This document shows positions 1 through 36,557 of a stretch of DNA of 36,557 nt, piece after piece (position 1 is the stretch's first letter; every line of letters begins with the position of its first letter). The notes beneath the pieces were generated by a model that was not told the origin of the DNA, ran no database searches, and saw nothing but the letters and a program-made list of their open reading frames with translations. Source of the stretch: Oscillospiraceae bacterium (GTDB taxonomy: Bacteria > Bacillota > Clostridia > Oscillospirales > Acutalibacteraceae); the NCBI GenBank assembly GCA_015065445.1, contig SVQF01000008.1:1-36557 (forward strand). Direction: 5' to 3'. The position numbers and the translations under genes were made by a program.

Positions 1-588
1 CCGTCTGAGCGGAATGTCAAGTTTTTTAAGTGCTGCCGCAAGAGCGTTTGACGGAAACATTCCGTCGGGTCCGCTCTCGTATGAAACGTCGCCGATGTAA
101 ACTCTGCCGCCGAGGAAAGTACCCGTCGCAATAATTACAGCCTTTGCAGTATATTCAGCGTCAAGCCTTGTAACCGCATGCCACAGCCCGTCGTCGGTTT
201 TGTATAAATCACAGATTTCGCCCTGCCTGATGTCAAGATTATCCTGAAGTTCAAGCGTGTGTTTCATTCCTGCGGAATAAGCACGCCTGTCAATCTGTGC
301 TCTGAGCGAGTGAACCGCCGGACCTTTTCCGAGGTTGAGCATCCGTGACTGAAGGCAGTACTTGTCAGCAGCCTTGCCCATTTCGCCTCCGAGTGCGTCA
401 ATCTCTCTTACAAGGTGACCTTTTGACGTGCCGCCAATTGAAGGATTGCAGGGCATATTTCCAACCCAGTCAAGATTAATAGTAAAAACGGCAGTACTTA
501 CGCCAAGGCGTGCAGAAGCAAGGGCTGCCTCAATTCCGGCATGCCCCGCACCTATTACTATTACATCATAATGTCCTGCAAAATACAT
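1..588 (-). CDS. mnmG: tRNA uridine-5-carboxymethylaminomethyl modification enzyme MnmG, N-terminal part
   Basis: FAD-dependent partner of MnmE; together they install the (carboxymethyl)aminomethyl group on U34 of certain tRNAs in the cytoplasm. The first 196 codons are present and the 3' end runs off the left edge of the window. Visible are the N-terminal FAD-binding glycine motif GAGHAGIEAALASARLG (residues 11-27), the conserved NPSIGGTSKGHLVREIDALG segment that follows, and an ATGTFLGG second nucleotide-binding segment. The ATG at 588 begins with MYFAGHYDVIVIGAG, the normal N-terminus. It is the last visible gene of the minus-strand run rpmH-rnpA-yidD-yidC-jag-mnmE-mnmG, 126 bases after mnmE; that gap holds a palindromic repeat. 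Identification is by motif recognition and is firm. Confidence 0.97.
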   Translation of the reverse strand, partial: MYFAGHYDVIVIGAGHAGIEAALASARLGVSTAVFTINLDWVGNMPCNPSIGGTSKGHLVREIDALGGEMGKAADKYCLQSRMLNLGKGPAVHSLRAQIDRRAYSAGMKHTLELQDNLDIRQGEICDLYKTDDGLWHAVTRLDAEYTAKAVIIATGTFLGGRVYIGDVSYESGPDGMFPSNALAAALKKLDIPLRR

Positions 589-599
589 ATCTTTACCTT

Positions 600-712
600 A
601 ATTATAAATTATTAATGATGAATTAATGATACTCGGCTTTGCCCCATACATAATGTAATGGGTGTGGGCATCGCCCACCCTCAATTCATCATTCATAACT
701 CATCATTTATCA
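600..712. repeat. Dispersed palindromic intergenic repeat (copy 1)
   Basis: The mnmE-mnmG gap is an imperfect inverted repeat. Its AT-rich arms are made of ATGAATTATGA-like words and the centre is the GC hairpin gtgggcatcgcccac (about 665-679). The 21 bases at 681-701 recur exactly, on the opposite strand, at 11833-11853 in the gyrB-gyrA gap, so this is a dispersed element and not a gene-specific terminator. No coding potential is convincing. The structure suggests a MITE-like or REP-like element; its family is unknown to me. Confidence 0.7.
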
Positions 713-714
713 TT

Positions 715-2076
715 TTACTTTCCTACGCAGAACTTGCTGAAAATGCTGTTAACAACTTCTGCGTTTGCTTTTTTGCCTGTAAGCGACAAAAGTTCGTCCG
801 CCGCTGCGTCAATCATAACGTTTATTGCGTCGTAGGTTATACCCAGTGCCGCACCGTCAAGTGCCTCGCACACAGACGCAAGTGCGTTTTCGCAGTGCTG
901 TTTCTGACGGCTGTTTGCCAGAAGGGGAGCAGTGCTGTCAAAATCGGCAACGCCGAGCAAGCCGCACACCGTCTCCTCAAGTCTGTCAAGCCCTTCGTCG
1001 TTTTTGGCACTTATATAAACAACGCTGTCAAAGGCGTTTTCTATTATAGCCGTGTCGGCTTTGTTTTCCAAATCGGTTTTGTTTATAACTGCAACGGCAA
1101 GTTTTCCGCTGCAGCTGTCTATCAGTTTTCTGTCCTCGTCGGTTAACCCGGCAGAACTGTCAAACACTGCAAGCACAAGCTGAGCATCTTCAATAGCTTT
1201 GTATGCTTTTTCTATTCCGATGTTTTCCACTATGTCGCCCGACTCACGCAGTCCCGCAGTGTCCTTGAGGTGCAGAACAATCGAACCAAGGCGTACATTT
1301 TCCTCAACAATATCACGTGTTGTGCCCTCAATATGAGTGACAATGCTTTTGTCCGTACCCGTCAGCATATTCATAAGGCTCGACTTACCGACGTTCGGTC
1401 TGCCTGCAATAACGGTGTCAACGCCCGTTCTTATCGTCTGCCCCTTGTCGTAGTTGCTAAGCAGGCTTTCAAGTTCCGCTTTGCAGAATTCAAGCGTTTT
1501 TACAAGTTCGTTCTGCTCGAGTTCGGGTATCTCTTCGTCAGGATAGTCAACCCATGCCGCCATTGTGGACGACACGTCAAGCAGTTTTTCAAGCACGGCG
1601 TTAATGCTTTTGCTCAGCCTTCCCTGAAGTGCCGAGTAAGACGCCCTCAGTTCCGCTTCGCCCTGAGCCGAAATAATATCCGCAACCGACTCTGCCTGAG
1701 TCAAATCCATTTTGCCGTTAATAAACGCACGCTTTGTAAACTCGCCCGCACCTGCGGGAACAGCACCTGCCTTAAGCACGGCGTCGAGCGTTTTCTGTAC
1801 GCTGAGCATTCCGCCGTGGACGGATATTTCGGCAACGTCCTCGCCCGTATAACTTCTGGGCGAGCGAAAAACAAGCACAACTGCGTCGTCCTGCTGCTCG
1901 CCGTCAATGACTATGTGACCGTACTTTGCACGGTAACCGCCAAGTTCGGCAAGCGAACTTTTGTCGCTGCACTCAAATACGCTGTCTGCAATTTTTACTG
2001 CGTTGTCGCCGCTTATGCGTATAACGCCGATTCCGCCCGGGGCGTTGCCCGTGGATATTGCTGCAATAGTTGACAT
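715..2076 (-). CDS. mnmE: tRNA modification GTPase MnmE
   Basis: GTPase that works with MnmG in wobble-uridine modification using methylene-tetrahydrofolate. At 453 residues the length is normal. The N-terminal tetrahydrofolate-binding domain (about 1-118) is followed by a helical domain with an inserted G domain. G1 is AGRPNVGKSS (224-233), G2 is TTRD (252-255), G3 is DTAG (272-275), and an NKTD G4 follows. The C-terminal CVGK supplies the family's catalytic cysteine motif (C-[IVG]-G-K). The ATG at 2076 has an aaggat Shine-Dalgarno. It lies between jag and mnmG in the usual clostridial order, but repeat elements fill the gaps on both sides, so cotranscription with its neighbours may be interrupted. 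Confidence 0.98.
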   Translation of the reverse strand: MSTIAAISTGNAPGGIGVIRISGDNAVKIADSVFECSDKSSLAELGGYRAKYGHIVIDGEQQDDAVVLVFRSPRSYTGEDVAEISVHGGMLSVQKTLDAVLKAGAVPAGAGEFTKRAFINGKMDLTQAESVADIISAQGEAELRASYSALQGRLSKSINAVLEKLLDVSSTMAAWVDYPDEEIPELEQNELVKTLEFCKAELESLLSNYDKGQTIRTGVDTVIAGRPNVGKSSLMNMLTGTDKSIVTHIEGTTRDIVEENVRLGSIVLHLKDTAGLRESGDIVENIGIEKAYKAIEDAQLVLAVFDSSAGLTDEDRKLIDSCSGKLAVAVINKTDLENKADTAIIENAFDSVVYISAKNDEGLDRLEETVCGLLGVADFDSTAPLLANSRQKQHCENALASVCEALDGAALGITYDAINVMIDAAADELLSLTGKKANAEVVNSIFSKFCVGK

Positions 2077-2096
2077 AATAATCCTTTATCCTTATT

Positions 2097-2245
2097 GCCT
2101 CCCTTGACAAAGGGAGGGGGACCGCTTGCGGTGGAGGGATGGTCTGTTTCTTTTAAATTGACTTAAAAACACTGTCAAAACCGAAACGACAATCCCTCAG
2201 TCTCGTCACTTCGTTCCTCGACAGCTCCCTTTAACAAGGGAGCCA
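2097..2245. repeat. Long palindromic repeat element with CTCCCTT...AAGGGAG ends
   Basis: This segment of the jag-mnmE gap has ends that are themselves hairpins: gcctcccttgacaaagggagg at the left and ctccctttaacaagggagcc at the right. Between them are the complementary words ggagggatggt and caatccctcag, so the whole can fold back on itself. A solo copy of the right end is at 27611-27633, which shows the unit is dispersed. It has no ORF of interest. It resembles non-autonomous palindromic elements common between genes in gut Clostridia (family knowledge); mobility is inferred. Confidence 0.7.
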
Positions 2246-2275
2246 ATTCGGTTTCCCGCTTTGTTCGTACAATAA

Positions 2276-2298
2276 AGGCGAACGCAGAGCGTTCGCCT
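2276..2298 (-). terminator. Hairpin just downstream of jag
   Basis: A perfect 10-bp stem, aggcgaacgc / gcgttcgcct with loop aga, lies 5 bases after the jag stop codon. On the minus strand it is followed only by a short T-rich tract, so it is a probable but not strong intrinsic terminator or mRNA 3'-end stabiliser. Confidence 0.6.
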
Positions 2299-2302
2299 AA
2301 AA

Positions 2303-3274
2303 TCACTGGTCTTTGCTAATTTCGATTTTGCCGTACTTCGGCAAATCAGCTCTGTCTTTTTTAGGTGTGTAATCTGCAGGTTTTGAGGTAACTGCCGCAC
2401 TCTTCTGAGTGCCTCTGCCGCCTCTGCCTCTGCTCTGTCTCGGCTTAACGCCGCCGACCGGTTCAATTACAACTCTTCTGTCCTGATTGTAGCCGATTGA
2501 ACGTGACTCAACGCCTTCAATCTCCTGAACTGCGGTATGAATAATTCTTCTCTCATACGGGTTCATAGGCTCAAAGGTGTATCTTCTGCCCGTTCTGAGC
2601 ACGTACTGAGAGTTCTTGTCGGCAAGATGTCTGAGTGTTTCGTTACGCTTTTCACGGTAGTTGCCTACGTTGATAGAAACACGAACATAACTGCCCGTCT
2701 TCTTCTTCATTGCGAGAGAGAGGAGATACTGAATTGAATCAAGTGTTTCGCCTCTTCTGCCGATGATAATGCCGTAGTCCTCGCAGGAAAGTTCAATATT
2801 TATAACGCCCTCTTCATAAGCAGCGTCGATTTTTGCATCATCAATGTCAAGACCTTTGACAATCTCTGCAAGATAGCTTTTTGCATAATCGAGGTCAACG
2901 CTCTTAGGGAATTCTTTTTCCTTCTTGGGCTCTTCCTCTTTAGCGGGCTGTGTTGCAGGCTCTGCCTTCTTTTTAGGTTCTGCCTTTTTTTGCTCCGCTT
3001 TTTTAGTTTCGGGTTTAGCCTCTTCCTTTTTAGGTGCAGGCTTGTTCTTTTTATTCTGCTTCTTTGAAGCCTTTTTTTCTTTTACGCCGTCGTCGTAGCT
3101 TGCCTTTACTTTGGCGTCTGCTCCGCCAAAAAGACCAAGCAGCTTTTTACGTGGCTGTTCAAGAACTTCTATGTGAACATCAAGTTCAAACTTCGCAGGA
3201 GCATTCAGACCGGCTTTGGCGTTTTCGATTGCGTCCTCAATTGTTTTGCCGGTTGCGATAAATTCCTTTATCAT
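2303..3274 (-). CDS. jag: RNA-binding protein Jag (KhpB/EloR family)
   Basis: Cytoplasmic RNA-binding protein that in Gram-positives, with KhpA, affects cell elongation and division; it is nearly always next to yidC/spoIIIJ, as here. The 323 residues comprise a Jag-N domain (1-55, beginning MIKEFIATGKTIEDAIENAK), a very charged Lys/Glu/Ala/Pro linker (about 63-128), a KH domain with the GIIIGRRGETLDSIQYLL loop (about 173-190), an R3H domain around NPYERRIIHTAVQE, and a basic Gly/Arg tail that continues about 50 residues past R3H. The ATG at 3274 has a ggagg Shine-Dalgarno and follows yidC after 30 bases, so the two are probably cotranscribed. The exact cellular role in this organism is inferred. 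Confidence 0.95.
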   Translation of the reverse strand: MIKEFIATGKTIEDAIENAKAGLNAPAKFELDVHIEVLEQPRKKLLGLFGGADAKVKASYDDGVKEKKASKKQNKKNKPAPKKEEAKPETKKAEQKKAEPKKKAEPATQPAKEEEPKKEKEFPKSVDLDYAKSYLAEIVKGLDIDDAKIDAAYEEGVINIELSCEDYGIIIGRRGETLDSIQYLLSLAMKKKTGSYVRVSINVGNYREKRNETLRHLADKNSQYVLRTGRRYTFEPMNPYERRIIHTAVQEIEGVESRSIGYNQDRRVVIEPVGGVKPRQSRGRGGRGTQKSAAVTSKPADYTPKKDRADLPKYGKIEISKDQ

Positions 3275-3304
3275 AAATCCTCCGTATAAGGTGGCTTTTG
3301 CACC

Positions 3305-4330
3305 CTATTTGTTTTTAACGTTTTTAATGCTTTCTTCTCTTGCACGTCTCTCGATTGTGTTTTCAATCATCTCACGTGCGATATTGCGTTTTGGCGGGAA
3401 GTATCTTGCCATAACGAGCTGCTGCACAATGGCAACCAGATTTGAAATAATCCAGTAAAAACCTACTGCGGCAGGAAGTCTGAACGCAATGAAGAACGAA
3501 AACAGCGGCATTGCCAGCATCATAATCATCATCTGCGACTGCTGCTGTGCGGCTGCGGGGTTGTTCTTCTTCTGAATCATTGTAGAAATAATTGTTGAAC
3601 CGATTGATGTGATAAGACACAGAATCGGGATAATCACAATTTTGTCAGTCCATGTGGGAACCTGACTCATATCAAGTCCAAAAAGATTTAGTCCCTCTTT
3701 AAAACGTGCAATTTTTTCTACCGAACTTTCGGTAAATATGTTGCCGAACTGTGCTGATTTTGAAAGAAGAATTTCTTTGTAGTCGGAAATGTTACGAATA
3801 ATATCAAGCTCAAGATAGCTGTTGCCCCTTGATGCCTCAAAGCCGATTGCCTTTGCAACCTGGTCCTGATATGAGGCGATGTCAATGTTGAGCAGGTACT
3901 GAATAGGGTAGTAGATAATACCGATAATACCCATAAGGAATATCATCTGAAACAGCATAGGTCCGCAGCCCATATTCATCGGGTTGTGACCTTCTCTTGC
4001 GTAAAGAGCCTGCATTTCCTCCTGCATTGCCTGATTGGCTTTCTGGCGTTGCTTCGGGTCGGTGATAGCATTAACGTTATACTTTTTCTGGATTTTCTGA
4101 ATTTTCGGCTGAATACGGTTTGTTTTTGCCATCGTTTTCTGCTGTCTTAAATTCAGCGGAAAAAGCACAAGCCTTGTCAGAACGGTAAACACAATAAGTG
4201 CAAGGAAATACTTCTGGTCAAAAAGGTACATAAGTCCTTCCATACACTTGCCGAAAAACCAGTAAAGTGGCTTGAACGCACCCATAAAACCGCCCGCTGC
4301 AGCTGTGATAGTAGTAATATTGTTAAACAC
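3305..4330 (-). CDS. yidC: Membrane protein insertase YidC/Oxa1/SpoIIIJ
   Basis: Inserts and folds membrane proteins, alone or with Sec. The hydrophobic segments follow the Oxa1 pattern: an N-terminal helix, then LALIVFTVLTRLVLFPLNLR with the conserved pore arginine, a charged cytosolic hairpin (KIQKKYNVN..KQRQKANQAMQEEM), then GPMLFQMIFLMGIIG, LCLITSIGSTIIS and the C-terminal pair. I place the start at the GTG at 4330, one base after the yidD stop and preceded by AGAGGA at good spacing. An in-frame ATG at 4375 would overlap yidD by 44 bases and adds a charged, non-family leader. With the GTG start the protein has 341 residues. It sits directly downstream of yidD and upstream of jag, the usual order. 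Confidence 0.95.
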   Translation of the reverse strand: MFNNITTITAAAGGFMGAFKPLYWFFGKCMEGLMYLFDQKYFLALIVFTVLTRLVLFPLNLRQQKTMAKTNRIQPKIQKIQKKYNVNAITDPKQRQKANQAMQEEMQALYAREGHNPMNMGCGPMLFQMIFLMGIIGIIYYPIQYLLNIDIASYQDQVAKAIGFEASRGNSYLELDIIRNISDYKEILLSKSAQFGNIFTESSVEKIARFKEGLNLFGLDMSQVPTWTDKIVIIPILCLITSIGSTIISTMIQKKNNPAAAQQQSQMMIMMLAMPLFSFFIAFRLPAAVGFYWIISNLVAIVQQLVMARYFPPKRNIAREMIENTIERRAREESIKNVKNK

Positions 4331-4331
4331 T

Positions 4332-4604
4332 TTACCTATTCCTCTTATTTTCTGTTTTTGGGGGAACGGGGTCATACCCGCCTTTGAAGAACGGATTGCA
4401 TCTGAGTATACGGCGTATTGCCAGTAGCGAGCCTTTAAAAACTCCGTGGATTTCTACCGCCTCGAGTGCGTACTGCGAACAGGTAGGCGTGTATCTGCAG
4501 GCGCCGTGCGAAAACCTCGGCGACAGTGTAAGCTGATAAGTTCTGATTAAAAACACAATTATCTTTTTTAGTAGGTTACTAATCAATTTCACTGATAACA
4601 CCAA
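4332..4604 (-). CDS. yidD: Membrane protein insertion efficiency factor YidD
   Basis: Small peripheral membrane protein that helps YidC-dependent insertion. The family core is complete: YQLTLSPRFSHGACRYTPTC, then SQYALEAVEIHGVFKGSLLA, then RILRCNPFFKGGYDPVP with the conserved cysteines. It overlaps the 3' end of rnpA by about 25 bases and ends one base before the yidC GTG, as expected for a translationally coupled operon. The start is uncertain: TTG at 4604, GTG at 4601 and GTG at 4592 are all in frame and none has a strong Shine-Dalgarno, which suggests coupling to rnpA translation. Confidence 0.95.
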   Translation of the reverse strand: MVLSVKLISNLLKKIIVFLIRTYQLTLSPRFSHGACRYTPTCSQYALEAVEIHGVFKGSLLAIRRILRCNPFFKGGYDPVPPKTENKRNR

Positions 4605-4920
4605 GCTTTTTAAAGTGCGTTGTCATTTCTGACATAACACGTTGCATTTTAACGTAACTCGTTTTGCTCCTTGCAACAAAAACAATATCCCAGTTGCCGT
4701 TGATTTTCGGCTCAAGCTCGCTCAGTGCCGCACGTATAACCCGCCTTGAACGGTTACGCTGTACTGCGTTGCCGATTTTTTTGGATGTGGTTATGCCGTA
4801 GCGGACGCCGCTCTTTTTGGATTTCATTGCATAAGTAACAAGGCAGGGCGTTGCAATGCTTGCCCCCCTGTAATACAGCCTGCGAAAATCCTTGTTCTCC
4901 TTAAGGGTCTGACTTTTCAA
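4579..4920 (-). CDS. rnpA: Ribonuclease P protein component
   Basis: Protein subunit that pairs with M1-type RNA (not in this window) to cut the 5' leaders of pre-tRNAs. At 113 residues it has the usual length. It carries the N-terminal LKENKDFRRLYYRG, the VRYGITTSKKIG strand and the hallmark RNR box NAVQRNRSRRVIRAA (51-65). The start is a TTG at 4920 behind a G-rich GGGGG Shine-Dalgarno-like run; no ATG is available nearby. It is 33 bases downstream of rpmH, the near-universal partner, and overlaps yidD. Confidence 0.97.
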   Translation of the reverse strand: MKSQTLKENKDFRRLYYRGASIATPCLVTYAMKSKKSGVRYGITTSKKIGNAVQRNRSRRVIRAALSELEPKINGNWDIVFVARSKTSYVKMQRVMSEMTTHFKKLGVISEID

Positions 4921-4953
4921 AAAAACGCCCCCGTTTTAACTGTTTTCAGTTAA

Positions 4954-5088
4954 TTAGTAAGAAAGTCTTTTTCTGCCCTTAGCTCTGCGGCGAGCAAGTA
5001 CCTTTCTTCCGTTTCTTGTTGACATTCTCTTTCTGAAGCCGTGCTCCTTCTGTGCGTGTCTCTTCTTTGGCTGGAAGGTTCTTTTCAT
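4954..5088 (-). CDS. rpmH: Large ribosomal subunit protein bL34
   Basis: The 44-residue L34 begins [20 protein letters not shown] and ends [12 protein letters not shown], an almost perfect family consensus. The ATG at 5088 has an AAGGAG Shine-Dalgarno 8 bases upstream. It is the first gene of the minus-strand operon rpmH-rnpA-yidD-yidC-jag, behind a consensus sigma-A promoter and a leader of about 110 nucleotides. In most Firmicutes rpmH diverges from dnaA across the origin; here it is on the same strand and lies beyond gyrA. Confidence 0.99.
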
Positions 5089-5205
5089 CTTTTTCACTCC
5101 TTAATCAAGATTAAACTCGTCTTAATCTATGTGTTCTCTATGCGGTATAGCATAGGCTTATTGCCCGTGAACGCCGAATGGCGTAGTTACACTTATAGCG
5201 TTGAT

Positions 5206-5234
5206 ATTATATTAAAATTAAATCAATTTGTCAA
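5206..5234 (-). promoter_or_regulatory. Consensus sigma-A promoter of the rpmH operon
   Basis: On the minus strand the -35 is TTGACA (5229-5234) and the -10 is TATAAT (5206-5211), both perfect, with a 17-base spacer. Transcription should start near 5199, which leaves a leader of about 110 bases before rpmH. The leader has two small hairpins, at 5171-5184 (acgcc/ggcgt) and 5138-5155 (ctatgc/gcatag). Confidence 0.9.
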
Positions 5235-5241
5235 CTAAAAC

Positions 5242-5270
5242 TTGTATTTATTTATTATTTATATTATAAT
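5242..5270 (+). promoter_or_regulatory. Promoter of mtnN
   Basis: The -35 is TTGTAT (5242-5247) and the -10 is TATAAT (5265-5270) with a 17-base spacer. It is back to back with the rpmH promoter; the two -35 boxes are 7 bases apart. Transcription would start near 5277, about 60 bases before the mtnN ATG. Confidence 0.75.
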
Positions 5271-5338
5271 ACTCAATATATTGCGTAAGCAGTGAAAGGA
5301 ACAACAATTTATACCTCATAATTCTAAAAGGAGATACT

Positions 5339-6025
5339 ATGCTCGGAATAATCGGGGCAATGGATATAGAAATTGCCGCAATCAAAAACAGTGTAGAAAA
5401 CAAAACCGTAACCGCAGTTGCTCAAATTGAATTTGTGTGCGGAACAATTGACGGTGTACCCGTCTGCGTGGCACAGTGTTCGCCCGGTAAGGTAAACTCC
5501 GCACTCTGCACACAGATAATGATTGACCGCTTTGACGTAACGGAAATTATCAACGTCGGTGTAGGCTGTTCGCTTTCGGGCGATATAAAAGTCAAGGACG
5601 TTGTTGTTGCAACCGAAGTGTGCCAGTACGATTTTGACACCTCGCCCGTTGACGGCGTAAGGGGGCTTATTCTGAACGGCACTGTAAAAATCCCTACTGA
5701 CAAAACCGTAACAGACGGACTTATCGGTGCGGCAAAAGAGTGCGTAGGTACCGTTCACACGGGATGTATTGCAAGCGGCGACACGTTTATTGCAACCCAG
5801 TCGCTCAAGGACGATATTGTAAACGAATTCGGTGCGGTCAGCGGCGAAATGGAAGGCGGCTCAATCGGTCACGTCTGCTATGTAAACAAAGTTCCCTTCG
5901 GCGTTCTGCGTTCAATAAGCGACGGCGGCGACGAGGCTGCGTTTATGGATTATCCCACTTTCAAAGAAGTTGCCGCAAAAATTTCGAGCGGCATTATCCT
6001 CACATACATAAAAAACAAAAAATAA
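5339..6025 (+). CDS. mtnN: 5'-methylthioadenosine/S-adenosylhomocysteine nucleosidase
   Basis: Cytoplasmic enzyme that cleaves adenine from methylthioadenosine and S-adenosylhomocysteine, clearing inhibitory by-products of methylation and polyamine synthesis and feeding methionine and autoinducer-2 recycling. The 228-residue protein has the family start GIIGAMDIE (E11), the phosphorylase strand NVGVGCSL, IASGDTFI, the substrate-binding VSGEMEGG (E172) and the catalytic aspartate in RSISDGGDE (D195). The ATG at 5339 has a clear AAGGAGA. It has its own promoter, divergent from rpmH, and is convergent with the XRE gene. Confidence 0.95.
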   Translation: MLGIIGAMDIEIAAIKNSVENKTVTAVAQIEFVCGTIDGVPVCVAQCSPGKVNSALCTQIMIDRFDVTEIINVGVGCSLSGDIKVKDVVVATEVCQYDFDTSPVDGVRGLILNGTVKIPTDKTVTDGLIGAAKECVGTVHTGCIASGDTFIATQSLKDDIVNEFGAVSGEMEGGSIGHVCYVNKVPFGVLRSISDGGDEAAFMDYPTFKEVAAKISSGIILTYIKNKK

Positions 6026-6049
6026 AAGACAGGCATTGCCCGTCTTTAG
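6026..6049 (+). terminator. Hairpin between convergent mtnN and the XRE gene
   Basis: AAGACAGGC-ATT-GCCCGTCTT forms a stem with one A/C mismatch, directly after the mtnN stop. The T-run is short. It could serve both converging genes. The GGC-ATT-GCC core recurs in the 22065-22089 hairpin. Confidence 0.6.
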
Positions 6050-6057
6050 TGCTGGGA

Positions 6058-6672
6058 TTAATCAATAATATAGTTTTCGAGAATGTAGTTTTCAGCCTGC
6101 TCAATAAGACCTTCAACGGCTGAATAGTCAGTGCCGTCCATACCTGTGCGTGACCTGTCTTCAATAAGTGCAAACTTTGCGTCCTCAACTGCTATCGCTG
6201 CAGAAGCAAGCTCACGTGCAACGGTATAGTCAATCTTAAACAGTTCTTTAGGAAGGGCGCCCGTCTTGGCAAGCGTCAACGCTCCACGGTACAGACTCAG
6301 CATATAGTAGTCATACACAAACTGCCTTGCGTTGCTGCCCGAAGAAACCAGAATTGCGGTGTCAAGCAGCTGCTTGGTTGCCTGTGCAAGCGTGCCGAGC
6401 GACTCGGTTGCACCGTCACCGTCATTAAAATAACCCGATGCGGCACCGTTACGGTTATCGCTCGCACCAAGAAGGTAGTCGGTGGTTACGTTATAATATT
6501 CGCTGCACTTTAACACAAAGTCAAGTCCGCATTCTCTTATTCCTTTTTCGTAGTGCGAAAGCAGTGCCTGCGAAATTCCCAAATCCGTTGCAGCCTTTTT
6601 CTGGCTTATGCCCCTTTCTTTACGCAGCTGGGAAAGCACCTGCGAAAACTTACTCAATTTTTCTTTTACCAT
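6058..6672 (-). CDS. XRE-family transcriptional regulator
   Basis: Helix-turn-helix protein of 204 residues. Its N-terminal Cro/CI-type domain (about 8-66) reads LSQLRKERGISQKKAATDLG then ISQALLSHYEKGIRECGLDF, followed by the YYNVTTDYLLG ending typical of the family. The remaining ~140 residues are helical and unassigned, with no metal or sugar-binding motif I recognise, so the signal it senses is unknown. The ATG at 6672 has only a weak GAGATG Shine-Dalgarno. Its promoter overlaps repeated TACAATTwGTATAA words, which suggests autoregulation and control of the divergent phosphatase gene. Confidence 0.9.
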   Translation of the reverse strand: MVKEKLSKFSQVLSQLRKERGISQKKAATDLGISQALLSHYEKGIRECGLDFVLKCSEYYNVTTDYLLGASDNRNGAASGYFNDGDGATESLGTLAQATKQLLDTAILVSSGSNARQFVYDYYMLSLYRGALTLAKTGALPKELFKIDYTVARELASAAIAVEDAKFALIEDRSRTGMDGTDYSAVEGLIEQAENYILENYIID

Positions 6673-6697
6673 ATTTTCATCTCATATCTGAAGTATT

Positions 6698-6749
6698 TAT
6701 ACTAATTGTAATGCTTTATCATTATAATACTAATTATACAAATTGTAAA
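6698..6749 (-). promoter_or_regulatory. XRE gene promoter with repeated operator-like sites
   Basis: On the minus strand the -35 is TTTACA (6744-6749) and the -10 is TATAAT (6721-6726), spacer 17. Two copies of TATACwAATTGTAA (plus-strand reading) lie at 6698-6711 and 6735-6748, 37 bases apart. One overlaps the -35/spacer and the other is just downstream of the -10. The upstream copy contains the perfect palindrome ACAA-A-TTGT. These are plausible binding sites for the XRE protein (inference). Confidence 0.6.
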
Positions 6750-6819
6750 TAAACAAAACGCATTTGTAATTTTTTGTAACAAAACGGCTTATACGGCTAA
6801 ATTTTCGGAGGAATCAGCA

Positions 6820-7452
6820 GTGAAATCATACACAGTGTATTTGTTTCGTCACGGATTGACAAAGGGGAATATCAACGCACAGTATATTGGGCACACCGAT
6901 TATCCACTAACAACAGATAGTATTTCAGAGATAAAAAAAATAAAAGCGAAGCACCATTATCCCGAGGTGGATGCAGTGTTTGTTTCGCCGTTAAAACGTG
7001 CCGTTCAGAGTGCGGATATAATGTTTCCAAAAAATAACAAAATTGTAATAGATGAGTTTATTGAATATAATTTCGGAGAGTTTGAGGAACTCACAGCCGC
7101 CGATTTAAAAGACAACGACGACTTTAAAAACTGGCTCGGCGGCGATATGACCGCTCGCCCTCCTCACGGCGAAAGCAACGCCGAATTTGTACACCGCATC
7201 TGCACCGCATTTGAAAAAGTGCTTGACGGCTGCATAAAAACCGGAACGCAGAATATAGCAATCGTTTCTCACGCAGGCGTGCTTATGACAATACTTTCGT
7301 GCTACGGACTGCCCGAGGCACCTATGGCACACTGGCAGATGGACGCCGGCTACGGCTACAAACTCCGTGTAACGCCGTCGCTCTGGATGAGGGGCAAAAA
7401 AATAGAAGTGGTTGACACCGCTCCGCAAAGTCTGGAAGAACTAAAATCTTAA
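6820..7452 (+). CDS. Histidine phosphatase family protein (phosphoglycerate-mutase-like)
   Basis: Branch-1 histidine phosphatase of 210 residues. The phosphate pocket shows R10-H11-G12 (LFRHGLT), R60 in SPLKRAVQSA, the acid-donor glutamate in EYNFGEFEE (about 83-90) and the second histidine H151 in IVSHAGV. The sequence resembles the alpha-ribazole phosphatase / broad-specificity phosphatase group more than true glycolytic mutases, but the substrate cannot be read from the sequence. It starts with GTG at 6820 behind CGGAGG. Divergent from the XRE gene, it is probably under its control. It is one of the few left-arm genes transcribed against the inferred direction of replication. Confidence 0.85.
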   Translation: MKSYTVYLFRHGLTKGNINAQYIGHTDYPLTTDSISEIKKIKAKHHYPEVDAVFVSPLKRAVQSADIMFPKNNKIVIDEFIEYNFGEFEELTAADLKDNDDFKNWLGGDMTARPPHGESNAEFVHRICTAFEKVLDGCIKTGTQNIAIVSHAGVLMTILSCYGLPEAPMAHWQMDAGYGYKLRVTPSLWMRGKKIEVVDTAPQSLEELKS

Positions 7453-7513
7453 ATTTAAAAAGCTAACATAATTTAATATATTGCAAACAAAAAAGGATTA
7501 TATTGCAAAAAAC

Positions 7514-7542
7514 AAAAAAGGAAGACTTAATCTTCCTTTTTT
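7514..7542. terminator. Bidirectional intrinsic terminator
   Basis: A perfect 12-bp stem AAAAAAGGAAGA / TCTTCCTTTTTT with loop cttaa, flanked by A-run and T-run, so it can act in both directions for the convergent phosphatase and LCP genes. The LCP stop codon (7527-7529) lies in the loop, so the stem also encodes its last residues. Confidence 0.9.
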
Positions 7543-9182
7543 GTTGTTGTTTCAACCTTTGTTGAAACGCCGTAATTGTCATTTGTGATTGTATTGTACA
7601 TCGCACTGTCGCCTTCGCTGTAAAATCCTGTTTCGGGGCAGGTGGCAGTGTCGGGTCTGATGTGAGCAAGCGTGATGTTTGACTTGCCGTAAATGATTGC
7701 CTGCAGATTATATGCGTCAGCAGGATAGTCGGGACGCCATACCCACTGACCGTAATATGTGCCGCCCTTAAGATTATTTTCGGGTATGTTCTGCATATAA
7801 ACGTCGTACTTCAGCCATCCCTGTGTAAACGCATACTCAGCAATCTTCTTAAGTTCGTTAACCGTAAAGTTTGTGTTTACGTACGGCACAAGTTTTACAA
7901 GCACTTTTATAAGTTTTGTAAGCGAGCTGTCTTTCATCTGATTAAAAATCTGAATAAGACAGGTTTTCTGTCTGTCGGCACGCATATTGTCCGAGTCGAG
8001 CTTTCTTATGCGGCAGTAAGCGAGTGCCTGCTTACCGTTAAGTTTCTGCTTGCCCTTGTTACCTTCAAATTCCTTTTCTATAGTAACGTGGCCGTAACGT
8101 GACTGATGATTGTTTATTTCGTTAATCTCTGCCTGCGTGAGTTCAAGAGTAACGCCGCCGAGTTCGTCAATAATGCTTTCAAAAGAATCAAAGTTAACAA
8201 TTACGTAGTTGTTAATATCAATCTTGTAAAGGCTTTCAACGCAGTTGATATAAGCGTTGAGGTCGCCCGTTGACATAGCACCGTTGATTTTTCCGAACTG
8301 ACCTGTTTCGGTCTTGCCTTTTTCGGTCTCCCAGTATGCCCAGGCGTCACGCAGAATCGACGTGAGTGTAATCTGCTTTGTGTCGATGTTTACGCTCGCA
8401 ATAATTGCCGAGTCGGCACGTGTGCCTTCGTCAAGAATCTTTTTGCCTCGGGTGTCTTCACCTATAAGCATTACGTTAAGCACGTGAGTTGATTTGCACG
8501 GACCGCCGTTGTAGTACCAGGTTTTAATCATATCCTGCAGCGACGCAAGTTCGGTTGCCTCGGTTTCGTAAATCGGGTCAAAAGATTCTTCGAGTTCTTT
8601 CATACCTTCCCACTTTTTGTCAGTGGTTGCAAGGGTGCTGCCTTCGCCGTCGGCAATCTGCTCAAACAGTCTGTTGACCATTGAGTTTGCAATAATTCCT
8701 GCAACAACAAGCAGTGCAATAATCGCAGCGATTACCAAAAGGGTAATCTTTTTGCCCTTCGACATCTTTTTATTAGGCTCGCCGTCCTCTTCTTCCCCAT
8801 CGGTTTCGGGGATATCGTCGTTCTCTTCGGTGATGTCCATAATATTTATTGCATTTTCTTCTGTTTCAGCTGCAGGTTCATCAACCGCAGCCTCAACATC
8901 TTCTTCGCTGTCTGCAGGGGTTTCGTCAGCGGCTGTTTCCTCTGCAAAAGTGTTTTCTTCGGGAGCCGCTTCTGTTACGGTTTCAGGCGTTTCGTCCGCT
9001 GCAATTTCTTCTGCCGTGGCAGTTTCGCCTTCTGTTTTAGTTACGTCAGGGATTTCGTCAACAGCCTTTTCGCTTTGGTTGTTAAGTTTAGATGCCGCCT
9101 GCTCCGTGTGCAAGGCGTTCTCTTCTTCTCTACGCTTTTTTACTTCGGAGAGAATATCATCAATATTGTATTCCTTATCCAA
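7527..9182 (-). CDS. LCP (LytR-CpsA-Psr) family protein with long acidic N-terminus
   Basis: LCP proteins transfer undecaprenyl-linked glycopolymers (wall teichoic acid or capsule) to peptidoglycan outside the cell. The 551-residue protein has an unusually long, low-complexity acidic cytoplasmic region (about 25-135, rich in Glu/Ala/Thr/Asp), a basic stop (NKKMSKGKK), one membrane helix (146-166) and an extracellular LCP domain from about 230. Motifs include VMLIGEDTRG, RADSAIIASVNI, LTSILRDAW, and CRIRKLDSDNMRADRQK carrying the catalytic arginines. The start is a TTG at 9182 with AGAGGAG at good spacing. It follows gyrA by 88 bases with no strong terminator between, so some readthrough is possible. 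The attached polymer is unknown. Confidence 0.9.
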   Translation of the reverse strand: MDKEYNIDDILSEVKKRREEENALHTEQAASKLNNQSEKAVDEIPDVTKTEGETATAEEIAADETPETVTEAAPEENTFAEETAADETPADSEEDVEAAVDEPAAETEENAINIMDITEENDDIPETDGEEEDGEPNKKMSKGKKITLLVIAAIIALLVVAGIIANSMVNRLFEQIADGEGSTLATTDKKWEGMKELEESFDPIYETEATELASLQDMIKTWYYNGGPCKSTHVLNVMLIGEDTRGKKILDEGTRADSAIIASVNIDTKQITLTSILRDAWAYWETEKGKTETGQFGKINGAMSTGDLNAYINCVESLYKIDINNYVIVNFDSFESIIDELGGVTLELTQAEINEINNHQSRYGHVTIEKEFEGNKGKQKLNGKQALAYCRIRKLDSDNMRADRQKTCLIQIFNQMKDSSLTKLIKVLVKLVPYVNTNFTVNELKKIAEYAFTQGWLKYDVYMQNIPENNLKGGTYYGQWVWRPDYPADAYNLQAIIYGKSNITLAHIRPDTATCPETGFYSEGDSAMYNTITNDNYGVSTKVETTTKKED

Positions 9183-9270
9183 TATGATTCTCCTCTAAAT
9201 GTGTTATGGGTATATTAATACCCGTAAATAATTGCGTTGCTTTTAATTCGCAGTGAATAATTTGTTAATA

Positions 9271-11805
9271 TTATTCCTCTGCGGTTGCCGTATCTTCGGT
9301 CGGCTGTGCTGCAGTTTGCTCGGCAACGTCTGCCGCCGTTTCGTCTGCAACTTCCTCAACCTCTTCTTCCTCGTACTTATCTACGATTGAAAGGGTTGCA
9401 ACTTTTTCGCCGTCATTTACACGCATAACCTTTACGCCCTTGCCCGGACGCTTAACCTCTGAAATCTGTTCTGCGTGCGTGCGGATAACAATACCGTCTG
9501 TGGTAATCATAATAACGTCGTTGTCGTTGTCAACCGGGGCAATCATTGCAACCTTTCCAAACTGCTCTGTGCGGTAGTTGATAAGACCTTTACCCGCTCT
9601 TGACTGAACACGGTAGTCCGAAAATTCGCTCTTTCTTCCGTAGCCCGTTTCGCTTACCGTAAGCAGCTGCTTGCCAGGAACGGATACCGCAAAGCCAACA
9701 ACGTAATCGTTTTCTTTAAGCTGAATTGCCTTTACGCCACGTGCTGTTCTGCCGATTAGTCTTGCGTCGCTTTCGTTAAAGCAGATTGCCATACCGTCGT
9801 GCGTTGCAACAATAAGCTGACGCTCGCCGTCGGTAACGTCAACCCAGCAGAGCTCGTCGCCCTCGTCAAGATTGATTGCTATGATGCCGCTCTTTCTGAT
9901 GTGGTCGTACTGATTAATAGCGGTACGCTTGATTATACCGTTACGGGTAACCATACACAGATATGCTCTGTCCTCTTCGCTCGGAATCTTGACCATTGCC
10001 GATACGGTTTCGTCCTGTTCGAGCGGAAGAAGGTTAACAACGTTCATACCCTTGCTTGTGCGTGACGCCTCGGGAATCTGGTAACCCTTCATCTTAAACA
10101 CTTTACCCTTGTTGGTAAAGATAAGCACAAAGTCGTGAGTTGAGCAGGTGAACATTGTTTTTGCATAGTCTTCCTCACGGCGTGACATTCCTGTGATTCC
10201 CTTGCCGCCACGGTTCTGAGCCTTGTAGGTGTCAACCGTCTGGCGTTTCATATATCCTCTTTCGGTGAGGGTGAGGATGCAGTCCTCTACAGGAATAAGG
10301 TCTTCGTCGTCAACGTCGCCTGTGAATGCCGAAATCTCGGTGCGACGTTCGTCGCCGTACTTCTCGGCAATTTCACGTGACTCTTCTTTTATAATATCAA
10401 GTATTCTGCTCTCGTGTGCAAGAATATCAAGATAATCCTTGATTCTTGCGTGTAAATCGTCGAGTTCGTTAAGAATCTTTTCGATTTCAAGACCTGCGAG
10501 CTGACCTAAACGGTATGCAACAATTGCACTTGCCTGCGGGTCGTCAAAACCGAACTTGTCCATAATTGCCTGTTTTGCCTCAGCCTGACCGCCCTTGCAG
10601 GCACGGATTGTTGCAATAACGTCGTCAACAATATCTATTGCCTTTGCAAGACCTTCGAGTATGTGGGCTCTCTCCTGAGCTTTTCTGAGGTCAAATTCAG
10701 TACGCCTTTTTATTATATCCTTCTGGAAGGCAATATATTTTTCAAGAATCTGCTTAAGATTCATTACCTTAGGCACGCCGTCGTCAAGTGCAAGCAGAAT
10801 TGTACCGAAAGTAACCTGCATATCCGTAAGCTTGTACAGATTGTTAAGTACAACCTGTGCGTTTGCGTCACGCTTAACGGTAACTTCAATATGCATTCCC
10901 CGGCGGTCGGAGTAATCCTGAACGTCCGCAACGCCTTCAAGCCTTTTTTCTTTAACAAGGTCTGCAATTCTAGTGATAAGTCTTGCCTTGTTTACACCGT
11001 ACGGAATTTCGGTAACAACAATCTTAAAGCGGTCACCCTTAGCTTCAACAATTTCGGCACGGGCTCTCACATAGATTTTGCCACGGCCTGTTGCATAAGC
11101 CTCACGAATGCCCTTTGCACCCATAATGATGCCTGCAGTCGGGAAGTCGGGACCTTTGATATGCTGCATAAGGTCTTCAAGCTCAGCCTCGGGATTGTCG
11201 ATAAGGCAGCACATACCCTCAACAACCTCACGCATATTGTGAGGCGGAATATTTGTTGCCATACCTACTGCAATACCCGACGAACCGTTTACAAGCAGGT
11301 TTGGAAAACGTGCGGGCAAAACAGTCGGCTCGTTTTCGGTGTCATCAAAGTTAGGAGCCCAGTCAACTGTGTCCTTCTTGATGTCGTCAAGCATTTTAAG
11401 TGCGGTTTTGCTCAGTCTGCTTTCGGTATAACGGTAAGCAGCAGGCGGGTCGCCGTCAATAGAGCCGAAGTTGCCGTGACCGTCAACAAGAATATGTCTC
11501 ATCGAGAAGGTCTGGGCAAGCCTTACCATTGCGTCGTAAACAGATGCGTCGCCGTGCGGATGGTAGTGACCCAGCACGTCACCGACAGTGGTAGCACATT
11601 TTCTGTACGGACTTGTCGGGTACAGACCGTTTTTGTACATTGCATAAAGTATTCTTCTGTGAACGGGTTTAAGACCGTCACGCACATCAGGCAGTGCACG
11701 TGACACAATAACGCTCATTGAGTAGTCAAGGAACGCCTTGCGTATCTCACTGCTGATTTCTACATCTACGATTTTTTGATTATCATAGCGGATTTCTTCG
11801 TTCAT
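9271..11805 (-). CDS. gyrA: DNA gyrase subunit A
   Basis: Breakage-reunion subunit of gyrase, 844 residues. The catalytic tyrosine is Y126 in AAYRYTE. The quinolone-resistance region reads [14 protein letters not shown] (83-96), so alanine 87 occupies the position of E. coli Ser83 and aspartate 91 that of Asp87. The C-terminal beta-pinwheel includes the GyrA box QNRGGKG. The tail (about 805-844) is very acidic. The ATG at 11805 has AGGAGA. It follows gyrB on the same strand, but 288 bases carrying a repeat and a gyrB tail copy separate them. Confidence 0.98.
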
Positions 11806-11820
11806 ATATAATCTCCTAAA

Positions 11821-11934
11821 ATTATGAATTATGAGTTATGAATGATGAATTGATGTTACTCGCTTCGCTCAAACAATAATAATCGGGCGAGGGCAACGCC
11901 CTCCATAAATTCATAATTTATCATTCATAATTAA
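11821..11934. repeat. Dispersed palindromic intergenic repeat (copy 2)
   Basis: This part of the gyrB-gyrA gap has AT-rich inverted arms (left arm from attatgaattatgag, right arm ending tcattcataatta) around the GC core gagggcaacgccctc. Bases 11833-11853 match 681-701 (opposite strand) exactly over 21 positions. The element abuts the stop codon of the gyrB tail copy at 11931. Type of element unknown. Confidence 0.7.
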
Positions 11935-11972
11935 ACATCAAGGTTTTGTACAAATTTTGCGTTGCTCTCAAT
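11931..11972 (-). pseudogene. Second copy of the last 13 gyrB codons plus stop
   Basis: Read on the minus strand this encodes [13 protein letters not shown]-stop, against [13 protein letters not shown]-stop at the functional gyrB end (12094-12135). Eight of 13 sense codons differ, seven of them synonymously (for example aag/aaa, gtc/gta, cag/caa, tta/ctt, gac/gat). Upstream of this stretch the similarity stops. It is therefore a genuine gyrB 3' terminus, not chance, left in the gap before gyrA. Confidence 0.85.
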
Positions 11973-12014
11973 AACGATACTACTACGGATTACACAGTTG
12001 TGCTCTCGTCTACG

Positions 12015-12057
12015 AAACAGTCCACCGGACTGTTTCTCCCAAATCAAAGATTTGGAG
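12015..12057. repeat. Two tandem perfect hairpins in the gyrB-gyrA gap
   Basis: GAAACAGTCC-ACC-GGACTGTTTC (10-bp stem) is followed at once by CCAAATC-AAA-GATTTGG (7-bp stem). There is no T-run on either strand, so these do not look like standard terminators. They resemble REP-type hairpins and sit between the functional gyrB end and its tail copy. Confidence 0.7.
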
Positions 12058-12063
12058 CCTCGT

Positions 12064-14097
<2,034 letters not shown>

Positions 14098-14114
14098 TTA
14101 TCTCCTTGATAATT

Positions 14115-14348
14115 CTACTTACTTCTCTTATATAATGTATTTGTATTAATAGGACTTACGTAAACCGCCTCGTCTGTTACAACAAAACTCTTAGGCAAGT
14201 CGTAATTAACATAAATAACTCTTTTGTCTTTTTCGGCTTTTGACAGATAATCACGGGTCGCCTTGTTGACCGTTGACGTGTCCATATCAAAAATGCCTAT
14301 AATATTTTTGTCGGTAATAACCGTATCTTCACCTAAATGTAAATACAT
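14115..14348 (-). CDS. remB: RemB/YaaB-type DUF370 protein
   Basis: A 77-residue DUF370 protein between recF and gyrB, the same position as yaaB/remB in Bacillus. It opens MYLHLGEDTVITDKNIIGIF, then VNKATRDYL, and ends with VVTDEAVYVSPINTNTLYKR, matching the family from end to end. RemA/RemB proteins are small DNA-binding or matrix-gene regulators in B. subtilis; the role in this organism is not known. The ATG at 14348 has a modest AGGTAAAG ribosome site. It lies 20 bases before gyrB and 26 after recF, so it is part of the same transcript. Confidence 0.9.
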   Translation of the reverse strand: MYLHLGEDTVITDKNIIGIFDMDTSTVNKATRDYLSKAEKDKRVIYVNYDLPKSFVVTDEAVYVSPINTNTLYKRSK

Positions 14349-14374
14349 TCTTTACCTGCTTTTTTGTCGGTATT

Positions 14375-15463
14375 TTATAATTCTATTTTTCCGTTATTAA
14401 TCTGAATCGTTTTACCGTCTTTAAGACGTAAAATCTGCTCCTTATCGCAGCAGGTTATAAACACCTGCAAGCCGTCAATCCTGTTTAATATGTAATCCTG
14501 ACGTTTTTCGTCAAGTTCACTCATAACATCGTCAAGAAGGGCAATCGGTTTTTCACCCGTCATCTGTTCAAGCAGTGCAGCCTCTGCAAGTTTAAGTGCA
14601 AGTACACAGCTGCGTTGCTGACCCTGCGATGCGTATTTGCGTGCCGAATTTCCGTTAATCAAAACGTCAATATCGTCACGGTGAGCACCCACAGACGTTG
14701 TTTTATTCTGCAAATCCTGAACTTTATTTTCCTCAAGCTGCAAAAGAATATTTTTTTCAATTTCAGAGACATCGCAAATTTTATTTGCCGAGCCGATATA
14801 ATTAATATCTATCTCTTCGGTACCGCTGCTGATTCCGCTGTAAATATCTTTAACAAACGGGGTAATCGCCTCAATATATCTGAGCCTCTGATAAACAATC
14901 TTTGCACCTGTTTTTGCAAGATTTGTGTTCCATATGTAAAGCATGGAATCAAGTTCGGGATTCTGATAAATATCTTTAAGCAGATTATTTCGCTGTGCAA
15001 GCGACCTGTTATAATCTTTAAGCAGATTTTTATATCCGCTTTTAATCTGGCAAAGTGCCGAATCAATAAACTTCCGTCTTTCAGCAGGTCCATCCTTAAT
15101 CATACTCAGGTGAACGGGTGAAAATATTACTGCTTTAATTTCATCACCAAGCGATGCGGCACTTTTCTTTTTTATCTGATTAAGCGTAGCTTCACGCCTG
15201 CCTTTAATAACAAGCTGTGCCGTCTGCTCTCTGCCCGAACTTTCAAATTCAATACTGAGTTTTGATAATTCGCTGCCGAATTTTACAAGTTCTTTATCCT
15301 TTACACCTCTGAAACTTTTTGCTCCGGTAAAAAGATAAAGTGCCTCTATTAAATTTGTTTTACCCTGAGCATTTTCGCCCCATATGATATTAACGTCGTC
15401 AAATGCAGCGTCAAGATATTCTATATTGCGAAAATCTTTAATTTCAATTTTCTTTATTTTCAT
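14375..15463 (-). CDS. recF: DNA replication and repair protein RecF
   Basis: SMC-like ATPase that loads RecA at gaps, 362 residues. Walker A is GENAQGKTN (29-37), the ABC signature region is ASQGQQRSCVLALKLAE, and Walker B is IALLDDVMSELD. The start overlaps the 3' end of rlbA by 20 bases (ATG within rlbA's terminal codons). No Shine-Dalgarno is evident at that ATG, so it is probably translated by coupling. Order dnaN-rlbA-recF-remB-gyrB is the standard Firmicute order. Confidence 0.97.
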   Translation of the reverse strand: MKIKKIEIKDFRNIEYLDAAFDDVNIIWGENAQGKTNLIEALYLFTGAKSFRGVKDKELVKFGSELSKLSIEFESSGREQTAQLVIKGRREATLNQIKKKSAASLGDEIKAVIFSPVHLSMIKDGPAERRKFIDSALCQIKSGYKNLLKDYNRSLAQRNNLLKDIYQNPELDSMLYIWNTNLAKTGAKIVYQRLRYIEAITPFVKDIYSGISSGTEEIDINYIGSANKICDVSEIEKNILLQLEENKVQDLQNKTTSVGAHRDDIDVLINGNSARKYASQGQQRSCVLALKLAEAALLEQMTGEKPIALLDDVMSELDEKRQDYILNRIDGLQVFITCCDKEQILRLKDGKTIQINNGKIEL

Positions 15464-15701
15464 TTATAATCTGATAGTCGGTGCCAAACGCAGTTACAAC
15501 GTCGCCGTCACGGAGTTTTTTTCCTCTTGCAGTACATATTTCACCGTTAACACGGATAATACCGTCCTGAATAAACTCCTTTGCCTGTCCGCCTGTTTCG
15601 CTGATACCTTTGAATTTCAAAAAAGACTGCAGTTGAATAAAATCAGTATTAATTATAACTGTTTCTTTAATGTGTTCTTTTGCTTTAACTTTAATTTTCA
15701 T
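15444..15701 (-). CDS. rlbA: S4-domain RNA-binding protein RlbA/YaaA
   Basis: 85-residue protein with a single S4 RNA-binding domain. The core runs from FIQLQSFLKFKGISETGGQA to IIRVNGEICTARGKKLRDGD and the ending VVTAFG, all typical of the YaaA/RlbA family found between dnaN and recF. It has been connected with ribosome assembly in B. subtilis; that is family knowledge. The ATG at 15701 overlaps the dnaN stop region by 11 bases, with GAGG upstream inside dnaN, so it is coupled to dnaN. Its end overlaps recF by 20 bases. Confidence 0.93.
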   Translation of the reverse strand: MKIKVKAKEHIKETVIINTDFIQLQSFLKFKGISETGGQAKEFIQDGIIRVNGEICTARGKKLRDGDVVTAFGTDYQIINENKEN

Positions 15702-16803
15702 TACGCAGCCTCATCGGAAGTACAAGGAAAAGGAAGTTGTCGCCGTTTATCGGCATAATCTTAACAGGGCTGACAGGTCCTGCAAGTTCAATTTTAACTT
15801 CGTCTGTATCTGATGCGTTGAGTGCGTCAAGCATAAACTTTGAGTTAAAGCCTATTTCAACCCTGTCGCCGGATGTGTTTGCGTGCGTGTAGTCAACAAA
15901 ACGTCCAAGACTTGAAACTGTTGAAACTCTCATCTGGTCGTTGTCAAACATACATCTTATCGGGTTTTTCTGATTGTTTTCAATAACGGGAAGAGTACGC
16001 TGAATACAGTTTACTGCGTCGTTGGTGTTAATAAGCACAGTTGTTGTAATTGCCTTTGGCAACGCACTCTTGTAATCAAGAAATTCACCGTCAAGAAGTC
16101 GGCTTATAATAGAATAATTTTCTGTTTCAAATACTATATGTCTTTTGCCTACGCTTACGCTGATTTTTTTGTCTTCGTCGCCGCTTAAAAGTTTAAGCAG
16201 TTCTCTTATTGTTTTCTTTGGAACAATAAATTCAAGTTCTTCTCCGTCGTAGTTAACCTTTTCTTTTCTGATAGCAAGACGGTAACCGTCAACGCCTATA
16301 AGAGTAAATTCGTTTTTCTTAATGTCAAACTTCAGACCTGTGTAAACAGGTTTGCCGCTTTCACTGTCTGCAACTGCAAATATTGTCTGGCTAACCATTG
16401 ACTGAAACATTTTTTGCTCAAATTCAAGTGCAGTTCCGCCGTTTACTGACGGAAGTTCAGGATAATCGTTTGCGTCTATTCCTGTAATATTATACTGTGC
16501 TGCACCGCTGATAATTGAAACCGAAACTCCGTTTGTTTCAATAGTTACATACTCGTCTGCAAGTTTGTTTATAATGTCGCAAAAAACTTTTGCGTTAATA
16601 ACAATATCGCCTGCCTCAACAACATCAACGCTCATAATTGTGTTAATGCCGAATTCAAAGTCATAACCCGTAAGGCTGAGCGTGTCGGAACCGCATTCAA
16701 TAAGTATACCTTCTATTGTAGGAATTGTAACCTTTGTGCTTACTGCACGCATTACGTTGTTGCATGCTACAGAAAGCTCTTTAGTATTGCAAGTAAATTT
16801 CAT
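15691..16803 (-). CDS. dnaN: DNA polymerase III beta sliding clamp
   Basis: Ring-shaped processivity clamp, 370 residues in three related domains. The first begins MKFTCNTKELSVACNNVMRA, and the protein ends INGDNFLFLVLPMRLRNEN, whose VLPMRL is the conserved C-terminal peptide-binding edge. I use the ATG at 16803, which has AAAGGA 9 bases upstream; a longer in-frame TTG at 16830 would add nine residues not usual in the family and would lie upstream of that ribosome site. It follows dnaA by 252 bases, a gap that holds the DnaA-box-like cluster. Confidence 0.97.
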   Translation of the reverse strand: MKFTCNTKELSVACNNVMRAVSTKVTIPTIEGILIECGSDTLSLTGYDFEFGINTIMSVDVVEAGDIVINAKVFCDIINKLADEYVTIETNGVSVSIISGAAQYNITGIDANDYPELPSVNGGTALEFEQKMFQSMVSQTIFAVADSESGKPVYTGLKFDIKKNEFTLIGVDGYRLAIRKEKVNYDGEELEFIVPKKTIRELLKLLSGDEDKKISVSVGKRHIVFETENYSIISRLLDGEFLDYKSALPKAITTTVLINTNDAVNCIQRTLPVIENNQKNPIRCMFDNDQMRVSTVSSLGRFVDYTHANTSGDRVEIGFNSKFMLDALNASDTDEVKIELAGPVSPVKIMPINGDNFLFLVLPMRLRNEN

Positions 16804-16869
16804 TTTGATAAATCCTTTCCGTATTTTCAAAAAAGTAAAAATTTGCTGTTATTTCATAATATTGTCTTT

Positions 16870-17054
16870 TAGTTTTAGTAGTATAGGCGGTGCAAAATGT
16901 TTAAAACTTTAATTTGCCTTTTATTACCGCCGAATTTTTATAAACATCAGGTAATTATTTTTTGTAGATAAAATGTTTACGTTGTAGAAAACCAAAACTT
17001 TAAACATACCGTGTTTAAAACTAAAATGTTTAAAACTAAAATTATGTAGAAAAC
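16870..17054. other. Probable oriC unit between dnaA and dnaN
   Basis: The gap contains many 9-mers ending in ACA (minus-strand reading): TTTTAAACA at 16898-16906, 17012-17020 and 17027-17035; TTATCTACA at 16963-16971; TTTTCTACA at 16983-16991 and 17045-17053; and a plus-strand CTTTAAACA at 16998-17006. All but one face the same way. Only TTATCTACA is within one base of the consensus TTATCCACA. Next to the box at 16898 is a GC cluster (ggcgg, 16886-16890) and then TTTTAGTAGTATAGG (16873-16887), which reads 3'-GAT repeats like a DnaA-trio. This order (boxes, GC cluster, trios, AT-rich DNA) is that of the B. subtilis basal unwinding system. Function is inferred. Confidence 0.7.
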
Positions 17055-17055
17055 T

Positions 17056-18393
17056 TTATTGGTAATCTTTAATGTTATTAATGATATCAAGCACCTGAGA
17101 ATTAAGAGTAGAATTCTGCTTTAACGTCTCGCTCAGTTTGTTTACATTGTACATAACGGTTGAATGTTCACGGTTAAATTCCTTACCAATATCCTTGTAA
17201 CTGATATTTGTAACTTCACGAATAATATAAAAACACATTTTTCTTGCGTCCGAAACGTCTGCGTTATGTTTATTGCTGTAAATGTCTTCAACCGAAACTC
17301 CCGTAGTTCTGCTTACTTCGTCAACAATGCGGTTAATAGTAATCGGCACAGGCTGAACGTCGTTAAGCACATCTTTAATAGCAGTCTGTGCAAGTGCAAT
17401 ATTAGGTACTTCGTCGCCAAAAGCACACATTGCGTGCATCTTTTTTGTAATGCCTTCAAGCTGACGGATATTGGATTTAATACGCTCTGCAATAAAATTA
17501 ATAACAGGCTCGGGAATTTCAAAATTAAGAAGTTCCGCCTTACGTTTGATTATTGCACAGCGTGTTTCGTACTCCGGAATCTGAATGTCAACAATAAGTC
17601 CGCTTTCAAATCTGCCACGAAGTCGGTCAATAATTGATTTAATATCCTTTGGCGGACGGTCAGAAGTGAGCACAACCTGTTTGCCGTTATCAACAAGTGC
17701 GTTAAACGTGTGGAAAAATTCCCACTCGGTAGCCTCTTTACCTGCAATGTACTGAATGTCGTCTACAAGAAATACGTCAACGTTTCTGTACTTTTCACGG
17801 AATTCGTCCGTCTTTTTGTTTGAAAGTACGCCCATAAATTCATTAAGAAAATCTTCGCACCTTACGTAAACAACGTTCATATCGGGATATTCGTTTTTAA
17901 CCTGATAGCTGATTGCTTTAAGCAGGTGAGTTTTACCGAGTCCCGAATTACCGTAGATAAAAAGCGGATTGTATTTTGCAATTCCGTTATTTTTATTAAT
18001 TTGTCCGCCCGGGTCGCTTGCAATTGCTTTTGCTGCGGTGTAAGCAAACTTGTTTGAATTACCCACAATAAAGTTGTCAAAGGTAAATATTTCGTTTTTA
18101 AAATCAATAAGCGACTGCTTATTCTTTACCTCTTCGTCAATAAAGGATTCGGGCGAGTAATAGTACATATTTACACTGAAACCGCAAACTGTCTCAAACG
18201 CCTCTTTAAGTAAATCGTCATACTGCGAAACAACAGTATTCTTTTTGAATTCGTTTGTAAAGAAAATATGAGCCGTTCCGTCTTTAAAGTCGGTAAGTTT
18301 TACCGGCTCAATCCAAAGCTTATATGCTGTGGATGTTATATGTTCCTTACAATAGGCAAGTACGTTTTGCCAGAGGTCGTCAAAATTATCCAT
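17056..18393 (-). CDS. dnaA: Chromosomal replication initiator DnaA
   Basis: AAA+ initiator that binds DnaA boxes and melts oriC, 445 residues. Domain I is at the N-terminus (LWQNVLAYCKEHI...YKLWIEPV). Domain III has Walker A YGNSGLGKTH (147-156) and Walker B VFLVDDIQYI, plus sensor and arginine-finger segments. Domain IV is divergent where it reads DNA: the canonical GGRDHTTV is NREHSTV (407-413, one residue shorter), and the position of E. coli Arg399 is His376. The ATG at 18393 has only a distant AAAGG (15 bases), so translation may be weak. No Shine-Dalgarno is nearer. Confidence 0.97.
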   Translation of the reverse strand: MDNFDDLWQNVLAYCKEHITSTAYKLWIEPVKLTDFKDGTAHIFFTNEFKKNTVVSQYDDLLKEAFETVCGFSVNMYYYSPESFIDEEVKNKQSLIDFKNEIFTFDNFIVGNSNKFAYTAAKAIASDPGGQINKNNGIAKYNPLFIYGNSGLGKTHLLKAISYQVKNEYPDMNVVYVRCEDFLNEFMGVLSNKKTDEFREKYRNVDVFLVDDIQYIAGKEATEWEFFHTFNALVDNGKQVVLTSDRPPKDIKSIIDRLRGRFESGLIVDIQIPEYETRCAIIKRKAELLNFEIPEPVINFIAERIKSNIRQLEGITKKMHAMCAFGDEVPNIALAQTAIKDVLNDVQPVPITINRIVDEVSRTTGVSVEDIYSNKHNADVSDARKMCFYIIREVTNISYKDIGKEFNREHSTVMYNVNKLSETLKQNSTLNSQVLDIINNIKDYQ

Positions 18394-18446
18394 AATAAAT
18401 GCAAAAAGCCTTTCTGTTCAAAATAAGTTATAAAACGTCACTGTTA

Positions 18447-18475
18447 ATTATAATAAAAATTATTATTTTAGTCAA
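18447..18475 (-). promoter_or_regulatory. dnaA promoter
   Basis: Minus-strand -35 TTGACT (18470-18475), 17-base spacer, -10 TATAAT (18447-18452). Transcription would start near 18440, about 45 bases before the dnaA ATG. No convincing DnaA box lies in this upstream region; it is very AT-rich (18447-18540). Confidence 0.8.
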
Positions 18476-18543
18476 TATATATTTTAAATATTTTAATAAT
18501 TAAAAACATTAATATTTTAGTATGAATTAACAATACATTTTAC

Positions 18544-18572
18544 TTGCACTTTTATCGGCGGTAATATATAAT
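18544..18572 (+). promoter_or_regulatory. Promoter of the LCP-like/fol gene group
   Basis: -35 TTGCAC (18544-18549), 17-base spacer, -10 TATAAT (18567-18572). It diverges from the dnaA promoter and should start near 18579, before the LCP-like gene and the folE-folP-folB-folK run. Confidence 0.75.
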
Positions 18573-18614
18573 AAAAAATAATCACAAAAATATTATTTTT
18601 CGTGGAGATAATAA

Positions 18615-19535
18615 ATGAAAATTTTTAAAAACCGAGGCGACATATATATCCCTAAATCCGACTACAAAAGCAGCGGCGAAACCCGTTTTTTAAGAATAAC
18701 GCTTGTTTTGATTGTTCTTTTTACAGCTGCGTTTGTAGTAATTCTTTCAAGACAGTATTCGTCGGCAAAAGATTTTTTCGGCAGGGGCGAAGTAAGTGTA
18801 ACGCAGGAAACCGTTACAAATGTTGCACTTCCTGAAATAGAGGGCAAAACAAACTTTTTGATATTTGAAACAGACACCGAACAGACTGTTATTCATTATA
18901 TTTATCTTTTTCAGGCAGACAGGGATAACAAGGCATATAAAGTCTGCACCCTTTCGCCCGACACGGTAATTGATAATAACAGCATCTATGATATTTATTC
19001 AAGCGGCGGCGGTGCTTCGCTTCAGACAAAATTAACAGAATATCTTGGTATTCAGATAGATTACTACGCTGCGTTTGACAGCACATCTTTTTCTGATTTT
19101 TGTTCTAAGCTCGGCACTTTTGTTTATCCGAATGACGAAGAATTAAAGTACAGCACCGATTTGGAAGAGGATAATTACACAATTCACCTCAGAAAAGGCG
19201 ACCAGACTCTTGACTCGCAGACGTTTTCAAATCTGCTGCGTTATTATTCAAATCAGGAAAAAAATTATAACAAAGCAAACAATGCGGTTTTATATGCCTT
19301 TACAAGTCTGATTAACGAAGAAAATTATGAGGATGCAGAGGCACTGTTCAGACTTTTTGTAAAATCTTCGTCAACAAATATCACGGTCCGCAATTTTGAA
19401 AACGGACGTGACGGACTCATAGTGTTCAGTAAACTCGGCAGCAAAGTGCCTGTTTACAGCACGCAGATTGAATACGAAGGTAATACACTTACACAAAATT
19501 CGGTTGAAAACATTAAGGGATATTTCAATAAATAA
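18615..19535 (+). CDS. Divergent LCP-like single-pass membrane protein
   Basis: 306-residue protein with a short cytoplasmic start, one membrane helix (about 27-46) and an extracellular domain. Segments such as KTNFLIFETD, YLGIQIDYYAAFDSTSFSDF and CSKLGTFVY follow the beta-strand and 'lgi.vdyy..vd...f..lv..lGgv' pattern of LytR-CpsA-Psr domains. The arginine-rich active-site segments of true LCP transferases (as in the protein at 7527-9182) are not evident. It may be a non-catalytic relative; I rate the relationship as probable. The ATG at 18615 has GTGGAGA. It is 12 bases upstream of folE, so the two are probably cotranscribed even though the functions are unrelated. Confidence 0.65.
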   Translation: MKIFKNRGDIYIPKSDYKSSGETRFLRITLVLIVLFTAAFVVILSRQYSSAKDFFGRGEVSVTQETVTNVALPEIEGKTNFLIFETDTEQTVIHYIYLFQADRDNKAYKVCTLSPDTVIDNNSIYDIYSSGGGASLQTKLTEYLGIQIDYYAAFDSTSFSDFCSKLGTFVYPNDEELKYSTDLEEDNYTIHLRKGDQTLDSQTFSNLLRYYSNQEKNYNKANNAVLYAFTSLINEENYEDAEALFRLFVKSSSTNITVRNFENGRDGLIVFSKLGSKVPVYSTQIEYEGNTLTQNSVENIKGYFNK

Positions 19536-19547
19536 ATTGGAGACGCT

Positions 19548-20117
19548 ATGATTACTGACGAAAATAAAGAAATTATAAAAAAAGCAGTACGTGATATTCT
19601 TATCGCAGTCGGCGAAGACCCCGACAGAGCGGGTCTTGTTGAAACTCCTCAGCGTGTGGCAAATATGTATGAAGAAATGTTTTGCGGACTCGACGAAGAC
19701 CCTAAACGCCACCTCAAAATGTTTGACGAAAAGTCGAACGACGAAATGGTTATTGTGCGTGATATTCCTTTTTCGTCGATGTGCGAACATCACCTTCTGC
19801 CGTTTGTCGGCAAAGCACATATTGCCTATATACCGAGCGACAACAAAATAATAGGACTGTCCAAACTTGCACGAATTGTAGAAAACTTTGCAAAAAAACC
19901 GCAGGTACAGGAGCGATTAACACACGACATCGCAGACTTTCTTAACGAAAACCTTTCGCCTCAGGGCGTTGCCGTTATAATAGAGGCAGAGCATATGTGT
20001 ATGTCCATCCGTGGAGCCCGTGCCTTCGGTTCAAAAACTCAGACCTCGGCACTTCGTGGCATTATGCGTACAGACCAGAGAACAAGAACAGAAGTATTAT
20101 CACTTCTTACGAAGTGA
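19548..20117 (+). CDS. folE: GTP cyclohydrolase I
   Basis: First enzyme of pterin synthesis: GTP to 7,8-dihydroneopterin triphosphate. The 189-residue protein has the zinc ligands C79 and H82 in [10 protein letters not shown] and C151 in EHMCMSIRG, and the GTP-binding [20 protein letters not shown] segment. The ATG at 19548 has TTGGAGA. It is the first of four adjacent folate genes (folE-folP-folB-folK). Its last codons form the left arm of a 14-bp hairpin, and heptamer repeats separate it from folP. Confidence 0.98.
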
Positions 20118-20124
20118 TAATACT
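20093..20124 (+). repeat. 14-bp perfect hairpin across the folE stop codon
   Basis: AGTATTATCACTTC-TTAC-GAAGTGATAATACT: the left arm encodes the last folE residues (VLSLL), the right arm includes the TGA. Only three T follow, so it is not a standard terminator. It may block exonucleases or couple folE to folP expression (inference). Confidence 0.75.
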
Positions 20125-20130
20125 TTAGAC

Positions 20131-20158
20131 TCAAGACCAAAGACTCAAGGCTCAAAGT
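20131..20158 (+). repeat. Heptamer tandem repeat, locus A (4 units)
   Basis: Units tcaagac, caaagac, tcaaggc and tcaaagt, consensus TCAAGAC. They fill the folE-folP gap and end 10 bases before the folP ATG. The same heptamer is at 25252-25279 and, in the opposite orientation, at 32236-32323. Confidence 0.85.
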
Positions 20159-20168
20159 TTAAGAAAAT

Positions 20169-20963
20169 ATGTTTTCATTTAAAAAAATAAAAAGCCCTGC
20201 TATAATGGGCATTGTGAACGTAACGCCCGATTCATTTTCGGACGGCGGTACGCATTTTAAAAGCAGCGACGCTGTTGAATATGCACTGCAAATCATTGAA
20301 GACGGGGCGGATATTATTGACCTCGGAGCTCAGTCAACACGCCCGGGTTACACCGAAATATCGCCCGAAGAGGAATGGAACAGACTAAAAGACGTTCTTC
20401 CCGTTATCCGCAGCAAAACCAACCTGCCGATTTCTGTTGACACTTATTTCAGCGAGGTTGCAGAGCTTTCGCTTAAAAACGGTGCAGACATTATCAACGA
20501 TGTAAGCGGCGTGTTTAATCTTAATATGGCACAGCTTGTAAAAGACAGCGGTGCAGGCTGGGTTATTATGCACAACGGCAGCGGCTCATTCGCAGAGGTT
20601 AAAGCTTTTTTTGAAGATATGGCAAAAAAATGCATTGACTTCGGTATAAAAAAAGAACAACTCTGCTTTGATATGGGCATAGGTTTTGGCAAAACTTACG
20701 AACAAAACTTAGAACTAATTGCAAATGTTAAGGCATATAAATTACCTGACTATCCGCTGCTGCTCGGCGTTAGCAGAAAACGTGTGATTGGCACTGCCTC
20801 GGGGCAGAAAAACCCGTCAGAGCGGATTTACGGCAATATTGCGGCAGATACGGCGGCAATCCTCGGCGGAGTTGACATAATTCGCCTGCACGACGTTAAA
20901 AACGAAAAGCAGGGTATCTTAATGGCAACAGAATTACTCGAGCAAAGTAATAAGATAAGGTGA
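20169..20963 (+). CDS. folP: Dihydropteroate synthase
   Basis: Condenses hydroxymethyl-dihydropterin pyrophosphate with p-aminobenzoate; the sulfonamide target. The 264-residue TIM barrel shows MGIVNVTPDSFSDGG, DLGAQSTRPGYTEI, ISVDTYF, INDVSG, the later LLLGVSRKRVIG and the final IIRLHDV. The glycine-rich loop after DSFSDGG is short, as in many Gram-positives. The ATG at 20169 has no clear Shine-Dalgarno (only aaga), because heptamer repeats occupy the region directly upstream; expression may depend on coupling from folE. It overlaps folB. Confidence 0.97.
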   Translation: MFSFKKIKSPAIMGIVNVTPDSFSDGGTHFKSSDAVEYALQIIEDGADIIDLGAQSTRPGYTEISPEEEWNRLKDVLPVIRSKTNLPISVDTYFSEVAELSLKNGADIINDVSGVFNLNMAQLVKDSGAGWVIMHNGSGSFAEVKAFFEDMAKKCIDFGIKKEQLCFDMGIGFGKTYEQNLELIANVKAYKLPDYPLLLGVSRKRVIGTASGQKNPSERIYGNIAADTAAILGGVDIIRLHDVKNEKQGILMATELLEQSNKIR

Positions 20964-20968
20964 TTATA

Positions 20969-21331
20969 TTGGACAAAATAACTATAAAAAACTTAAAACT
21001 CTTTGCTTATCACGGCGTAAATCCCGAAGAAAAAGAAAACGGTCAGAACTTTTTTATTGACCTCGACTACTATCTTAATTTGCAAAACGCCTGCCGCAGC
21101 GACAATCTTGACGACACAGTTTCGTATGCAGCGGTTGTTAAAACTGTCCGCAAAGCGTTTGTGGCAGAGAGTTACGATTTGATTGAAAAAGCGGCTCAGA
21201 CCGTTGCAGACGCTGTTTTAGACGCATTTGAGCAAATATCAAGGGTAGACGTTACCCTTAAAAAGCCCGAGGCTCCCGTAAAAGCGGAATTCGATTATAT
21301 GGCGGTAAGCATCAGCAGGGAGAGAGAATGA
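20969..21331 (+). CDS. folB: Dihydroneopterin aldolase
   Basis: Converts dihydroneopterin to 6-hydroxymethyl-dihydropterin and glycolaldehyde. The 120-residue protein reads MDKITIKNLKLFAYHGVNPE at the N-terminus with the conserved YHGV, then the FFIDLDYYLNL strand, VSYAAVV, YDLIEKAAQTVADAVL with the catalytic-region glutamate, and VTLKKPEAPV. I choose the TTG at 20969, which has AGGTGA upstream and gives the family N-terminus; a GTG at 20960 is the alternative. Overlaps folP's end, and its own stop overlaps the folK ATG by four bases. Confidence 0.95.
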   Translation: MDKITIKNLKLFAYHGVNPEEKENGQNFFIDLDYYLNLQNACRSDNLDDTVSYAAVVKTVRKAFVAESYDLIEKAAQTVADAVLDAFEQISRVDVTLKKPEAPVKAEFDYMAVSISRERE

Positions 21332-21798
21332 AATATATTATCAGCGTAGGTACAAATATCGGCGACAGAAGCAAGAACATAACTGACGCAATCAGTGCGT
21401 TTAATCTTGTACCCGACACAACAGTTATAAAGCAGTCAGGAATTTACGAAACCGAACCCGTCGGTTACGCAGACCAGCAGAGTTTTTACAATGCGGTGTT
21501 TGAGGTGGAAAGCAAGCTCGACGCAAACGAAATTCTCGGCATATGTCTTGGCATAGAGGCAGGATTCGGCAGAGTACGTCAGTTCAAAAACGGACCCCGC
21601 ATAATAGACCTCGACTTGATTTTTGCAGAAGACAAAAAAATAAAAACGCCAAATCTCACTGTGCCGCATCCACGCTACAGTGAAAGGCGATTTGTACTTG
21701 TGCCGCTTTTGGAAATTTTTCCCGACGGCAATGCTTACGGCACGGATTTTGCAAAATATATTGATTTAATCGAAGGTCAGGCAATCAGACGGCTTTAA
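21328..21798 (+). CDS. folK: 6-hydroxymethyl-7,8-dihydropterin pyrophosphokinase
   Basis: Transfers pyrophosphate from ATP to hydroxymethyl-dihydropterin, supplying FolP. The 156-residue protein has the family start YIISVGTNIGDR, then SGIYETEPVGYADQQSFYNA, FGRVRQFKNGPRIIDLDLIF with the two magnesium-binding aspartates, and VPHPRYSERRFVLVPLLEI. It begins at an ATGA overlap with folB and is the last of the folate group. No folC or p-aminobenzoate genes are in the window. Confidence 0.97.
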   Translation: MKYIISVGTNIGDRSKNITDAISAFNLVPDTTVIKQSGIYETEPVGYADQQSFYNAVFEVESKLDANEILGICLGIEAGFGRVRQFKNGPRIIDLDLIFAEDKKIKTPNLTVPHPRYSERRFVLVPLLEIFPDGNAYGTDFAKYIDLIEGQAIRRL

Positions 21799-21886
21799 TT
21801 TTCAAAATTTCACATTTTTATTATTCCTCGGTTTACAAACAATATTAATGCTGAAAAGCAAATTGTTTAAAACGGAGGAATTTTTT

Positions 21887-22069
21887 ATGAAATCAAATAC
21901 AACAAAAAATATTATGAAGGGCGTGGGTGCAACCCTCGCAGTATGCTCTGCAGTCACAATGATGGCAAATTCAAAAAAGAACGACACAATGAACAGCACC
22001 AAAAAATCAATTAAAAAAACCGCAAACAAAATCACCGATGTGATTGATGCGGTAACGTCGTTTATGTAA
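21887..22069 (+). CDS. Small hydrophobic-helix protein of unknown function (60 aa)
   Basis: I do not recognise this protein. It has a basic N-terminus (MKSNTTKNIMKG), a hydrophobic stretch at about 12-27 (VGATLAVCSAVTMMA) without a clear cleavage site, then a lysine-rich segment and a possible amphipathic helix (KITDVIDAVTSF) at the end. The ATG at 21887 has a strong CGGAGG Shine-Dalgarno, and a hairpin follows the stop, so it is likely a real gene. It could be a small membrane-associated or secreted protein. It stands alone between folK and the CHAP gene. Confidence 0.65.
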   Translation: MKSNTTKNIMKGVGATLAVCSAVTMMANSKKNDTMNSTKKSIKKTANKITDVIDAVTSFM

Positions 22070-22089
22070 CGGGCATTGCCCGTTACATA
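22065..22089 (+). terminator. Perfect hairpin after the small protein gene
   Basis: TGTAACGGGC-ATT-GCCCGTTACA, a 10-bp perfect stem that contains the stop codon of the small gene. A T-rich stretch (ctttttagtttt) comes about 8 bases later rather than immediately. Probable terminator. Confidence 0.65.
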
Positions 22090-22167
22090 AAAACTTTTTA
22101 GTTTTGCAAACAAAAAAGCGGCATAGGGCATACGACTTAAATAGGGTTTAAATTAATAATTGTTTGA

Positions 22168-22202
22168 CAGACGGAAAGTTAATCTTTCGGTCTGTTTTTA
22201 TT
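22168..22202 (+). terminator. Intrinsic terminator
   Basis: ACAGACGGAAAG-TTAAT-CTTTCGGTCTGT with one internal mismatch, followed by TTTTTA. It insulates the CHAP gene's promoter from upstream transcription. Confidence 0.75.
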
Positions 22203-22255
22203 TATGGGATTTGTCCTTACAAATCCGATGCTCGCTAAAGTCCGTTACTCATTAT

Positions 22256-22284
22256 TTGACTTGTAATTATAAATATGATAAAAT
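22256..22284 (+). promoter_or_regulatory. Promoter of the CHAP gene leader
   Basis: -35 TTGACT (22256-22261), 17-base spacer, -10 TAAAAT (22279-22284) with a TGn extension directly before it. Predicted start is about 22291, exactly where the first arm of the leader's long helix begins. Confidence 0.8.
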
Positions 22285-22290
22285 AAGTAT

Positions 22291-22450
22291 TGCGACACAA
22301 GTTAATATGGCAATTTGTATAAGTCTGCATTTTTATTTTGGTAAAAATGCAAGCTCTTTTTCGCATTCTTATATGAATTGTCGAAACTTGTGTCGCAGCA
22401 ATCGAGCTATGCGTTTTTCGTGCGTAGCTTATTGCTACGCACTTTTTATT
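22291..22450 (+). ncRNA. Structured 5' leader with antiterminator/terminator switch upstream of the CHAP gene
   Basis: P1: TGCGACACAAGTT (22291-22303) pairs perfectly with AACTTGTGTCGCA (22385-22397). Enclosed by P1 is P2: TGCATTTTTA (22326-22335) with TAAAAATGCA (22342-22351). Then the segment at 22421-22428 can pair in two ways: upstream with AGCTATGCG (22405-22413; 9 pairs including two G-U) or downstream in GTGCGTAGC-TTATT-GCTACGCAC (22420-22442) followed by TTTTTATTT, an intrinsic terminator. The AAGGAGG ribosome site starts at 22455. This is the architecture of a riboswitch or attenuator, but I do not recognise any known aptamer; ligand or trigger is unknown. Confidence 0.75.
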
Positions 22451-22468
22451 TATCAAGGAGGAAAAATT

Positions 22469-24142
22469 GTGAAAAAGGTATTGAGCGTAGTATTATCTTT
22501 AGTAATGCTGTTAAGCATTACAACAGGAATGACGATGACGGCACAGGCAACAAGCATTACACAAGCACAAGCAGTAAACTGGGCTAACTCGCAAATCGGA
22601 AGATCATTGGATTATGATGGTGCTTATGGTGCACAATGTGTTGATTTAACCAAATACTACTATGCCTATTTAGGCGTATCGCCGGTTAACGGAAATGGAT
22701 GTGATTATGCAACAAACGTCTTGCCAAATGGATGGCAGAGAATTCCTTATTCAAGCGGCTTCGCTGCACAGCCGGGTGATATAGCTGTTTGGACTTATTC
22801 TACTAGTGCATATGGGCACGTTGCTATTGTTACTGGAGCAAGCACATCATCAATGAATGTAGTTGAACAAAATGCATCTACAGGGACAAGAGCCCATTCG
22901 TATAGTTATTCTTATGGAACATTTTTCGGCGTTATAAGACCCGATTTTACTAGCGTTAATACTCCGGAACCTATAATTAGTGATAATAAAAACTATGTTT
23001 CTGTCGGAGAAAATATTGCTTTTTGGTATTCCGGACTAACCGAGTGCAGTAAAGTAGAGTTTTACTTTGAAAAAGATGGAAAAGTTTATTATACGAAAGA
23101 CTCTACATCTTCAAGAGAATTTGTGACCTACTTTGAAAATGAAGGTTTATATAATATTTATGTAGGCGGATATTATAACGGACAGTGGTATTATTCTTCT
23201 AAAATAACAGTTTACGTTTTTAACCCTAAACTAACAAGTAATAAAACATCTGTTGACATTAATGAGGAAATAACACTTACATATAGCGGTCTTACGGTCA
23301 GCCAAAAAGTTGAGATATGCTTTGAAAAAGACGGAAAAACATATTATACAGACGATTCAACAACGTCACGAACATATAAGAATTATTTTGAAAAGCCCGG
23401 AGAGTATTACGTTTATGCTAAAGGTACCATAAACAATTATTCAACTATTTCTAATAAGGTGAAAATCACAGTAACCTGCAATCATAATTACAATAAAAGC
23501 GTTACTAAAGACGCAACGTGCAAAACCGCTGGAGTGTTAACATATACTTGTACTAAATGCGGAGATAGCTATACTGAAACTATTGCAAAGAAATCACACA
23601 CCGTTGTAAAAGATGATGCTGTATTAGAAACCTGTACTTCAAACGGTTTAACCGAAGGAAGTCATTGTTCTGTATGCGGTGAGATTATAACGGCACAAAA
23701 AACGATTTCGGCTATTGGGCATAAATCAGACAATGGTACTGTAACAAAAACACCGACCTATACTGAAACAGGTACAAAGGAATATAAATGCACAGTTTGC
23801 GGTAAAGTGCTAAAAATCGAAACTCTTGCAAAGCTTGCGAAAAAGGCAAACACGCTTAAAGCAAGCGGTAAAACAAAAAACGTCAAATATTCAACTCTTA
23901 AGAAAAAGAATGTTACAGTTGTACGCAAAGATATTATTACAGTTAGCAAGGCACAGGGCAAGATTAACTACATGAAAATCAGTGGAAATAAGAAGATAAC
24001 TGTTTCAAGTTCAGGCAAGATAACAGTTAAAAAAGGCTTAAAGAAAGGCACTTATAAGGTTAAAGTAAAAGTCACCGCAGCGGGCAATTCGACCTATAAA
24101 TCAGGGAGTAAAACCGTCAAGGTAACGATTAAAGTTAAATAG
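22469..24142 (+). CDS. Secreted CHAP-domain peptidoglycan hydrolase
   Basis: 557-residue secreted protein, probably a cell-wall amidase or endopeptidase. A signal peptide (1-27, ending AQA) is followed by a CHAP domain (about 33-155) with catalytic C57 in GAQCVDL and H117 in YGHVAIV. Next come two related repeats of about 85 residues (each with YSGLT, a V-E-x-x-FEKDG core, and YFE), then a cysteine-rich part with repeated CxxC units (CTKCG, CSVCG, CTVCG), and a lysine-rich Ig-like C-terminal domain (about 465-557). I use the GTG at 22469, which has AAGGAGG at 7 bases. The open frame continues upstream to 22160, but that part is the structured leader. Expression is probably controlled by that leader. 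Confidence 0.9.
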   Translation: MKKVLSVVLSLVMLLSITTGMTMTAQATSITQAQAVNWANSQIGRSLDYDGAYGAQCVDLTKYYYAYLGVSPVNGNGCDYATNVLPNGWQRIPYSSGFAAQPGDIAVWTYSTSAYGHVAIVTGASTSSMNVVEQNASTGTRAHSYSYSYGTFFGVIRPDFTSVNTPEPIISDNKNYVSVGENIAFWYSGLTECSKVEFYFEKDGKVYYTKDSTSSREFVTYFENEGLYNIYVGGYYNGQWYYSSKITVYVFNPKLTSNKTSVDINEEITLTYSGLTVSQKVEICFEKDGKTYYTDDSTTSRTYKNYFEKPGEYYVYAKGTINNYSTISNKVKITVTCNHNYNKSVTKDATCKTAGVLTYTCTKCGDSYTETIAKKSHTVVKDDAVLETCTSNGLTEGSHCSVCGEIITAQKTISAIGHKSDNGTVTKTPTYTETGTKEYKCTVCGKVLKIETLAKLAKKANTLKASGKTKNVKYSTLKKKNVTVVRKDIITVSKAQGKINYMKISGNKKITVSSSGKITVKKGLKKGTYKVKVKVTAAGNSTYKSGSKTVKVTIKVK

Positions 24143-24153
24143 ATACAAAACGA

Positions 24154-24186
24154 GCACGGCAATTGCCGTGCTCAAACTTTTTTATT
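24154..24186 (+). terminator. Terminator after the CHAP gene
   Basis: Perfect palindrome GAGCACGGCAATTGCCGTGCTC (11-bp arms, small effective loop), followed after three bases by CTTTTTTATT. Also lies downstream of the convergent aldolase gene. Confidence 0.85.
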
Positions 24187-24226
24187 ATACCCTATTTATA
24201 TTGGACACCCCATAGTCGCTTTTTTG

Positions 24227-25168
24227 TTAGTCAAATGCGTGGCCTGATGAACCGAATACAACGTCAATCTTGTGTGCAACAACCTCTTCGATAAGGTCTC
24301 TTGCAGGGGTAAGATACTGACGTGGGTCAAAGTGGGTCGGATTCTCTGCAAAGTGCTTGCGAATTGCAGCGGTCATTGCAATACGGATATCCGAGTCAAC
24401 GTTAACCTTACATACTGCCATTGACGCAGCCTTACGGAGCATATCCTCAGGAATACCGATTGCGTCAGGCATTGAGCCGCCGTACTGGTTAATCATCTTG
24501 ATGTGGTCCTGATTTACAGAGCTTGCACCGTGAAGTACAATCGGGAAATTCGGAAGCTGCTTGCCAACCTCTTCAAGAATATCAAAGCGAAGCTGCGGCT
24601 TCTGACCCGGCTTAAACTTGTATGCACCGTGGCTTGTGCCGATTGCGATTGCAAGTGAGTCAACGCCTGTGCGTGTTGCAAAGTCGTAAACTTCCTCAGG
24701 TCTCGTGTAAGACTCGTTACCTGCCTCAACAACAACGTCGTCCTCAACGCCTGCGAGTGTGCCGAGCTCACCCTCAACAACAACGCCGTGAGCGTGTGCG
24801 TATTCAACAACCTGCTTTGTGAGTTTGATGTTCTCTTCGTAAGGAAGCGAAGAACCGTCAATCATTACAGATGTGAAACCGCCGTCAATACAGCTTTTGC
24901 AGGTTTCAAAGTCAGGACCGTGGTCAAGGTGAAGAGCAATCGGAAGTCCTGTTTCCTCAGCAGCAGCTTTTACCATTGCAACAAGGTAGTCGTGGCTTGC
25001 GTACTTTCTTGCACCCGATGAACACTGAAGAATTACAGGAGCCTCGAGCTTTTTGGCAGCTCTTGTGATACCCTGCACAATCTCCATATTGTTTACGTTA
25101 AAAGCACCGATAGCGTAGCCGCTTTCATATGCCTTTTTAAACATTTCGGTAGTGGTTACAAGTGGCAT
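24227..25168 (-). CDS. fba: Class II fructose-bisphosphate aldolase
   Basis: Zinc-dependent glycolytic enzyme that splits fructose-1,6-bisphosphate; cytoplasmic, 313 residues. The catalytic/zinc segment IALHLDHGPD (D82, H83), the later zinc histidines in AIGTSHGAYK and PIVLHGASS, EGELGTLAGVED, and the KVNVDSDIR phosphate-binding end are all present. The DIRIAMTAAIRKHF tail is normal for type B class II aldolases; a tagatose-bisphosphate aldolase cannot be fully excluded. ATG at 25168 has AGGAGG. Monocistronic by appearance, converging with the CHAP gene; a TATAAT lies about 40 bases upstream of the start (25210-25215 region), with no clear -35. Confidence 0.95.
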   Translation of the reverse strand: MPLVTTTEMFKKAYESGYAIGAFNVNNMEIVQGITRAAKKLEAPVILQCSSGARKYASHDYLVAMVKAAAEETGLPIALHLDHGPDFETCKSCIDGGFTSVMIDGSSLPYEENIKLTKQVVEYAHAHGVVVEGELGTLAGVEDDVVVEAGNESYTRPEEVYDFATRTGVDSLAIAIGTSHGAYKFKPGQKPQLRFDILEEVGKQLPNFPIVLHGASSVNQDHIKMINQYGGSMPDAIGIPEDMLRKAASMAVCKVNVDSDIRIAMTAAIRKHFAENPTHFDPRQYLTPARDLIEEVVAHKIDVVFGSSGHAFD

Positions 25169-25251
25169 AATAAATGTCCTCCTAAAAATTTTTACTCATC
25201 TATTATACTACATTATATAATAAATAGCAACAAGAATTTGATAATTCAGGC

Positions 25252-25279
25252 TCAAGACTCAAGACTCAAGACTCAAGGG
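25252..25279 (+). repeat. Heptamer tandem repeat, locus B (4 units)
   Basis: Three exact TCAAGAC units and one tcaaggg, between fba and ribU. Same consensus and orientation as the folE-folP locus. Confidence 0.85.
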
Positions 25280-25305
25280 CAAACCTTGGTTCTCGGTGCG
25301 TTACA

Positions 25306-25908
25306 CTATTCCTCGCCTTTAAGATATTTTGAGAGCGGCTTGTAAATCAGCATAGATACCGCAACAACTGCAAGTCCCTTTACAACGGTAAACGGTATGT
25401 TAAATATTATCAGACCGTCCGTAACGCTTTTAAGCGACGGCATTACTACCTTGTAAAGACCGAGCACTGCCTCTTCGGGAAAACCGAGAACGCTGTAATA
25501 TAAAGGATAAATAATAAAGTAGTTTACAACAACGCTGAACAGTCCCATCATAACCGCACCCGTTACACCTGCAACAAAGGCGTTGCCCTTTGTCTTTTTA
25601 AGCTTATATGTGTAGCCTGCCACAAGCGTAAAGCATGCCGCAAGCAAAAAGTTTGAAAGCGGACCTACAAAACTTGTTGAGCCAAACGGAATATGCACAA
25701 TGTTTTTAATCAGCGAAATCACCACGCCCGCAAGCGGACCGTACGAAAACGCACCAATAAGTGCGGGCAAATCCGAAAAGTCAAACTTTAGAAAGCTCGG
25801 CACTATCGGAATACTGAACTCCAAAAACTGCAGTGCTATTGCAACGGCGGTGAGTATTCCGCTGCCGGCAAGTGTGCGTGTGTTAATTGTTTTTGATTTG
25901 TTTTTCAT
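25306..25908 (-). CDS. ribU: Riboflavin ECF transporter substrate-binding subunit RibU
   Basis: Membrane S-component that binds riboflavin and docks on the shared energy-coupling module (not in this window). The 200-residue protein has about six hydrophobic segments; the first, SGILTAVAIALQFLEFSIPI, is followed by the family's KFDFSDLPALIGAFSYGPLAG and the GSTSFVGPLSNFLL loop. I use the ATG at 25908, with GGAGG upstream; an in-frame TTG at 25923 would place the ribosome site inside the gene. The FMN riboswitch directly upstream, known to control riboflavin uptake and synthesis, supports the substrate assignment. Confidence 0.93.
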   Translation of the reverse strand: MKNKSKTINTRTLAGSGILTAVAIALQFLEFSIPIVPSFLKFDFSDLPALIGAFSYGPLAGVVISLIKNIVHIPFGSTSFVGPLSNFLLAACFTLVAGYTYKLKKTKGNAFVAGVTGAVMMGLFSVVVNYFIIYPLYYSVLGFPEEAVLGLYKVVMPSLKSVTDGLIIFNIPFTVVKGLAVVAVSMLIYKPLSKYLKGEE

Positions 25909-25942
25909 TTTTCTTTCCTCCAAAATGTTTTACAAACTTTAG

Positions 25943-25975
25943 GAAAAAGAGACGCCCCCGAAAACCTCGGGGGCG
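25943..25975 (-). terminator. Expression-platform terminator of the FMN riboswitch
   Basis: Minus strand: CGCCCCCGA-GGTTT-TCGGGGGCG followed by TCTCTTTTTCCT, a GC-rich stem with a U-run between the aptamer and the ribU ribosome site. FMN binding should favour it. Confidence 0.9.
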
Positions 25976-25999
25976 ATATTGCACTTAATACAATATTAT

Positions 26000-26152
26000 T
26001 TCTCTCATCCGGACTTATAGCACTTTGCTAATTACCGTCGGTTACGGAATTTCACCGTATCAGTCCTGCGTGGCAGGAGTCGTGGACTTTATTACACCCT
26101 GTATAACAGGTTGCATTAACCACCGGTGAGGATTTGCACCTCGCCCCGAAAT
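26000..26152 (-). ncRNA. FMN riboswitch (RFN element)
   Basis: The minus strand reads ttcggggcgaggtgcaaatc at the 5' end, then cctcaccggtggttaatgc, later acggtgaaattccgtaaccg, and closes with aagtccggatgagagaaa. These are the conserved junction segments of the RFN aptamer. It precedes ribU and is followed by an intrinsic terminator, so FMN should repress ribU by premature termination (family knowledge). Confidence 0.97.
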
Positions 26153-26164
26153 ATTTGCACTATT

Positions 26165-26192
26165 ATTATATGATATACAGCCGCATTGTCAA
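26165..26192 (-). promoter_or_regulatory. Promoter of the riboswitch-ribU transcript
   Basis: Minus-strand -35 TTGACA (26187-26192), 16-base spacer, -10 TATAAT (26165-26170). Start near 26158, just ahead of the aptamer. Confidence 0.88.
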
Positions 26193-26347
26193 GTAAAATA
26201 TCGACAAAAACTAACTAAAAGTGAAGATTTTTCAAATTCTTCCATTTAAACAACCCGGTATTTGTTTACAAAATCGGCGATATGTAAACCAATTTAAGCC
26301 AATAATAGACGAAACAGCGAAAAACAGTCTAATAAAATTCTGAAAAT

Positions 26348-26376
26348 TTGACATACCCAAAAAAATATGGTATACC
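26348..26376 (+). promoter_or_regulatory. Promoter of the secreted Fn3 protein gene
   Basis: -35 TTGACA (26348-26353), 17-base spacer, -10 TATACC (26371-26376). It gives a leader of about 45 bases that contains the word gttacaaattggtaac (26383-26398), a short imperfect hairpin. Confidence 0.75.
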
Positions 26377-26425
26377 ACTAACCGTTACAAATTGGTAACA
26401 AAAATTTACAAAGGGGTTAATAACT

Positions 26426-27574
26426 ATCAGTAATTTTAAGACGAAAGTAATTTCGGCATTTTTAGCAACACTGTTTTGCTTTTCGGGCATCTCGGTAGTT
26501 TATGCCGAAGGAAACACAGACTCTTATGTTGACGCACCCTCAGGCTTTTCAGCCGAGGTGCAAAGCAAATTTGATATTATTTCTTCTATCAATGATGTAA
26601 ACGGCAACACAAACGAATTTTCCGTTAACGTATCAGATGTTACAGCAACATCAGCCAACCTCAGCTGGAAGAGCGAGGATTTGGTTATGAGTTACAGAGT
26701 CTGTAAGTACAACGTAATAAAAAAGCAGTGGGAAGAATATCTCACAACACCAAACAGCGAGCTTAAGCTCACAGACCTTGACCCGTCAACGAGTTTTCGT
26801 TTTTGCATTATAAATGCGGTTTCAAACGAAATTCTCGGTACAGCCGAATTCACAACGGGAGTCAAAACTCCTGTTCTCTCGGTTAAAAACAGGGACGGCA
26901 ACGCCGTAAAACTCGGCATCAAGAACGTGCAGAAGGGTGCAAAGGTAGAAATTTACAGAAAGACGAGCGGCAAAAAGTTCAAAAAAATCGCAACTCTTTC
27001 ATCAGACAAAAAAACCTACACCGACAAAAAGCTCAAGGGTGCAACCGCTTATTACTACAAGGCAAAGGCAGTTGTTTCCAAAAAGCAAAGCGGCAAGGTA
27101 ATCAAAAAGTCAAGTGCCTTTTCAGACACAAGAAAAGCAAAGACTCTTCTTTCGATGGGTCTTCCGTCAGTAAGCGGCAAAACCAAAACTTACGCTTACT
27201 ACACGGCAGTTACGCTCAGAAGTTCGCCGCAGTACAAACTTCTGCGTTCTTCAAAATGTTACACCGACGAGGAAACGGGTATCAGAATGGTAGACGGCTG
27301 CTACTGTGTAGCACTCGGTTCTTACTACGGAACAAAAATCGGTACAAAGTACAGAGTAACTTTTTCAACAGGTACCAAGATTGACGTTATCCTCTGTGAC
27401 CAGAAGGCAGACCGCCACACCGACAGCAGACATCAGTACGCTGTTAACAACAGCGACATTCTTGAGTTTTATGTAGAAGGCTCAAAGATGCCCCGTGCTA
27501 TCAGAAACCGTGGTAACTACGGTATTCTTGAAAAGTTCAGCGGCAGCGTTGTTAAAATCGAAAAATATGTATAA
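26426..27574 (+). CDS. Secreted fibronectin type III protein with C-terminal barrel-like domain
   Basis: About 382 residues if started at 26426. The N-terminus reads SNFKTKVISAFLATLFCFSG then a VVYAEG-type cleavage site, a good signal peptide. Two Fn3-like domains follow (NVSDVTATSANLSWKS... and LSVKNRDGNAVKLGIKNV...), then a C-terminal domain with YCVALGSYYGTKIGTKYRVT, CDQKADRHTDSRHQ and ILEFYVEG, recurrent in clostridial secreted proteins and perhaps of double-psi-barrel type. The signal peptide is in frame but has no ATG, GTG or TTG: the codon 9 bases after AAAGGGG is ATC (26426-26428). The first usual start, GTG at 26558, would remove the signal peptide. Promoter and terminator both fit expression. 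Confidence 0.75.
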   Translation: MSNFKTKVISAFLATLFCFSGISVVYAEGNTDSYVDAPSGFSAEVQSKFDIISSINDVNGNTNEFSVNVSDVTATSANLSWKSEDLVMSYRVCKYNVIKKQWEEYLTTPNSELKLTDLDPSTSFRFCIINAVSNEILGTAEFTTGVKTPVLSVKNRDGNAVKLGIKNVQKGAKVEIYRKTSGKKFKKIATLSSDKKTYTDKKLKGATAYYYKAKAVVSKKQSGKVIKKSSAFSDTRKAKTLLSMGLPSVSGKTKTYAYYTAVTLRSSPQYKLLRSSKCYTDEETGIRMVDGCYCVALGSYYGTKIGTKYRVTFSTGTKIDVILCDQKADRHTDSRHQYAVNNSDILEFYVEGSKMPRAIRNRGNYGILEKFSGSVVKIEKYV

Positions 27575-27602
27575 AAAATAAGGCTCACAGAGCCTTATTT
27601 TT
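27572..27602 (+). terminator. Terminator after the Fn3 gene
   Basis: AAAAAATAAGGCT-CACAG-AGCCTTATTTTTT, a 13-bp perfect stem with flanking A- and T-runs; works in either direction. Confidence 0.92.
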
Positions 27603-27610
27603 TATACCTT

Positions 27611-27633
27611 GTTGCCTCCCTTTAACAAGGGAG
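27611..27633. repeat. Solo end of the CTCCCTT...AAGGGAG palindromic element
   Basis: cctccctttaacaagggagcc is nearly identical to the right end of the element at 2097-2245 (ctccctttaacaagggagccaa). It lies between the Fn3 terminator and the phosphoesterase stop codon. Confidence 0.65.
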
Positions 27634-27667
27634 CCAAATCAGTTACTCTCCTTTGGTTCAAACAATA

Positions 27668-28954
27668 TTATTCTGCAAACGGGTTGTTTACGCCGCCCGT
27701 TTCGTCCGCCATATCGTGCTCAAGGTCAACGCTTTCCTTTTCGTTAACCGAAACGTATTTGTCCTGATAGTAGTTTTCCTGCACGTTTTCAAACGTGCCG
27801 TCGGGGTGAATTGTAATCGGTGTGCAGCCACGCTGACGACCGAATTTTGTAATTGCACTGCCGTAAGCGAGGTAGTCAATCGAATAGCCGTATGTCAGCC
27901 TTACGCCCTTGTAGTCAAGCGACATATTGTTGAGATGGTCGTGACCGAAAAATGCACCCTGCGTACCGTTTTCTCTGAATGCGTCAATAAGCCCGTAGTT
28001 GTAGTTGCCCGCACAGATAATCTGTCCGCCCTCTGCAATAACGCCGTAAACGTACTTAACGTCGTCGGTGTCTTTGTTGCCTGCGTCGGTGTATTCTTTG
28101 AATGCGTCACGCATTTCCTGCGGAGGAATGTGGAAGAATGCAAGTGATTTTGGCTGTACGCCGCCGTTTTCTTCTGTGAGTTCCTTAACGGTGTTTTTGT
28201 ACCACTCAATCTGATTTTTATGTACGCAGTCGTACTTCCACTTGATGCCGAAGTAGTCGCCGTCAACGTATGAGTGCGAGTCAAACACAAACAGACTCTG
28301 CACAATGCCGCCTGCGGTGTTTTTGACGTTGATTACATAGTTGCCAACGCCGTCAACGTCTTCGGGACCGCTCTGCAGCAGGCAATGAGGATAACTGTCT
28401 TTATCCTGATACATAGCGGCAATACTGTCACGGCTGAAATATGAGTAAATCTCTGTGTCGTGGTTGCCGAAACCGAGGCACCAGTACACGCCGAGTTTTT
28501 CCATAAGGTCTGCAAAGAGTTTTGCACTGCGTTTGTTGTTGAACGTGCCTGCCTGGTACGGCACGGGGTACGCAACGTCGCCCGTTACAATAACAAGGTC
28601 GGGCTTTTCGGCAGTAATCATTGCGGCAACAGCGTTGAGTGCCATATTGTCGTTGTCTGACGAGAGCATACCGCCGCCGATATGAACGTCGGTAATCTGC
28701 AGAACTTTAAAATCCTCATCGGTCACAAACGTGTATCTGCCCTTGTCGTCAAGCGTAGGTTCAAGCTGTTTTTCGTATTTAACCTCTGTTATGCTGTTTT
28801 CAATAAACGCCCTGTTTGACTTTATGCTGACTGTATTTACAATTGCAACAATCGCAGCAATAGCGGCTATAGCAATCACAATCCACATAAGCACCTTCAG
28901 AAAGACCATAAACTTCTGTTTAGGCGTTTTCTTAACCTTTTGTTTCTTTGCCAT
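27668..28954 (-). CDS. Membrane-anchored calcineurin-like metallophosphoesterase
   Basis: 428-residue protein with a very basic start (MAKKQKVKKTPKQK), one membrane helix (about 16-45) and an extracellular metallophosphoesterase domain. The metal-binding blocks appear in order: QITDVHIGG (DxH), VTGDVAYP (GD), GFGNHDTE (GNHD), FDSHSY, LAFFHIPPQE (the H of block IV) and FFGHDHLNN (GHDH). The substrate is not readable; related proteins act on nucleotides, phospholipids or wall phosphoesters. ATG at 28954 has AGGAG 7 bases upstream. It lies 10 bases after the CDF-like gene, so they share a transcript. Confidence 0.9.
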   Translation of the reverse strand: MAKKQKVKKTPKQKFMVFLKVLMWIVIAIAAIAAIVAIVNTVSIKSNRAFIENSITEVKYEKQLEPTLDDKGRYTFVTDEDFKVLQITDVHIGGGMLSSDNDNMALNAVAAMITAEKPDLVIVTGDVAYPVPYQAGTFNNKRSAKLFADLMEKLGVYWCLGFGNHDTEIYSYFSRDSIAAMYQDKDSYPHCLLQSGPEDVDGVGNYVINVKNTAGGIVQSLFVFDSHSYVDGDYFGIKWKYDCVHKNQIEWYKNTVKELTEENGGVQPKSLAFFHIPPQEMRDAFKEYTDAGNKDTDDVKYVYGVIAEGGQIICAGNYNYGLIDAFRENGTQGAFFGHDHLNNMSLDYKGVRLTYGYSIDYLAYGSAITKFGRQRGCTPITIHPDGTFENVQENYYQDKYVSVNEKESVDLEHDMADETGGVNNPFAE

Positions 28955-28964
28955 AACAACTCTC

Positions 28965-29567
28965 CTAATCGTTAATCAAAAATTTTGCCTCTTTAATTAT
29001 GCACCTGACCGCCTCTACCGTTATAGCAGTTCCGCAGATAAACGCAAAGTATGCGTCAAATGCAAAATTGACTTTGGTAATCAGCACCATACTCATCAGC
29101 GTAAACAGCGTTATAAAGCAGTCAAGAAAACTGTCGAGAGCGAGTGCCTTAATTATAACCGAGGGCGATTTTTTGTTAAGATGTAAAAACAAAAACCCAA
29201 GCCCGAGTTTTACAAAAATTGTTGCCGTAATCAGTGCGGCGTACTTTGGTGTGTAAAGCACTGCGGCGGGATACATCAATCTGTCAAGACCTCTGTAAAC
29301 AAAGAAAAATCCCGTCATCGCAATAATTATGCTTATCACAAACGCCGCAACGCTCTGCGTTCTAAGCGAACGTCTGCCGCCGAGTTTTACCGCAAGTACA
29401 AACCCTGCGAGTGCAATAAGGCACGAAAACGTGTCGCCCAGATTGTTCACGGCGTCGCAGTAAATTGTTAGCGAAAATGCCGCATTGCCGATATACAGCT
29501 TAATAATAAAGAGTAAAAAATTAACCGCTGTTCCGACAATTCCTGCGGTGTAATAATACTTTTTCAT
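28965..29567 (-). CDS. CDF-like membrane protein lacking the cytoplasmic domain
   Basis: 200 residues, about six hydrophobic segments. YCDAVNNLGDTFSCLIALAGFVL fits helix 2 of cation diffusion facilitators (two aspartates of the D/H-xxx-D site), and ALDSFLDCFITLFTL fits helix 5 (LDSFLD, again two acidic residues). Standard CDF exporters are about 300 residues with a cytosolic metal-binding C-terminal domain; here the protein ends soon after helix 6 (IIKEAKFLIND). It may be a reduced metal transporter; metal unknown. ATG at 29567 has AAAGGA. Promoter at 29595-29623. It leads the two-gene unit with the metallophosphoesterase. Confidence 0.7.
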   Translation of the reverse strand: MKKYYYTAGIVGTAVNFLLFIIKLYIGNAAFSLTIYCDAVNNLGDTFSCLIALAGFVLAVKLGGRRSLRTQSVAAFVISIIIAMTGFFFVYRGLDRLMYPAAVLYTPKYAALITATIFVKLGLGFLFLHLNKKSPSVIIKALALDSFLDCFITLFTLMSMVLITKVNFAFDAYFAFICGTAITVEAVRCIIKEAKFLIND

Positions 29568-29594
29568 TATGCATTCCTTTTCTTTATTGATTTT

Positions 29595-29623
29595 ATTATA
29601 TCATTTAATATAGCTATTTGCAA
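29595..29623 (-). promoter_or_regulatory. Promoter of the CDF-like/phosphoesterase operon
   Basis: Minus-strand -35 TTGCAA (29618-29623), 17-base spacer, -10 TATAAT (29595-29600). Start near 29588, about 20 bases before the ATG. Confidence 0.75.
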
Positions 29624-29668
29624 TTCATATTTTATATTGCCGTTGCACATAATAAAAACGGTGATTTT

Positions 29669-30151
29669 ATGGATTTATTATACTTGTTGTTATTGATTGT
29701 TGTAATAGCATTACAGCTGGTAATAATTATGGGCGGCAAAAGGTTTGACTGTCCACGTGTGCTGATGCACGAGGGCGTGTTTAACACAAAAAATATAAGA
29801 CGATGCAGGGTGACGGTGCAGGATATTATTGAGGCGGCAAGGCTAAAGGGATACTTCAACCTTGCTGATATTGACACTGCGGTTATGGAAAAAAACGGAC
29901 AGATTAGTTTTTTGCCCACTGCACAGAAGCGACCTCTTTCGCCAAAGGATTTTAACTTTTCGCCCGTCAGCGAAGGCTTGAGTTATGTTGTTTATCAAAA
30001 CTCAAAACTCGATTTAAAACGCCTTGAAAAACTCGGATTCACAGAGGAAAAACTGCGGGATTTTCTGCAATCACGGGGATATAGCGAAAGCGATATTTCG
30101 CTTATTATTATCAGCGAGTCGGGACGGGTGAGCGTTTTCAGTTCAAACTGA
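29669..30151 (+). CDS. DUF421/YetF-like protein with a single membrane helix
   Basis: 160 residues. One N-terminal helix (about 2-23, LLYLLLLIVVIALQLVII) precedes a soluble domain in which RCRVTVQDIIEAARLKGYFN, LADIDTAVMEKNGQISFLP and KRPLSPKDFN match the core of the YetF (DUF421) C-terminal domain. Ordinary DUF421 proteins have three helices and about 200-230 residues, so this is a reduced version. The second half (KLDLKRLEKLGFTEEKLRDF) is an extra alpha-helical part. Start at the ATG at 29669 behind GGTGA; an in-frame start at 29618 is possible but unlikely. Function of the family is unclear. Confidence 0.65.
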   Translation: MDLLYLLLLIVVIALQLVIIMGGKRFDCPRVLMHEGVFNTKNIRRCRVTVQDIIEAARLKGYFNLADIDTAVMEKNGQISFLPTAQKRPLSPKDFNFSPVSEGLSYVVYQNSKLDLKRLEKLGFTEEKLRDFLQSRGYSESDISLIIISESGRVSVFSSN

Positions 30152-30152
30152 G

Positions 30153-30181
30153 TTGACAACTTTGATGTTTTAATATATAAT
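30153..30181 (+). promoter_or_regulatory. Consensus promoter of the ArsR/P1B operon
   Basis: -35 TTGACA (30153-30158), 17-base spacer, -10 TATAAT (30176-30181), both perfect. It begins two bases after the stop of the preceding gene. Start near 30188, inside the operator. Confidence 0.9.
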
Positions 30182-30186
30182 AACTC

Positions 30187-30218
30187 CGTTCATATGATTC
30201 ATATGAGTCATATGAACG
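30187..30218 (+). promoter_or_regulatory. ArsR-type operator: three TCATATGA words in a 32-bp palindrome
   Basis: TCATATGA occurs at 30190-30197, 30199-30206 and 30208-30215, each itself a palindrome, spaced 9 bases. The whole from CGTTCATATGA to TCATATGAACG is symmetric except for one non-matching pair. It covers the predicted transcription start and resembles SmtB/CzrA operators (family knowledge), so the ArsR protein encoded just downstream probably binds here. Confidence 0.85.
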
Positions 30219-30240
30219 AATTTTACATATGAGGTGCGTT

Positions 30241-30522
30241 ATGATAGACGAAGAAATCTATGATATGGCGGAACTTTTTAAGATGTTTTCCGACCCCACG
30301 AGGATTAAAATACTGCTTTCGCTTTTTGAAAACGAACTTAATGTTACCGAGATTGTTGAAAAAATCGGAGCAACGCAGACGGCTGTGTCGCATCAGCTCA
30401 GGGCGTTAAAGCAAAACCACCTGGTAAAATGTCGCCGTGACGGTAAAAAAATGATTTATTCTCTTGCCGACGACCATGTTGAAACCATTATCAATATGGC
30501 AATCGAGCATATTGAGGAGTGA
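30241..30522 (+). CDS. ArsR/SmtB-family zinc-type metalloregulator
   Basis: 93-residue winged-helix repressor: FKMFSDPTRIKILLSLF, then recognition helix QTAVSHQLRALKQNHLVKCR, then the wing DGKKMIYSLAD. The C-terminal helix has D-x-H-(10)-H-xx-E (in DDHVETIINMAIEHIEE), the exact spacing of the alpha-5 zinc site of SmtB/CzrA. The alpha-3 ELCVCD cadmium/lead motif is absent. I use the ATG at 30241, which has GAGGTG; an ATG at 30229 is also in frame. It is followed by the reduced P1B ATPase with GAGGAG and a short overlap-type junction, so it likely represses that gene until zinc (or cobalt) rises. Confidence 0.93.
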   Translation: MIDEEIYDMAELFKMFSDPTRIKILLSLFENELNVTEIVEKIGATQTAVSHQLRALKQNHLVKCRRDGKKMIYSLADDHVETIINMAIEHIEE

Positions 30523-30527
30523 TACAT

Positions 30528-31484
30528 ATGGCACACGAACACACTCACGAACATTCACACGACCACTCGCACAATCACGAAAATTTTGACGCAGTCAAAA
30601 AAGAAGAACTCACCAAAATAATTATATCGGCGGTGTTTTTCGCACTCGGCTTTGTGTTTGACGAGTTTACGTCACTGCCGTCGTTTGTGCATCTGGTATG
30701 TTTTGGTATTTCGTACATCACAGTCGGCTTCGGCGTGGTGCGTAACGCAATTGAGGATATACTGGGCGGCAACGTTTTTAACGAGTGTTTTATGATTAGT
30801 ATTGCGTCGCTCGGTGCGTTTGTTATCAAAGAGTTTGACGAGGGCTGTGCGGTTATGCTGCTTTATGCAGTCGGCGAGTATATTCACGGTCTTGCACTGT
30901 CAAAAAGCAAAAAGCAAATCCGCTCCATTGAGGAAAACAGTCGGGGCAAACACGTTCACCAGACAGGCGAAAGCGAAAGTTTTATCGCCCGTTTCGCAAA
31001 GTATTACACGCCCATAATCTGTGCAATATCGGTTATTGTTATCGTTGTTCCACCGCTCTTTTTCGGCGGCGAGTGGAAAGACTGGGTTTACCGTGGACTT
31101 TCGGTGCTCGTTATCGGCTGCCCGTGTGCAATCGTAATATCGGTGCCGCTGTCGTTTTCCTGTGCGATTGACGCCTGCACAAGGCACGGCATTTACGTGT
31201 TCCACACCAACGCACTTGAAAAACTGCACCGCTCGGACAACGCAGAGGGAATTATAGTACCCGACGGCGACGAAAACGGTCTTGCATTCGCAAAAAAAGC
31301 CGCTAAAAAAGCGGTGATTATCGCACGTGAAAACGTATACATTGCACTTGCAGTTAAAGCGGCGGTGCTTGTGCTGGCAGTGTTTATGGAAAAAGAACTA
31401 CCAATGTGGCTTGCCGCATTTTCAGACGTAGGTATTGCAGGACTTGCAATACTCAATTCACTTCGCTCACTGAGGATTAAATAA
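30528..31484 (+). CDS. P1B-type metal ATPase reduced to its membrane domain
   Basis: 318 residues, about half the length of ZntA/CadA-type pumps. A histidine-rich N-terminus (HEHTHEHSHDHSHNHE) is followed by eight hydrophobic segments that match P1B-2 helices in order. Kept: NVFNECFMISIASLGAF (helix 3), SKSKKQIRSIEEN (end of helix 4), a TGES remnant, FIARFAKYYTP (before helix 5), the transmembrane metal motif GCPCAIVISVP (helix 6, CPC at 198-200), lysine 277 in IALAVKAAVL (helix 7) and aspartate 300 in FSDVGIAGLAILNSLR (helix 8). Missing: nearly all of the actuator domain, and the whole phosphorylation/nucleotide domain including DKTGT. It therefore cannot be an autonomous ATPase. ATG at 30528 has GAGGAG; the end overlaps rsmE by one base. 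Frame is open throughout. Confidence 0.9.
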   Translation: MAHEHTHEHSHDHSHNHENFDAVKKEELTKIIISAVFFALGFVFDEFTSLPSFVHLVCFGISYITVGFGVVRNAIEDILGGNVFNECFMISIASLGAFVIKEFDEGCAVMLLYAVGEYIHGLALSKSKKQIRSIEENSRGKHVHQTGESESFIARFAKYYTPIICAISVIVIVVPPLFFGGEWKDWVYRGLSVLVIGCPCAIVISVPLSFSCAIDACTRHGIYVFHTNALEKLHRSDNAEGIIVPDGDENGLAFAKKAAKKAVIIARENVYIALAVKAAVLVLAVFMEKELPMWLAAFSDVGIAGLAILNSLRSLRIK

Positions 31485-32206
31485 TGCAAAAACTATTTTT
31501 AGATTACACGCCCGAAAACAGCATAATTCTTGACGGCGAGCAGGCACGCCATATTGCAAAGTCGCTCAGAATGAAGGTGGGCGATATGCTCACCGTTACC
31601 GACGGCAACGGCAACGACTACGGTTGCCTTATTGACGAAATAACAAAAGACACCGTAGTTCTGTCGGTCTGCTACAAGCAGGCAAGCAACAGCGAACCCG
31701 ATTGCAAAGTCACAATTTATCAGGGCGTGCCGAAGGGCAGCAAGCTCGAAGATATTATTCAGAAATGCACCGAACTCGGCGTATGCAGGATTGTGCCTAC
31801 TCTCACAAAGAGGTGCGTAAGCCGCCCCGACGAAAAGGGGGCAAGTCGTAAAGGCGAGCGTTATCAGAAAATCGCACTCGAGGCTGCACAGCAGAGCGGC
31901 AGAGGAATCGTGCCGCAAATTGCCCCGCAGACAACTCTCAGGCAGGCGATTGAAAACGACGGCAGCGAACTGAAAATTCTGTTTTACGAAGGCGGAGGCG
32001 AAAAAATAACATCGCTTGTAAAAAGCGATGTAAAAAGCGTATCGGTATACATAGGTCCCGAGGGCGGCTTTGACGAAAGCGAAGTTGAACTTCTCACGCA
32101 AAGCGGTGCAGTGTGTGCAACTCTCGGCAAGCGTATACTCCGCACGCAGACGGCACCCGTCGCAGCACTTACGGCAATAATGCTGCTTACAAATAATTTA
32201 GAGTAA
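31484..32206 (+). CDS. rsmE: 16S rRNA (uracil-1498-N3)-methyltransferase
   Basis: SPOUT-family methyltransferase, 240 residues. The N-terminal PUA-like part contains LDGEQARHIAKSLRMKVGD. The knot domain has YQGVPKGSKLEDIIQKCTEL, the RCVSR substrate loop, KIALEAAQQSGRG, YIGPEGGFDESE and LGKRILRTQTAPVAALTAI, all standard for RsmE. The start codon overlaps the stop of the reduced ATPase by one base (TAATG), and GAGGA lies just upstream, so it is cotranscribed with arsR and the ATPase-like gene although the function is unrelated. Confidence 0.96.
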   Translation: MQKLFLDYTPENSIILDGEQARHIAKSLRMKVGDMLTVTDGNGNDYGCLIDEITKDTVVLSVCYKQASNSEPDCKVTIYQGVPKGSKLEDIIQKCTELGVCRIVPTLTKRCVSRPDEKGASRKGERYQKIALEAAQQSGRGIVPQIAPQTTLRQAIENDGSELKILFYEGGGEKITSLVKSDVKSVSVYIGPEGGFDESEVELLTQSGAVCATLGKRILRTQTAPVAALTAIMLLTNNLE

Positions 32207-32235
32207 TAATAATCGGCACTGCTCACGCCGTGAGA

Positions 32236-32323
32236 CCCTTGACCCTTGACCCTTGAGTCTTTGGTCTTGAGTCTTGAGTCTTGAGTCTTGAACCTTGAGT
32301 CTTGAGTCTTGAGCCTTGAGTCT
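32236..32323 (-). repeat. Heptamer tandem repeat, locus C (12 units plus a partial one)
   Basis: Plus-strand reading: three cccttga units, then gtctttg, then eight units of consensus GTCTTGA with single-base variants (accttga, gccttga), then a partial gtct. This is the reverse complement of the TCAAGAC heptamer at 20131-20158 and 25252-25279. It lies between the convergent rsmE and ogg genes, and the end of the array overlaps the ogg stop codon (32322-32324). Confidence 0.92.
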
Positions 32324-33143
32324 ATAAATTATTTCTTGCCCAGTGGAACAGGTACTGCTGGGCGATTCCTTCAATCCCGTCAAAGCACTCGGGCAAACCG
32401 TCGGGGTAGTATTCCATAACCCTTTTCATCCACACGTCAACGGGAAACGCACTGTAAAACTGAAAGCCAAACAGCAACGCACAGTTTGCCACCTTGATGC
32501 CCACACCGTAAATATTAAGCAACTCTTTACGAGCCTCCTCAAGCGGAAGGCTCTTAATTTTTTGCAGATTAACGGTGCCGTCGGCAACGTCCCTTGCAAG
32601 TTTTACCAGATATTTAGACCGGTACCCGCAGCCGAGTGCGGCAAAATCGTCCTCACTCAGTTTGCTCAGCCGCTCGGCACTCGGAAAACTGTACCAGCCG
32701 TCGCTCACCTCGTCGCCGTACTCACGGCACAACCTTGATATAATCAGCTTTATCCTTTTTATGTTGTTCTGCTGGCTTATTACAAACGAGCAAAGAGCCT
32801 CCCACGGCTCCTGATTGAGTATGCGTATGCCGTAGTACTCGTCAATAGTAGACTTCAGCAGGTCGTCCTGCCTGAGCGTGTCGCAGATTTTTTTATAATC
32901 TTTGTTCAAATCGAAATAATTTACAAAAAAACTGTCAAATATATCCTTGTCGGTATTTTTGAAAATAAGGTCGCCGTCCTCATTTTTTGATATGTTAAGA
33001 AAGTGACCGCCTGCAACACCGCTGAAAGAACCGTCGTTCTGCTTTTCCCACCTGAACGCCTGCCCGCAGTCGAGAGTAAGGCCGAGGTCAAAACATTCAA
33101 CACCGCTTACAAGTATATCGCCGTTTGCAAATTTAACTTCCAT
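32322..33143 (-). CDS. ogg: 8-oxoguanine DNA glycosylase, OGG1 family
   Basis: Bifunctional base-excision glycosylase for 8-oxoguanine, 273 residues. The N-terminal domain (LTLDCGQAFRWEKQ) is the OGG N-terminal barrel; then the SFVISQQNNIKRI helix, the helix-hairpin-helix IYGVGIKVANCALLF with the catalytic lysine, and the essential aspartate in AFPVDVWMKR. Length and motif order match the OGG1/AlkA-like bacterial group seen in Clostridia. ATG at 33143 has GAGGAG. The stop lies in the end of heptamer array C. It is transcribed toward rsmE. Confidence 0.92.
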   Translation of the reverse strand: MEVKFANGDILVSGVECFDLGLTLDCGQAFRWEKQNDGSFSGVAGGHFLNISKNEDGDLIFKNTDKDIFDSFFVNYFDLNKDYKKICDTLRQDDLLKSTIDEYYGIRILNQEPWEALCSFVISQQNNIKRIKLIISRLCREYGDEVSDGWYSFPSAERLSKLSEDDFAALGCGYRSKYLVKLARDVADGTVNLQKIKSLPLEEARKELLNIYGVGIKVANCALLFGFQFYSAFPVDVWMKRVMEYYPDGLPECFDGIEGIAQQYLFHWARNNL

Positions 33144-33219
33144 TTTTTGCTCCTCTTAACGCATTTGTCTTACACTGAGTATAACATTTTTTTGTCAAGA
33201 GTAAAAGTTAAAAATAGCA

Positions 33220-33422
33220 TTTTAAACAAAAAATTTTGTAAATTACAAACTGTTGAAAACTATGTGTAAAATGTTGAAAACTACGCATAATTTGTGAACA
33301 AATGGGTTTTAAACAGCCCAAAAAGGCGTAAATATAGCCTTTTTTGGCTATGTTTTGAACATTTTGAACCGAGTTTTCTACATCGTATTCAAAGTTGTGT
33401 TTATTACAAATGGTTATCAACT
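33220..33422. other. Second cluster of DnaA-box-like 9-mers
   Basis: The 394-base gap between ogg and the next gene has no ORF of interest but holds the same motif family as the dnaA-dnaN gap: TTTTAAACA at 33220-33228 and 33307-33315, TTTTCAACA (minus) at 33251-33259 and 33272-33280, TTTTACACA (minus) at 33263-33271, TTTTCTACA at 33374-33382 and TTATCAACT at 33414-33422. The short spacing of the minus-strand boxes (about 21 bases between repeats) is regular. Function is inferred: a DnaA-binding or titration site, or a relocated part of an origin. Confidence 0.55.
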
Positions 33423-33537
33423 TTGTTTGTCAAGTTAAAATTTATGCTCATTTTTCACAAAAATCGACAAGGCAAATTCTGAATAAAATTATTACCTTCG
33501 CAAACACTATTTGTATAATTTGAAAGGAAACAAAATT

Positions 33538-33804
33538 ATGATTAAAGGAATCAACAGACAAATTCTTGAAGTAACAAATCCCGAGTCGCCGTATTTCGAC
33601 AAAATTCTGTTTTTTGTCAGCAGCGACGGAGCCGCCGCTAACGAGGAAAAACTCCACAGCGAAGCACAGAGCATTGCCCGTCAGCTCAAAAAGCCGCCGA
33701 GGAGCAAACGCTCAAAAAAAGAAAAGTTTTTAAACGCACTGTTCATTGTATGCGGTATCGGGGCGGGGATAGGTCTGTCGGTTCTGCTCGGTGCAATATT
33801 GTAA
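33538..33804 (+). CDS. Small tail-anchored membrane protein of unknown function
   Basis: 88 residues, not recognised. It starts MIKGINRQILEVTNPESPYF, which looks like a folded cytosolic segment (FDKILFFVSSDG), then a basic stretch (KKPPRSKRSKKEK) and one hydrophobic C-terminal segment (about 65-88, ALFIVCGIGAGIGLSVLLGAIL). ATG at 33538 has AAAGGA. It lies 12 bases upstream of the SleB-type gene, so the two are very likely cotranscribed and may act together at the membrane. A TATAAT-like word is just upstream (33514-33519). Confidence 0.7.
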   Translation: MIKGINRQILEVTNPESPYFDKILFFVSSDGAAANEEKLHSEAQSIARQLKKPPRSKRSKKEKFLNALFIVCGIGAGIGLSVLLGAIL

Positions 33805-33816
33805 AGGGGTGGCAAT

Positions 33817-34521
33817 ATGACTGATATAAAAAGAAAAACCATTGATACCCTTATAGCCCTTCTTATTATAATAGGTATGGTCGGAGCTTCGGCTGTGGTG
33901 TACCGCACCTGCTTTTATGAGGAAAGCACGTATGCCCTGTCACGCTACGGTTCAACGGGCAGCGAGGTGCGTAGCATACAAACCAAACTGAAAAGCCTCG
34001 GTTACTACAAAGGTTCGGTTGACGGTATATACGGCACGCAGACAAAAAATGCGGTTCTGTCGTTTCAGCGAAACTGCGGCATCACGGCGGACGGAATTGC
34101 AGGACCGCAGACGCTTTTGTACCTCGGGCTCGGCGGCTCAGGTTCGTCGTCAGGCTCGGGTAAATATACGGCTCAGGAGATAACGCTGCTTGCCAAAGTT
34201 ATTTCTGCCGAGGCACGTGGCGAAAGTTATGAGGGGCAGGTTGCAGTCGGGGCGGTAATTCTTAACAGAGTAGCCCACCCGAGTTTCCCCGACTCAATAA
34301 GCGGCGTGGTGTATCAGAACGGTGCGTTCTCCTGCGTAAACGATTCAAACTGGTATCAGCCCGTTGCGGAGTCGGCAAAGCGTGCCGCACAGGACGCCAT
34401 TAACGGCTGGGACCCGTCGGGCGGTGCGATTTACTACTACAACCCCGCCAAGACAAGCAATGCATGGATTCGTACCCGCACGGTGATAAAAGTAATCGGC
34501 AATCACTATTTCTGTAAATAA
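33817..34521 (+). CDS. SleB-type cell wall hydrolase with peptidoglycan-binding domain
   Basis: 234-residue exported protein. An N-terminal hydrophobic anchor or signal (about 10-28) is followed by a peptidoglycan-binding domain (YGSTGSEVRSIQTKLKSLGY...DGIAGPQTL) and a Hydrolase_2 domain (about 108-234) with LLAKVISAEARGESYEGQVA, whose glutamate is the proposed catalytic residue, and VGAVILNRVAHP. This is the arrangement of the spore-cortex lytic enzyme SleB. The usual partner YpeB is not adjacent; a small membrane protein is instead. Spore-cortex function is inferred; a vegetative wall role is possible. ATG at 33817 has AAAGGGG. Confidence 0.9.
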   Translation: MTDIKRKTIDTLIALLIIIGMVGASAVVYRTCFYEESTYALSRYGSTGSEVRSIQTKLKSLGYYKGSVDGIYGTQTKNAVLSFQRNCGITADGIAGPQTLLYLGLGGSGSSSGSGKYTAQEITLLAKVISAEARGESYEGQVAVGAVILNRVAHPSFPDSISGVVYQNGAFSCVNDSNWYQPVAESAKRAAQDAINGWDPSGGAIYYYNPAKTSNAWIRTRTVIKVIGNHYFCK

Positions 34522-34525
34522 AAAC

Positions 34526-34550
34526 GGGCAGTTCAACGAACTGCCCATTA
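34526..34550. terminator. Hairpin between convergent sleB-like and M18 genes
   Basis: ACGGGCAGTTC-AAC-GAACTGCCC, 9-bp perfect stem, three bases before the M18 stop and after the SleB stop. T-run is weak on both sides; probable bidirectional terminator. Confidence 0.7.
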
Positions 34551-34553
34551 AAC

Positions 34554-35954
34554 TTATTTTGTGAAGAATGTGTAGAATGCTTTGTAAGCGTAGTACACGT
34601 CGGTTTTTGCAACGATTTCGTACGGTGCGTGCATTGAAAGTACGGGTACGCCAACGTCGATTGTGTCAACGTCAAGGTTTGCAACATACATAGCAACTGT
34701 TCCGCCGCCGCCTGCGTCAACCTTACCGAGTTCGCCGCTCTGCCACAGAACGCCGTTTTCTTCAAGCAGGGTCTTAACCCAGCTTACAAATTCAGCAGAT
34801 GCGTCGGACGTGCCGCTCTTACCTCTGGCACCCGTGAACTTTGTTACGCAAACGCCGTTGTTTACAAAGCTTGCATTGTTCTTTTCAAACGGACCTGACC
34901 ATGTGGGGTCATACGCAGCGTTAACGTCTGCAGAAAGGCATTTTGAGTTGCGAAGAACATCTCTGCCCTCAAAGCCCTCAAGTCTTGCAAGGTCTTCGAT
35001 AAAGTATTTGAGATAAGAAGAGTGCAGACCTGTGTTACCGTCTGAGCCGATTTCCTCTTTATCAGTAAGCACTGTGATTGCTGTGTACTCGGGAGCCTCG
35101 TCGATGTCGAGTATAGCCTGAAGAGCGGGGTAAGAACAAACCCTGTCGTCGTGACCGTAACCGCCGATGAGCGAACGGTCAAAGCCAATGTCGTCAACTG
35201 TGAACGCAGGCACGAGTTCGAGTTCTGCCGAGAGGAAGTCACGCTCAACAATGCCGTACTTTTCGTAAAGGATTGAAAGCAGGTTGAGTTTGATTCGCTC
35301 GCTCTCTTCGTCGTCCTTGAACGGACGTGAGCCGATTACTACGTTGAGTTCTTCACCCTGAACAATCTCGTTTGCCTTACGCTGCATCTGCTCTGCACCG
35401 AGGTGAGGAAGAATATCTGTAATGCAGAACTTAGGCTCGCCGGCAGCCTCGCCGATTTTTACGTCAACAAAAGTGCCGTCGTTCTTACAGATTCTGCCGT
35501 GAAGCGAAAGCGGAATTGCCGTCCACTGATATTTTTTGATACCGCCGTAGTAGTGAGTTTTAAAAAGACCGAGTCCGTCCTGCTCGTAAACAGGGCACTG
35601 CTTAAGGTCGATTCGTGGTGAGTCAATATGTGCGGCAGAAATTCTTACGCCGTCCTTAATACTTCTTTTACCCTTAACGCAAAGTATGATTGACTTGCCT
35701 CTGTTTGCATAGAATACTTTGTCGCCAGCCTCAAGCGGATTGCCAAACTCGTCAAACTTAACAAAGCCGTTCTTTCTGGCAAGGTCTTCAACCCAAGCTG
35801 CAACCTCTCGTTCTGTTTTGCACTCGCCGAGGAATTCTTTGTAGCCTTCGCAGAACTCGTCGCAAATTGCAAGTTCTTCGTCGGACATAAAGTCGATTGC
35901 GTTCTCCTTTTTGTTGAATAACAGCTCTTTAAGCTGCTTTGTTTTTTCACTCAT
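34554..35954 (-). CDS. apeB: M18-family aminopeptidase
   Basis: Zinc metallopeptidase that removes acidic or neutral N-terminal residues from peptides in the cytoplasm, 466 residues. The M18 metal and catalytic residues are in SAAHIDSPR (His), GYGHDDRVCS (Asp), DKEEIGSDGN (catalytic Glu and metal Glu), SADVNAAYDP (Asp) and SMHAPYEI (His). Length matches the clostridial/bacterial aspartyl-type group. ATG at 35954 has GGAGG. It follows coaE by 13 bases and is probably cotranscribed with it. Gene symbol is assigned by family and is not certain. Confidence 0.93.
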   Translation of the reverse strand: MSEKTKQLKELLFNKKENAIDFMSDEELAICDEFCEGYKEFLGECKTEREVAAWVEDLARKNGFVKFDEFGNPLEAGDKVFYANRGKSIILCVKGKRSIKDGVRISAAHIDSPRIDLKQCPVYEQDGLGLFKTHYYGGIKKYQWTAIPLSLHGRICKNDGTFVDVKIGEAAGEPKFCITDILPHLGAEQMQRKANEIVQGEELNVVIGSRPFKDDEESERIKLNLLSILYEKYGIVERDFLSAELELVPAFTVDDIGFDRSLIGGYGHDDRVCSYPALQAILDIDEAPEYTAITVLTDKEEIGSDGNTGLHSSYLKYFIEDLARLEGFEGRDVLRNSKCLSADVNAAYDPTWSGPFEKNNASFVNNGVCVTKFTGARGKSGTSDASAEFVSWVKTLLEENGVLWQSGELGKVDAGGGGTVAMYVANLDVDTIDVGVPVLSMHAPYEIVAKTDVYYAYKAFYTFFTK

Positions 35955-35967
35955 AATAGTACCTCCA

Positions 35968-36557
35968 TTATAATATTTTATCCAAAATATTATTTATTTG
36001 CTCTTTAATATCTCTGCCGTCGTTGACGATTACAAAGTCGCTGTGAGAAGCGTAGTATGCCTCGTCAAACTGGGCGTTAATACGCTGCAGAGCCTGCTCT
36101 TTTGTAATGCCGTCACGCTCTGTAATGCGTGCAATACGTGTTTTTTCAGGGGCAGTAACAGTAATAATTTTGTAGCACTTTCCCTCAAGTTTTGCCTCAA
36201 AAAGCTGGGGTGCGTCAAGCACGCAAAGTCCGTCTGCCGCAGCCACGCACTCCTTAACAATCGCAGGGTGCATAATGCTGTTGAGCAGTTTTGTGTGTTC
36301 CTTATCGCAAAAAGCACGTTCGGCAAGCAACTTTCTGTCAAGTTCACCGTCATTTATTATATCACTGCCAAAATTTTCTGCAAGTGTTTTAAGCAGGGGC
36401 GAGCCTTTTTTTACAACCTTGCGTGCGATTTTGTCGCTGTCAATCACCGAAAAGCCGTAATCTTTCAGAACTTCGCAAACAAAACCTTTGCCCGCACCCG
36501 TCTGACCCGTAAGCCCGATAGTGAACGGCTTTCTGAGGTCGATTACAGTAAACGCAG
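35968..36557 (-). CDS. coaE: Dephospho-CoA kinase, 5' end outside the window
   Basis: Last step of coenzyme A synthesis. The visible 195 codons include the P-loop IGLTGQTGAGKGFVCEVL, then FSVIDSDKIARKVV, then LLNSIMHPAIV, and the later ITVTAPEKTRIARITERDGI and SHSDFVIVNDG, in the normal order. About 12 residues before the P-loop (AFTVIDLRKPFT) are present and the start lies beyond 36557. The P-loop ends GKG rather than GK[S/T], which is unusual. It is just upstream of the M18 gene on the same strand. Confidence 0.93.
   Translation of the reverse strand, partial: AFTVIDLRKPFTIGLTGQTGAGKGFVCEVLKDYGFSVIDSDKIARKVVKKGSPLLKTLAENFGSDIINDGELDRKLLAERAFCDKEHTKLLNSIMHPAIVKECVAAADGLCVLDAPQLFEAKLEGKCYKIITVTAPEKTRIARITERDGITKEQALQRINAQFDEAYYASHSDFVIVNDGRDIKEQINNILDKIL

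Follow-up and report, generated by a model that had tools for sequence, protein, structure and literature searches.

Organization of the locus

The window examined in this study is a 36,557-nucleotide stretch of DNA, and it contains a gene for a P1B-type protein of 318 amino acids in which the membrane helices of a ZntA-like ATPase are present and the actuator (A), phosphorylation (P) and nucleotide (N) domains are missing (Table 1). The frame opens with an ATG, is closed by TAA, has zero internal stops, and is preceded by a visible GAGGAG ribosome site. The open frame, the good ribosome site, and the one-base overlap into rsmE had all been pointed out in the initial annotation and can be seen directly in the sequence. 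The rsmE gene also follows at -1 to 9 bases in 11 of the 13 other short-form loci.

The short gene is separated by 5 bases from the end of an arsR gene. The winged helix of this repressor was confirmed with PF01022 (6.3e-14) and NF033788 (93.7 bits against a cut-off of 55), and its description as a zinc-type ArsR agrees with the DxHx10Hx2E motif, which is also present at 13/13 other short-form loci and at all 18 full-length loci that have an ArsR. According to PMC8790569, this motif is the signature of SmtB-type alpha-5 sensors, for which the sensed metals are Zn, Cu, Co, and Ni. The probable operator is a perfect 11-10-11 inverted repeat, CGTTCATATGA-N10-TCATATGAACG, and many short-form and full-length loci, though not all of them, have related CATATGA repeats ahead of ArsR; at L058 and L059, both full-length loci, the repeat is a perfect 12-2-12. 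In four short-form loci (L040, L044, L046, and L047) and several full-length ones, the 140 bases preceding the chosen ORF start contained no CATATGA-type site.

The neighbouring YetF ORFs are 138–193 amino acids long in the 10 other short-form loci where they were found versus 223–277 in 16 full-length loci (ORF lengths at the loci were taken from the first possible start), and in those sequences that were read about 60 amino acids, with membrane helices and the GITIGS stretch, are gone. The CDF-type protein consists of the membrane part only (Pfam match at 10-194), leaving no room for the cytosolic C-terminal domain, and it is similarly long in species with a full-length ATPase. A tandem repeat of CTTGAGT units separates rsmE from a DNA glycosylase-like gene.

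Table 1. Positions of genes and sequence elements at the locus, numbered along the window
Feature	Position	Strand	Basis or remark
CDF-type cation efflux protein gene	28965-29567	-	200 aa
YetF/DUF421 gene	29672-30151	+	also shortened in the short-form clade
Sigma-70-like promoter, TTGACA-17 bp-TATAAT	30153..30181	+	by eye; just ahead of the inverted repeat
Probable operator, inverted repeat	30187..30218	+	perfect 11-10-11, CATATGA type
ArsR/SmtB-family repressor gene	30229..30522	+	97 aa; alpha-5 motif DxHx10Hx2E
Short P1B-type gene	30528..31484	+	318 aa; MA, MB, M1-M6 of a ZntA-like ATPase, without A, P, N domains
His-rich N-terminus, residues 1-19, predicted disordered	30528..30584	+	sequence; AF2 pLDDT <50
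C87, predicted cytosolic end of M1	30786..30788	+	C in 14/14 short; N in 20/20 full-length and 5/5 half-way
E105, equivalent of ZntA release-path E202	30840..30842	+	PDB profile alignment; kept in 36/36 reduced proteins
H120, predicted cytosolic end of M2	30885..30887	+	H in 13/14 short; Q in 20/20 full-length and 5/5 half-way
Short linker, residues 139-150, replacing the actuator domain	30942..30977	+	alignment
CPC, residues 198-200 (C198-P199-C200), membrane metal site	31119..31127	+	PDB profile alignment
C212 and D215, predicted cytosolic end of M4	31161..31172	+	14/14 and 13/14 short; 0/20 full-length
H226, just past M4	31203..31205	+	H in 13/14 short; G in 20/20 full-length; N in half-way
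Short linker, residues 233-250, replacing phosphorylation and nucleotide domains	31224..31277	+	alignment, AF2
K277 (helix-7/M5 Lys), equivalent of ZntA built-in counter-ion K693	31356..31358	+	PDB profile alignment
D300 (helix-8/M6 Asp), equivalent of ZntA metal-binding D714	31425..31427	+	PDB profile alignment
rsmE, 16S rRNA methyltransferase gene	31484..32206	+	ATG at 31484; one-base overlap with the short gene
Tandem repeat of CTTGAGT units	32238-32323		period 7/21, about 10 copies

Anatomy and predicted structure of the short protein

The protein begins with MAHEHTHEHSHDHSHNHENF, and alignment reading showed a His-rich N-terminus in all 14 short forms identified. The marks of the P1B-2 group are present, namely CPC in M4, Lys in M5, and Asp in M6. 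By contrast with a full-length relative from the genus, which is matched by PF00122 over positions 3-180 and by PF00702 at 3e-23, the short protein is matched by the tail of PF00122 only (46.5 bits, profile positions 106-180 of 181) and has no Pfam match to the HAD/P-domain PF00702. A 12-residue linker stands where the TGE-bearing actuator domain would be, the P/N (HAD) domain with GDGxND is absent by Pfam and NCBIfam, and DKTGT was found neither in the 318 residues nor in any of the 14 aligned short forms. All seven NCBIfam matches fell below their cut-offs, those to pieces of the ZntA and CadA models far below. The initial annotation was therefore correct in reporting the loss of the DKTGT segment, the nucleotide domain, and nearly all of the actuator domain. 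Because the catalytic domains are absent, it is very unlikely that this chain alone could export metal by means of ATP.

When the family was used in a profile search of the PDB, Shigella sonnei ZntA (4umv) ranked first (1.4e-46), and C198/C200, K277, and D300 aligned with ZntA C392/C394, K693, and D714 (ZntA residue numbers counted by hand along the profile alignment), which upholds the proposed ZntA/CadA-like membrane domain with its CPC, helix-7 Lys, and helix-8 Asp. The spacing from C200 to K277 is 77 residues versus 299 in S. sonnei ZntA (4UMV), practically as first estimated (77 versus about 300). By alignment count, Cys and His occupy the positions of ZntA E184 and E217. PMC8880997 describes E202 as part of the release path, K693 as a counter-ion, and D714 as metal binding.

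Two AF2 models (pLDDT 76.3 and pTM 0.73 with 19 sequences; pLDDT 79.8 and pTM 0.76 with 24 sequences) were all-helical, with eight helices of membrane-spanning length whose order matches MA, MB, and M1–M6. Foldseek returned ZntA (4UMW) as the best PDB match for both (E 3.8e-9 and 1.6e-8), again in line with the initial annotation, and the fit of these predicted models was moderate (TM-score by query 0.69 and 0.63; rmsd 11–12 over 614 columns). The models point to an eight-helix membrane domain of the ZntA fold. S. sonnei ZntA and the short protein share their membrane-helix order and the CPC, K693, D714, and E202 positions, but the former has 732 amino acids with catalytic domains, whereas the latter has 318 and none of the actuator, phosphorylation, or nucleotide domains.

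Several Cys, His, and Asp residues are new in the short form, and helix order predicts that they lie on the cytosolic side. In addition to those listed in Table 1, linker residues H142 and H144 each occur in 13/14 short forms (both in 12/14) and in at most 2/20 full-length proteins, where the alignment is weak. The D215 position is G elsewhere in the genus, and C212 and D215 are also absent from the five half-way proteins described below. The exceptions among short forms are one genome (G017) for H120, H142, D215, and H226 and another (G015) for H144. C87 also occurs in one paralogue (G014) and a Cys at position 212 in one unrelated full-length protein, so the single new residues are not unique among P1B proteins. 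Such fixed gains would be expected of a new or modified role rather than of decay.

Distribution within and beyond the genus

The short form is present in 14 of 80 genus genomes, the window's genome included, with 58–100% identity and frames of 316–358 amino acids that have no internal stops. The 13 other carriers, one per species, are 58–83% identical and cover the query from residues 1-13 to 317-318. Five further species, each represented by one of the 80 genomes, carry a half-way form in frames of 396–413 amino acids, which retains a P-domain piece with GKG(I/H)ND instead of GDGIND and has no DKTGT, actuator, or nucleotide domain. By hand count among the matches listed, 42 genus genomes have a full-length relative (4 of the 42 partial) and 19 have neither.

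At 20 full-length loci that were fetched, ArsR directly adjoins the ATPase in 18, and the fetched stretch also includes a YetF gene in 16, an ECF gene in 14, and a CDF gene in 10, mostly in the order of the window. These shared neighbours identify the short protein as the orthologue of a full pump. The full-length ATPases of the genus (about 650–700 amino acids) hold the same position behind ArsR, are 40–67% identical per matched segment, and also have a His/Cys-rich N-terminus and related upstream repeats; they differ in having DKTGT and complete PF00702 and PF00122 domains and in lacking C87, H120, C212, D215, and H226. The initial annotation had reasoned that full-length ATPases at this locus in close relatives, with the deletion in this strain only, or many frameshifts in strain copies, would indicate a pseudogene. 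Full-length ATPases do occupy the locus in relatives, but the truncation is conserved in 14 species rather than confined to one strain and is free of stops.

Searches beyond the genus recovered the window's own form in 1 of 135 genera of the family at E <= 1e-46 (398 genomes sampled). At E <= 1e-27, samples of 394 genomes from the order and 398 from the phylum yielded, beyond the window gene and full-length proteins, only one separate protein (G660), and a plasmid collection gave no match to the window's form at 1e-20. Among the best 80 of 562 relatives in a contig scan, two loci were short, three half-way, and 11 actuator-less.

Descent and selection

In a P1B gene tree (54 sequences, 290 shared columns), the 14 short forms group together (UFBoot 98) and unite with the half-way forms (UFBoot 100) inside the full-length proteins of the genus. 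A GyrB tree of 75 genomes, from which G026, G038, and G071 (no GyrB match) and G021 and G055 (partial matches) were left out, places all carriers of a reduced form whose GyrB was usable, 12 of them short and 5 half-way, within a single clade of 26 genomes (UFBoot 100). Because these carriers share one clade, horizontal transfer was rejected, and the reduction appears to be ancient within the genus, with vertical descent. At the threshold of the genus search, 9 of the 26 clade genomes yielded neither form (genomes 68–95% complete), and the short gene therefore seems dispensable. The nearest full-length sequence in the gene tree belongs to G040, whose position in the GyrB tree is unreliable because its GyrB is only 69% identical. 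One short-form genome (G017) lies nearer the half-way species in the GyrB tree, whereas the gene tree makes the half-way and short forms sister groups; given this difference, the last reduction step may have happened twice within the genus.

The omega of the short gene was 0.127, compared with 0.116 for rsmE (12 loci) and 0.037 for arsR in the same group, and the values for its membrane parts (0.116) and linkers (0.114) were similarly low. The 20 full-length orthologues gave 0.088, the half-way form 0.056, and the 11 actuator-less genes 0.067. Synonymous sites are near saturation (dS 1.9–2.8 in four measured pairs), and the absolute omega values are consequently approximate. Fixing omega at 1 lowered the log-likelihood from -9501.5 to -10254.3, a cost of 753 log units, and neutral evolution of the short gene is excluded. 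The claim that this is a real membrane-only protein and not a product of decay is thus sustained by its presence in 14 species without stops, its low omega, and a GyrB tree that fits vertical inheritance. Decay or a single-strain deletion was rejected on the number of species, the low omega, and the second lineage described below, and the short protein is very probably functional.

A second, separate reduction

The protein G660, found in the order-wide search, is a membrane-only protein of 378 amino acids from a different family. Among 200 genomes searched in that family, six have a membrane-only protein (about 355–390 amino acids, four genera) and three have the actuator-less type. The latter type is also represented at 11 loci from MAGs titled Oscillospiraceae among the best 80 of 562, where frames of 564–594 amino acids contain DKTG and have no TGE and no GDGxND. 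A tree of 245 columns joins the membrane-only and actuator-less proteins in one clade (100), and the proteins of the window's genus, full-length ones included, make up a separate clade (100).

An ArsR gene lies upstream of 3/6 membrane-only genes, with a 4-base overlap in the two for which ORFs were listed, and two of these repressors have a Cys-x-Cys stretch (CVCE) that suggests the alpha-3N type. In the flanks examined, no ArsR was found beside the other 3/6 membrane-only, the 15 actuator-less, or the 5 half-way loci. All six membrane-only proteins (L241-L246) have an N-terminal HHHH-x-DGSCCC stretch, probably a metal-binding tail. The actuator-less gene stands directly after fba at four loci (L081, L085, L087, and L089; in the first at L081:3971-5674, + strand), and ORFs named by eye as response-regulator-like and large sensor-kinase-like lie downstream in L081, L085, L089, and L091.

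The CPC, the M5 Lys, the M6 Asp, E86, and E105 are kept in all 36 reduced proteins compared from the two lineages (14 short, 5 half-way, 6 membrane-only, and 11 of 15 actuator-less). At the entry site, E117 is missing from 3/6 of the second lineage's membrane-only proteins, and one actuator-less protein has Asp there. Reduction in two families, with ArsR beside members of both, argues against an accident, and it appears that evolution has kept the engine-less form more than once.

The intact paralogue

The window's genome also encodes a CopA-like ATPase (contig C18) and a full ZntA-type paralogue of about 630 amino acids, which is located on another contig (C71) than the short gene. This paralogue (L053:5545-7670, - strand) is preceded by a separate 72-amino-acid HMA-like ORF and adjoins larE-, larB-, and larC-like ORFs (names by eye). 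Among the matches listed, it was counted in 12/14 short-form and 5/5 half-way genomes (17/19 together), in 8/42 genomes with a full-length orthologue, and in 16/19 genomes with neither form. These are hand counts in which at least 61% identity defined the paralogue and 43–50% the full-length orthologue, with partial sequences assigned to the paralogue in G020, G067, and G038 and to the orthologue in G052, G053, G055, and G072. Among the matches listed, the association in reduced-form versus full-length-orthologue genomes has a Fisher p of 2.4e-7, although the reduced forms come from one clade and kinship is uncorrected. The two short-form genomes without the paralogue are 74% and 84% complete. 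Most simply, the paralogue would have assumed the pumping role, and the old gene would then have disappeared or been remodelled.

It had also been considered that a separate protein might carry the missing domains. With the full-length orthologue as query, no such ORF was found in 12 of the 19 reduced-form genomes: beyond the short or half-way gene, matches in these genomes occurred only in frames of 622–909 amino acids, that is, in whole ATPases. The search also covered three genomes with the full-length orthologue. A split pump was rejected on the basis of the 12 genomes.

Discussion

A search of the open literature for a membrane-only P-type ATPase found no description in titles and abstract beginnings, with most subscription journals outside its scope, and to our knowledge the engine-less form is undescribed so far. 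We hypothesize, with a probability of about 0.45, that the short protein descends from a pump and translocates Zn2+ without ATP, under induction by zinc. The ancestor would have been a complete exporter of the zinc/cadmium type whose gene was paired with that of a zinc-type ArsR, and its actuator, nucleotide, and phosphorylation domains would have been lost in the ancestor of a gut-bacterial clade that also owns a second ZntA-type pump. What remains is the complete ZntA metal path of a pseudo-P-type ATPase, comprising the CPC and Asp site, the counter-ion Lys, and the release Glu, through which Zn2+ or a similar metal may cross the membrane without ATP under zinc-responsive expression. It is possible that the His-rich tail and the new cytosolic Cys, His, and Asp residues load metal at the inner mouth. 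The likeliest mode would be export or exchange on an ion gradient, such as Zn2+/H+, because the promoter should open at high zinc. Coupling is assumed here because a passive Zn2+ path would leak inward at a negative membrane potential, which is unfit for a zinc-derepressed promoter. ATP-free transport is favoured since the kept residues belong to the translocation path and not just to a binding site.

Alternatively, the protein could be a membrane zinc sensor or buffer, with Zn2+ bound at the CPC/Asp site and the His-rich tail and then stored or reported to another protein instead of being moved. The His-rich tail in 14/14 short forms, the new cytosolic residues, an operon shared with a metal sensor, and the His/Cys-rich N-terminal stretch in 6/6 second-lineage membrane-only proteins would all suit this role. 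However, the release Glu and counter-ion Lys are kept in 36/36 proteins, beyond the obvious needs of a binding site, no signalling domain is attached, and response-regulator- or kinase-like neighbours accompany only some actuator-less genes of the second lineage and none are found at the window locus. We consider this role unlikely.

An accessory role, as a partner that alters the metal loading, assembly, or regulation of the intact ZntA-like paralogue, is about equally improbable. It stays in consideration because the paralogue accompanies the reduced form in 17/19 genomes versus 8/42 with the full-length orthologue (among the matches listed). However, the reduced forms come from one clade, the paralogue is also found in 16/19 genomes with neither form (among the matches listed), and in the window's genome it lies on another contig beside lar-like ORFs. 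The association may reflect no more than a takeover of pumping by the paralogue, which left the old gene free to change. P1B-ATPases are not known to require such a subunit.

Less probable still is a channel that passively takes up a scarce divalent metal, in which case ArsR would control a different target or respond to a different metal; inward Zn2+ flow is thermodynamically favoured and the predicted cytosolic side offers possible new ligands, but an ArsR-first operon with the alpha-5 motif predicts expression at high metal, when uptake would be out of place. A redundant pump in slow decay, of which a harmless remnant or one that couples translation between arsR and rsmE persists, would fit the second pump, the nine clade members with neither form, the half-way forms, and the shortened yetF, but it is largely refuted by the absence of stops in 14/14 genes, the low omega in membrane parts and linkers alike, the invariant metal-site residues, the fixed new residues, and the same reduction in a second family.

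The short form probably has a task that is performed by no known pump of its kind. Somewhat more tentatively, P1B ATPases may have given rise on two or more occasions to a class of ATP-independent metal transporters through loss of their entire catalytic machinery, with actuator-less and P-domain-remnant proteins as surviving intermediates that suggest the route. Such a class, if real, would mean that a P-type membrane domain can run an alternating-access or conducting function without the phosphorylation cycle. Tight coupling of the membrane domain to the cytosolic domains is the textbook view of P-type ATPases. Membrane-only versions that occur naturally and are under selection make it possible to test directly what this domain achieves by itself and whether K693- and E202-type residues act in ion movement independently of the ATP cycle, and they bear on how primary pumps turn into something else.

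Known systems resemble the short protein in part. KdpFABC, a P1A system, divides ion path and ATPase between separate parts; however, its P-type subunit keeps the ATPase and a channel protein carries the ion, whereas in the present case the P-type membrane domain stands alone. ArsB functions with or without the ATPase ArsA and offers, as an idea, the likeness of a carrier operating without its ATPase, but its fold is unrelated and it is primarily a secondary carrier. Finally, the stand-alone catalytic fragments called soluble P-type ATPases are likewise one part of a P-type ATPase, but the opposite half, as they consist of the catalytic domains without the membrane part.
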